From a virus, in IMG/VR virus record IMGVR_UViG_3300042465_003344, positions 1 through 39,990 of that record: DNA of 39,990 nucleotides. One strand, given 5' to 3'. The notes below the pieces were generated by a model, which was given only the letters and a program-made list of their open reading frames with translations, was not told the DNA's origin and ran no database searches. A program made the position numbers and the translations under genes. Below are positions 1 through 39,990 of the stretch, in pieces; the stretch's first letter is position 1, and every line of letters starts with the position of its first letter.

Positions 1-43
1 CGTATACTGTCCGGGTCAATAATTGTTCTGACGGGGTTGGCAT
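1..43 (-). CDS. Start of a gene cut by the window edge, probably tail fibre
   Basis: Only the first 14 codons are present: ATG at 43, preceded by a perfect AGGAGG ribosome binding site (49-54, minus strand), reading MPTPSEQLLTRTVY before the window ends. It follows the gp16-like gene, the place where T7-like genomes carry the gp17 tail fibre, and a start of the type LLTRTVY resembles the first strand of the conserved podovirus fibre N-terminal domain that docks on the tail. It has its own phage promoter motif and leader hairpin just upstream. The function is inferred from position and a very short peptide. Confidence 0.5.
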   Translation of the reverse strand, partial: MPTPSEQLLTRTVY

Positions 44-56
44 TAAGCCTCCTAAG

Positions 57-89
57 AAAAATACCCGGGGCCTGTTAAGACTCCCGGGT
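57..89 (-). terminator. Stem-loop with U-tract in the leader of the tail-fibre gene
   Basis: On the minus strand a perfect 7-bp stem (ACCCGGG at 83-89 with CCCGGGT at 63-69), 13-nt loop, is followed by five T residues (57-61). It has the form of an intrinsic terminator for transcription leaving the gp16-like gene. It lies only a few bases downstream of the promoter motif at 93-108, so it could instead be a 5' stabilising hairpin of the new transcript, as in the T7 gene 10 leader, or an attenuator. Confidence 0.6.
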
Positions 90-92
90 TGG

Positions 93-108
93 TACTACTG
101 GTACTGAA
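93..108 (-). promoter_or_regulatory. Phage RNA polymerase promoter motif P1
   Basis: Minus-strand TTCAGTACCAGTAGTA, directly after the stop codon of the gp16-like gene. It shares 20 consecutive bases (TTCAGTACCAGTAGTACCAA) with the motif upstream of the capsid gene. It would drive the gene starting at 43. Recurrence at operon starts is seen directly; the promoter role is inferred. Confidence 0.75.
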
Positions 109-110
109 AT

Positions 111-3100
111 TTAGTCTTTCGCCATATTCATCAGCGGCAGTACTAAGGGTAAGTTGCGAAATGGTAAAATACGGGTAGCGTCCTCTAGACTCAAGGGGCT
201 CTGTAGGTACTTCCACGCATCGTCGGCTAAACTAGCAGCAGGTGCTATGAAGTTGCCCACGAAGTCTGTCTCTACCGCAGCCCGCCCACCCGTTGGGCGG
301 AGGCTCATGCTGTCCGGCATCACTGCGCTAACAGCATCAATAAAGTCAGGGGCCATGCCCAGCCCCGCCACGTAGTTCATGGCAGCACGGGCAATGTGTT
401 GGGGCTGTAATCGCTCTTCTAGGTACGCCTCTTGGTCAGGTCGCCCTATGCTGGACGCGTATGTCCGCGCCATGTAGATAGGCGCAGCAAGGCTCATAGC
501 CCCGAGAACAATGCCTACGGCAGCAGCAGCGCCCCGGCTGTTACGCTGGCGCCCCCATTGCTTCTCCATCGAAACGATAGGGAAGGTGCGGAACTGGGTC
601 ATCATCTTCAACACGCCCTCATGTGCCCACTTACCGCGCTCCCCGATGAATGTGCCCTGAATGATCTGGCTGTTCCCCCGCCACACGGCCTGAATGAAGG
701 CTTCGCGCATATTGGGGTCACTCATCTTGGTAACGTCGAACTGAAAGAGCCGCCCATTAGCATCAAACTTGGCGATGGTATCTAGTTCAGCCCGCATAGC
801 TGCCTGTAGTTCGGGTGTGATACCGAACTGCTGTAAGGCGATGTCGTTTTTACCCTCACGGATATACCGCAAAGCCTTGTGAACGATCTGCTCTGCCATG
901 CCACGCTGCTGGGCGCTGTGGATAGCCCTCCAGAATGAGAGTTTGGCCTGTAGGTGCCCACCGCCGCGCAGCAGCCTGTCTGTCAGGGTCAGGGTATCCT
1001 GCCCGTAGGTTGGCATTGTGTTGCTTGGGTTGTCGTAAGGCATGACGATCTTGTAGGCGTCTGTTCCAAACTCCGCCCCGCCCGCAATCTCAAGACTACC
1101 GATGATAGGGTTATCTACTTTCTGGCCGCGTGACAGGGCAATGATTTCTTGCCGTAGGCGGGGGATACCCGCAACGCTCTCCATGGTCCTCATGGCCCCC
1201 ACGTGAGCAATGCCTGTAATACTCTCAGAAATCTGATTGTACACAATGCCCCCTAACCGTACTAGGGTGTTAGCACTCATGGCCCGCTCCATCCATTTAG
1301 GGGTAGCGGAACCAAAGGGCTCGCCCATAAGCTCAGCAGCAACTTGATCGAATGCATCAAGCTCCCTCAACGAGGCCTTCTTACCGTCCTCGCCAAAGGT
1401 CATAGCCTTGCGCAGCAAGTCCAGCCCGGGTTTACCCTGTACGCCCTTGAGCGCCAGCGCTACCTCGCCGCTTGCTCGCTCAACCTGACTGCGCAACAAC
1501 TCAATTGGGTTAGTCTCAAAGATGTCAAGTAGTTTGAAATCCCCACCTGCCGTGGTGTACACCTTGTTCAGGTCAAGCTCAATACGGCCTTTGGTGTAGT
1601 TAGCCGCACCCTTCTTGAAGCGCTCCATGTGCGCCTTGATCTGGTCAGCGGGCACCTGCGCAGCTTTAAGGGCTTCTTCAACAAGGTCGATAGACCCCGC
1701 GTTGTTGCCTCCGATGTTGCTACCGTTGCCGCCCGTTGCCCGGTCCTGCACCCTTTGCATGTACCGCGACGCCAGCATGTCCGAGAAGCTAGCATCCCAA
1801 CCCTCAATCGTGATGAACTGGTCCACCAGCGCCTGATGCATTACCTGCCGCTGCTCGTTGGTCAGGGCCATGAAGCCCCCAGCGCTCACCCTGTGGGGTA
1901 CATAGCCGATACTGTCAGCAGGCAGGCCGGCAGACCCTAAGGTCTTGGCATCTACCTGTGCCTTAGCCGTACGGGTAAACGCCGCCTCTATCACGTCTGC
2001 CGCGCCCTTGACGTTGGGCTCTGTGGTAACAGGGGCGCGAGTAGCTCGCCGTGCCTCAATCTCTGAGGTCACGAGCTTCTCGAACTCAGCGCGGTTCTTA
2101 CCGCCCACCATGTTGTCCTGAAAGCCACCGGGCTTGTCCTTAGACCAGAAGCGATATGCTGAGTCGAAGTCATTGATGGCGTTGTCCATCATAGCCCGGT
2201 ACACGATGTGCTTCTTAATCGCAGCCGTGATACCTCTCTTAGCCTGCACCCCGCTAGCATCCTCAAGTAGTTCACCTGCCACCCAACGAACCAACGGACT
2301 CTTGGACTTGAGCATGATTAACCCGGTTGAGGCTACGTTGAACACATTGTTGTCAGCAAGGTTCTGTGCCCGTTTCTCGTACTCTGGCGTTAGGGCAGGT
2401 GCTTTCTGCTCTGCTTGCTTGTGCAAGTTTAATATAGCCTTGACCTCATCCCGCTCAGTCTTGGTTGCTACTGGGGCAGTGCCTAGCCCAAAGCGATTAG
2501 CATCAGGGTCTCGGAGGATTGATGCCACTATGTCAGCAGGTGTGTCTGCTTGTGCTGCTGGGGTAGAGGCTGGCTTCTTTAGCGTCAGTGTCTTACGTGC
2601 CTCCGCCACTACTGGGTCAGCGCTAAGTGTCTCGAAGAACTCCCGATACGCATCGTTGACCCCGAGGTCTGCCCGCTTAGCGAAGGTCAGCCAAGCAATC
2701 GCGTTAGCAATAGCGGCTTTGACGATCTGGATTACCTTGGCGTGGAGCCCAAAGCGGTTAGGCCCTGCGATGTCCTCGTCAATAAACTTACCGAACTGCT
2801 CGGCGCTAAGCTCGTCCCAGTTAATCTCGTACTTGCCCTCGACCTGCGGTGACTGGGCTAAGTCCGGCTTAAGGCGGGGGTTGGTCACGCTGTATCGCAT
2901 ACCCCGGGCTTCGTTACCGTCTACCTTCTTAGCAGCTTCTGTGAATGCCGCAAAGGCGGCAAGCAGCTTAGCCTTTATTTCAGGCGTTACTGTGGCAATG
3001 TGCCTGTTGAACACCGCGTGCCCTATCTCATGTACCGCCGCCCGTACGGCCTGTGCTCCCTCTAAGTTAGGGTCTAGCCGAACAAGGGCGATCTTGTCAG

Positions 3101-4772
3101 TTACCTGCGAAATGTCGGCATTAGCCCGTACACCGTCAGGCATCTTAACCTCGCCGCTGTGCAGCACGATTGTGGTGTCTTTGAGGAACCGCTTAGCTAG
3201 CTTGGTAACTGTGTCGAAGGCAGCGCCGTGTTTAGCCAGCATTGCGGGAGTAATGTGTACTCCTGCCCCGAGGGCTTCTAATCCCTTGAGGTCTTTAATC
3301 ATCCCACCTGTACGCTCAAGGATTTCAGCCTCGTACCTACCACCAGCATCAAAGTCCGCCTTACGGGTTACCAGCTTCTCTAGGGTATCGAACTGCCCCT
3401 CTGGTACAAGCGCAGCCTCTGGTATAGCTGCTGTAGGGGCTACATCTGCCTGCGCTACCGGGACACTCTCTACTGACAAACTATTATCAGCAACCGTAGC
3501 CTGCTTGATGGGCTCATTAGCCTCAGCTACACGCTGTGCTTTAACCTCTGCCACCACCTGCTCGGTGGTAGCCTCTGGCCCCAGCTTAGCTTGCGCCTTA
3601 GCAACGGCCTCAGTCTCTTGTGCCCACGCTGTATCATTGACGCGCTGGATAAGGCCCTCTGTGCGGGCAATGGCCCCAGCCCTGTGGGCCAACGTACCTG
3701 CTCCGGCACCCAGCAGCCCGTCCGCTACGCCGCTAATCAATAAGTCCGTTCCGTTAAAGCGGCCCTCCAACAACTGTGCTGTAGCCTCAAGGGCCGTGCC
3801 TCCGATAAGGTTCTCAGCTACGCTAGAGGCAATAACCGCTGTGCGACTTGCCCCACCCGCTGCCATAGCAACTGAGCCCACGCCCTTAGCAGCCAGAAGC
3901 TGGGGCGCAGCCAGCGCCATAACCCAGTTAGTCGGGCTCACTATCTCAGCGCCGAAGCTAGCAGCGATACCTAGGCCCGTGCCTTGGCTCATCAGGGTAG
4001 TAACCCGTGCGCGTTCCTCGTTGAACTCTCGCAGCACCTTGTCAGCAGCAGCGGGGCTAGTAGCCGCTGAGTAGTCCTCAAGCAGGGTAGCGTCCCCACG
4101 CAGACCATCTAGCTTCCTGTAGTCAGGCTTGAACCCCGGCTCGGCGGGGAACTCATCGCCCCAGATACGCTCTTTCAAGCTGCCCCAGATACGGGAGTCA
4201 GTGTTCTTATCCCATGCAGCGCCAACGATGTCCCCGAAGCCCGGCATGTTAGCCTCTGTGGTTTCCCGGGCAAGGCGGTCCTCTTGTAACTCTGCGGCCA
4301 TGTCCCTGTTATGGGGCCGGATGGCTGTGCGCTGGATGCCCAGCTCCATAGCCGTGAGTGGGCGCAGTGGACGAGGGCCTGCTGGGGGTAACCCCATACG
4401 ACCCGCTACCTGCTCAGCGTACTGCACTGTCGTAGGGGCTTTAGGATTCTTGAGGTCCCCAAACTCTACGATGCTACCGCCCTTGATCGCCTTAGGCCCG
4501 CCGTAGTAGTAGGCAGCAGCCTTGCGGGGGTCCGCCTCTGCGGCACGCCATGCCTCAGCCATATAGGCGTCTGAGGCTGCTTCATTGTGGGCTGGGTTTG
4601 ACCAGTTGTAGTCAGCAGGGATTGCCCCTGTCTTTTGCAGCCCTTTAAAGGTAGACTCTAGAATCTGCCCTTTACCGCGTGCCCCTGCGTAGTTGGGCTT
4701 GTCTGTTGGCACAGCCCCGTTACCGGACTCTTGGCCGTACACTGCTGCTTTGAACTTGTCAAACTCATCCAT
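111..4772 (-). CDS. Internal virion protein gp16-like, lytic transglycosylase plus HExxH domain
   Basis: 1553 residues (T7 gp16 has 1318). Residues 1-120 form an SLT-type lytic transglycosylase: AVYGQESGNGA carries the candidate catalytic Glu15 and is followed by a G-K-G-Q-I-L-E-S motif. In T7-like phages this protein is ejected into the cell, opens a local hole in peptidoglycan and helps build the DNA channel. Residues of about 260-370 are rich in small and hydrophobic amino acids and may insert into membrane; another hydrophobic stretch lies near the C-terminus. An HEIGH motif (H581, E582, H585), followed by D-E-L-S-A-E (E654, E658), suggests an additional zincin-type metallopeptidase fold, which is unusual. 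It is the last of three internal virion genes (13 bp after the gp15-like gene). Confidence 0.88.
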   Translation of the reverse strand: MDEFDKFKAAVYGQESGNGAVPTDKPNYAGARGKGQILESTFKGLQKTGAIPADYNWSNPAHNEAASDAYMAEAWRAAEADPRKAAAYYYGGPKAIKGGSIVEFGDLKNPKAPTTVQYAEQVAGRMGLPPAGPRPLRPLTAMELGIQRTAIRPHNRDMAAELQEDRLARETTEANMPGFGDIVGAAWDKNTDSRIWGSLKERIWGDEFPAEPGFKPDYRKLDGLRGDATLLEDYSAATSPAAADKVLREFNEERARVTTLMSQGTGLGIAASFGAEIVSPTNWVMALAAPQLLAAKGVGSVAMAAGGASRTAVIASSVAENLIGGTALEATAQLLEGRFNGTDLLISGVADGLLGAGAGTLAHRAGAIARTEGLIQRVNDTAWAQETEAVAKAQAKLGPEATTEQVVAEVKAQRVAEANEPIKQATVADNSLSVESVPVAQADVAPTAAIPEAALVPEGQFDTLEKLVTRKADFDAGGRYEAEILERTGGMIKDLKGLEALGAGVHITPAMLAKHGAAFDTVTKLAKRFLKDTTIVLHSGEVKMPDGVRANADISQVTDKIALVRLDPNLEGAQAVRAAVHEIGHAVFNRHIATVTPEIKAKLLAAFAAFTEAAKKVDGNEARGMRYSVTNPRLKPDLAQSPQVEGKYEINWDELSAEQFGKFIDEDIAGPNRFGLHAKVIQIVKAAIANAIAWLTFAKRADLGVNDAYREFFETLSADPVVAEARKTLTLKKPASTPAAQADTPADIVASILRDPDANRFGLGTAPVATKTERDEVKAILNLHKQAEQKAPALTPEYEKRAQNLADNNVFNVASTGLIMLKSKSPLVRWVAGELLEDASGVQAKRGITAAIKKHIVYRAMMDNAINDFDSAYRFWSKDKPGGFQDNMVGGKNRAEFEKLVTSEIEARRATRAPVTTEPNVKGAADVIEAAFTRTAKAQVDAKTLGSAGLPADSIGYVPHRVSAGGFMALTNEQRQVMHQALVDQFITIEGWDASFSDMLASRYMQRVQDRATGGNGSNIGGNNAGSIDLVEEALKAAQVPADQIKAHMERFKKGAANYTKGRIELDLNKVYTTAGGDFKLLDIFETNPIELLRSQVERASGEVALALKGVQGKPGLDLLRKAMTFGEDGKKASLRELDAFDQVAAELMGEPFGSATPKWMERAMSANTLVRLGGIVYNQISESITGIAHVGAMRTMESVAGIPRLRQEIIALSRGQKVDNPIIGSLEIAGGAEFGTDAYKIVMPYDNPSNTMPTYGQDTLTLTDRLLRGGGHLQAKLSFWRAIHSAQQRGMAEQIVHKALRYIREGKNDIALQQFGITPELQAAMRAELDTIAKFDANGRLFQFDVTKMSDPNMREAFIQAVWRGNSQIIQGTFIGERGKWAHEGVLKMMTQFRTFPIVSMEKQWGRQRNSRGAAAAVGIVLGAMSLAAPIYMARTYASSIGRPDQEAYLEERLQPQHIARAAMNYVAGLGMAPDFIDAVSAVMPDSMSLRPTGGRAAVETDFVGNFIAPAASLADDAWKYLQSPLSLEDATRILPFRNLPLVLPLMNMAKD

Positions 4773-4784
4773 AATGTTCCTTAG

Positions 4785-7049
4785 TTATTGGGTAATCTTA
4801 CCTACCGAGAGTCGCCCTTCTGGCACTGCTTTCTCAGCCTGCCGCGCAAGCACCTTAGCCACGGCCTTAGCCTCTGGGCTGTTGGCGTCGCGGGTAGCCC
4901 ACGTGCTATGGACCTCCTCACCAGTAAGGTAAGTAATGCGAGGCTTGTTGTCTGCACCTACTCCGAACAGCGCCATGTGGGGCACCTTGCCGATATCTGG
5001 AAGCTGCACAACCGTTGGCGTACCTTCGATACCTACCCTACCAGCATACGTCGAGATGGCTAGCTTAGTCGCCTGATTGATCTGCCCATTCATGGCCCCC
5101 TTCTCCCGGGTGTTGCCTAGCAGCCAGTCATCTAGCCGAGTTTGCCCGGGGCGCTTAGTCCAGTACGTACCACCAAGCTGCACAATGTCACGGTTCTCTG
5201 ACTTGGCTAGCTCGATGGCCTGATCTACGGGAAGCTCCTTAGATAGGAGGGGGTAGATTAAGTTCTTAAACCCCTCAGGATTCTCCAGTGGCACAGTGTC
5301 ACCGCCAAAGCCCCGACCAAGAAATGCCAACGCCGCGTTATCCTTAAGCTCACTAAGCACAGCGTCATTACGCTTACCGCTAGGGGCAGGCTCCGGCTGC
5401 ACTGCTAGCGCCCGTGCTGCAAAAGTGCTAAGCTCAAGCGCCGTGGGATTGGGTACGGTCATGCGTAGTTTGTGGTAGCGGGCCATAGCATCTTTCTGTG
5501 CCCCGGCGTACTGCTGCGCCACCACTTCGCCCCGCCCGCCAGCAGCCTCTACCAACGGCTTATACAGCTTGGTGTAGTAGTTGTCTAGCAGTACCCCGTC
5601 GCCAGTAGTGGCTGCGCTCTCTACGGCCTGCGAGTGCAGTTGCTTAAGGTCGTTGTCGAACACAAGGACCTGCGACTGCTGGGCAATAAAGAAGGCGTGC
5701 TCCTTAGTACCACCAATTGCGTTACGAGCATAGGCCATTACAGCCTCTACCTCAGCGGGCTTCTTACCAACAAGAATGGTAGCGCCCTGTGCGGGGTCCA
5801 TAGCAAGCGCGAAGGTATCCCGCACTGCGTCCTGTGCCGCCTGCTGGCGGATAGCGTGTGTGGCCCCACTCTTGGCTTCTCGCTCAAGGGCAGCAATACG
5901 TTGCTTCTCGGCTACCGCCAATTGCATCTGCTCGCCCATAATATCCCGGGGGTCTAGATAGTCCCCATGATCGCCCTTGAGTTTACGATACTCGTTGTTG
6001 ATAGCATCAGCCGCAGCCTGTATAGCTGCTGGGTTCTTACCCTCGGGCTCCATGCTAAGCTGTTTGAACTCCAGCACCTTGGTGTAGAACTCTACGGGGA
6101 GCTTGGTCTTGGCCTCAGCCTGCGCCACACTGTACGCCCGCTTGATCTTATACTGGTCGTCGGCCTCTAGCTCAGCTAGCTTTCCGCTCTGCTCCATCAC
6201 GTACATCGCCCGAAGGTTACCACCCATGATTGACTTAGCAGCGCTCTGTGCAACGAGCCTGCTGTGTAGCGCTGGTTGAATCTCGGAGTCCCGCACCATA
6301 CCGCTCATGGCTGTAACACCCGCCGCCATAACATCATCAACGGTCTTAGTAGCTCCGGGCTCGCCAGCCTGCGCAGCATTAACCTGTAGCAGAGCAAAGC
6401 CCGCGTCATACGCCTGCTCTGTCGCTGTCTCGCGCAGTTCCTGTTGGTAGCGGATATGGGCCTTCGTCTGGCCCTTCATGACTGCTGGTAGAGTAGCGCC
6501 GACCTGCTGTACGATCATAGCGTTAGTCGCAGCATCTCCGCCAGACGTAGCCTCCGCGATCTTGCCTGCTGTGTACTTGGACATCTCAGTCGGAGATAGC
6601 TTACGCAGTTCCCCCATGTTAGTCTCGAAGTCCACGGCCATAGACGTAGCCTTAGCTGAGGCCGAGTAGGCCCTAGCCCCATCGACTACGCTGGACGAAC
6701 CAAACAGACCAGAGAAGAAAGGTTGTTCGTTAACAATCTCTTCAATGGCCTGTCCGCTTGCAGCTTTCTGCATCCCCTCTACGTACTTCAAAGTACGCTC
6801 AGCCTCTAGCTGGGGCTTAATCAGATCGCCCCCCAATCGGGCTAGCGTCTGGAATAGGGTATCCCCTTTCGGGGCGGTAACCTGTAACGCCTGTGCTGTC
6901 CGCACGGCTGCCCCGCCTGTAGCGCTGTTGCGCAAAGAGCCCCGCTGCATCGCTGTAGTCTGGGGAACCCCGGCCCGCTGGCCGCTGGCAAACGTCACCG
7001 TCTGCCCTAGCCCCTCGGTGGGGGCGCCTAGTGTATTATCATTTGCCAT
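4785..7049 (-). CDS. Internal virion protein gp15-like
   Basis: 754 residues, close to T7 gp15 (747), and in the same position between a gp14-like and a gp16-like gene. It is alanine- and glutamine-rich, probably largely helical, without a clear enzymatic motif. In T7, gp15 is part of the inner core stacked on the portal, is ejected, and assembles with gp16 as a periplasmic conduit for DNA. The N-terminus (MANDNTLGAPTEGLGQ) is low-complexity and flexible. The assignment rests mainly on size, composition and gene order. Confidence 0.8.
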   Translation of the reverse strand: MANDNTLGAPTEGLGQTVTFASGQRAGVPQTTAMQRGSLRNSATGGAAVRTAQALQVTAPKGDTLFQTLARLGGDLIKPQLEAERTLKYVEGMQKAASGQAIEEIVNEQPFFSGLFGSSSVVDGARAYSASAKATSMAVDFETNMGELRKLSPTEMSKYTAGKIAEATSGGDAATNAMIVQQVGATLPAVMKGQTKAHIRYQQELRETATEQAYDAGFALLQVNAAQAGEPGATKTVDDVMAAGVTAMSGMVRDSEIQPALHSRLVAQSAAKSIMGGNLRAMYVMEQSGKLAELEADDQYKIKRAYSVAQAEAKTKLPVEFYTKVLEFKQLSMEPEGKNPAAIQAAADAINNEYRKLKGDHGDYLDPRDIMGEQMQLAVAEKQRIAALEREAKSGATHAIRQQAAQDAVRDTFALAMDPAQGATILVGKKPAEVEAVMAYARNAIGGTKEHAFFIAQQSQVLVFDNDLKQLHSQAVESAATTGDGVLLDNYYTKLYKPLVEAAGGRGEVVAQQYAGAQKDAMARYHKLRMTVPNPTALELSTFAARALAVQPEPAPSGKRNDAVLSELKDNAALAFLGRGFGGDTVPLENPEGFKNLIYPLLSKELPVDQAIELAKSENRDIVQLGGTYWTKRPGQTRLDDWLLGNTREKGAMNGQINQATKLAISTYAGRVGIEGTPTVVQLPDIGKVPHMALFGVGADNKPRITYLTGEEVHSTWATRDANSPEAKAVAKVLARQAEKAVPEGRLSVGKITQ

Positions 7050-7061
7050 AGCGGCCTCGTG

Positions 7062-7781
7062 TTAGTACCCAGCGTTCTGGGCTTTAATCTCGGACTGTCG
7101 GAAAGACTGCTGAGCGGTATTAGCCGAGGGTTTGGGCGTGTTGAAGCTAAAGGCGTTAGCCATATTAGAAACAGACTGCTGGCCCATGATGTCAGTGTAT
7201 AGGTTGCCTGCCCGCACCTGCTTAACCGCAACATCTAAGCTGTAATCCAGATCATCTGACACCTCGCTACTATCTAAGGAGTCAAAGCCCGCCTGTGCGA
7301 TCTGACTAGCCCGCTGGCCCGCATCCCAGTCGCCCTGCTTTGCGGCCTGCTCAGATCGCTGCTGGAGCCGCGCTTTCCTCAGGGCAGTAGTACCGTTCAC
7401 AATGTCTGCTACGCCGCCTGTGAGCCCGCTGAGGGCCGCTGCTGCGCTCTGTGCGCCGGCCTGCTCCGCGAATGCGATCTGACTTTCAAAGTCGTCGCTC
7501 GTCGCGCTGTCTTTGGCCCGCCTGTAGTTAATGGTTGCGGCCTCAAGGGCTGAGCCTGTATTCTCCATTACCCGGGCATTGTTAACCCCGAGCGTGTACC
7601 GTGCCAGCCTATTACGGCTAGTCCGTAGATCGTTGTTAGCAGCCCGCACCAAGTTACTGGCGTAGGCGTTAGCCGAGTTAACTGTGTTGGTAGCGCTAGC
7701 CTGCGCCTTGGCCGTGATGCCTGAGCTAATGCCCATTATGGCTTTAATAGCAAAATCTGCTATAGCTGCTTCTCCTGCCAT
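7062..7781 (-). CDS. Internal virion protein gp14-like
   Basis: 239 residues (T7 gp14 has 196). Alanine-, serine- and asparagine-rich helical protein with a small hydrophobic N-terminal segment (AIADFAIKAIMGISSGIT). In T7, gp14 is ejected first and forms the outer-membrane part of the DNA conduit. The gene sits between tail tube B and the gp15-like gene with gaps of about 10 bp on each side, so the three core genes form one translational block. Start ATG at 7781 has a GGAGA-type ribosome binding site. Assigned by order, size and composition. Confidence 0.75.
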   Translation of the reverse strand: MAGEAAIADFAIKAIMGISSGITAKAQASATNTVNSANAYASNLVRAANNDLRTSRNRLARYTLGVNNARVMENTGSALEAATINYRRAKDSATSDDFESQIAFAEQAGAQSAAAALSGLTGGVADIVNGTTALRKARLQQRSEQAAKQGDWDAGQRASQIAQAGFDSLDSSEVSDDLDYSLDVAVKQVRAGNLYTDIMGQQSVSNMANAFSFNTPKPSANTAQQSFRQSEIKAQNAGY

Positions 7782-7790
7782 ACATTCTCC

Positions 7791-10559
7791 TTAGAACCTC
7801 TGGACTCGATTAAAGAACTGCCCGCTCCACTCGAGGGCGGTTACGGTCAGAGGATACCAGCGACGGGCTGAGATAGTCAGATCATACTGCCTAGTCTCCC
7901 TGCCTACTGGGATGTTGTGTTGCCCTGTAGCAATGGGCTCGATGCCGATCACGTTGGTGGGGTCACCTAGGATACGTCCGTTAAAGGTAACATCAGTCAC
8001 CACGGAATCCCGGTAGCTTAAGGACCAAGTAAACCCCGTAGAGTTCTTAAAGGCCATCACTAGCTTGCTGATTGTTAGCCGCCCGCTAAGGATAGCCTTA
8101 TCCTTGTTGTCCCTCATGAAGGGATTAGTCGGGGTAAAGGACGCAGCCTGTAGGGCACCCACCACCAGCCCGGGCTCTCCGGGATAGTTGGTCTGTAGGG
8201 TAGCGATGCCCGGAAGCAGCGTACCTGTCAGCCTGCGTGTGCTACGGAAGTCGAATGCGCCTGCCCAAGACTCACCGCCCGTTAGGGCTAAGCTACCTGT
8301 ACCGGGACTAACCAATGCGTACTCTCGCTGTGAGTCAAGGTACGGGGCACTGCTCAGGCCCGTTGTAGTTGGGCAGAAGTCCGCCACGGCATACACCCGG
8401 CTACCCGCACCAACCCTTAGCGATACTGTGACCAGCCCGTCTGTTACGTTGGAGAATCCTACGATACTGCCTAAGGCCGCGTTAAAGTCCCACCGGCTCC
8501 ATGCATCCATCTTACGCCCATCGGGCTTATCGAGGTACGCGAATACGTACAGGCTGTTCTGTGACTGGTTAGTCCGCATGAATAGCAGGGATGGGCTGCC
8601 CGTAGCGCTAAGCATCTCGGTTACCCCGCCGTTAATGTAGCGGTCGATCTGGCTGGATGCTGGGAAAGCCTCAGGGGACTTGTCGTTCTGCCCGGGCTGA
8701 ATCTGGAACACGTTAGTGTACTGGTCCCCGCGCTTGACGAAGAAGATAAAGCCCCCGGCTGCAACAGGCGCTGCCTCTGCCGCTGCCCCGTAGCTAGCCA
8801 TGACTGGCATACTAGCTGAGGTGGGTGTCAGGGCGGCTGTGCCACTGATGACGTACTGCCTACGCTTACCAAAGACCACGAGGTCCTGATCGTACAGGGT
8901 GCTGTGGAATAGCTCGTCATCCTCGCTACCTTGTGGCATCATCTCAAAGGGGTCGCTAGCTGGCAACGTCAGCACCGTAGTGCGGAAGAAGTTCAGATAG
9001 TCATCCGTCTGTGAAACAGCCAGCGCACCGCCCGAGCCAACAAGTAACCGGTTTTGGAAGGTCCCGAGGTAGGTAACCTTGCGGCCAACAAAGAAAGGCG
9101 CGGGTGCTGAGTCGTTATCCCCGGCGGTACTGACCGGGAATGTTGGGTGGTCCCCTGCGAGGATGGTTGTAAGCAACGCAGCGCTGCTAGCAATGTAGAG
9201 GTTACTGCCGGAGATAGTGGCATAGGTCAGCCCGCCTGTAATAGCGTGCTCAATACCCGCGCCCTCTACCCACGTAACCTCGGTGTAGCCCGTAGTCACG
9301 AAGGAGTCCTTAGCCACTGCCTTAAGGTAGTAAGCCTCTTGGCTGTTCTTGCTACGGACCTTAACGACCTTACCCACAAAGTGGATTACTGAGACTTTCT
9401 CAGCGGATTCAATCTCGTCAGCGACCCCAATCAGCAAGGACCCGTCGCCGCCGTCATCAGTCTCTAGGGACTTGATGGGCGCAGTAAGATCAAAGCAGAT
9501 GTGCGAGCCATTGCGGGTGGCTGTGTAGCCCACCCCATTAAGGAGAACCTTAAGCTCTTCGGCAATAGCAGCAGGCTGCACAGCAGCAGCAGCTTCGCCA
9601 ATCCATGCGGTCACGGCTGAGGTGTACGCATTAACGCGATCGTTCACCAGCTTGGTATAGTCTGGGCGGGTGCCTGATACCGGTAGCGTGGCTACGAAGC
9701 TCGTAGTGTTGGTAGCCCCACTTACGTGGGTCATCGTTACCCCAGCCACAAGCTGAGCCTCGCCTGCGGTAGCGTCAGCAAGTACAAGCCATAGCTTGTT
9801 AGCATCGGCCTTTACCACTAGCTTCCAGTTACGTGTACCATCGGACCACAAGGAGTTGTTGTCAACGTCGGCCTTGCCGTGGGCCGTAACCGTAGTCTGC
9901 CATTCGTAGCTAGAAATGTCTGCTGTGTTGAGCACGCCCTGATAGCTGGACTTCGGGGTGGTGTAGCTCACCTGAATCACGGCCCCACTCTGGCGCCTGA
10001 CTGTGATCTTAAAGGTGCGGCCATAGGCCCCGCCCCTTACCCACACGACGCCCTTAGCGAGGTTGTCCGAGGAGCCTTGCTTGTCTGTGCTAGTGCCCGT
10101 AACCACCGTAGCGTTACCGGCTGCAAAGAGGTACTTGCCGACTGAGGTCAGCGCAGATATGCCGCCAGTCTCAAGAGAGTCTAGCCCGGTATCCGTAACA
10201 GGGCGAACCAAGTTAAGGAACACCTTGTCTGTCTTGTTGTACACCAGCGCCAGTGGCATGGGGTTAGCGCTAGCTGGTCGCGCTGCTTTGCGGTAGAGAA
10301 CAAGGTACTCTTTGCCCCCGTTGTCGAAGTCATAGCTTACCCAGTTAGCCACATCGGCCTGGTAGCTAGCGATCTGCGCAGCGCTTAGCGTACTCAGGTG
10401 CTGCTCTCCCTGCCACACGGAACCGTGCCTGCGGGTAAGCCCGTTCACTGGGTCGCTCAGCATGTTGATCTGCTCGGTGTGTTGCCCGTCAGCCCGGTCT
10501 TGGGGCACCTGCTGGGATACACCCCGAAGCAGGGATGCGTAACTGTTAGCTGCTTTCAT
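7791..10559 (-). CDS. Tail tubular protein B (gp12-like nozzle)
   Basis: 922 residues, longer than T7 gp12 (794). The N-terminus (YASLLRGVSQQVPQDRADGQ) is the hallmark of this family: nearly all podovirus nozzle proteins begin with a G-V-S-Q-Q-x-P motif followed by a Q-x-N-M-x-x-x-P-V-x-G-L-x-R-R segment, which is also visible here. The protein forms the hexameric nozzle at the tail tip below the gp11 adaptor and gates DNA release. It starts 8 bp after tail tube A and ends in an aromatic, basic tail (FFNRVQRF). Confidence 0.93.
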   Translation of the reverse strand: MKAANSYASLLRGVSQQVPQDRADGQHTEQINMLSDPVNGLTRRHGSVWQGEQHLSTLSAAQIASYQADVANWVSYDFDNGGKEYLVLYRKAARPASANPMPLALVYNKTDKVFLNLVRPVTDTGLDSLETGGISALTSVGKYLFAAGNATVVTGTSTDKQGSSDNLAKGVVWVRGGAYGRTFKITVRRQSGAVIQVSYTTPKSSYQGVLNTADISSYEWQTTVTAHGKADVDNNSLWSDGTRNWKLVVKADANKLWLVLADATAGEAQLVAGVTMTHVSGATNTTSFVATLPVSGTRPDYTKLVNDRVNAYTSAVTAWIGEAAAAVQPAAIAEELKVLLNGVGYTATRNGSHICFDLTAPIKSLETDDGGDGSLLIGVADEIESAEKVSVIHFVGKVVKVRSKNSQEAYYLKAVAKDSFVTTGYTEVTWVEGAGIEHAITGGLTYATISGSNLYIASSAALLTTILAGDHPTFPVSTAGDNDSAPAPFFVGRKVTYLGTFQNRLLVGSGGALAVSQTDDYLNFFRTTVLTLPASDPFEMMPQGSEDDELFHSTLYDQDLVVFGKRRQYVISGTAALTPTSASMPVMASYGAAAEAAPVAAGGFIFFVKRGDQYTNVFQIQPGQNDKSPEAFPASSQIDRYINGGVTEMLSATGSPSLLFMRTNQSQNSLYVFAYLDKPDGRKMDAWSRWDFNAALGSIVGFSNVTDGLVTVSLRVGAGSRVYAVADFCPTTTGLSSAPYLDSQREYALVSPGTGSLALTGGESWAGAFDFRSTRRLTGTLLPGIATLQTNYPGEPGLVVGALQAASFTPTNPFMRDNKDKAILSGRLTISKLVMAFKNSTGFTWSLSYRDSVVTDVTFNGRILGDPTNVIGIEPIATGQHNIPVGRETRQYDLTISARRWYPLTVTALEWSGQFFNRVQRF

Positions 10560-10566
10560 GTCTACC

Positions 10567-11172
10567 TCAGTATCGTAGGCGGCGCGTTACCGCCTTGATG
10601 CGGGATAGCCGGGTGTTGCTGTTAATCAAATTTACAGATAACTGCCGGATGTTCTCGGAGTTAGCTGCAATGCGGCATAGCGTCCATGACTGGACTAGCT
10701 CTTGACGCTTACTGTTATCGGCGTCGAAGTTGGACTGGAACTTAAGCACGGCCTCTGCCGCGATCAAGTCGTTAAGCACAGCGGGCAGCTCCTCGAATGG
10801 AACCTCGCGTACTAACTCGCCAGTCACATCTTCTGTGATAACGTAGGTACGTGCACGGGTATCGTATAGACGGAGCCCGCGCTCAATGAGCCAAGGCTTA
10901 GCCTGCTGGCGCACTAGCTGATCTGTACTGCGTACATTGGACTGCCACTTAAGAGCATCGCCCGGTAGCTGAATGTGCCCGGTTACGGGAGCAGGGCTAA
11001 ACGTAGCTGTCTCAGTATTACACCACCAACCCGGAGCTTGCACGCGCCGGTTGGCGCGGTTCAGGGCCTTCTGCGCAGAGCCCTTAAATTCATGGGGCTC
11101 CAGCAAAGTGTTTAAGGGTGTCTCGCCCATAGTGGCAAGGCACTCGTTGATTACGTCGAGGGTTGAGGCCAT
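10567..11172 (-). CDS. Tail tubular protein A (gp11-like adaptor)
   Basis: 201 residues (T7 gp11 has 196). The start reads STLDVINECLATMGETPLNT, typical of the gp11 family, which forms a dodecameric ring between portal and nozzle and anchors the tail fibres. It is the first gene after the strong terminator downstream of the capsid gene, so its mRNA level probably depends on read-through, as in T7. It lies 8 bp from tail tube B. Confidence 0.92.
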   Translation of the reverse strand: MASTLDVINECLATMGETPLNTLLEPHEFKGSAQKALNRANRRVQAPGWWCNTETATFSPAPVTGHIQLPGDALKWQSNVRSTDQLVRQQAKPWLIERGLRLYDTRARTYVITEDVTGELVREVPFEELPAVLNDLIAAEAVLKFQSNFDADNSKRQELVQSWTLCRIAANSENIRQLSVNLINSNTRLSRIKAVTRRLRY

Positions 11173-11186
11173 AGGGCTCCTTAGCG

Positions 11187-11217
11187 AAAAAAAAAACCCC
11201 TCCGGTTAGGGAGGGGT
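11187..11217 (-). terminator. Strong intrinsic terminator after the capsid gene
   Basis: On the minus strand an 8-bp GC-rich stem (11210-11217 with 11196-11203, core CCCCTCC/GGAGGGG), six-base loop, is followed by an uninterrupted run of T (11187-11196). It is the best terminator in the window. Its place between capsid and tail tube A matches T7 T-phi, where partial termination makes capsid mRNA more abundant than tail mRNA. Confidence 0.93.
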
Positions 11218-11230
11218 CGGGTTGAAAGTT

Positions 11231-11273
11231 ATAGGCAGGAGGCTACTCCTTGTGAGAATAGCCAACTGTCTAT
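11231..11273 (-). promoter_or_regulatory. Structured RNA element, copy 1 (likely processing site)
   Basis: Starts 5 nt after the capsid stop codon. It has an outer stem (ATAGGC at 11231-11236 with GTCTAT at 11268-11273), a symmetric 4/4 internal loop, an inner stem (GGCTA with TAGCC) and a 13-nt loop (CTCCTTGTGAGAA on the plus strand). The copy at 30132-30176 keeps every spacing and most loop bases while the inner stem changes by compensation. The form resembles phage RNase III sites; that role is inferred. Confidence 0.7.
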
Positions 11274-11277
11274 AGCC

Positions 11278-12267
11278 TTAGGGCTTGAGAATCACACCGC
11301 TGAATTCGGCGCGGTTAGGGGTAACGCCGTAGCTCATGTGAGCATCGACGAACCACTGCTTGGTAACCTTGTCGTAGAAAACATCGGTAGTCAAGGGGAT
11401 AGTCTCACCGGCCAGCAAAGCGCGGGGAGAGAACACGGAAGCCACGACCTTGGAGAAGTCGCCATCGTAAGCAGTGCCCAGCAAGTGAGAACTGATAACG
11501 CTACCGCCCGGGAAGTTGGTCGAGGACATAACGGGGACGCCGTAAGCCTTGAGCAAGTGGCCCTGAATCGAGGTGCCTTCCGAGGTCTTGTACGTACCGT
11601 CAATCAACTGCTCGTTCTGGAGCAAGGTGTAGAACTCAGCAGGGCGAAGGGCGATAGCCACATCGTCGGTGCGAGGATCAACGTCCTTCTCTTCCAACTT
11701 GACGAACAAGTTAGCGATAGCTGCGTACAGCTTGGCTGGGTCGAGGGCATCGCCAGCGGCAGCAAGGGTCTGCTGCGAACCACCGAAGTGACCAGCAGGT
11801 TTGCCAGAGGCGCCCGAACCTTTGTAGGTGGACTCAGTGAACAACGCGGCCTTGATAGCCTGAATGAAGAAGGACTGGTCCCAGAACTTGGCGATCTTCT
11901 TACCGTGCTCCATACCGATTTCCTTACGGGAGTCGTAAGAGGTCTGGAAGGTTTCCAGCAACGGGAGCACAGCACGGGCCAAGATGACGGTATCAATCGT
12001 CAGGGTGCGCTTAGCGAAGTCGGTGTTCGTACCGTCGATAGGCGAACCCGGAGTAGCCTTCTGCAAGGTGGACTCACCAACCGCGAAGTTAGTGATGGTC
12101 GATGTGCCCTTAACAGGGCGAACGGTAACCCAGCCCTTGAGGGCGGCTTTGCGTTCGATAGTGGATTCCACGATGCCGGTGAACTCTTCCAAGTGCAGGG
12201 CAGAAACGGAGCCAGATTGATTGGATTGCCCGGGGCGGACAATGTTGTACGAGTCGTCAAGTGCCAT
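11278..12267 (-). CDS. Major capsid protein (gp10-like)
   Basis: 329 residues (T7 gp10A has 344). It begins MALDDSYNIVRPGQSNQSG, followed by an N-arm and E-loop-like segment (EFTGIVESTIERKAALKGWV) typical of the T7-like HK97-fold capsid family. Context is decisive: scaffold gene upstream, terminator and tail tube A downstream. It has its own phage promoter motif (12320-12335), a stable leader hairpin (12294-12314) and an AGGAG ribosome binding site, all consistent with very high expression. No frameshifted longer form is evident. Confidence 0.95.
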   Translation of the reverse strand: MALDDSYNIVRPGQSNQSGSVSALHLEEFTGIVESTIERKAALKGWVTVRPVKGTSTITNFAVGESTLQKATPGSPIDGTNTDFAKRTLTIDTVILARAVLPLLETFQTSYDSRKEIGMEHGKKIAKFWDQSFFIQAIKAALFTESTYKGSGASGKPAGHFGGSQQTLAAAGDALDPAKLYAAIANLFVKLEEKDVDPRTDDVAIALRPAEFYTLLQNEQLIDGTYKTSEGTSIQGHLLKAYGVPVMSSTNFPGGSVISSHLLGTAYDGDFSKVVASVFSPRALLAGETIPLTTDVFYDKVTKQWFVDAHMSYGVTPNRAEFSGVILKP

Positions 12268-12293
12268 GTTGGCTCCTATTTAAATGTTGCTAG

Positions 12294-12314
12294 ACCTACC
12301 GATACACGATAGGT
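12294..12314 (-). promoter_or_regulatory. Leader hairpin of capsid mRNA
   Basis: Eight-base-pair stem (minus strand ACCTATCG with CGGTAGGT, one G-T pair) and a five-base loop, starting about six bases after the P2 promoter motif. T7 transcripts such as the gene 10 leader also begin with a stabilising hairpin; the same role is inferred here. Confidence 0.65.
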
Positions 12315-12319
12315 ATTGG

Positions 12320-12335
12320 TACTACTGGTACTGAA
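12320..12335 (-). promoter_or_regulatory. Phage RNA polymerase promoter motif P2
   Basis: Minus-strand TTCAGTACCAGTAGTA in the short gap between scaffold stop and capsid start, the place of the strong phi10 promoter in T7. It is identical to P1 over 20 bases. Confidence 0.8.
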
Positions 12336-12337
12336 AC

Positions 12338-13078
12338 TCAACCGCGATGTAAACCACGGCGACGCTGTAGATCAGCGTACTCTTTGCTACCTTCTAACCG
12401 CCCTCCCAGCTTGTTGTTAAGGGCCTGCACAGCGGCAGAGTATTCCTTAGAGCTAAGCGGCCCGTTAGTTGCGTTAGGTACACCACCGCCTGAGCCGGCA
12501 TTAGCCAGCGCATCACGGGGGTTAACCTCTACGTTGTTAGCACGGGCATAGGCCCTAGCCAGATACTGCACTGCGCCCTTAGCGGCCACGCCGCCTTGGT
12601 TCAGCAGGATATTAATCTCGGCCTTCTCCTCCGGGGTGGCGCTTGTGCCCGCCCACGCTTTGATGGCATTCCAGTTCTCCTCCCCGCCTGCTTCCTTGTA
12701 GACGGCCTCACGGCCCGCTGTGGCCTTCTTCTCGGTCTCTGCTGCTGTGCGGGTATAGGCCACCTCGCCAAGGGCTACGAACTGTTCCCAGCCCTGCACA
12801 CCCTTAGCCGCTAGCGTGGCTTTAAGGATGGAGAAGTCCCCGTCCTTAGCTGCCAGCATAGCGGGGTGGTTAGCGTCGATGCCTGCCTTACCCACGAAGT
12901 TCAGGGCCATGTCTAAGCCCACGTCACCCGTAGGTTCGTACTCGATAGCGCCTGATGGGTCTACTGGGGCCTCAGCAACTGGGACTACAACGACCGGCGC
13001 TGTGTCCAGCAGGATACTCTCTGGGGCCTTAGCCTCTACTGGTTCGGCTACGATAGGGTCTGCTACTTGATCTGTCAT
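12338..13078 (-). CDS. Scaffolding protein (gp9-like)
   Basis: 246 residues. Acidic, proline-, valine- and alanine-rich N-terminus (VVVVPVAEAPVDPSGAIEYE), an alanine-rich helical middle and a basic arginine-rich C-terminus (DLQRRRGLHRG) that would contact the capsid protein. This composition, plus a position between portal and capsid, is characteristic of T7-like scaffolds, which guide procapsid assembly and then leave. The start ATG lies 1 bp after the stop of the Tad2-like gene. Confidence 0.88.
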   Translation of the reverse strand: MTDQVADPIVAEPVEAKAPESILLDTAPVVVVPVAEAPVDPSGAIEYEPTGDVGLDMALNFVGKAGIDANHPAMLAAKDGDFSILKATLAAKGVQGWEQFVALGEVAYTRTAAETEKKATAGREAVYKEAGGEENWNAIKAWAGTSATPEEKAEINILLNQGGVAAKGAVQYLARAYARANNVEVNPRDALANAGSGGGVPNATNGPLSSKEYSAAVQALNNKLGGRLEGSKEYADLQRRRGLHRG

Positions 13079-13079
13079 G

Positions 13080-13352
13080 TTATTCCTTAATCATCCAATC
13101 TTCGGCCAGCACGTCTGACTGACTAGCAAGCCACGGCACTACCTTGTTATCGGCAGTCTTCATGTCAATGTGGGGGCAATAGGTAACCTCTGCACCCTCA
13201 GGGTAAATACCAAGAAGTGGCGGGCGGCTTACTTTGAACACACTACCCGGTACGAGGAAGAGGAACATGTCCTTACCGTTCCAACCTACCCGTGTAACCT
13301 TGCGGCCTGTTTTCAACAGGCCAACTGCTACGCCAAAATCAAATGTTGTCAT
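13080..13352 (-). CDS. DUF2829 family protein, Tad2-like anti-Thoeris candidate
   Basis: 90 residues covering the whole DUF2829 family: F-G-V-A-V-G-L-L-K-T-G-R-K-V-T-R near the start, the signature GWNGKDMFLFLVPGS, then CPHIDMKTADNKVVPWLAS and a final D-V-L-A-E-D-W. Members of this family (Tad2) bind and sequester the cyclic ADP-ribose isomer made by the Thoeris defence sensor ThsB, so ThsA is not activated. Family membership is clear; anti-Thoeris activity is inferred. The start codon overlaps the portal stop (ATGA) and the scaffold gene follows at once, so this accessory gene is translated with the structural operon and would be expressed late. Confidence 0.85.
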   Translation of the reverse strand: MTTFDFGVAVGLLKTGRKVTRVGWNGKDMFLFLVPGSVFKVSRPPLLGIYPEGAEVTYCPHIDMKTADNKVVPWLASQSDVLAEDWMIKE

Positions 13353-14851
13353 TGAGGTTGTCCTTGTGCGGCGACTGTGCCGGCTTCTGTTGCTACTGTT
13401 TCACCAACGCGTTGCTCTGCCTGTGCTTGCTGCACTTGCGCAAACTCTGCGTCAGTCATGATGAACCTACTAAGGTCGATGTTGCGCCCTTGGCCGATGA
13501 AGGATGCTACATCCTCCCACTTCATACGGGCTGCTAGCTCTGGGGGTACGTTAACCACTGAGGCCATGTCACCCATTGCCATGCGGAAGTTCTCTAGGTC
13601 ACCGTTACGGCTAAGGGCGTCAAGCCCGGTAACGATAGTAACCTCTAGGTCTGCTCCGTTAAGGTCCAGCTTGATGGCCTCGAACAGCCAACGGGCTACG
13701 GGCTTCTGCAAGCTACCTGCTAAGGTAGAGTACACCCCGCCATAAGAAGTCTCAAGCTCTTGGGCAGTCATGCGGACTTCTTCCTGCGTGACTCGCTCAG
13801 CGTCTCTGATAACGGCACTTCCCATAAGGAAGCCCCGGCTAACCCGCCGCTCGTACTTGTCGAGGGTTTCGTTAGCGACCTGCACTGCGATGGGGTTACC
13901 ACCCTGTGTAGCTGCAACGTCAGAGGGTAAGCCTGGGAGGGCGTCACCGTTCTCGCTGTTGTTCATGTCCTCAATGCTGGTCTGTCCCGTGGGGTTAACC
14001 ATGAAGCGGAACTCTGTGCCAAGAACGGCACCATCCACTACGGACTCGCTAAGGACGCTCAGAGCCTCGAAGTCCCCAACGTACTCTTCCACTAGCCCGG
14101 TCCCGTAGTCGCTCTCGTCTGCGATGTCCCAAGTGATAGCTTGGTAAGGCAGCTTGTCGGCAGGCCAGCGACCATCGAAGGCTACAGGAAGCCGGTACTC
14201 GTTAACCCATTGGCTCATGGAGTACGCGCCGTTCTCCTCGCGCTTAATCCACTTGTAGAACTCTACCTTGGTATCGTCGTGGAACTGCTTGCGGTACATC
14301 TTGATGATGTCTTGGTCAAGCTCGTCGAACTTAACGTGCTCCTTGACGCAGAGGTGCATCACCTCGCCCCAGATGTTACGCTTAACCACGTAGTTCTTGA
14401 GGCCGATGACCCGCATACCGCGCTTCTCCAGCACCAGCAGGACGTTACCTGCTACGACTAGGTGGCGCATGACTGCGAACAGCTTAGGTCGTTGGCCCCG
14501 AGCATCAAGCTCCTTGATCGCTTGGCGCTCCCCGTTAGCAAGGATACCCTCAAGCTGAGTCTCGGTTAGCTTCATAGCCTCGGCCTGCTTCTTGGCCTTA
14601 GGCCCAGCCTGCAACTTAGCGAAGGGGCGGGACGGGGCGAACATAGCAAGCATCAGCTTATTGCTAAGGTGGTTAACTGCCTGTGCCCCGATACTCTGAT
14701 AGTCGTGAGACTCATCGGTGTTGTCAGAGTCATAGTTGTCTGGGTAGCAGACCTTGGGGATTGTCAGGGCGGCGTATCGTTCTACCCGGGTGATTAACCC
14801 AGTGCGCTGCCCTGAGCACGCCATCCATAGTTCGGAGGCTGAGTTAAACAT
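13349..14851 (-). CDS. Portal (head-tail connector, gp8-like)
   Basis: 500 residues (T7 gp8 has 536). The N-terminal half contains the T7-like portal signature around L-T-I-P and HLSNKLMLAMFAPSRPFAKL; the C-terminal part has a Q-E-E-V-R-M-T-A-Q-E-L-E helix and a glutamine-rich tail. It forms the dodecameric ring at the packaging vertex that binds terminase, scaffold and the internal core. It follows the gp7.3-like gene directly and overlaps the Tad2-like gene by four bases. Confidence 0.95.
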   Translation of the reverse strand: MFNSASELWMACSGQRTGLITRVERYAALTIPKVCYPDNYDSDNTDESHDYQSIGAQAVNHLSNKLMLAMFAPSRPFAKLQAGPKAKKQAEAMKLTETQLEGILANGERQAIKELDARGQRPKLFAVMRHLVVAGNVLLVLEKRGMRVIGLKNYVVKRNIWGEVMHLCVKEHVKFDELDQDIIKMYRKQFHDDTKVEFYKWIKREENGAYSMSQWVNEYRLPVAFDGRWPADKLPYQAITWDIADESDYGTGLVEEYVGDFEALSVLSESVVDGAVLGTEFRFMVNPTGQTSIEDMNNSENGDALPGLPSDVAATQGGNPIAVQVANETLDKYERRVSRGFLMGSAVIRDAERVTQEEVRMTAQELETSYGGVYSTLAGSLQKPVARWLFEAIKLDLNGADLEVTIVTGLDALSRNGDLENFRMAMGDMASVVNVPPELAARMKWEDVASFIGQGRNIDLSRFIMTDAEFAQVQQAQAEQRVGETVATEAGTVAAQGQPQ

Positions 14852-15181
14852 CTAAATGTTTACCCCGGTGTTGCTGCTACCGATACCGAACTTCTCGCGG
14901 CGCTTCTTGGCAGCGCCTGTTGGGGCTACCTCATCAAGCTGCACATCGGCTACCTCGGGGGGCTTGTCTAGCATGTCGCTAGCATTGCTCACTGCTACGT
15001 TGCGTGCTGCGGCCCCGGCCTGAGCTTGTGCAGCCTGAGCGGCACTCTGGCGTGCAGCCTCAGCGGCGCTGTTAGCCGCTTGGCGTGTTGCCTCAGCCTG
15101 CTGCTTAGCGCCCTCTTCAATGGCCCGTGCCTGCTTGTTGGCCCCAGTAAGGGAACCTACGATCTTCTGTACAAATCCCAT
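14852..15181 (-). CDS. gp7.3-like virion protein
   Basis: 109 residues. Alanine- and glutamine-rich helical N-terminal half, acidic middle, and a basic C-terminus ending K-K-R-R-E-K-F-G-I-G-S-S-N-T-G-V-N-I. T7 gp7.3 also ends in a basic stretch followed by S-S-G-G-G-I-N-I and lies directly before the portal gene. T7 gp7.3 is a minor tail or ejected protein needed for infectivity. The match is short and from memory, so the assignment is moderate. Confidence 0.6.
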   Translation of the reverse strand: MGFVQKIVGSLTGANKQARAIEEGAKQQAEATRQAANSAAEAARQSAAQAAQAQAGAAARNVAVSNASDMLDKPPEVADVQLDEVAPTGAAKKRREKFGIGSSNTGVNI

Positions 15182-15597
15182 TAAGGAACCTCTTTATAAA
15201 ACGATTGAGTTAAAGGCTTAAAGTCTGCTTGACTGTAAGCCTCGGCCACGATACTGATTGGGGAACTGTCGCCTGTGATCACAACTGAGCACCCCCTCTC
15301 CTTAGCGATAGCTAACAGGGCTGGCGGAATGCTAGCAACGCTACCCCCGCTGTGCAGCTTGAGCACTAACCACTCCTGTAGCACTGGCGCTGTAGAGTAC
15401 CATGGGTAGACCACCGCTGTGAGCACTAAGTACCCGTCGATGACGTAGGCGTTATCCTCAGCCACCTCGGCCATGATAGACGCAACGGCTGTCTCGTAGT
15501 CGATGCCTACGGCCCAGCCATAAGTCTTAGCGTACTCTTGTAGCTTGGTTAGGGCAGCACGGATAAGCCCCTCGTCTAGCTCGTCGGCTAGTCTCAT
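15181..15597 (-). CDS. Conserved protein of the head operon, possible GNAT-like fold
   Basis: 138 residues, start overlapping the stop of the previous gene (ATGA-type) and stop overlapping the next start. Order of elements: helical N-terminus, a strand pair (YVIDGYLVLTAVVYPW), a strand followed by helix (EWLVLKLHSGG), a cysteine strand (GCSVVITGDSS) and a final A-D-F-K-P-L-T-Q-S-F-Y-K-E. The closing motif is like the last strands of GNAT acetyltransferases. Proteins of similar size occur at this position in phiKMV-like phages. Enzymatic activity is not demonstrated by any motif seen. Confidence 0.6.
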   Translation of the reverse strand: MRLADELDEGLIRAALTKLQEYAKTYGWAVGIDYETAVASIMAEVAEDNAYVIDGYLVLTAVVYPWYSTAPVLQEWLVLKLHSGGSVASIPPALLAIAKERGCSVVITGDSSPISIVAEAYSQADFKPLTQSFYKEVP

Positions 15598-15779
15598 GAC
15601 TCAACCACGTAACCGTTACGCAGCTCTTTTAGCACGGCAGCGATGCCTAGCTGATACCCTGCCTGATGGGCTGTAGTGTCTGCGGTAACAATAGGGCGGT
15701 ACATTTTGCTTTCTAACTGCCGGTAGACCTCAGGCGCTAGCCTAAATACTACCTTAGTTGGTTCCGTGGTGGGGGTCAT
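15594..15779 (-). CDS. Small hypothetical protein at the start of the virion operon
   Basis: 61 residues (TKVVFRLAPEVYRQLESKMY, then a helical A-A-V-L-K-E-L-R-N-G-Y-V-V-E-S end). It is the first gene after the P3 promoter, with an AAGGAAC ribosome binding site, and overlaps the next gene by 4 bp. No family recognised. The position suggests a minor head or assembly protein expressed late. Confidence 0.65.
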   Translation of the reverse strand: MTPTTEPTKVVFRLAPEVYRQLESKMYRPIVTADTTAHQAGYQLGIAAVLKELRNGYVVES

Positions 15780-15798
15780 TGTGTTCCTTTGGATAACG

Positions 15799-15814
15799 TA
15801 CTACTGGTACTGAA
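15799..15814 (-). promoter_or_regulatory. Phage RNA polymerase promoter motif P3
   Basis: Minus-strand TTCAGTACCAGTAGTA placed exactly between the RNA polymerase stop codon (15815-15817) and the first virion gene. It would drive the whole late operon. Confidence 0.8.
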
Positions 15815-18256
15815 TCAAGAAAAGAAGAAGTCGCTCTCAAGGACTTCCATTATGTCTAACGAACCCTTGCTAGGTAGGGGCGGCAAGCCCGGGTATAACG
15901 CAGCAAGTTCTGCTGGTGGGTCACAGGCTAGGTACATGGCAACGAACTGCTTACGGATTGTATCGAACAATGCTTGGGCGTTTGCAGCGTGTGTACCGTA
16001 GTCATCGTGAATCATGGCGAGGGCTGTGATTCCTTGCCGCGCACAGTCCGCTGTGGTAAGGTGTAGGTGGGCGGCGTCCAAGCTGTGAACGAAGTTCGGG
16101 GCAAGGCCATTAGCGTGGCGGTTAACGTCAGGCTCCTCGCTCTCCGATAAAACCCGGATTTTAATTGGCCCGTGGAGCCATGTGTTAATCCTATGGACCT
16201 CAGCCACAAAGTAATCTTGGCAAGCCGGAAACCCCGAGGGCGTTGTCCACGCAATAACGTCTGTATCATCTTTACGTCCCTTCATTATAAGTCTAGCTGC
16301 TTTACGCAGCCAGTCCATAGCCTCTCGGCCCTTAACCACAACGTCCCCGATAGCGGGCCACACTGCGGACATGAGTAGAGTAGCTGCCCTGCGATACTCT
16401 GTCTTGTCGAACGTAGGACCAAGGCCCTCACGTAGGTAGTCATCAATGATGTACTCGGTGGCGCTACTCTTTGTCACACCGTAGGGTGTGGTCATCACGC
16501 TGCGCTTAACAGCCTTGCGGCTGATACCGTGGACTAACCACTTGTCCCGCATCGCTGCTTCCGCTGGCTCAAGCACCATAGCTGCAAGGCGCTTGGTTGC
16601 CGCTGTTGCTACGTTTGCATAGATGTCCTGCATCACCTCGTTGTTAGTAAGGTTCGTAGCCCGCCCGCCAATCTCGTCCCTAAACATAGCGCTGAGATTT
16701 TGTAAACCGTTGCAGCTTCCATCCATGCTGATTGGCAAGTGGCTTACGAATGTCTCTGGGTTCTGGATATATGACTCGTACTCAAAGCACCAAGCCAAGA
16801 ACTGTAGCGGGTCCCCTGCTTCTTGCCAGCCTGAGTTGTTCACTGGGTCGGCAGCAAAGCTAAGCAGTAGATCGGTGCGGTCCTTGACCCACTGCATACG
16901 CTCAGCTAACGTGGCCTTATCGAAGCCCCACTTGTTAGCGCCCTGCACATGGAACCACTTAACGCTGTTAGCGTCCGTCAGGGCTAGCCCCTCGGAGAAG
17001 TGGATGAGGGCCTTGCCCAGATCGCTGCCCTGTGGGTTGAGGCCGTAGGTCAAGGGGTACAGCCTGCCCCGGCTATCTGCAAAGTACACGAAGTAAATTG
17101 CGGGGTAGTCACGGAACATTTCAGCAGCCCGGGTGGCTGAGTAGAAGCGAGCATAGCGTACACCTAGTAGCTTGCGCTGGGTATGCCACTCAGTAGCCTC
17201 TCGCTTCCAGAGCTTGAACTCTTGGAGCTTGTCAGCGGGCCACTCTTCCTTAGGCTTCTTAGTCCACTCCTCCTTCAACCACTCGGGCTTAGCTGGCGCT
17301 GGTGAATCCGCCAAGCTAACAATCTCCTTGGTGGAGAACTCCTTAGCCACTGCCATGATGGTGTTAAGTAGCCGGACATTAACTGCCCATGCCGTGCGCT
17401 GCAATGCGTTAACCGCGCTGAACACTACGGGCATATCGGCATCCCGGCCCCGCAACCTAGCTATCGCACGACCATGAACGAGGTTACCGTTAGCACGGCG
17501 CATCTCCTTGGTGTGGAAACCCCCTGTAACACCGGCTGCCCAGTCCAGCGGGGGCTCAACGCACGGTCCATACACCGGCATGGTTACCGCAACGTATGCC
17601 TTAACCTTGTCGATGCGCTCTACGATTTCGGGGTTAATGTATACCTCGCGCTCATCGCGCTTGTGCCCTACTCGCTTCTCTCCCCCTAGCTCAATGAGCC
17701 CCGCTGTCTCCAGCAAGCCCATAAGGTAGAAGCCTACTTGCTCACGGCTACCGATGTCCCACTCTACCACGGGGATACCGCGCTGCTTGGCTTGCATTGT
17801 GAACACCCGCATACGGTGCCGGGCATCCTTAGACATACGCCGCCCGAAGTCTTGGGCTAGCGCTTGGTAAAGCTCAGGCGCCTCAGCGTGTATCTGAGAT
17901 AGGACTAGCTCACGGTGTACCGTCAGGCCGATGCCGTAAGCAAGGCCGCGATGCGTCTCGGGCTTGCTGGATAGCATCGTACTAATGGTGTGCCGCACTG
18001 CGAGGAAGGCAACTGCTTCTGCGTCGAGGCTACCAAGTAGCATAACGTGCGCCTGCCTACGCCCTGCTCGCTTGACCTCAAGGTCTGATCGGATGACACC
18101 AGCGAGGGGTAAGACGTATTCACTGAACAGCTCCTTAGAGTAAGGGTTTTGGTGGGCACGACCTTGCTCTTCGGCACGGGTCATTGATGTCTCGGCGCGG
18201 GTAATCCCGCCTCGGTACATTCGCGTCTCTACTTCTCGTTGGTCAAGTAATGTCAT
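15815..18256 (-). CDS. T7-type single-subunit DNA-directed RNA polymerase
   Basis: 813 residues (T7 enzyme 883, phiKMV-type about 815). All catalytic motifs are visible: FADSRGRLYPL (T7 D-W-R-G-R-V-Y), motif A MDGSCNGLQNLSAMFRDE with Asp512, motif B KRSVMTTPYG with Lys584 and Tyr592 at the T7 spacing, motif C IHDDYG with His750 and Asp751, and the C-terminal foot V-L-E-S-D-F-F-F-S matching T7 I-L-E-S-D-F-A-F-A. The specificity-loop region (about EVHRINTWLHGPIKIR) differs strongly from T7, in line with the different promoter motif found here. Its start overlaps the ligase stop (ATGA). Its place just before the head genes is the phiKMV arrangement, which delays late transcription until replication genes are read. 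Confidence 0.98.
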   Translation of the reverse strand: MTLLDQREVETRMYRGGITRAETSMTRAEEQGRAHQNPYSKELFSEYVLPLAGVIRSDLEVKRAGRRQAHVMLLGSLDAEAVAFLAVRHTISTMLSSKPETHRGLAYGIGLTVHRELVLSQIHAEAPELYQALAQDFGRRMSKDARHRMRVFTMQAKQRGIPVVEWDIGSREQVGFYLMGLLETAGLIELGGEKRVGHKRDEREVYINPEIVERIDKVKAYVAVTMPVYGPCVEPPLDWAAGVTGGFHTKEMRRANGNLVHGRAIARLRGRDADMPVVFSAVNALQRTAWAVNVRLLNTIMAVAKEFSTKEIVSLADSPAPAKPEWLKEEWTKKPKEEWPADKLQEFKLWKREATEWHTQRKLLGVRYARFYSATRAAEMFRDYPAIYFVYFADSRGRLYPLTYGLNPQGSDLGKALIHFSEGLALTDANSVKWFHVQGANKWGFDKATLAERMQWVKDRTDLLLSFAADPVNNSGWQEAGDPLQFLAWCFEYESYIQNPETFVSHLPISMDGSCNGLQNLSAMFRDEIGGRATNLTNNEVMQDIYANVATAATKRLAAMVLEPAEAAMRDKWLVHGISRKAVKRSVMTTPYGVTKSSATEYIIDDYLREGLGPTFDKTEYRRAATLLMSAVWPAIGDVVVKGREAMDWLRKAARLIMKGRKDDTDVIAWTTPSGFPACQDYFVAEVHRINTWLHGPIKIRVLSESEEPDVNRHANGLAPNFVHSLDAAHLHLTTADCARQGITALAMIHDDYGTHAANAQALFDTIRKQFVAMYLACDPPAELAALYPGLPPLPSKGSLDIMEVLESDFFFS

Positions 18257-19203
18257 ACGTCTGATCTAATGCCTTTAAATCTCGGCTCCCTTAGGAGCCC
18301 GTTAACTGTAAGGCCCATTGCTTCTACCTCTATGTACTGGTCGAGGATAGCGTTTGGGTTATTGACATACTCTTCTGCCTGCGCCTGTGTCAGGCCGGTA
18401 CTTACCTTCTGCACTGCTCCGTTAAGGTCGAAGCACAGCACACAGGTTACCTTACCTGTCTTGCTGCCTACGTCGGCAAGGACTGCTCCCACCTGTACGG
18501 TATAACTGATGAGGGGCTTGATCTTGATGAACTCACCGCCGCTACCTGAGCCCACCTTGTAGGTGCTGTTAGCTCTGGCAAGGATGGCCCCATCAAAGAA
18601 GCAATCGGTGCGGGCCTTGTTCTCAAGGGCTACGCCCCGGGCCACTGCCAGCGCATGGGCGAGGCTGTACTCTGTGGGCCGGTGGCCCACAGCATTAGCC
18701 CCAAGCACGCTGTATCTGGGCACCAGCACCTGAGAGGGTACAGTGTTGTTGCGGTACTTGACGAGGTTGCTTAGCCGGTCGATATACTTAGCGGGGTAGA
18801 TACGCCCATCGCTTTGACCCAGAACCGGCAACCCGTCAACCATGTCGAAGGGCACCATGTCGAAGGGCACAAACTGTAGCTGGGGTTGTGGACTATGCCT
18901 ACGGAACGCCCCGCTGATTACGTTGAACTCTTGCCCCACCATCCAAGCCTCGCCGCAGATAGCTAAGCGCCCCTTGACTAGGGGGTAGAGGTCAAGTAGG
19001 CTAGCAGCAATGTGGTCCATGCTGCGCACTATCTCCCCGCTGCGGCTATAGGTAGCGAGGTGCTTGCCATCCTCGAAGCAGAGCACTGTGTGGCACCCAT
19101 CGTACTTAGGGCTGATTACCCAGTCAGTATCGGTGATAGCTGCTAGTGCTTTCTTGCTGAGGTTCTCTAACTCGATAGCCTTATGGACGATGTAAGAAGC
19201 CAT
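18253..19203 (-). CDS. ATP-dependent DNA ligase
   Basis: 316 residues (T7 ligase 359). Nucleotidyltransferase motif I is SPKYDGCH with adenylated Lys33; further motifs are TYSRSGE, CGEAWM, FFDGAILAR and FIKIKP. The C-terminal part (VGAVLADVGSKTGKVTC) is the OB-fold. It seals nicks between Okazaki fragments and during recombination. A 15-bp perfect tandem duplication (18839-18868) repeats V-P-F-D-M in the middle of the protein. The start overlaps the preceding small gene, and the stop overlaps the RNA polymerase start. Confidence 0.95.
   Translation of the reverse strand: MASYIVHKAIELENLSKKALAAITDTDWVISPKYDGCHTVLCFEDGKHLATYSRSGEIVRSMDHIAASLLDLYPLVKGRLAICGEAWMVGQEFNVISGAFRRHSPQPQLQFVPFDMVPFDMVDGLPVLGQSDGRIYPAKYIDRLSNLVKYRNNTVPSQVLVPRYSVLGANAVGHRPTEYSLAHALAVARGVALENKARTDCFFDGAILARANSTYKVGSGSGGEFIKIKPLISYTVQVGAVLADVGSKTGKVTCVLCFDLNGAVQKVSTGLTQAQAEEYVNNPNAILDQYIEVEAMGLTVNGLLREPRFKGIRSDV
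18839..18868 (-). repeat. 15-bp tandem duplication inside the ligase gene
   Basis: Plus strand ACCATGTCGAAGGGC occurs twice in direct succession (18839-18853 and 18854-18868), giving V-P-F-D-M-V-P-F-D-M. The copies are identical, suggesting a recent in-frame slippage. Confidence 0.95.
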
Positions 19204-19450
19204 GCTGTGGGTAACTCCGGTCTGTGCGATTCATCGCCAATACTATAGTGTCTACTGCGTCAAGGAACGTAGTAGTCGGTGTTAGCTTGTGCTCAAGCTG
19301 AGCATACAAGTCTGCCTTGCGTTCGTCGATGCCGAAGTTGATAGCGTCTACACAATCGTAGATGTTATCAGCGATCTCACCCAAAGGTAAAGACCTATCT
19401 CGTGCATACAGTGCTGAGGCTAGCACATAGGCGTTTCCTAAATTACTCAT
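19181..19450 (-). CDS. Small hypothetical protein between DUF3310 and ligase genes
   Basis: 89 residues, helical and acidic in the middle (IADNIYDCVDAINFGIDERK), basic C-terminus. The start overlaps the DUF3310 stop by 8 bp and the end overlaps the ligase start by 23 bp, indicating translational coupling. No family recognised; context suggests a replication-stage function. Confidence 0.7.
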   Translation of the reverse strand: MSNLGNAYVLASALYARDRSLPLGEIADNIYDCVDAINFGIDERKADLYAQLEHKLTPTTTFLDAVDTIVLAMNRTDRSYPQHGFLHRP

Positions 19451-19913
19451 TCTTTTTATTCTCTAATTCTATTAACAACTCGATGAAGTGCTTAGCCTTC
19501 TCAAGGTCCTTGATGCCGCCCTTAGTCCGCCATCGGCTTACGTACTTGATTACGCAACCCTCAGCAAACTGGATGCCATTAGAGTGGATGTACTCTATAG
19601 GCTGGATAGCTAACGACTTGTAGTGGCTACCGTCTACCTGAACAGCGAGTGCTGATTCACTAGCCGGCGGAGCAGTCGTGGTAGTTACTTTGTACGCTGT
19701 CCCTATCGCCCCGGGTTTGAAAGTTTCTTCTACTTTCATCGTCTCTTGTCTCGTTGTGTCACGTACCACCTCTAAGTTACCGGTGCCGTGGAAGCCCGGG
19801 TAGTTAGCTAGATTTACCTCCTCCGGAAACACAGCGGTAACCCTATCTGTGTCTCCGCACTGCATACCATTGAAACTACCTATCACTCTCTTTACTGTAT
19901 CTCCAATTTTCAT
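19443..19913 (-). CDS. DUF3310 protein
   Basis: 156 residues. The C-terminal 60 residues match the DUF3310 family found in many tailed phages: HYKSLAIQPIEYIHSNG, F-A-E-G-C-V-I-K-Y-V-S-R-W, then K-G-G-I-K-D-L-E-K-A-K-H-F-I. It is often annotated as a nucleotide kinase, but no Walker motif is visible, so that name is not supported here. The N-terminal part (residues 1-50) looks like a small beta-rich KOW/SH3-type domain (M-K-I-G-D-T-V-K-R-V), joined by a Thr-rich linker. It has a GGAGAA ribosome binding site. Confidence 0.85.
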   Translation of the reverse strand: MKIGDTVKRVIGSFNGMQCGDTDRVTAVFPEEVNLANYPGFHGTGNLEVVRDTTRQETMKVEETFKPGAIGTAYKVTTTTAPPASESALAVQVDGSHYKSLAIQPIEYIHSNGIQFAEGCVIKYVSRWRTKGGIKDLEKAKHFIELLIELENKKNE

Positions 19914-19970
19914 GCTTATATTCTCCGAATGGTTATAGATACAACCTAGCTTACACTAGGCTGCGATCTA

Positions 19971-20753
19971 TTAGTTAGTTAACAAACTCTGGCGCTTAGC
20001 CTTAGAGTTTTGAGTGTACCTCGACCGAGCAAAACCACCGCACCCGCCACATTGGTAGCGGGTGTACTCACCTGTCTGGGTAAGGGCCTTCTTGTCTAGC
20101 GCTACTAGGTCGGTACTAGCGCAGCGTGGGCAGCGCACCTTGTCATCGTCGTAGTATGCTGCCACGTTAGGGTGGCCGATCATGTAAGGACGAAGCCGAA
20201 GGTACAGCAACTCCGTAGCCGGTACGTCGATGCAGTTATACTTCTTCATGACGCGCCATGCTTTAGGGTTACCCTTCAAGCACTCGGTCCACAACTCCAT
20301 ACCCGGGAACTCTGAGTGAGCATACTTAGGGGTATCCGTAAGGTGCTTACTTAACCACTCCAGCCGGTTGCTTGTGAACTTGGCTACCTCACGCGCTGCC
20401 AGCAAGGTGTCGATAACTTTGATGGGTGGCAGAGGCATCATGCCTGCTTCGATGAAGCGGGCATTGATCTTCTTCATGTCGAAGGCTTTACCGTTCTGGG
20501 TGATAACGATATCTACATCGCTGAGGTCAGCGTGCAACCTGACTAGCAGATCGCTGTCATCCCGGGGGTCCGCCTTGTCGCTCGTGTCACAGTAAGTAAC
20601 TTTTTTTTTACCTAACTCTTTCAAGCAGTAGGATAAGATACTCCACTCTTTCACAATCTGGTTCAAGCCTATGTTAACCTTAAACAAGGACCAGACATAA
20701 GCAACGATAGGGCTAGTCTCGATGTCCAGCGTGACCACCTTAGGGCCTGCCAT
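19971..20753 (-). CDS. DEDD-type 3'-5' exonuclease with C-terminal zinc ribbon
   Basis: 260 residues from the ATG at 20753. The RNase H-like core shows VTLDIETSP (motif I, D and E), TQNGKAFDMKKINARF (motif II) and C-I-D-V-P-A-T-E-L-L-Y (motif III region). A zinc ribbon follows (CPRCAS and CGGCGG), then a basic tail. It is separate from the DNA polymerase, which has its own exonuclease domain, and probably acts in recombination, repair or host DNA breakdown. An upstream TTG at 20762 is open, but the ATG was chosen because it overlaps the stop of the small gene before it (TAATG). Confidence 0.85.
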   Translation of the reverse strand: MAGPKVVTLDIETSPIVAYVWSLFKVNIGLNQIVKEWSILSYCLKELGKKKVTYCDTSDKADPRDDSDLLVRLHADLSDVDIVITQNGKAFDMKKINARFIEAGMMPLPPIKVIDTLLAAREVAKFTSNRLEWLSKHLTDTPKYAHSEFPGMELWTECLKGNPKAWRVMKKYNCIDVPATELLYLRLRPYMIGHPNVAAYYDDDKVRCPRCASTDLVALDKKALTQTGEYTRYQCGGCGGFARSRYTQNSKAKRQSLLTN

Positions 20754-20902
20754 TACTGGCAACTTTCGCAGGTAGTGTCACCGGTCTGGTCCCGGCTGCA
20801 CACTAGAGGCTGATCGCTATCAAAGTCTAGCTCAAGTTGCGGACCGCTTACTAGCGGTCTTTGCTCGGGCAGCGGCGTTTCGTTTGATTCTTTTTTCGTC
20901 AT
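20753..20902 (-). CDS. Small acidic CxxC protein overlapping endonuclease VII
   Basis: 49 residues from ATG 20902 to a TAA that shares its A with the next ATG (TAATG at 20753). The first 70 bases overlap the end of the endonuclease VII gene in another frame. The peptide has a basic start (MTKKESNETPLPEQRP), an acidic middle (QLELDFDSDQPLV) and a C-terminal TGDTTCESCQ with a CxxC pair. Protein-like composition and exact coupling to the next gene support it; no clear ribosome binding site is seen. Function unknown. Confidence 0.5.
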   Translation of the reverse strand: MTKKESNETPLPEQRPLVSGPQLELDFDSDQPLVCSRDQTGDTTCESCQ

Positions 20903-21224
20903 CTGTTTTAAAGCTATTATGTAATAGCCCCGTTTGGTTTGTAGTATGACGCTGCAAGTAACCTGCCACCCCCGATAAGAAGGATGCTAGGTTAACCACA
21001 CCGTAGCGTTTGTAATTGTTCTCGACCTTACCGAGCAAGGAGTTACACCCCGAATGAAGCGTCGCCCGGACTGCACCTGTAGCATGATCGTGGTCCAAGC
21101 AAGGCTTAGACAATGGCTGTTGGCAGATCGCACACCGGTTCCCCTGTGCTAGTGCCAACGCTTCCCGTGTCTTGGCTATCTCCGTTGACTTGAGCCGCCG
21201 AGGAATTGATGTTATCTGCGTCAC
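20832..21224 (-). CDS. Endonuclease VII (Holliday junction resolvase)
   Basis: 130 residues from a GTG at 21224 (an ATG at 21278 is also open). The core matches recombination endonuclease VII: NRCAICQQPL, then CLDHDHATGAVRATLHSGCN and L-L-G-K-V-E-N-N. These are the zinc cysteines and the D-H-D-H-x-T-G active-site motif. It resolves branched DNA before packaging and replaces T7 endonuclease I, as in phiKMV-like phages. The start lies inside the end of the exonuclease gene. The GTG has an AGGCGGA ribosome binding site 3 bp upstream, and the first residues after it (T-Q-I-T-S-I-P-R-R-L) fit better than the upstream extension. Confidence 0.9.
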   Translation of the reverse strand: MTQITSIPRRLKSTEIAKTREALALAQGNRCAICQQPLSKPCLDHDHATGAVRATLHSGCNSLLGKVENNYKRYGVVNLASFLSGVAGYLQRHTTNQTGLLHNSFKTDDEKRIKRNAAARAKTASKRSAT

Positions 21225-22137
21225 GTATCCGCCTTTCAATTTCAAAGTAAGCCTTAGCGAACTCATGTTCGCCATCATTGAAGCAGGCTAGCGGCCCGCC
21301 GGGGTTTAGGCAATCGTCCCAGTGCTCGGGCACTCGGCGCATCCACAACAAGCACGCTTGCTCCATCATCTCGACTAGCCAGCGGTCACCATAGTACGTA
21401 CTGTACAGAGCTGCTACTCGCTCAGCTATGTTAGGTACTACCCCGTCTAGGAGTTTATTGGCAGTGATTTCGCCAATGGGCTTAGCCTTACCCTCAATAA
21501 TGTACTTAGGCAACCCCGGGATGTTATCCGCTGTGTCCCCGTGTAGCATCTGCAACCAGAACCACTTAAGCCCGTACTGCTTCTCGTTAAAGATGTAGTC
21601 CGTGTTAGGTGCAACGGTATATACCCGGTGGCTAACCCAATCAAGGTGCTTACCGGGCAGCATACGCATGTCCTTGTCCTGTGTGTAGATGACTACATTC
21701 TCAGGCTGTCGGTGGGCGTAGTACCCAAAGAGGTCGTCGGCCTCAGCTACTGCTGTGCTCTCTACCTCAAAGGGGAACTCAGGGCTTTCCATGTAGTCCC
21801 GAAGGGCACGCCAGTTACTTGGCCTACGGCTGTTAACCCGCTGGCCTTGGTATGGCTTGACCCTAGCTATAGCATAGCGATGGCCCTTGTGGCTACCGCT
21901 TGCTGTAAGCAGAACAATCACACGCTCTGCCCCGACTACTCGTGCAGCCGAGGATACCTTGTCCCTAAGTGCGGCACGGGCTAGGCCCGCATCACTGTCA
22001 TCCTTACCGGCACAGTAATACGCTAGCCCGTCACCGTCAACAAGGAGGATTCGAGAACGTACTACTGGTACTGATACTCCCCCCATCGGGGAGTCAGAAG
22101 CCGCACTCGCTATAGCACTAGCGAATGCGTTGGTCAT
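21106..22137 (-). CDS. 5'-3' exonuclease, FEN family (gp6-like)
   Basis: 343 residues. Motifs: LLVDGDGLAYYC (first acidic site), A-E-A-D-D-L-F-G-Y-Y-A, YTQDKDMRMLPG and HGDTADNIPGLP (helix-3-turn-helix region). It removes RNA primers and degrades host DNA. The start codon overlaps the ssDNA-binding gene stop (ATGA). The first 24 residues are low-complexity, and the codons for S-V-P-V-V-R-S are the promoter motif P4, so a functional start further downstream cannot be excluded, although no ATG/GTG/TTG fits before the first motif. The last 40 residues overlap endonuclease VII and look disordered. Confidence 0.92.
   Translation of the reverse strand: MTNAFASAIASAASDSPMGGVSVPVVRSRILLVDGDGLAYYCAGKDDSDAGLARAALRDKVSSAARVVGAERVIVLLTASGSHKGHRYAIARVKPYQGQRVNSRRPSNWRALRDYMESPEFPFEVESTAVAEADDLFGYYAHRQPENVVIYTQDKDMRMLPGKHLDWVSHRVYTVAPNTDYIFNEKQYGLKWFWLQMLHGDTADNIPGLPKYIIEGKAKPIGEITANKLLDGVVPNIAERVAALYSTYYGDRWLVEMMEQACLLWMRRVPEHWDDCLNPGGPLACFNDGEHEFAKAYFEIERRIRDADNINSSAAQVNGDSQDTGSVGTSTGEPVCDLPTAIV
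22060..22075 (-). promoter_or_regulatory. Phage RNA polymerase promoter motif P4, inside the exonuclease gene
   Basis: Minus-strand ATCAGTACCAGTAGTA, 62 bases inside the exonuclease reading frame. Immediately upstream lies a perfect 7-bp hairpin (22076-22094, ACTCCCC/GGGGAGT). It would transcribe endonuclease VII through RNA polymerase, giving the polymerase a promoter for its own gene. Confidence 0.7.
22076..22094 (-). other. GC hairpin directly upstream of P4
   Basis: Stem ACTCCCC (76-82) with GGGGAGT (88-94), loop of five. There is no T-run, so it is not a standard terminator. It may mark an upstream transcript end or act as an RNA processing structure. It is coding (S-D-S-P-M-G-G-V). Confidence 0.5.
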
Positions 22138-22994
22138 ACGATACCGCCGAGGGCATCGTTAGTTACGGCGGGGGCCTGCACTACTGGTGCGGGGGTAGCG
22201 ACCTCTTCGCGCTCATCCTCCTCGCCCACATCTGGGAGGTCAAGGGGCTGGCCCAAGCCCAGCAGCAGGGCATGCATCGGACTACCTTGGAAGTTAACGG
22301 CGGACTTGATGGCGTTCTGAAAGACGTTCTTGCTCTTGGCCTTGGCAGTCACTACGCCCTTGTCGTCCTTACGCTCGGGGTACTCGCCCTCAATGAACAG
22401 GCTACCCCACTGGGTCATGTCCGCCTGCTCCCACAAGAAGCATCGGATGTCACTGAGTGCAGCGGGGACCTCGATGTTAACCCAACCTGTCTCGCTGTCC
22501 TCATCCTCTTTACGGGGCGGGGCGATGGTGTACCCACCAGCATTACGTAGCACTGCGTCGGTGCGCTCCTTGCCATCCTTGCCAGTCCACTTGTCGTGTA
22601 CAACCTCTACCTTGAATGCTTCGCCCAGCAACTGCGCAATGTGTACTGCATCCTGCTTGTAGTTCATGCGCTGAAAGAGCTTGAAGAAGTTAGCCTTCTC
22701 GTTCAGGCTGTAGTTCTCGTCGATGATAATGCGGACAGGAATCTTTTTACCGTCGTGCTCGCCGGGCGGGTGGCGCTTACCTACCAGTTCAAAGATAAGG
22801 CGCACCTTCTCCTTGATCGTAGGCACCCCCTTGAAGGAGCCCTTCTGCTTACCTAGCTCAACATATCCCACGAAGCGAGCAAGGCCCGGCCCCGCTGCTG
22901 GTGGGGCGTAGTCGCTACCACCTGCTACTGATTTGGTTTGGTCTGCGCCCTCTGCTGCTGCCTTAGCGCCAAGTGCTTTGAAGTCGAGTGCCAT
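22134..22994 (-). CDS. Single-stranded DNA-binding protein (phage OB-fold type)
   Basis: 286 residues from the ATG at 22994, which follows an AAGGA site and lies 4 bp after the previous stop; a longer frame to 23069 exists. The conserved core RFVGYVELGKQKGSFKGV, then K-V-R-L-I-F-E-L-V-G and P-V-R-I-I-I-D-E-N-Y-S-L, occurs in podovirus proteins annotated as ssDNA-binding. An acidic patch (DLPDVGEEDEREE) lies near the C-terminus; acidic C-termini of gp2.5-type proteins contact polymerase and helicase. The family assignment is from memory of related phages and position between polymerase and exonuclease. Confidence 0.7.
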   Translation of the reverse strand: MALDFKALGAKAAAEGADQTKSVAGGSDYAPPAAGPGLARFVGYVELGKQKGSFKGVPTIKEKVRLIFELVGKRHPPGEHDGKKIPVRIIIDENYSLNEKANFFKLFQRMNYKQDAVHIAQLLGEAFKVEVVHDKWTGKDGKERTDAVLRNAGGYTIAPPRKEDEDSETGWVNIEVPAALSDIRCFLWEQADMTQWGSLFIEGEYPERKDDKGVVTAKAKSKNVFQNAIKSAVNFQGSPMHALLLGLGQPLDLPDVGEEDEREEVATPAPVVQAPAVTNDALGGIV

Positions 22995-22998
22995 GTGA

Positions 22999-23217
22999 TT
23001 AGTCCTTGATGATGTTAGTGATCTTAGCTGCGATACGTTCGGCCTTGTCTGCGTCTTTGTGTAGGCCATCGCCCTCGGCGTTAGCCTGACGTGCGGCCTC
23101 TCGCAAATTACCTGCGGTCAAGTAGTGCTGGTCTGCCTTGTTACGAAGAGCGGCAACTTCCTTGGTAAGTTGGGCGATGAAGAAGTTGAGGGCCTTGATA
23201 ATGATAGAGATGCTCAT
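22999..23217 (-). CDS. Small coiled-coil protein
   Basis: 72 residues from ATG 23217, which has AAGGA upstream and lies 1 bp after the DNA polymerase stop. It has a hydrophobic N-terminal helix (SISIIIKALNFFIAQL) followed by a charged helix with regular alanine and leucine spacing, then a lysine-rich end. It may be a membrane-associated or oligomeric accessory protein. No family recognised. Confidence 0.65.
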   Translation of the reverse strand: MSISIIIKALNFFIAQLTKEVAALRNKADQHYLTAGNLREAARQANAEGDGLHKDADKAERIAAKITNIIKD

Positions 23218-23218
23218 G

Positions 23219-25597
23219 CTATTCCTTGATAAAAGTTGGTTGATAATTTGCCATGTATTGCTTGCGCAATTCTTTTCGCAGCCCTGCTGCACGTTCCTTG
23301 AGTCCGGGTATCTTGTCCTCGTCCATCATGCTGGCGCCCCAGCTAGTGTCACTCGGTACGGGTACAGGAATCTCCCATTTGAACCAGTATTCCATAAGGT
23401 CTGATGCCCCCTCCATGCAAGCATGAAGCAAGGCCGCTGCCTCAAAGGCTACGCTGGCGTCAGCGTCTGAGTATACCGCATCGTGGACTTGGTTAACCAG
23501 CAGCGCCAGTCCTCCAAAGTTCTTCTCTCGGTAGAAGGCCCGGACACTGAGCCACATCGCGGCCTTAGCCCACTCACCGCCGCTGCCCTGCACAACGTAG
23601 TTCCTAATCTCAGTGGGCGAGAAGCTAGCGGTAATGCCCCGCTTGCACAGATACTCCGGGCTAGGCTGCTCGTTGTACGAGTACAACTTACCATCCGGGG
23701 TGCGGAAGAAGCTCTTGCCTAAGTGGCAGATAACTCCCGGCATGTCGGGGTGAGGTAGAGTACGCTCGGGCTTACGGTCACTCTTGATCTGGGCTGTGAT
23801 GTCCGTGTAGTACGCACTAATCTCTGGGTAGCGGGCATTGTCTGCTGCCCTAAGCGCTGCTACTTCCTCGATGGCCATGCCCGTCTTAGCTGCAATGGCG
23901 GGGTCCCCTGCACCGAAGGCAGACTGGAAGCTGTACTCCTTAGCCTTGGTCCGCTTATAGTCCCATGCCTTGTCGTACTTGTCACCCTTACACAGAGCGT
24001 ACACTTCCTCGTAAGGCATGTGCTCCTTGGCTGCTAGCTTAACGCAGTGCATGTCGAGGCCGGCCTGTAGGTCAGCGATCAACTGCTTGCACTTGGTAAG
24101 CACTGCCTGCACATAGACCTCAAGCGAACTAAAGTCAGACTGAATGATCTTGCCGTTGGGGAACCGGCTAGTGAACAAGGTCTTAACGTCGGACTTGTTA
24201 CCCTTAGGAATGTTCTGAAGGTTTGGGTCCGAGCTAGACAAGCGGGCAGTCACCGTGCTGCACATGTTCAGCTTGTGGTGAATGATGCCGTCCTCACCTA
24301 CTAGGGTAAGCATCCCCTTCTGCTTGCCGTCATCGTCCGTCGTGATGTAGTACGTGCCGAGGTCCTTGGACATAGACATCAGTGATGCATACGCCTTGAG
24401 GAAGGGCACACCACTGTCGGCTAGCTCTTCGATCACGCTACTGCTTGTGCTCCACACCCCGGGGTCAGCGCCAGCCCATGCTTTCTTGGGCTTAGTGTAA
24501 CCAGCAAAGGTATAGGGGCGCTTGACTAGCCTGCTCTTAGGCTTGCTGTAGTCATCAACCTTAACCTTCTTGGTCTTGTATTCGCCAGCATTCTTGCCAC
24601 CCTTAAAGGTAGCATACATTAGGTGGGCCTTGTCGTCGAATGGGTCAACGTTGGTAGTCATCCCGTCGTCTAGTACCCAGTGCTGCTCGTCCTTCTGGGC
24701 GTAGCAGTAGTCAGCCTGCCATGTACCATCAAAGCCCGGGGCTACCCATGTAGTAGTTCCATCTTTGTGGTCATACTCCCGGCAGTCATACTGCACAGTG
24801 CCCCCAAAGAACAACGCACTACGCTGCAAGGTACTACCCCAGTTGAAGTCAAAGGGCAGGTCAGCGGGCAGGTACTGCACAAGGCTAGCCGTTGCCTCGT
24901 CTACTGCGATCTTTAGTGCAGCAGCTAGCTCGATACCCTTAGCCTTGTCAACGTACATCCCGTTGCGCTCTGCCTCTACTGTAAACAGCAAGGCCCCCAT
25001 GTTGAGCAAGATGCTGTTAAGCTGGCCGCAATCCCGGGCTCTGGCTATCTGGGCCAGTGCAATTTTTTCAGTATTTTCTACGTCGCCTAACTGCCACTGC
25101 CCGTTCTCGTCGTTGCCCCCACACAGGTAGCGGGTAAGCAACTCGGGGTCTATGTCCGGGGTGTTGATACCCGCTGCCCATAGGGCCTTGACCTCATCAA
25201 CCTTGACGTTACCGCCGTAGCGGGGAGCAACCTCATCGAGGCTGAGCATCTGGTCCTTCTGGCCCATGCCGTTAAGCAGGTACTCAGCAAGCTGGCAGCA
25301 GTATAGGATGCCCCCGTCTGCAACGAACTTCATCCACGCCTGTAGATTAATCTCGTCTTGCAGTGCATGGAGAATGTCGAATTTACCGTTAAAGGTAATC
25401 ACCATCTTAGCATCAGCAAGGATAGGCACAAGCCAGCCCGCTGGTGGGCGCTGTTTACCGTAGTTAGCAGACTGCACCTCGCCGCCCTTGTGTTTCCAGC
25501 CGGCCATAACCACCCAGTTGTCGCTGTCGAAGGGGTTAGCCTTGCGCTTGAAGCTACTCGTAATGGTAGTCTCAAGATCGAGGGTTACGTAACTCAT
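23219..25597 (-). CDS. DNA polymerase, family A with 3'-5' exonuclease
   Basis: 792 residues from ATG 25597 (T7 gp5 has 704). Exonuclease domain: YVTLDLETTI and ITFNGKFDILHAL. Polymerase domain: motif A IIQSDFSSLEVYVQ with Asp488, motif B K-A-K-E-Y-S-F-Q-S-A-F-G-A-G, motif C LLVNQVHDAVYSDA with Asp706. The region near residues 255-400 is longer than in T7. The ATG overlaps the HNH gene stop (ATGA); an in-frame GTG at 25603 is a less likely start. It is the replicative enzyme of the phage. Confidence 0.97.
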   Translation of the reverse strand: MSYVTLDLETTITSSFKRKANPFDSDNWVVMAGWKHKGGEVQSANYGKQRPPAGWLVPILADAKMVITFNGKFDILHALQDEINLQAWMKFVADGGILYCCQLAEYLLNGMGQKDQMLSLDEVAPRYGGNVKVDEVKALWAAGINTPDIDPELLTRYLCGGNDENGQWQLGDVENTEKIALAQIARARDCGQLNSILLNMGALLFTVEAERNGMYVDKAKGIELAAALKIAVDEATASLVQYLPADLPFDFNWGSTLQRSALFFGGTVQYDCREYDHKDGTTTWVAPGFDGTWQADYCYAQKDEQHWVLDDGMTTNVDPFDDKAHLMYATFKGGKNAGEYKTKKVKVDDYSKPKSRLVKRPYTFAGYTKPKKAWAGADPGVWSTSSSVIEELADSGVPFLKAYASLMSMSKDLGTYYITTDDDGKQKGMLTLVGEDGIIHHKLNMCSTVTARLSSSDPNLQNIPKGNKSDVKTLFTSRFPNGKIIQSDFSSLEVYVQAVLTKCKQLIADLQAGLDMHCVKLAAKEHMPYEEVYALCKGDKYDKAWDYKRTKAKEYSFQSAFGAGDPAIAAKTGMAIEEVAALRAADNARYPEISAYYTDITAQIKSDRKPERTLPHPDMPGVICHLGKSFFRTPDGKLYSYNEQPSPEYLCKRGITASFSPTEIRNYVVQGSGGEWAKAAMWLSVRAFYREKNFGGLALLVNQVHDAVYSDADASVAFEAAALLHACMEGASDLMEYWFKWEIPVPVPSDTSWGASMMDEDKIPGLKERAAGLRKELRKQYMANYQPTFIKE

Positions 25598-25965
25598 GCC
25601 CACTGCCTTCCAGTTTTGATGTGGTGAATCATAGCGATTGATACACCATACTCTGCTGCTAGTAGCCGCAGGATTGTACCCGAAGCAAGGGCTACTTTAA
25701 TCGCCTCTGCCTCTAACCGCGTTAACTTGCGGTAGCGATGGCGCTCCTTCCGATCGTTAAGATTATCGCCTTGTGTGCCGTAGCTGAGATGGGCGGGGTT
25801 AACGCATAGCCTGTTATCACAGCTATGTCGTACGACCTGGCCGTCGGGGCACGGTCCTAGCGCAACGTGTGCTGCCCACCGATGCGCTAGCCACAGCACG
25901 CCGCCCCGCCTTACTTGACCGTAACCGTTGTTTTGTGTGGTGCCCGTGTGTAGGGTGCAGTCCAT
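25594..25965 (-). CDS. HNH homing-type endonuclease
   Basis: 123 residues. HNH core: VVRHSCDNRLCVNPAHLSYG followed by T-Q-G-D-N-L-N-D-R, the pattern of phage HNH_3-type endonucleases; the C-terminal part (RLLAAEYGVSIAMIHHIKTG) is a helix-turn-helix for DNA binding. It lies directly upstream of and overlapping the polymerase gene, a common insertion site for free-standing homing endonucleases in T7-like phages. It has a strong AAAGGAGG site and is the first gene after P5. Confidence 0.9.
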   Translation of the reverse strand: MDCTLHTGTTQNNGYGQVRRGGVLWLAHRWAAHVALGPCPDGQVVRHSCDNRLCVNPAHLSYGTQGDNLNDRKERHRYRKLTRLEAEAIKVALASGTILRLLAAEYGVSIAMIHHIKTGRQWA

Positions 25966-25990
25966 GATACCTCCTTTAATATGGATATTG

Positions 25991-26006
25991 TACTACAGGT
26001 ACTATA
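25991..26006 (-). promoter_or_regulatory. Phage RNA polymerase promoter motif P5
   Basis: Minus-strand TATAGTACCTGTAGTA between two genes, 26 bases before the HNH gene. It belongs to the CTGTA variant of the motif. It would drive HNH, DNA polymerase and ssDNA-binding genes. Confidence 0.7.
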
Positions 26007-26032
26007 AACTTCCGTATCCCAAGTGCAGTACG

Positions 26033-26326
26033 TCATCCAAGCCACTCCATATTAGGGGACTGTGAGCGCAGGCGCTCGGCCCTACGTTGCACATACTTTT
26101 CCAGTTGGGCCGGCGTCAGCACATAGACTTGTAAGTGGTACTCATACGAGTAACCTTTGTCGGTTTTGATAATAGCATCCTGTGCCAACGTACAAGCAAA
26201 CTGCTCAACCAACCTACTACGGACCATTGAACCTATCAACTTGTCGTCAACCAGACCCGACTTATTTACCATAGCTACGCCACCGTAGATGTTCAGCTTG
26301 GCCTCAGTGTCATGCGAGAAGCTCAT
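26033..26326 (-). CDS. Hypothetical protein in the replication cluster
   Basis: 97 residues from ATG 26326, which overlaps the previous stop (ATGA). It begins MSFSHDTEAKLNIYGGVAMV and continues with a mixed alpha/beta pattern (YEYHLQVYVLTPAQLEKYV) and a basic C-terminal helix. A longer frame to 26365 is less likely. No family recognised. Confidence 0.65.
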   Translation of the reverse strand: MSFSHDTEAKLNIYGGVAMVNKSGLVDDKLIGSMVRSRLVEQFACTLAQDAIIKTDKGYSYEYHLQVYVLTPAQLEKYVQRRAERLRSQSPNMEWLG

Positions 26327-26526
26327 TCTGGTAACTCCTCGTAGTGGTGATACCCTTCGATGCATCCCTCTGCTGGGCCATCGCTAAACTGTTCGCCATC
26401 CCAGTCCTCGTTGTCGCACCGGTGTCGCTGATCGTTCTTGAACACGCACTGAGCGCAGCTGGGGCTAGCGTCAACATCATCCGGCACAACCGCATAGGTC
26501 TTGCCCATAAACTTAACTGTAATCAT
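26323..26526 (-). CDS. Small cysteine-containing protein after the helicase
   Basis: 67 residues, overlapping the helicase stop by 4 bp. It begins with a beta segment (MITVKFMGKTYAVVPDD), then has C-A-Q-C, another Cys eight residues later and a fourth Cys near the end, arranged like a small zinc site, in an acidic context (CDNEDWDGEQFSDGPAEGC). Short Cys-rich proteins of this form are frequent in phage replication clusters. Function unknown. Confidence 0.65.
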   Translation of the reverse strand: MITVKFMGKTYAVVPDDVDASPSCAQCVFKNDQRHRCDNEDWDGEQFSDGPAEGCIEGYHHYEELPE

Positions 26527-27770
26527 GCTTCTTGCTCCTTGTATCTGCCACGTTGTGAATCGAAGAACACCTCTTGCGAGGGGCTACCCCTCTTGCCGGT
26601 ACGCACGCGCTTGTTCTTAGTTGTTCCGATATACCGGCTGTTCTCCAGCACGGGGTCGTTAAGAGCGCCGAGTGTAATGATGACATCTGCCGCCCCTTGC
26701 TTACCAGTTTTACTATCCTTGAGCTGGGGTAAGGTGGGATAACTAGCGCCATCCCCATCAGCACTAATCTGCGAGGTTGCCATAACAGCGCAGTCATGCT
26801 TGACACCCATGAGACGAGCCCACTGGTACATGGCTTCCAATAGCTGATCTGTTCGTTGTCCATTGTTGTTAGTCTCGCCCCCAAACTTGATGTTGTCTAC
26901 CATATCGAAGAGCACAACGGCGGGGTTATGCGCCTTCATGATGTCCTCTACCTCGTGGTTCCAAAGATCATGGATGTCAAAGACACGCAGCGCCCCGGGC
27001 CTACCGCCTAGAGCGGCGGCATACTGCTGGCGCACCTGTGTCTTGTACTTCTCGAAGCCTGCGCTAGCGGGCTCGTTGCTAAGGCGCACTAAGTCCTCGG
27101 TCGTAGCATTAAGCGCAGCTTGAAAGTTACGCATGATGATCTTCTTACCCGGGCCCTCGTTGTTGAACCACAAGATGCTACGGTTCTCGCCGGGGTACAC
27201 CTCGTCAAGCTGTGCTGCCATGAACGTAAGCTCTGAGGCACAGAAGGTAGTCTTACCCTTGTCGGGGCGGGCAGCAATGACAACAAAGTCCCCCCCTCGT
27301 AGGGGCTTAATGTGCCTGTTAAGGCAGGGCAACCGCCAGTGCAGCCCGGTGTCATTCTCCTCTGCCTTAAGCAAGTCCTCAATAGGGTCAAGCACTTGGG
27401 GGTTCTTAACCTTGCGGTCCACCTGTTGCTCGAAGCGCTCAACGCTGTTGCGTAGTTCCTTGTACAGATCAAGCTCGTCCCCGTTGTTCCACTTCTCAAG
27501 CAAGCTAGTAACACGGGCCGCTGTATCAGCAGCAATGAGGCGCTCCATTAGGCCAGCCTCTAGCTCGGGGCTAACATCATCCATGCTCTTGCTTATGATG
27601 GCGGAGTACAGTCCGAAGGCTTCGTCCTTCATGTTAGGGTGGCGGAAGCCACGATACCAAGTCAAAAACGGCCCATGCTCTACGCGCTTAGCGTCAGGGA
27701 ACTCCCGAAAGAATACCCCGAAGTCGTCGAGTAGCTCGGTTGATAAGGGTTGAAGCGCACCCTTAGGCAC
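26523..27770 (-). CDS. Replicative DNA helicase, DnaB/gp4 C-terminal type
   Basis: 415 residues counted from the GTG at 27770. RecA-type core: Walker A V-V-I-A-A-R-P-D-K-G-K-T-T with Lys173, a Walker B strand PAVVLFDMVDNI, H-D-C-A-V-M-A-T-S-Q-I-S-A-D and a C-terminal arginine-rich segment. There is no primase domain, which is a separate gene (29149-29943), unlike T7 gp4. The true start is doubtful: the frame is open and protein-like for 28 further codons upstream to 27854 but contains no ATG, GTG or TTG, while the GTG has no ribosome binding site. The strand unwinds DNA ahead of the polymerase. Confidence 0.93.
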   Translation of the reverse strand: MPKGALQPLSTELLDDFGVFFREFPDAKRVEHGPFLTWYRGFRHPNMKDEAFGLYSAIISKSMDDVSPELEAGLMERLIAADTAARVTSLLEKWNNGDELDLYKELRNSVERFEQQVDRKVKNPQVLDPIEDLLKAEENDTGLHWRLPCLNRHIKPLRGGDFVVIAARPDKGKTTFCASELTFMAAQLDEVYPGENRSILWFNNEGPGKKIIMRNFQAALNATTEDLVRLSNEPASAGFEKYKTQVRQQYAAALGGRPGALRVFDIHDLWNHEVEDIMKAHNPAVVLFDMVDNIKFGGETNNNGQRTDQLLEAMYQWARLMGVKHDCAVMATSQISADGDGASYPTLPQLKDSKTGKQGAADVIITLGALNDPVLENSRYIGTTKNKRVRTGKRGSPSQEVFFDSQRGRYKEQEA

Positions 27771-27823
27771 GCTGCGCCGTAGTCTGTCGTACCGTTCGCG
27801 GTACTTGAGTAGCCGTAAGGCTG

Positions 27824-27979
27824 TTATGTCGAGTGAGATAGCTGATTCTCCCAGTTAGCGTATGCCTCGCGAGGCGTGACACCGCGCCCTACGGGCTGGC
27901 ATTCAGGCCCGCCTATCAATATGGCACATACCCATACGCCGTTGCCCCAAGAACTCAACCAGATGCGGGGCTTATTCAT
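27824..27979 (-). CDS. Small hypothetical protein upstream of helicase
   Basis: 51 residues from ATG 27979, which overlaps the stop of the previous gene (ATGAATAA). The sequence begins MNKPRIWLSSWGNGVWVCAI and ends with T-P-R-E-A-Y-A-N-W-E-N-Q, resembling small phage proteins with a W-x-C strand and an A-Y-x-x-W helix. Function unknown. Its end overlaps the open upstream part of the helicase frame. Confidence 0.6.
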   Translation of the reverse strand: MNKPRIWLSSWGNGVWVCAILIGGPECQPVGRGVTPREAYANWENQLSHST

Positions 27980-28514
27980 GGTTATCCTCTGCTGTGTACA
28001 ACACCCACACAATCTGCCCACTACGGGTACGGTTTGTGTTCATGATAGCTGGCGGTGACTTTTGATAAGGCGACCCACCCCAGCGACTAAGCTCAGCAAA
28101 GCGCGGGGTCACGCTGTTAAGACGAAGGCCCGAATATTCTGCAATCTCTTGCCCGGTTAGGCCAGTCTTGTACTTGTCAAGCAACTCAAGAATCACATCC
28201 TTGATGCTGGCTTTCTTGGGCTTAATAGATACCGCCGCTGCTACGCTAGTCGGAGCGTCGTTAGTTTTGTGGTTAGTGGTGGGCGGCACTAGCTTAAAGT
28301 ACTCCGCGTTGTGCCACTCACTGTCAGAGCACTGCGCAGCAACACTACCGTCATCGCGGCGTAGGTCTACTAACGTAAACCACTGTTGACCGGCCTGTCG
28401 CCACATCTTGATATTGCTAACCGTGCCTGTATCGCCCTCGTACACAATCCAACCATCTCCAGCGTTAAACGTACCGGTGCGCTCAACGCGGTCACCTACT
28501 TTAAATGTCATCAT
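27972..28514 (-). CDS. Hypothetical protein with KOW/SH3-like and winged-helix parts
   Basis: 180 residues. Residues 1-75 look like a small beta-barrel (FKVGDRVERTGTF, then Y-E-G-D-T-G-T-V-S-N-I). Residues about 100-180 look like a winged helix: KDVILELLDKYKTGLTGQEI, then S-V-T-P-R-F-A-E-L as recognition helix, and an R-S-G-Q-I-V-W-V-L wing. The two are joined by a Thr/Pro/Ala linker. The latter part is like phage proteins that bind DNA or control replication. ATG 28514 has AAGGAATAACT upstream. Confidence 0.7.
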   Translation of the reverse strand: MMTFKVGDRVERTGTFNAGDGWIVYEGDTGTVSNIKMWRQAGQQWFTLVDLRRDDGSVAAQCSDSEWHNAEYFKLVPPTTNHKTNDAPTSVAAAVSIKPKKASIKDVILELLDKYKTGLTGQEIAEYSGLRLNSVTPRFAELSRWGGSPYQKSPPAIMNTNRTRSGQIVWVLYTAEDNHE

Positions 28515-28516
28515 AG

Positions 28517-29152
28517 TTATTCCTTGGTGGCTGTACAGATTTCGAGTAGACGGGCAGCTTGGGCGCTACGGGCGGCGCTACGGGCGGCGCTACGGGCGGC
28601 GCTATCGGCGGCGCTATAGGCGGCGCTATCGGCAGCGCTATAGGCGGCGCTATCGGCAGCGCTACGGGCGGCGCTATCGGCGGCGCTATAGGCGGCGCTA
28701 TCGGCAGCGCTACGGGCGGCGCTATCGGCGGCGCTATAGGCGGCGCTATCGGCAGCGCTATAGGCGGCGCTATCGGCAGCGCTACGGGCGGCGCTATCGG
28801 CGGCGCTATAGGCGGCGCTACGGGCGGCGCTATAGGCGGCGCTAAGCTGTGTTTGTGTAGCCTTGCCGTTTGCAAATGCTTCTGCGACCCGTAGTGCAGC
28901 AATACTTCTTGGGTCGGTTAGTAAATGCTCTACCTGCCTAGTACACCACACCGCGAATAGGCGTATTTCCCGATCATGCCCCTGTACGGCGCACAGGCTC
29001 CAGATAGCATCGTCTAGGCCGTTGCTTTCCAGAATGGTTGCGATTGACAGTGGCTCATTGTCGGCCTTAGTCTTGCCTAAGTGGGTGAGCAAGGTTTTCC
29101 AGCCGCTTTCACAGGGACCTTGTCTCCGAATCTCGTTAAGTGTTGTCATCAT
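28517..29152 (-). CDS. Alanine-rich SAAx-repeat protein
   Basis: 211 residues. The N-terminal 105 residues form a conserved phage domain (GPCESGWKTLLTHLGKTKAD, then E-S-N-G-L-D-D-A-I-W and R-E-I-R-L-F-A-V). The rest is 23 or so copies of the tetrapeptide S-A-A-x with x = Y, R or D, where D occupies nearly every second position, encoded by a 12-bp tandem repeat. Such a helix would carry i/i+4 Arg-Asp or Tyr-Asp pairs and could form a long single helix. Alanine-rich repeats after this N-terminal domain occur in several phages, with unknown function. The start overlaps the primase stop (ATGA). Confidence 0.8.
   Translation of the reverse strand: MMTTLNEIRRQGPCESGWKTLLTHLGKTKADNEPLSIATILESNGLDDAIWSLCAVQGHDREIRLFAVWCTRQVEHLLTDPRSIAALRVAEAFANGKATQTQLSAAYSAARSAAYSAADSAARSAADSAAYSAADSAAYSAADSAARSAADSAAYSAADSAARSAADSAAYSAADSAAYSAADSAARSAARSAARSAQAARLLEICTATKE
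28561..28851 (-). repeat. 12-bp tandem repeat array in coding sequence
   Basis: About 24 tandem copies of a 12-bp unit (plus strand GGCGGCGCTAYN with variants) remain in frame. A 48-bp higher-order unit occurs twice in succession (about 28659-28754) and again in part downstream. It is a coding minisatellite, open in several frames because the unit length is a multiple of three. Confidence 0.9.
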
Positions 29153-29943
29153 GCTAATAACTCCTTGATCTGTTGTCTATGAACTAGCTTAGGGTCAACG
29201 GCACTACGTATATCCCTAGCTACCAGGCCCGCGCCTCGTAAAGCAGCGAGCACTTTCTTAGCGGCCCGCCTACCGGGTGGGTCTGGGTCTAGCCACACGT
29301 TGACCCTACAGTTGCGCTTGACTAGCGATGCCAGTGTATACTGGCTTATGTTCGTCCCAAGCAGGGACCACCCCTCAGCGACTAGCCCCACCTTGTACGC
29401 ACTCAGCAAGTCCTCGGTAAGAGTAACGTCCCGAGCACTACCGTACATAGGGATTACCCCTGCCTTGTCAACCATCGGGGCCATGTATTTCGGCTGGCGG
29501 TTGTCCACGGCCCGTGCCTGCCAGAACAGAAGGCCCCCAGAAGGGCTCAGAACGGGCAGCACGACGCGATTCGTGGGTGGGTGGTAGTATGCCCCCAGTT
29601 TGGGCAGATCGGCCCTACAGAGGCCCGCTTTCAAGAGCCATAGTCGGCATGGCGGGGGCCATTCGTCCCACATCCGCACCTGAGGGCCGGGAAGGGCTAT
29701 AGAAGCCTGCATCTGGGCATCGGCTGCACACTGCCTGCCTAGGCGCTCAAGACGCACTGTGAGGGGTTCTGGTGCGGCTGGGAGCCATCCTGATTCGTTG
29801 CACCTGAAACAGAAGGCGTTCAGGCCCTTCTCGTCCCGGCGCACGGTCAGGGTACGCCCACCGCCGCAGTCGTGGTCTGTTCTAACCCGCCCACCTAAAG
29901 GCAGGCCATCGGCCTTGTCCTTCCAAGAGGCCGGGCTTAGCAT
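29149..29943 (-). CDS. DNA primase (zinc-binding plus TOPRIM)
   Basis: 264 residues. N-terminal zinc site: D-H-D-C-G-G-G-R-T-L-T-V and NAFCFRCNESGW, as in T7 gp4 primase. TOPRIM part: A-R-D-V-T-L-T-E-D-L-L-S-A-Y-K-V with the catalytic Glu, and VNVWLDPDPPGRRAAKKV with the D-x-D. It makes RNA primers for lagging-strand synthesis. It is shorter than the T7 primase half and is separated from the helicase by three genes. Its ATG shares a base with the stop of the small gene before it. Confidence 0.92.
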   Translation of the reverse strand: MLSPASWKDKADGLPLGGRVRTDHDCGGGRTLTVRRDEKGLNAFCFRCNESGWLPAAPEPLTVRLERLGRQCAADAQMQASIALPGPQVRMWDEWPPPCRLWLLKAGLCRADLPKLGAYYHPPTNRVVLPVLSPSGGLLFWQARAVDNRQPKYMAPMVDKAGVIPMYGSARDVTLTEDLLSAYKVGLVAEGWSLLGTNISQYTLASLVKRNCRVNVWLDPDPPGRRAAKKVLAALRGAGLVARDIRSAVDPKLVHRQQIKELLA

Positions 29944-30107
29944 TAGCTAAACAGTTTGCGGAAGAAAGCCTTAGCCTTAGCCCACCCGCCGCCCATAAAG
30001 CGGGGCTGGGTAAGCTCGGGCAAGTAACCCCCACGGGCCATCAAGCGATGCACGAGTGGGCGGCTAAAGCTGCTGTAACTAACGGACGGGGTTTTGCGCT
30101 TATTCAT
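29943..30107 (-). CDS. Small basic protein before primase
   Basis: 54 residues from ATG 30107 to a TAA overlapping the primase ATG (TAATG). The composition is strongly basic (MNKRKTPSVSYSSFSRP and WAKAKAFFRKLFS), with a glycine-rich middle. The last 14 residues could form an amphipathic helix. A tight coupling to primase and absence of any other frame here support it. Function unknown. Confidence 0.65.
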   Translation of the reverse strand: MNKRKTPSVSYSSFSRPLVHRLMARGGYLPELTQPRFMGGGWAKAKAFFRKLFS

Positions 30108-30131
30108 AATCAATCCTTAAGTCCTACGGGA

Positions 30132-30176
30132 TGTAGGCCAAAGGCCGCACCTTGTGAGCACGGCCTTCAGTCTATA
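30132..30176 (-). promoter_or_regulatory. Structured RNA element, copy 2 (likely processing site)
   Basis: It has the same architecture as the element after the capsid gene: outer stem GTAGGC/GTCTAT, 4/4 internal loop, inner stem GGCCG/CGGCC and a 13-nt loop (CACCTTGTGAGCA) identical at 11 of 13 positions. Two inner pairs differ by compensation (T-A to C-G and A-T to G-C). It lies 16 bases after the stop of the gene at 30192. Confidence 0.7.
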
Positions 30177-30191
30177 ACCTAGAGGTTACGA

Positions 30192-30605
30192 TTACTCAGC
30201 GTCGTTACCGTCAACGATAGCCGCTGGGTAGATCACGATGAACTCAGCATCGAAGCCTTCGCCCACTTGGACCTTGATCTGTGCAGGAAGGGCCTTGCCA
30301 TCCGCCTCAGTCTTGGGCTTAACGGCCACAACAACACCGACACGTTGTGTAGGCTCAGTCGTAGCAGTGCGGCGACCATGCACAAAGGTGACGTTATCAC
30401 CAACAGCGGGCAGCACGACGACCTTAGCGGTCTTGGGTGCAGACACGATGTCGTTCTCGATGTTGTAACGCTGCTCTTGGAGCTTGGTAATCTTGGCATC
30501 AATCACAGCAATACGCTCAGCCTTGGTAGGCGCTGCCTTGACAATCACCTCAGCGGTGTTGGCGATAGAAGAAGAATTGTCCAAAGAGTCGTTGAAGTCG
30601 GTCAT
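30192..30605 (-). CDS. Hypothetical protein with coiled coil and SH3-like domain
   Basis: 137 residues. A Ser/Asn-rich start is followed by a helix (KAERIAVIDAKITKLQEQRY) and a beta-rich domain (P-A-V-G-D-N-V-T-F-V-H-G, then R-V-G-V-V-V-A-V-K and E-F-I-V-I-Y-P). Codon choice and flanking RNA hairpins on both sides resemble those of highly expressed genes. No family recognised; the form suggests a nucleic-acid-binding or virion-associated accessory protein. Confidence 0.7.
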   Translation of the reverse strand: MTDFNDSLDNSSSIANTAEVIVKAAPTKAERIAVIDAKITKLQEQRYNIENDIVSAPKTAKVVVLPAVGDNVTFVHGRRTATTEPTQRVGVVVAVKPKTEADGKALPAQIKVQVGEGFDAEFIVIYPAAIVDGNDAE

Positions 30606-30668
30606 AAAGTTTCCTAGTTACGTTAAACGGTATAGCCAAGACGGCATTTACCGGGTGCGGAGTTGCAC

Positions 30669-30700
30669 CTAGAAAGGCACTCGTTAGAATGCCCGACTAG
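30669..30700 (-). promoter_or_regulatory. RNA hairpin, possible divergent copy 3 of the processing element
   Basis: Outer CTAG/CTAG, symmetric 3/3 internal loop, inner GGCA/TGCC and a 10-nt loop (CTCGTTAGAA) that resembles a shortened form of the loop in copies 1 and 2. It follows directly on the stop codon of the gene ending at 30701. Confidence 0.45.
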
Positions 30701-30994
30701 CTACATTTGCAGGGATTTGGTTACGGGATTAAACCTAGGGCGGCCCTTAACCCATTTGTCGTGGCCCTCTGTTATCTCGTGCTGTAGGATGGTGTATAGG
30801 TACTTACTTTCGTAGTGTTGATACGGGCTGCCAAGAGAGCCGCACAGCGTCTCGTTAGTCGTAAGGTTCTCAATCACGTACAACGTAGGATGACCATAGC
30901 CCACTACAGCAAGTGGATAATGCTCGCCCACACTATGATTCTGCAAGCCCTTGTGCTCAGCGTGGTGCCCCGTGGGTTGGATTAACTCATTCAT
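30701..30994 (-). CDS. Hypothetical early protein
   Basis: 97 residues from ATG 30994, overlapping the previous stop by 8 bp. Histidine-rich first part (QPTGHHAEHKGLQNHSVGEH), then beta segments (PLAVVGYGHPTLYVIENL) and a basic end (WVKGRPRF). A longer frame to 31126 would overlap the neighbour completely and is rejected. Function unknown. Confidence 0.6.
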   Translation of the reverse strand: MNELIQPTGHHAEHKGLQNHSVGEHYPLAVVGYGHPTLYVIENLTTNETLCGSLGSPYQHYESKYLYTILQHEITEGHDKWVKGRPRFNPVTKSLQM

Positions 30995-31400
30995 GCTTAT
31001 CCCAAATGAAGTGAAAGAAATTGATGTTAAAGGCGCCCCATTCCTCTGACCTAGGGCCGAACAACCGGCTAAGCTCAGGCTTTTCCGGGCAATAGATAGC
31101 AATGCAGTCTTGCTCAGCGGCCACAAGGCCCCCCCACATGGCTAGCCATCGGTGGATATTGTGTTGGAATGTGCCCTGCACAATGAGCATGGGCTCGCCT
31201 ACCCACACATGCTTAGGTGCAAGCACAAGCTCGCCCCTATAGCCGGGTTCCATAACCACGGGCAGCAGCTTGGTGATGGTACGCAGCCTATGGGGCACAC
31301 CAACTATGCTATGCGATGAGCCTTTACCTAGGCCGATGTTAAGCGCAACATCTTGACCGGCCAGCGGCCAAAGGCTATCGGTTTGGTAGTTAGCGTCCAT
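30987..31400 (-). CDS. Hypothetical early protein
   Basis: 137 residues from ATG 31400 (MDANYQTDSLWPLAGQDVAL). It overlaps the stop of the small upstream gene (ATGGACGCTAA) and has a GGGGGAA site. Mixed alpha/beta with many aromatic residues (HRWLAMWGGLVAAEQ, FNINFFHFIW). The start at 31457 is less likely because it would lie wholly inside the upstream gene. No family recognised. Confidence 0.6.
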   Translation of the reverse strand: MDANYQTDSLWPLAGQDVALNIGLGKGSSHSIVGVPHRLRTITKLLPVVMEPGYRGELVLAPKHVWVGEPMLIVQGTFQHNIHRWLAMWGGLVAAEQDCIAIYCPEKPELSRLFGPRSEEWGAFNINFFHFIWDKHE

Positions 31401-31560
31401 AACGATTATTCCCCCGGTTACGTGATACCCATTCCCGGACATACCGCACAAACTCACTAGGCGGGCTCAGGTTCGCTTGCACGGCGTGGTCTATGGCTAC
31501 CCCTGCTTCGAGCACTTTGCGGGGCGCACAGAGGGTTTTAAGCTCCGTTTCGATGCTCAT
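31390..31560 (-). CDS. Small hypothetical early protein
   Basis: 56 residues from ATG 31560, which overlaps the previous stop (ATGA), to a TAA overlapping the next start. The peptide (MSIETELKTLCAPRKVLEAG, then A-I-D-H-A-V-Q-A-N and EFVRYVREWVSRNRG) is probably two helices with a basic end. It fills an otherwise unexplained gap in a chain of overlapping genes. Confidence 0.6.
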   Translation of the reverse strand: MSIETELKTLCAPRKVLEAGVAIDHAVQANLSPPSEFVRYVREWVSRNRGNNRYGR

Positions 31561-31811
31561 GACAAATCACGGGCAAGGGCGGCCCAATAAGCTTGACCCT
31601 CTGGTGTGTCATACCAAACGAAACCCCCCCAAAGTAAATCAGCGGGGCGAGTCCTGGACAATATCCTGCCTAAGAATGCCGGTTCAGTAGGTAAGCCAAG
31701 TTCTGTCATAAGGCAATACTGCGCAGCAAGCTCAGCATCTTCAAATGTAAGCCCCGCATCATGCAGCCGGGTGGCGATTAGTGCAACATCATGCACAAGT
31801 TTCTTACTCAT
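31557..31811 (-). CDS. Hypothetical early protein
   Basis: 84 residues, helical N-terminal half (KKLVHDVALIATRLHDAG), then a Trp-rich segment (LLWGGFVWYDTPEGQAYW). It has AAGGAGAAC upstream of the start and ATGA overlap with the next gene. No family recognised. Confidence 0.65.
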   Translation of the reverse strand: MSKKLVHDVALIATRLHDAGLTFEDAELAAQYCLMTELGLPTEPAFLGRILSRTRPADLLWGGFVWYDTPEGQAYWAALARDLS

Positions 31812-31878
31812 AACGAGTTCTCCTTAATAAGTGCAAAGCGCACTAGAAAGCCCTATACATAAGGCAATCTGGTAAGCT

Positions 31879-32370
31879 TTAGTGAAGATTAAACTCAACT
31901 TCGATAGGTACTTTATAAGGGCCTGACATCGGGTCTGTCACAATTGGGCCACGCCTTGGGCATACCATGACGTTGCCTGAGTGAATGTCGTTGAAGGCAT
32001 CCCATCTGCCTACTTCCTCACCAGTAAGGCTTTGAAGGTAGTACATAAATTCTTGGCGGGCTTTTTCAAAGGCAGACGAGTACATAACATCATCTAACTC
32101 GGCATAATCAAGCCGAGAATATGCTTCCATTACGGCCATATAATAGCCATCCTCGATCGCCGTTACTTGGTGCACCTCAGGCATCATAGGCATAAGCGTG
32201 CCAGCCTCACGGCGCAACATACAGAACTCAAGCCAATTACGTGTACCGTCATTCTCCCCGATCTTAACGATTTTACCGTTAGTCATACGGTAAACTTTGC
32301 TATACAAGCCCTCAGCCAAGTATTCGGCGGTACGCCCAACGGACGCAGTAAACAAGTCTTTTTGATACAT
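31879..32370 (-). CDS. Small gp0.7-like protein kinase
   Basis: 163 residues from ATG 32370, chosen for its AGGGG site; a frame to 32451 is open. It shows a reduced protein kinase fold similar to the kinase domain of T7 gp0.7: a G-L-Y-S-K-V-Y nucleotide loop, NGKIVKIGENDG with Lys36, and the catalytic segment F-N-D-I-H-S-G-N-V-M-V with Asp128 and Asn133, followed by metal-binding V-T-D-P-M (Asp146). T7 has F-D-M-H-S-G-N-I-M-F and I-T-D-P-V at the same places. T7 gp0.7 phosphorylates host RNA polymerase and RNase III and shuts off host transcription. The C-terminal shut-off domain of T7 gp0.7 is absent. It is early in the operon, as in T7. Confidence 0.8.
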   Translation of the reverse strand: MYQKDLFTASVGRTAEYLAEGLYSKVYRMTNGKIVKIGENDGTRNWLEFCMLRREAGTLMPMMPEVHQVTAIEDGYYMAVMEAYSRLDYAELDDVMYSSAFEKARQEFMYYLQSLTGEEVGRWDAFNDIHSGNVMVCPRRGPIVTDPMSGPYKVPIEVEFNLH

Positions 32371-32393
32371 AAATACCCCTAATAAAGCGCACT

Positions 32394-32423
32394 CCAAGGC
32401 CGTCGAATACACTACGGCTATGG
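32394..32423 (-). promoter_or_regulatory. Leader hairpin before the kinase gene
   Basis: Stem GCCGT/ACGGC with a 10-base loop, then a 2/2 internal loop and an outer CCA/TGG, about 24 bases upstream of the kinase start. It may be an RNase III type site or a translational control structure. Confidence 0.4.
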
Positions 32424-32524
32424 GCTGAACTTTGAGCAAAGACGTTCTCACACTTTAACGCTATCTAAGAACTGTAAAGAGCTAGCGAGTGAACTAAGCG
32501 ACTTAACGCAACAAGCGCACTACA

Positions 32525-32549
32525 TAACCCACACTTAGCATATGGGTTA
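32525..32549 (-). other. Perfect 7-bp hairpin in the early intergenic region
   Basis: TAACCCA (32525-32531) and TGGGTTA (32543-32549) with an 11-base loop, downstream of the first early gene. No T-run follows, so a processing or structural role is more likely than termination. The surrounding 32424-32559 holds no convincing gene. Confidence 0.4.
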
Positions 32550-32559
32550 CATGGTAGGC

Positions 32560-32664
32560 TTAACGCAAAGGCCAGTAGGCCCATTGCGGTACATCGAACT
32601 CGAATTCGGCTTCGCCGATAATGAGCTTAAACAAGTGCTGCCTCAACAGCAGGGACCATAACAC
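32560..32664 (-). CDS. Possible 34-residue protein overlapping the first early gene
   Basis: GTG start at 32664 and TAA at 32560. The first half overlaps the end of the 32627-33142 gene in another frame. The peptide has a basic, leucine-rich start (LWSLLLRQHLFKLIIG) and an acidic aromatic end (EAEFEFDVPQWAYWPLR) and reads as protein-like. No ribosome binding site is obvious, and the start is uncertain. Confidence 0.25.
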   Translation of the reverse strand: MLWSLLLRQHLFKLIIGEAEFEFDVPQWAYWPLR

Positions 32665-33142
32665 TTGCTGGAACTTTCTCGGGCTTGATGTTAGCAAGCG
32701 CACCGATAGCCACCAGAAGCTCATGATCTGTGCCAGCAGCAGCAGCTTTCTTAATCAAGGCCATAACCGCACCTTGCAAATCAAAGGCTTTCTTGATTGC
32801 ATCTGCCTTGCTATCAGCGAACTCAAACCAAGGCTTAGCCGTAGCACCCTCAATGTCGGTAGTGCGGTTCTTGGCATGCAGCACGGGCTGTTGCTCCTTA
32901 GTCACCTTATCCATGTTCTTGGCAACTTTGCCGAATGCAAGACACCATTCCATGAAGGCAGCATGTTGCCCACGGCGCAAGACGTTAATCAAACGATTCA
33001 AAGGCATAGTGTCCCCGTGCTTATCCAAGTGCTCTAGGCAAGCCAAGCCGATAGATTGAATATCCGCTTCGGCAGTCGCCAAGCGCTTACCCAATGAGTC
33101 GATTTTGGCATTCAGGGCACGGGAAATTTCTTTAGTGTTCAT
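32627..33142 (-). CDS. First early protein, conserved phage family of unknown function
   Basis: 171 residues. It begins MNTKEISRALNAKIDSLGKR, then has a helical region with I-Q-S-I-G-L-A-C-L-E-H and a small H-G-D-T-M-P-L-N-R-L-I-N-V-L motif, followed by FMEWCLAFGKVAKN. From memory the I-Q-x-x-x-x-x-C, H-G-D and N-x-L pattern is shared by a widespread set of phage proteins of unknown function. It is the first gene downstream of the early promoters, with AAAGGA before the ATG and a long inverted repeat in its leader. Confidence 0.8.
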   Translation of the reverse strand: MNTKEISRALNAKIDSLGKRLATAEADIQSIGLACLEHLDKHGDTMPLNRLINVLRRGQHAAFMEWCLAFGKVAKNMDKVTKEQQPVLHAKNRTTDIEGATAKPWFEFADSKADAIKKAFDLQGAVMALIKKAAAAGTDHELLVAIGALANIKPEKVPASVMVPAVEAALV

Positions 33143-33173
33143 GATAAATCCTTTAGGTTAGCTAGTAATCTAG

Positions 33174-33238
33174 CCTGAAACACACTAACGGCTCTCCATC
33201 ATAAGTGAGCACGATTATTCGGACTAGTGTGTTTCAGG
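33174..33238. repeat. 14-bp perfect inverted repeat in the early leader
   Basis: CCTGAAACACACTA (33174-33187) and TAGTGTGTTTCAGG (33225-33238) are exact reverse complements, 37 bases apart. In the early mRNA they would form a long hairpin 32 bases before the first start codon. It may stabilise mRNA, be a processing site, or bind a regulator as DNA. Confidence 0.85.
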
Positions 33239-33281
33239 ATAGACTCTATCCATGTTGTAGTTAGGCGATTAAGAGCCGAGT

Positions 33282-33310
33282 ATATAACCTAGCTAGCTTA
33301 CGGAATACAA
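33282..33310 (-). promoter_or_regulatory. Candidate host sigma70 promoter nearest to the first gene
   Basis: TTGTAT, 17-base spacer, TTATAT on the minus strand. It is a weaker match than the four upstream promoters. Confidence 0.35.
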
Positions 33311-33607
33311 CTTGGTTATCAAATATCCGTAAGCCGTTCGGTATTCGATATAAGCATTCGTCAAGAAACCTACCAACGTAGTTCATGGTGTCTGCTAGCG
33401 TCCTAAAACTTTAGCAGATTGGCCGTGAGTACGTTAAATAGTGCTATCAGTGCACGTATCGTCTACTCTACAACTTTCCCGTCAGGCATTCGAGTAGGGA
33501 CGCGGCTTCCCCTATCTATTTAAGAGTAAACTCTTAAGGCCATCAATCGTAAGTAAGAAATCAACAGATACGCGATAAAGCCATACCTACCAACCCCGAC
33601 AAACTCT

Positions 33608-33623
33608 AACGCTTCACAGCGTT
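33608..33623 (-). promoter_or_regulatory. GNRA-type hairpin at the 5' end of early transcript A
   Basis: Minus-strand AACGCT-GTGA-AGCGTT, a 6-bp stem with a GNRA tetraloop, 21 bases downstream of the -10 at 33644. It probably lies near the 5' end of the transcript. Confidence 0.45.
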
Positions 33624-33643
33624 TTGCTATCTCACTGGGTTCT

Positions 33644-33672
33644 ATTCTAGCACAGTTTGCAGTTACCTGCAA
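33644..33672 (-). promoter_or_regulatory. Early host promoter A (extended -10)
   Basis: TTGCAG, 17-base spacer, TGCTAGAAT extended -10 on the minus strand. It is one of four near-identical copies. Confidence 0.7.
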
Positions 33673-33673
33673 T

Positions 33674-33692
33674 CCTTGCTATAAGCCTTAGA
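33674..33692 (-). repeat. 19-base direct repeat, copy 1
   Basis: Plus-strand CCTTGCTATAAGCCTTAGA, directly upstream of promoter A. Copy 2 at 33862-33880 differs by one base and lies upstream of promoter C. Confidence 0.85.
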
Positions 33693-33724
33693 GTCTTGCG
33701 ACTCACTAGCTATCCAGAACCTCT

Positions 33725-33752
33725 ATTCTATCACACTATCTACATCAATCAA
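33725..33752 (-). promoter_or_regulatory. Early host promoter B (extended -10)
   Basis: TTGATT, 16-base spacer, TGATAGAAT on the minus strand. It is followed 20 bases downstream by a hairpin with a GCAA tetraloop (33691-33704). Confidence 0.7.
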
Positions 33753-33841
33753 CTAGCTAATCATCTAACCCTTACCCCTAGGCCAACTTGTAGCCACTAG
33801 CAATAAAGTCCTGTTAGTTACTTCGCTATTTAATTAACTGT

Positions 33842-33870
33842 ATTCTATCATACTTTCTAAGCCTTGCTGT
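33842..33870 (-). promoter_or_regulatory. Early host promoter C (extended -10)
   Basis: TGATAGAAT extended -10 on the minus strand with only a poor -35 (ACAGCA at 17 bases). It is 81 bases from promoter D and 117 from B. Confidence 0.6.
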
Positions 33871-33880
33871 AAGCCTTAGA
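33862..33880 (-). repeat. 19-base direct repeat, copy 2
   Basis: Plus-strand CCTTGCTGTAAGCCTTAGA, one mismatch to copy 1. It overlaps the -35 region of promoter C and is followed by a GACC/GGTC hairpin. Confidence 0.85.
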
Positions 33881-33922
33881 CCTATCGGTCCTAGTCTATA
33901 TCAGCGCTTTCGGTATGTCTGT

Positions 33923-33952
33923 ATTCTAGCATACTCTTATCCAGCTTGTCTA
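33923..33952 (-). promoter_or_regulatory. Early host promoter D (extended -10)
   Basis: TAGACA, 18-base spacer, TGCTAGAAT on the minus strand. It is the most upstream of the four. Confidence 0.65.
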
Positions 33953-34179
33953 GTGTCTAGTCTATCAGTCCTATCTAGTCTATCTCTATAGCTACTTGCT
34001 CTATAGGTCTTGCTCTAAGGCTACTAGCTACTGCCTCTACTCTCGCCTACTCTCTATGTTATCGAGGTGTCCTCTCTCCCCGGCTGTTCCAAGCGTGCTT
34101 GGCAGGGCTACTGGCTGCTTCCAGCTTCATGCCTTCGCTGCTAATAGATACAGCGCAGCTTACAAGCGGTTCCTATGAG

Positions 34180-34195
34180 TATTACAGGTACCGAT
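34180..34195 (-). promoter_or_regulatory. Phage RNA polymerase promoter motif P6
   Basis: Minus-strand ATCGGTACCTGTAATA in the gene-free region, upstream of all early host promoters. It belongs to the CTGTAATA variant. It would let the phage polymerase read into the early genes or initiate at the left genome end. Confidence 0.6.
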
Positions 34196-34538
34196 ACCTA
34201 ACGTAGTTCCGACTAGCTAAGCAGTACGCTAAGCATTCGAAGGGTGCAAGACTATCTAAGCAACAGCGATGAGAATCATCAAACAGATACGCCCACTCCG
34301 CCACGCCGTGTAGGCCATGAGCAATACCCGCCCACAATGCCCCGCCAAGGCCCCTAGAAGCCCCTCAGAGCCCTTCCGCGGCCCTCGCCCTGCCTACTCC
34401 CCCGGCTCTCAGCTCGGCAGCTCTGAGGGCTTTCTGCTTGGCGTGCAGGAGAGCAGGGCCTAGGCCCATGGGGGAAACGGAGGCACGCTTTATTGGAGGT
34501 GCCCCCTTACAAATTCTTACTAAAATTAGCAATCTGCT

Positions 34539-34913
34539 TTACGGATAGCCTTGCTCACTAACCTTACTCTGTAAGACGAATGCTCCGCTAACCAAAGCTG
34601 TGACCCTGAGCCTAAAGCAAGAGCACCCTTGTAAGTCTACTCGCCACCCCATAACAGGTACGCCTGAGAAGGCCGCTGTCTCGGTGATGGGCGTAGCCGG
34701 GGTAAGGTCTTGGGTAGCCATTACGTGCAGCAGCACCCAAGGGGCATCATCACTTGTCCTACCCTCTGCGCTAAACCTAGCGCCTACTGCCGTAGAGGTA
34801 ATGACCTGCACTAATGCAGTTCCTCCACCATCACAGTGATGCTCGTGTGTAGCGGCTACGGCTGTAAGGCTTGCGCTTCTCTTTAGCGAGTGGCTTGTGT
34901 TAACAATACTCAT
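34539..34913 (-). CDS. Hypothetical last late protein
   Basis: 124 residues. It begins MSIVNTSHSLKRSASLTAVA and continues as an almost entirely beta-strand pattern (ARFSAEGRTSDDAPWVLLHV, then a G-W-R-V-D-L-Q-G-C-S-C-F-R-L-R-V segment). It resembles a small beta-sandwich, possibly a virion decoration or tail accessory protein. The ATG shares a base with the o-spanin stop (TAATG), and motif P7 lies 38 bases upstream, so it may be transcribed separately. No family recognised. Confidence 0.65.
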   Translation of the reverse strand: MSIVNTSHSLKRSASLTAVAATHEHHCDGGGTALVQVITSTAVGARFSAEGRTSDDAPWVLLHVMATQDLTPATPITETAAFSGVPVMGWRVDLQGCSCFRLRVTALVSGAFVLQSKVSEQGYP

Positions 34914-35143
34914 TATTCTTTAGCCCACATACGTAAGCTCTCCTTGTCTGTATTACAGGTACTGAGACTAGCTCTATACTCCAAGATGGTAGCAGCTAGT
35001 CCCCCGTTAGTCTTAATCTTCTCAGTCACCTCCGGGCAGTTAGCCAAGAGTTCTACGGGAGGAAGCTCTCGGACATATTTAATCTGGGTTTGGCACCCCG
35101 ATAGAAGGCCCAGCAAGGGCACCAGAAGGGCCGCTGAGCGCAT
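34913..35143 (-). CDS. o-spanin (Rz1-like lipoprotein)
   Basis: 76 residues from ATG 35143 (GAGG site 7 bases upstream). Lipoprotein signal MRSAALLVPLLGLLSGC with lipid-attachment Cys17, then a short mature part with ELPPVELLANC and a helical C-terminus. The first 65 bases overlap the i-spanin gene in another frame, the usual Rz/Rz1 arrangement. With the i-spanin it fuses inner and outer membranes in the last step of lysis. It is unusual in holding a phage promoter motif inside its coding sequence. Confidence 0.85.
   Translation of the reverse strand: MRSAALLVPLLGLLSGCQTQIKYVRELPPVELLANCPEVTEKIKTNGGLAATILEYRASLSTCNTDKESLRMWAKE
34951..34966 (-). promoter_or_regulatory. Phage RNA polymerase promoter motif P7, inside the o-spanin gene
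   Basis: Minus-strand CTCAGTACCTGTAATA within the o-spanin frame (codes for L-S-T-C-N-T region). It is followed by an AAGGAGAG sequence and lies just before the last late gene. Confidence 0.6.
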
Positions 35144-35429
35144 TTTGAACCTCAGGTGGTACATCGGTATCACTCCATGTTTTATTTGCTTGTAGAGCCT
35201 CTGAGAGGCTGGCTTGGGACTGAGCCAAAATGCGCCTCTGAGAGACGATCTGAGCCTGTCGGGCTACCAGCACCTTCCGATCCGCAGCAATGCGCTCTGA
35301 GGCCCGTTTAGAGGCCTCCCTGAGGGCGTTGTTCTGCTCCCGGAGAGTGCTGACTGAGCCAACAGTGTGGTAGAGCCCTGCACCTAGGAGAAGGCACAGG
35401 GCTAATAGTATGCTAATTGCGTATTTCAT
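35079..35429 (-). CDS. i-spanin (Rz-like)
   Basis: 116 residues from ATG 35429. N-terminal membrane anchor KYAISILLALCLLLGAGLYH, then a long periplasmic coiled coil (SVSTLREQNNALREASKRAS and on) and a Pro/Gly-rich end. It is the inner-membrane partner of the o-spanin. A frame to a TTG at 35474 is open and would add 15 residues before the anchor; the ATG is preferred, although no clear ribosome binding site is seen. Confidence 0.85.
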   Translation of the reverse strand: MKYAISILLALCLLLGAGLYHTVGSVSTLREQNNALREASKRASERIAADRKVLVARQAQIVSQRRILAQSQASLSEALQANKTWSDTDVPPEVQNALSGPSGALAGPSIGVPNPD

Positions 35430-35463
35430 TAGGGTTAGCGCTTTAGGAAGGGTGGGTAGAGGG

Positions 35464-37170
35464 TCACTTAGCAACCCAGCCCGATGAACCGGTGCCTGAC
35501 TCTTTGACGTAAAGCGTTGTCCCCGCCCCGCCCGAGGTGTTGACGCAAATTGATCCTACTGGTCCTGTTATGTTGCCTTCGGGCGTGGTGGTGTGCTTGC
35601 GTAAAAATGGCATCCCGGTAAATGTATTGCCGAGGTACATGATGTCGTTGTATGTGTCCCTCGTATAGACCCGCTGATATCTCAGCGCAGTATCCCCAAG
35701 GTGTAGCGTGTCGTTCGCCGTAGGCACAACCGACGTGTTGACGCTCAAAAATGCGGGGTTGCTGGTATTAAGGCCAAAATACTTGGTTGGTGCTGCCGTA
35801 CCGTCCCCGTAGTAAATTCGGCCTGTCTGTGCATCCACCCACATTCGCGGGAAAGCATCTGTTGTCTTTTTGTATTCGACCCCGTTAGCGTACTCATTCA
35901 CAGTCCAATCGGTGTCTGCGATTGCTGCATTTAGCACATCTTTTGCGCTGCTGTAAATCCGTCTAATCGGGGTTGTGGCAATGTCGCCTCCGGTATTTCG
36001 GAGTGCCGAGTTGATACCAAATCCCGATCTTGCGTGGCGGCGTGCGTGTACCAGTTCACCCATCAAGCCCACACCTGTAGCCGAAAACACAATCAGGTCG
36101 GCCTGATATCCGCCCTCAATCACATTGCGGGATGTTTTGCTGACGTTGCTGGAGTGCCCCGTAAACAGCACTTTCGGCAACACGGCAGCAAAGGTTTCCC
36201 AGCGCCCGCGCCGGATCACGTTGTCATTACCGCTGATTTCCGCATGATATTGCGGGACATTGCCTTCAAGTGATGGTTTGTCAAAAATGTTATTGTTGGG
36301 CCAACTTGCTGTGCTGTTGGTCACATCAAAGGGCAGTATCTGGATTTGCCGTGTGCCTGCAACTTCCGATCCTTCAGCGTCCCGGTAGTGGTAGCGCCCG
36401 CCATGGCTCATATTTTCATTGACCCATGCCGTAGCGTCTCCCGGCTGCAACTTGTGATTGATTTGGTTGTTTTCAAAGTACAGCACTTCGGCATCGTTGT
36501 ACGAGTGCCCAGACGAAAACGCGGTTTCCAACTTGCCGATGGCAAAACCTTGGATGTGCTTGATCTTTGTGTCGCAGTGCAATAGCCCGACGAGGCGAAC
36601 TCCGATACCTTGACCCAACCACCCTGTCGCTGGTTTGGTCATATTTAGGATTGAGCCGAGATACACCCTCTTGTGCAAGACGTTATCGACTGGATTTGCC
36701 GCCGACCCCGTGCTGACCTCTACCGCGACAGCGGGCGCTCCGTAGACTAAAAATGTTGCTTGCGAAAAGTCCGTGTCGCCCTTGAACACCAGTTTGGCCG
36801 CACCAATCCGAAACGTCCCGTAACCGACGAGCCTTTGACCCAGAATCAAGGCCCCGTCAATCGCGGCCTGAATTTTTGAAGTGGTGTCGGTAGCGGGTGA
36901 ACCTGTTAATGCGTCTGCTTTTTCAGCGGCAGTGAATTTGTCAAATACACTGACCGTGCGCTTGTTTATGTCATCTTGAGTAGTAGCAACCCCGCCCACC
37001 CCAGCAGGCATATACCCAACTAAACTAGAGCCGGTAGGTGCAGCAAGCACATCCGAGGTTACGATAGTGCTTGTCGTGGGTGGAATAGTAAACACTACGT
37101 CGCTAGCCGTATCTCCAGCAACCAACGACACCGAGCCCCCACTAGGGGCCTTTAACTTAATTGTAGCCAT
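35464..37170 (-). CDS. Tailspike / tail fibre with beta-helix body
   Basis: 568 residues. The N-terminal adaptor (MATIKLKAPSGGSVSLVAGD, then S-L-V-G-Y-M-P-A-G-V-G-G-V-A-T-T, ending I-N-K-R-T-V-S-V-F-D-K-F) is a type found on many podovirus tailspikes. The middle is a repetitive beta-strand region (N-N-I-F-D-K-P-S-L-E-G, N-D-N-V-I-R-R-G-R-W-E) of a right-handed beta-helix. The C-terminus ends YVKESGTGSSGWVAK, a common fibre end. It probably binds and may cleave host surface polysaccharide. Base composition changes sharply after about residue 48, indicating a swapped receptor-binding body. It is unusual in lying between endolysin and spanins. Confidence 0.85.
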   Translation of the reverse strand: MATIKLKAPSGGSVSLVAGDTASDVVFTIPPTTSTIVTSDVLAAPTGSSLVGYMPAGVGGVATTQDDINKRTVSVFDKFTAAEKADALTGSPATDTTSKIQAAIDGALILGQRLVGYGTFRIGAAKLVFKGDTDFSQATFLVYGAPAVAVEVSTGSAANPVDNVLHKRVYLGSILNMTKPATGWLGQGIGVRLVGLLHCDTKIKHIQGFAIGKLETAFSSGHSYNDAEVLYFENNQINHKLQPGDATAWVNENMSHGGRYHYRDAEGSEVAGTRQIQILPFDVTNSTASWPNNNIFDKPSLEGNVPQYHAEISGNDNVIRRGRWETFAAVLPKVLFTGHSSNVSKTSRNVIEGGYQADLIVFSATGVGLMGELVHARRHARSGFGINSALRNTGGDIATTPIRRIYSSAKDVLNAAIADTDWTVNEYANGVEYKKTTDAFPRMWVDAQTGRIYYGDGTAAPTKYFGLNTSNPAFLSVNTSVVPTANDTLHLGDTALRYQRVYTRDTYNDIMYLGNTFTGMPFLRKHTTTPEGNITGPVGSICVNTSGGAGTTLYVKESGTGSSGWVAK

Positions 37171-37185
37171 GCTACCTCCTTCGGG

Positions 37186-37665
37186 CTAACACCCAGTAAT
37201 GAATTGCTCACTCTCGTAAGCACGGCGCTTAGTCAGGCCAGCTAGCTTAATCCCAGCAGCGTAGTCCCAGCGGAGGAACTCCAAGCCTGCGCCCTTACAA
37301 TCATGTGCATTGAGCTTCTTAAGCAATGTGCTCTTGGCTAGGTTACCCGAGCCCACGTTAAACGTGAAGCTAACAAGCGCATCGTACTGATGTTGGGTAA
37401 CAGGCACCTTGACTAGGCGCTTAACGGCAGTCTCCGCTACACGGGTATCCTGCTTAAGGAGTTCCGAGCACTCAGCGGGGCTCTTGATCTGACCCATACG
37501 GGCAGTGGCAGTGTGTCCCGCGCATACGGTAACAACACCCACGGGGTCGCGGTATGCTTTGGGCACCATGCCTTCGTGGACAATGATGCCCCCCGCCCCA
37601 GCAAGGCTGAGACTGAGGAAGGCAACAGCTACCCGGTTCTTTACAAATTGGGGTAGCTTAACCAT
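37186..37665 (-). CDS. SAR endolysin (GH24 muramidase)
   Basis: 159 residues. N-terminal signal-arrest-release segment (RVAVAFLSLSLAGAGGIIV, rich in Ala, Gly and Ser) followed directly by the catalytic triad of the T4/P21 lysozyme family: Glu31, Asp40, Thr46 (E-x8-D-x5-T, in HEGMVPKAYRDPVGVVTVC). Further conserved parts are QHQYDALVSFTFNVGSGN and L-T-K-R-R-A-Y-E-S-E. It is exported by Sec, held in the membrane and released on depolarisation, which usually needs a pinholin; none is visible in the window. Confidence 0.93.
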   Translation of the reverse strand: MVKLPQFVKNRVAVAFLSLSLAGAGGIIVHEGMVPKAYRDPVGVVTVCAGHTATARMGQIKSPAECSELLKQDTRVAETAVKRLVKVPVTQHQYDALVSFTFNVGSGNLAKSTLLKKLNAHDCKGAGLEFLRWDYAAGIKLAGLTKRRAYESEQFITGC

Positions 37666-38174
37666 TAGGCGATGGTGTTAGTAACAGCAGCCGCGGTGAA
37701 GCTCACTGCTTGGTTACCTGTTTCGTCTTGCAGGCGCAGGGTAGCGCTAGCATTCTGGGTGTAGGCCACGCTCACGGAGCCCGCCACCAAGGGTGCGCTC
37801 AGGTCTAAGAACACAAACGGGCCGTCGATGGTGACCTTAGTCACAGTACGGGCCTGCACCGTAACAGCGAAGTCCCCGACTGCGGGCACATGGCCTTTAT
37901 CCAAGCCCTCACCGTAGGTAAGCACGATGCGGCTAGTAGCCGAGGGCGTAGCCGAGCGGGCCACGATAGCGGGCACGGTCACATCTACGAAGCCCGCCAC
38001 TGCGGCAGAGCAAGCATCGAAGAACCCTTTGAGGGGACCTGCACTGGATGCCTTGCCCGCGTTAACGGGGATACCAGCATTAATCTCGATAGCGCTGATA
38101 GCTTTAGCAGCCTCAATGCGGATACGGATACCGTTAGACAAGAGGCCGGGAGAGGGGAGAGTTTCTACACGCAT
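37665..38174 (-). CDS. SwmB-repeat (Ig-like) domain protein
   Basis: 169 residues. The C-terminal 95 residues match the SwmB/SWM bacterial adhesin repeat: SRIVLTYGEGLDKGHVPAVG, F-A-V-T-V-Q-A, V-F-L-D-L-S-A-P-L-V-A-G, S-V-S-V-A-Y-T-Q and a final L-R-L-Q-D-E-T-G-N-Q-A. The N-terminal 65 residues are a separate small part. In bacteria such repeats occur in surface proteins. Here a single repeat after the terminase suggests a decoration or fibre-tip protein binding sugars or proteins on the cell surface. The AAGGAAACACC site supports the ATG at 38174. Confidence 0.75.
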   Translation of the reverse strand: MRVETLPSPGLLSNGIRIRIEAAKAISAIEINAGIPVNAGKASSAGPLKGFFDACSAAVAGFVDVTVPAIVARSATPSATSRIVLTYGEGLDKGHVPAVGDFAVTVQARTVTKVTIDGPFVFLDLSAPLVAGSVSVAYTQNASATLRLQDETGNQAVSFTAAAVTNTIA

Positions 38175-38223
38175 GGTGTTTCCTTATGTTAGGCGCCGCA
38201 TTAGCGGGGCTACCTATATGACG

Positions 38224-39990
38224 TTAACGACGCCGGCGTAGCATAGACGTGCCCCTAGTAAGGCGTGAGTCATAGCGGTTGTACCCAAGTGGGTCAGAAA
38301 TAGCTTCGGCGTGAGCCTTAGCAGCCAAAGAAGCTATTTGCTTCTTCTGGTCCAAGGCCAAAGCCTCGGTGAAGTGCCTAACTGCACCCTCTACCGCATC
38401 AAGCCGGTCATCGTGGATGAGCGCATTGCGCGTCATGCTGATCTTGGCTAACTGGTAGAAGAAGCTATACGTTAGGCGGAGTGCAGGGGCGTAGGATGAG
38501 CTTGTTTCCAAGTCGTGCCTAACAGCCTCTTCGGTAATTATTAAGGACCCCCGGCCCATTACGGGTTCGAGGGTATCAATGATGCGCTTCTCCTTCTGCC
38601 CGTGTACGAGGTCATCCTCAATACCCGCAGATGGGATAGCCTTACGTAGGACTGGTGTAAACACCGCCCGGAAGGCACCGAAGCCCATGTTCTTTTCGAT
38701 CTTAACCACAAGCGGGCCTTGGCCAATACTGGCGTAGGGCTTAATCCGCTCAGCCAGAGCCTCTAGTCTGTCGGGGTCATACCCGCCCGGGATGCCACCA
38801 ACCCGGAGGAGGTAGACGTTACCGTTCAGAAAGCCCGCGATAGCATAGGCTGTTTCGTCAGCGTTAGCGCCCCCGCCTGCGGGGTCTATGTAGGCCACAA
38901 CGGCTTGGAGCTTTGCAGTCTCCTTACTGATGTCGTGTGGCAGCGCCAGCTTGAAAGCGTGCTCGTGAACAGCGTAGTCCTTGAGGCTTCCTTGAGTCAT
39001 ACCCCGGACCACGGACAATGGGAATACCCCACTGCCCCCGTCCAAGACGGTCATACGCTCAGCCCTGAGGGGGTAGCGCAGGGCATCCATCATGGCGGTG
39101 TTCAGCATGTGCTGTAGCTGGAAGTACGCTGTGCCTTGATCGCGCTCTTTCTTCTGGAGAGTGCTCTCGTCCAGCAGGGCGTCGTCGAGTGGCTGACCCT
39201 GATCGCCCAGTAATCCCCCACCGGATGCCAGTGAAGGGTCCATAGCGAGCCGCTGGGCGATCATTGGGGCGAGCCCAGTACCATAGTGGCCCCGCTGCAC
39301 TGGCGTGGGGTAGCGACCCGGCCAGATGCGTGCAACGACCCCCCGTGCTGGCAGGCTGTTGTAGATGGACTCCATCGTCTGCGGGGTCCCGAGCCAGATA
39401 ATGCGCCCCGTGCTGTTGATGGAGGTAAAGTCCTTCGTCAGGTGCAGGAGCTTAGCCCGTTGGGTAGGAGTAGCGGAGTTCTTGCTTGATTCAACGTCAT
39501 CGGGAATCAGCAGGTCTGCCCGCCTACCTTGCAAGTTAGCGTCGATACCCACACAGTCCACGCTAGCGGACTTGTCGATACCCTTCAAGCTATGGTGAAT
39601 ATCGAAGCCCTCTACTGAGGTCCTATCGCCAGCGCTCTTGTCCGGGCGCATACACTCCAGCACATCCATGTTCATAAGGATACGAACGATGAGGGTAGCG
39701 ATGTCTGTAGCTTGGTCCCCACCAGCGGATACGATGAGTACCCGACCAGCAGGATTGTGGACCAGATACCATACAGCAAAAGCTGCTGCAATAGTAGTCT
39801 TAGCCTGTCCTCGTTGAGCCTGCACCATAAGGTACTGCGGCCCATAGGCAATGTAGCCCCCAATGTCTTTCTGAACATCGGTAGTGCTAAAGCCTAGCTC
39901 CTCCATCACATCCTCAAGGAACGGGATGAAGGAGGCGTAGTGTTGCTGCACTAGCGTTAGCTGTTGCCAGCGCGAGTCAGATAACTCTAG
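38224..39990 (-). CDS. Terminase large subunit (gp19-like), 5' end outside window
   Basis: The frame is open from the window edge; a GTG at 39951 exists, but the 13 codons before it (L-E-L-S-D-S-R-W-Q-Q-L-T-L) read as protein, so the start lies outside. ATPase: MVQAQRGQAKTTIAAAF (Walker A) and D-L-L-I-P-D-D-V-E (Walker B). Nuclease: VAYIDPAGGGANADETAY and the late H-D-D-R-L-D-A-V-E-G-A. At least 588 residues, like T7 gp19 (586). It drives DNA into the procapsid through the portal and cuts concatemers at the terminal repeats. Confidence 0.95.
   Translation of the reverse strand, partial: LELSDSRWQQLTLVQQHYASFIPFLEDVMEELGFSTTDVQKDIGGYIAYGPQYLMVQAQRGQAKTTIAAAFAVWYLVHNPAGRVLIVSAGGDQATDIATLIVRILMNMDVLECMRPDKSAGDRTSVEGFDIHHSLKGIDKSASVDCVGIDANLQGRRADLLIPDDVESSKNSATPTQRAKLLHLTKDFTSINSTGRIIWLGTPQTMESIYNSLPARGVVARIWPGRYPTPVQRGHYGTGLAPMIAQRLAMDPSLASGGGLLGDQGQPLDDALLDESTLQKKERDQGTAYFQLQHMLNTAMMDALRYPLRAERMTVLDGGSGVFPLSVVRGMTQGSLKDYAVHEHAFKLALPHDISKETAKLQAVVAYIDPAGGGANADETAYAIAGFLNGNVYLLRVGGIPGGYDPDRLEALAERIKPYASIGQGPLVVKIEKNMGFGAFRAVFTPVLRKAIPSAGIEDDLVHGQKEKRIIDTLEPVMGRGSLIITEEAVRHDLETSSSYAPALRLTYSFFYQLAKISMTRNALIHDDRLDAVEGAVRHFTEALALDQKKQIASLAAKAHAEAISDPLGYNRYDSRLTRGTSMLRRRR

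What the first reader, a model, noticed from the sequence alone, without database searches (positions are those of the whole stretch)
13080..13352. Tad2-like anti-Thoeris gene embedded between portal and scaffold
The protein carries the full DUF2829 signature (GWNGKDMFLFLVPGS and VVPWLAS). Proteins of this family block Thoeris immunity by sequestering its cyclic ADP-ribose signal. Its place in the virion operon, overlapping the portal stop, would give late expression, which is odd for a counter-defence gene unless it must act when the signal is produced late. It may also mean a structural role or a different ligand.
Basis: partly seen in the sequence, partly recalled or inferred. Interest (0 to 1): 0.75.

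Follow-up and report, generated by a model that had tools for sequence, protein, structure and literature searches.

The report
Tad2 immune-signal sponge between phage genes
A T7-like phage picked up a single small gene, slotted neatly between two genes for building its particle, that most likely mops up the alarm molecule bacteria release when they sense a phage; the protein family is known, but its branch is untested and its placement next to the likely alarm triggers is instructive.

Summary
Window 13080-13352 (minus strand) encodes a 90-aa Tad2-like protein (Pfam PF11195, E 5.6e-24). Its predicted structure matches only solved Tad2/AcrIIA7 proteins closely, and it keeps every residue invariant across 55 homologues. 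The window is a near-complete T7-like (Autographiviridae) virus record related to Curvibacter phage P26059B.

The gene is a scarless 274-nt insertion between portal and scaffold. A relative with a 96%-identical portal has the empty site, and 35 relatives show no Tad2. Stop/start overlap with the portal is kept. Phage-RNA-polymerase promoter-like sites place it in one transcript with portal and scaffold, just before the capsid gene.

Other autographivirus-like lineages carry Tad2 at different places, also in the late block. Late placement is not odd: bacterial TIR defences are triggered by capsid (Thoeris) or portal (SpbK) proteins, so the sponge would be made together with its likely triggers.

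Most likely function: sequestering a TIR-made ADP-ribose signal. The gene belongs to a large sub-branch with R-P-L...Y..H-x-D residues missing from the three solved Tad2 proteins aligned here.

The parts
13080..13352 (-). tad2: 90-aa Tad2-like (PF11195) protein
13079..13352 (-). inserted segment: exactly 274 nt absent from the empty-site relative L101
   Evidence: blastn break at 13347/13078 with a 6-nt shared end
13347..13352 (-). ATGACA, upstream copy of the 6-nt direct repeat bounding the insertion (start of tad2)
13073..13078 (-). ATGACA, downstream copy of the 6-nt direct repeat (start of scaffold gene)
13349..13352 (-). ATGA stop/start overlap of portal and tad2 (probable translational coupling)
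13349..14851 (-). portal / head-tail connector
   Evidence: PF12236 3.5e-55, phrog_449 1.8e-167
12338..13078 (-). head scaffolding protein
   Evidence: phrog_1018 2.4e-56
11278..12267 (-). major head (capsid) protein
   Evidence: phrog_267 8.3e-87
15815..18256 (-). single-subunit phage RNA polymerase
   Evidence: phrog_414 1e-261
15798..15813 (-). phage-RNAP promoter-like site TCAGTACCAGTAGTAC at the end of the RNAP gene; nearest candidate promoter upstream of portal-tad2-scaffold
   Evidence: 7 sites, 0.51 expected
12319..12334 (-). phage-RNAP promoter-like site between scaffold and capsid genes
   Evidence: same pair of sites in empty-site relative L101
11195..11218 (-). intrinsic terminator-like hairpin plus T run after the capsid gene

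Best explanation
The gene encodes a member of the Tad2 family of phage sponge proteins. It was gained as a single-gene insertion in this phage lineage, precisely between the portal and scaffold genes, with stop/start overlap kept. The phage RNA polymerase would transcribe it from the promoter at about 15.8 kb together with portal and scaffold, just before the capsid is made at high level. The protein most likely assembles like other Tad2 proteins and binds, without degrading, an ADP-ribose-derived signal made by a host TIR-domain (Thoeris) sensor. That would keep the suicide effector from being switched on as virion proteins that can act as triggers accumulate. Shown here: family, fold, kept invariant residues, insertion, co-directional promoter and terminator layout, purifying selection. 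Inferred: tetramer, ligand binding, anti-Thoeris effect, timing.
For: PF11195 E 5.6e-24. Closest solved chains by sequence are Tad2 proteins: MoTad2 80 bits, SPO1 60 bits, SptTad2 56 bits. AlphaFold2 model pLDDT 95.7; all 24 Foldseek hits at E<=1e-3 are Tad2/AcrIIA7; VIA-align Z 12.8, rmsd 1.2 over 74 residues, 53% identity to MoTad2, the next unrelated fold at Z 5.7. R21 G23 W24 N25 G26 M29 W74 D80 D85 invariant in 55 homologues and kept in SPO1, MoTad2 and SptTad2. Empty site in L101 (portal 96%, capsid 97% identity) and no PF11195 in 35 relatives. Seven promoter-like sites, all on the coding strand, 0.51 expected. Constraint: pN/pS about 0.2-0.3 with synonymous sites near saturation. Type I and type II Thoeris-like effector genes with adjacent ThsB_TIR occur in the likely host family: 5 and 3 of 301 genomes. 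Capsid sensing by Thoeris (PMC12578639) and portal sensing by a TIR NADase (PMC12847820).
Against: No binding or infection data for this protein, and none that I found for its sub-branch. Host unknown; Thoeris-like effectors are rare in the host-family sample (8 of 301 genomes). The sub-branch has R43, Y58, H61, D63 where MoTad2, SPO1 and SptTad2 differ as a set, so the ligand could be different. Expression timing is inferred from sequence only. No tetramer prediction was possible.
Confidence: 0.78

Rival explanations
1. A Tad2 protein with a different ligand: the same sponge fold, but the sub-branch signature (R43, P45-L46, Y58, H61-x-D63) selects another nucleotide signal, for example from another TIR system or a cyclic dinucleotide system.
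For: The signature is near-invariant in the sub-branch (51 of 73 in the first set, 68 of 166 in a second set fetched with other queries). MoTad2, SPO1 and SptTad2 lack it. The tree puts the window in a 55-tip clade without any solved member. Position 61-65 is a strand in the model, and a review puts strand beta4 at the gcADPR pocket (PMC12043709).
Against: Pocket contacts were not computed; the residues may serve folding or oligomer contacts. The core invariant residues are the same as in SPO1 and MoTad2.
Confidence: 0.3
2. Anti-CRISPR (AcrIIA7-like) inhibitor of Cas9.
For: AcrIIA7 (8kbi) has the same fold (Z 11.2), and some phage homologues are annotated 'anti-CRISPR protein'.
Against: Solved entries show the AcrIIA7/HgmTad2 protein bound to 1',2'-cADPR and cGG, so the name does not mean a separate mechanism. 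AcrIIA7 is more distant than MoTad2 and SPO1 Tad2 by sequence score.
Confidence: 0.06
3. A virion assembly or structural protein (for example a head decoration or portal accessory).
For: Position between portal and scaffold; weak fold similarity to a neck protein of phage 812 (Z 5.7, 3.0 A).
Against: Absent from 35 relatives, including one with 96/91/97% identical portal/scaffold/capsid. Relatives of the protein sit in unrelated gene contexts. Z 5.7 is within the range of chance arrangements stated by the tool.
Confidence: 0.05

Closest known systems
MoTad2 (ModTad2) of a Myroides odoratus prophage, PDB 9eib and 8v3e; binds His-ADPR, inhibits type II Thoeris (per PMC13299392)
   Same: Same fold (Z 12.8, 53% identity over 74 aligned residues); all core invariant residues kept; shares VPG and Y.P segments
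   Different: 48% identity overall; lacks R43, H61 and D63 of the window's sub-branch (T, Y, A instead)
SPO1 Tad2 (gp34.65), PDB 8sme/8smf/8smg; binds 1''-3' gcADPR, inhibits type I Thoeris
   Same: Same fold (Z about 12, tied with MoTad2), KTADN and SQ.DVLAEDW segments
   Different: 47% identity; in SPO1 it lies in a cluster of small genes, not in a virion operon; sub-branch residues absent
SptTad2 and HgmTad2 (= AcrIIA7), PDB 8wjd, 8kbi-8kbk; bind cyclic dinucleotides as well as cADPR isomers
   Same: Same fold (Z 11-12)
   Different: 101 and 104 aa with a longer insertion said to carry the dinucleotide site (PMC12043709); the window protein is 90 aa without the extra length
Tad2 homologues of other Autographiviridae: Drulisvirus (KMI6, KPPK108.1, PWKp9B), Phimunavirus koot (Momine), Proteus phage PmP19
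   Same: Tad2 gene in the late block of a T7-like phage
   Different: Other insertion points (after capsid; between two large late genes, probably internal virion proteins; after terminase) and 46-56% identity, so separate acquisitions are likely

Membership tests
Tad2 (PF11195) | Profile match over the family cut-off | tested here: met
   84.9 bits against 25
Tad2 (PF11195) | Tad2 protomer fold | tested here: met
   pLDDT 95.7; only Tad2/AcrIIA7 chains at Foldseek E<=1e-3; Z 11-12.8
Tad2 (PF11195) | Conserved residues in the loops said to line the ligand pocket (GWNGK; W..S..D..A.D) | tested here: met
   R21 G23 W24 N25 G26 M29 W74 D80 D85 kept; assignment of these segments to the pocket from PMC12043709, contacts not computed
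Tad2 (PF11195) | Homotetramer | not testable with these tools
   only single chains can be predicted
Tad2 (PF11195) | Binds a TIR-made ADP-ribose signal and blocks Thoeris | not testable with these tools
   needs binding and plaque assays
Dinucleotide-binding Tad2 (SptTad2/HgmTad2) | Long insertion between beta2 and beta5 | tested here: not met
   90 aa against 101-104 aa; alignment lacks about 10 residues of the SptTad2 insertion
AcrIIA7 anti-CRISPR | Inhibits type II-A Cas9 | not testable with these tools
   fold shared; activity needs an assay
Virion structural protein | Conserved and syntenic in close relatives | tested here: not met
   absent from 35 relatives; empty site in L101

The most novel reading that the evidence does not exclude
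The window protein represents a large uncharacterised Tad2 sub-branch (R-P-L...Y..H-x-D) with its own signal ligand. T7-like phages repeatedly place such sponges in the late virion module so that the sponge is made together with the portal or capsid proteins that set off TIR defences ('just-in-time' counter-defence).
Probability: 0.25. Interest if true: 0.62.

Novelty: new member of a known kind. Interest (0 to 1): 0.42.

Why it matters
If right, it gives a clean natural pair (empty site and filled site in nearly identical virion operons) for testing whether one small gene switches a T7-like phage from Thoeris-sensitive to resistant. It also gives a testable reason why a counter-defence gene sits in a virion operon: bacterial TIR sensors read capsid and portal proteins, so the antidote rides with the trigger. 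The sub-branch signature names residues to test for ligand choice in a group none of whose members I found to have a solved structure.

Tried and rejected
Structural-protein reading: rejected because relatives lack the gene. Portal-scaffold junction as a general cargo hot spot: rejected; in all relatives where both ends could be seen the two genes are adjacent. Own promoter or terminator of tad2: none found; the single sigma-70-like hit in the region scanned is below chance expectation. Assigning the ligand by nearest neighbour: left open, since MoTad2 and SPO1 are tied in identity (48 against 47%) and structure Z (differences under 1), and the tree puts neither in the window's clade. PADLOC and NCBIfam gave no hit. 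Rfam and tRNA scans were empty. An IQ-TREE run timed out; only a FastTree tree was used. The claim that late placement is commoner than chance is not proven: about half of this genome is late, so five of five late placements has a chance of about 0.05, and the sample was not systematic.

Full report
The ORF at 13080-13352 on the minus strand starts with ATG, encodes 90 aa and carries the two motifs quoted. Pfam's Tad2-like family matches at E 5.6e-24. The gene upstream is the portal (phrog_449, 1.8e-167), the gene downstream the head scaffolding protein (phrog_1018, 2.4e-56), and then comes the major head protein. Portal and tad2 share an ATGA stop/start overlap, and tad2 ends one base before the scaffold ATG.

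Where it lies. The window is a 39,990-base IMG/VR virus record. RNA polymerase, DNA polymerase, portal and capsid are 72, 69, 61 and 85% identical to those of Curvibacter phage P26059B, a Kalppathivirus of the Autographiviridae. The genes are nearly all on the minus strand in the order replication, RNA polymerase, portal, tad2, scaffold, capsid, tail tube, internal virion proteins.

A precise insertion. In L101 (IMGVR_UViG_3300042465_002789), whose portal, scaffold and capsid are 96, 91 and 97% identical, the portal runs directly into the scaffold gene...CCTCAATGACAGATCAAG... The window reads ...CCTCA, then 274 extra bases, then ATGACAGATCAAG... Nothing else is lost, and the hexamer ATGACA stands at both ends. 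None of 35 relatives has a PF11195 match anywhere in the DNA held; several of these records exceed 40 kb, others are fragments. Wherever both genes are visible, portal and scaffold are adjacent. The gene is therefore most simply a gain in this lineage rather than a piece of the virion machinery. Its composition fits: G+C 49.8% against 54.9% for the window, and third-position G+C 53% against 61-71% for the other genes measured. Its closest relatives (72-79% identity) lie in unrelated phages. Comparison with them shows strong constraint on the protein (pN 0.15-0.21 against pS 0.65 to saturated).

Expression. A 16-base motif, TCAGTACCAGTAGTAC, occurs seven times with up to three mismatches, always on the coding strand, where 0.51 are expected. 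Copies lie at the end of the RNA polymerase gene (15813-15798) and between scaffold and capsid (12334-12319); L101 has the same pair. A strong hairpin with a T run follows the capsid gene at 11218-11195. The simplest reading, inferred, is that these are promoters of the phage RNA polymerase and that tad2 is transcribed with portal and scaffold and translated by coupling to the portal.

What it is. The AlphaFold2 model has mean pLDDT 95.7. All 24 Foldseek matches at E<=1e-3 are Tad2 or AcrIIA7 chains, the best being MoTad2 bound to His-ADPR; structural Z-scores are 11-13 for these and 5.7 for the next fold. R21, G23, W24, N25, G26, M29, W74, D80 and D85 are invariant in 55 homologues and kept in the solved proteins aligned. 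They fall in segments (GWNGK loop, and the strand, loop and helix near the C-end) that correspond to those a review describes as lining the ligand pocket (PMC12043709); I did not compute contacts.

Which ligand. Published members differ: SPO1 Tad2 binds gcADPR and MoTad2 binds His-ADPR (PMC13299392), while SptTad2 and HgmTad2 (the AcrIIA7 protein) also bind cyclic dinucleotides through a longer insertion (PMC12043709), which the window protein lacks (90 against 101-104 aa). MoTad2 and SPO1 are about equally near (48 and 47% identity). In a FastTree tree the window lies in a 55-tip clade with none of the solved members (support moderate, 0.66-0.88). That clade has near-invariant R43, P45, L46, Y58, H61 and D63. 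The combination occurs in 51 of 73 homologues of the first set and 68 of 166 of a second set fetched with other queries, and in none of MoTad2, SPO1 and SptTad2. The first set was fetched with peptides of the window protein and so is biased towards it; the second is less so. The ligand is therefore open.

Why in the virion operon. Thoeris of Staphylococcus and Streptococcus is switched on by the major head protein (PMC12578639), and the TIR NADase SpbK by a phage portal (PMC12847820). A sponge made with portal and scaffold, just before the capsid, would be present when the signal appears. Other T7-like lineages carry Tad2 homologues elsewhere in the late block: Drulisvirus between capsid and tail tube, Phimunavirus koot between two large late genes that are probably internal virion proteins, Proteus phage PmP19 after the terminase, and contig L017 after terminase and lysis genes. 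This is suggestive only: five cases, not systematically collected.

Is there something to counter? In 301 genomes of the family of a Limnohabitans MAG that itself carries a Tad2 homologue (L129), 3 have the type II Thoeris effector (ThsA_Macro) and 5 have STALD, typical of type I effectors; all 8 have a ThsB_TIR gene next to it. The host of the window phage is not known; the family was chosen because Curvibacter and Limnohabitans are both Comamonadaceae (my knowledge, grouping not checked in GTDB).

Verdict. An ordinary member of a known counter-defence family in an instructive setting. The membership is well supported, the function is likely but untested, and the ligand is open.

Noticed in passing
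window 28517-29152: ORF whose DNA holds about 22 copies of a 12-nt tandem repeat, giving Ala-Ala-x-Ser repeats; matches phrog_18326 of unknown function.
   Followed up: no
window 31879-32451: Small protein with weak similarity to the T7 gp0.7-type protein kinase / host transcription inhibitor (phrog_15752, 7.5e-11).
   Followed up: no
window 107-92, 12334-12319, 15813-15798, 22074-22059, 26005-25990, 34194-34179, 34965-34950: Seven promoter-like sites for the phage RNA polymerase, all on the coding strand; the three beyond 25 kb deviate from the consensus.
   Followed up: partly
L010:7887-8483, L024:7851-8267, L036:7860-8279, L083:1408-1884, L129:7764-8348: Tad2 domains joined to extra N- or C-terminal segments in one open frame (start sites not verified); PHROG profiles 1048 and 872 also place the domain at the C-end of longer proteins.
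   Followed up: no
L141:1473-1949, L142:1495-1950, L006:18531-18824: HNH endonuclease genes inserted in the virion operon of relatives (scaffold-capsid in Drulisvirus, capsid-tail tube in P26059B), so this block accepts small inserts at several points.
   Followed up: no
L129 genome (G035, Limnohabitans MAG): One genome carries both a Tad2 homologue and a type I Thoeris-like pair (STALD next to ThsB_TIR).
   Followed up: no
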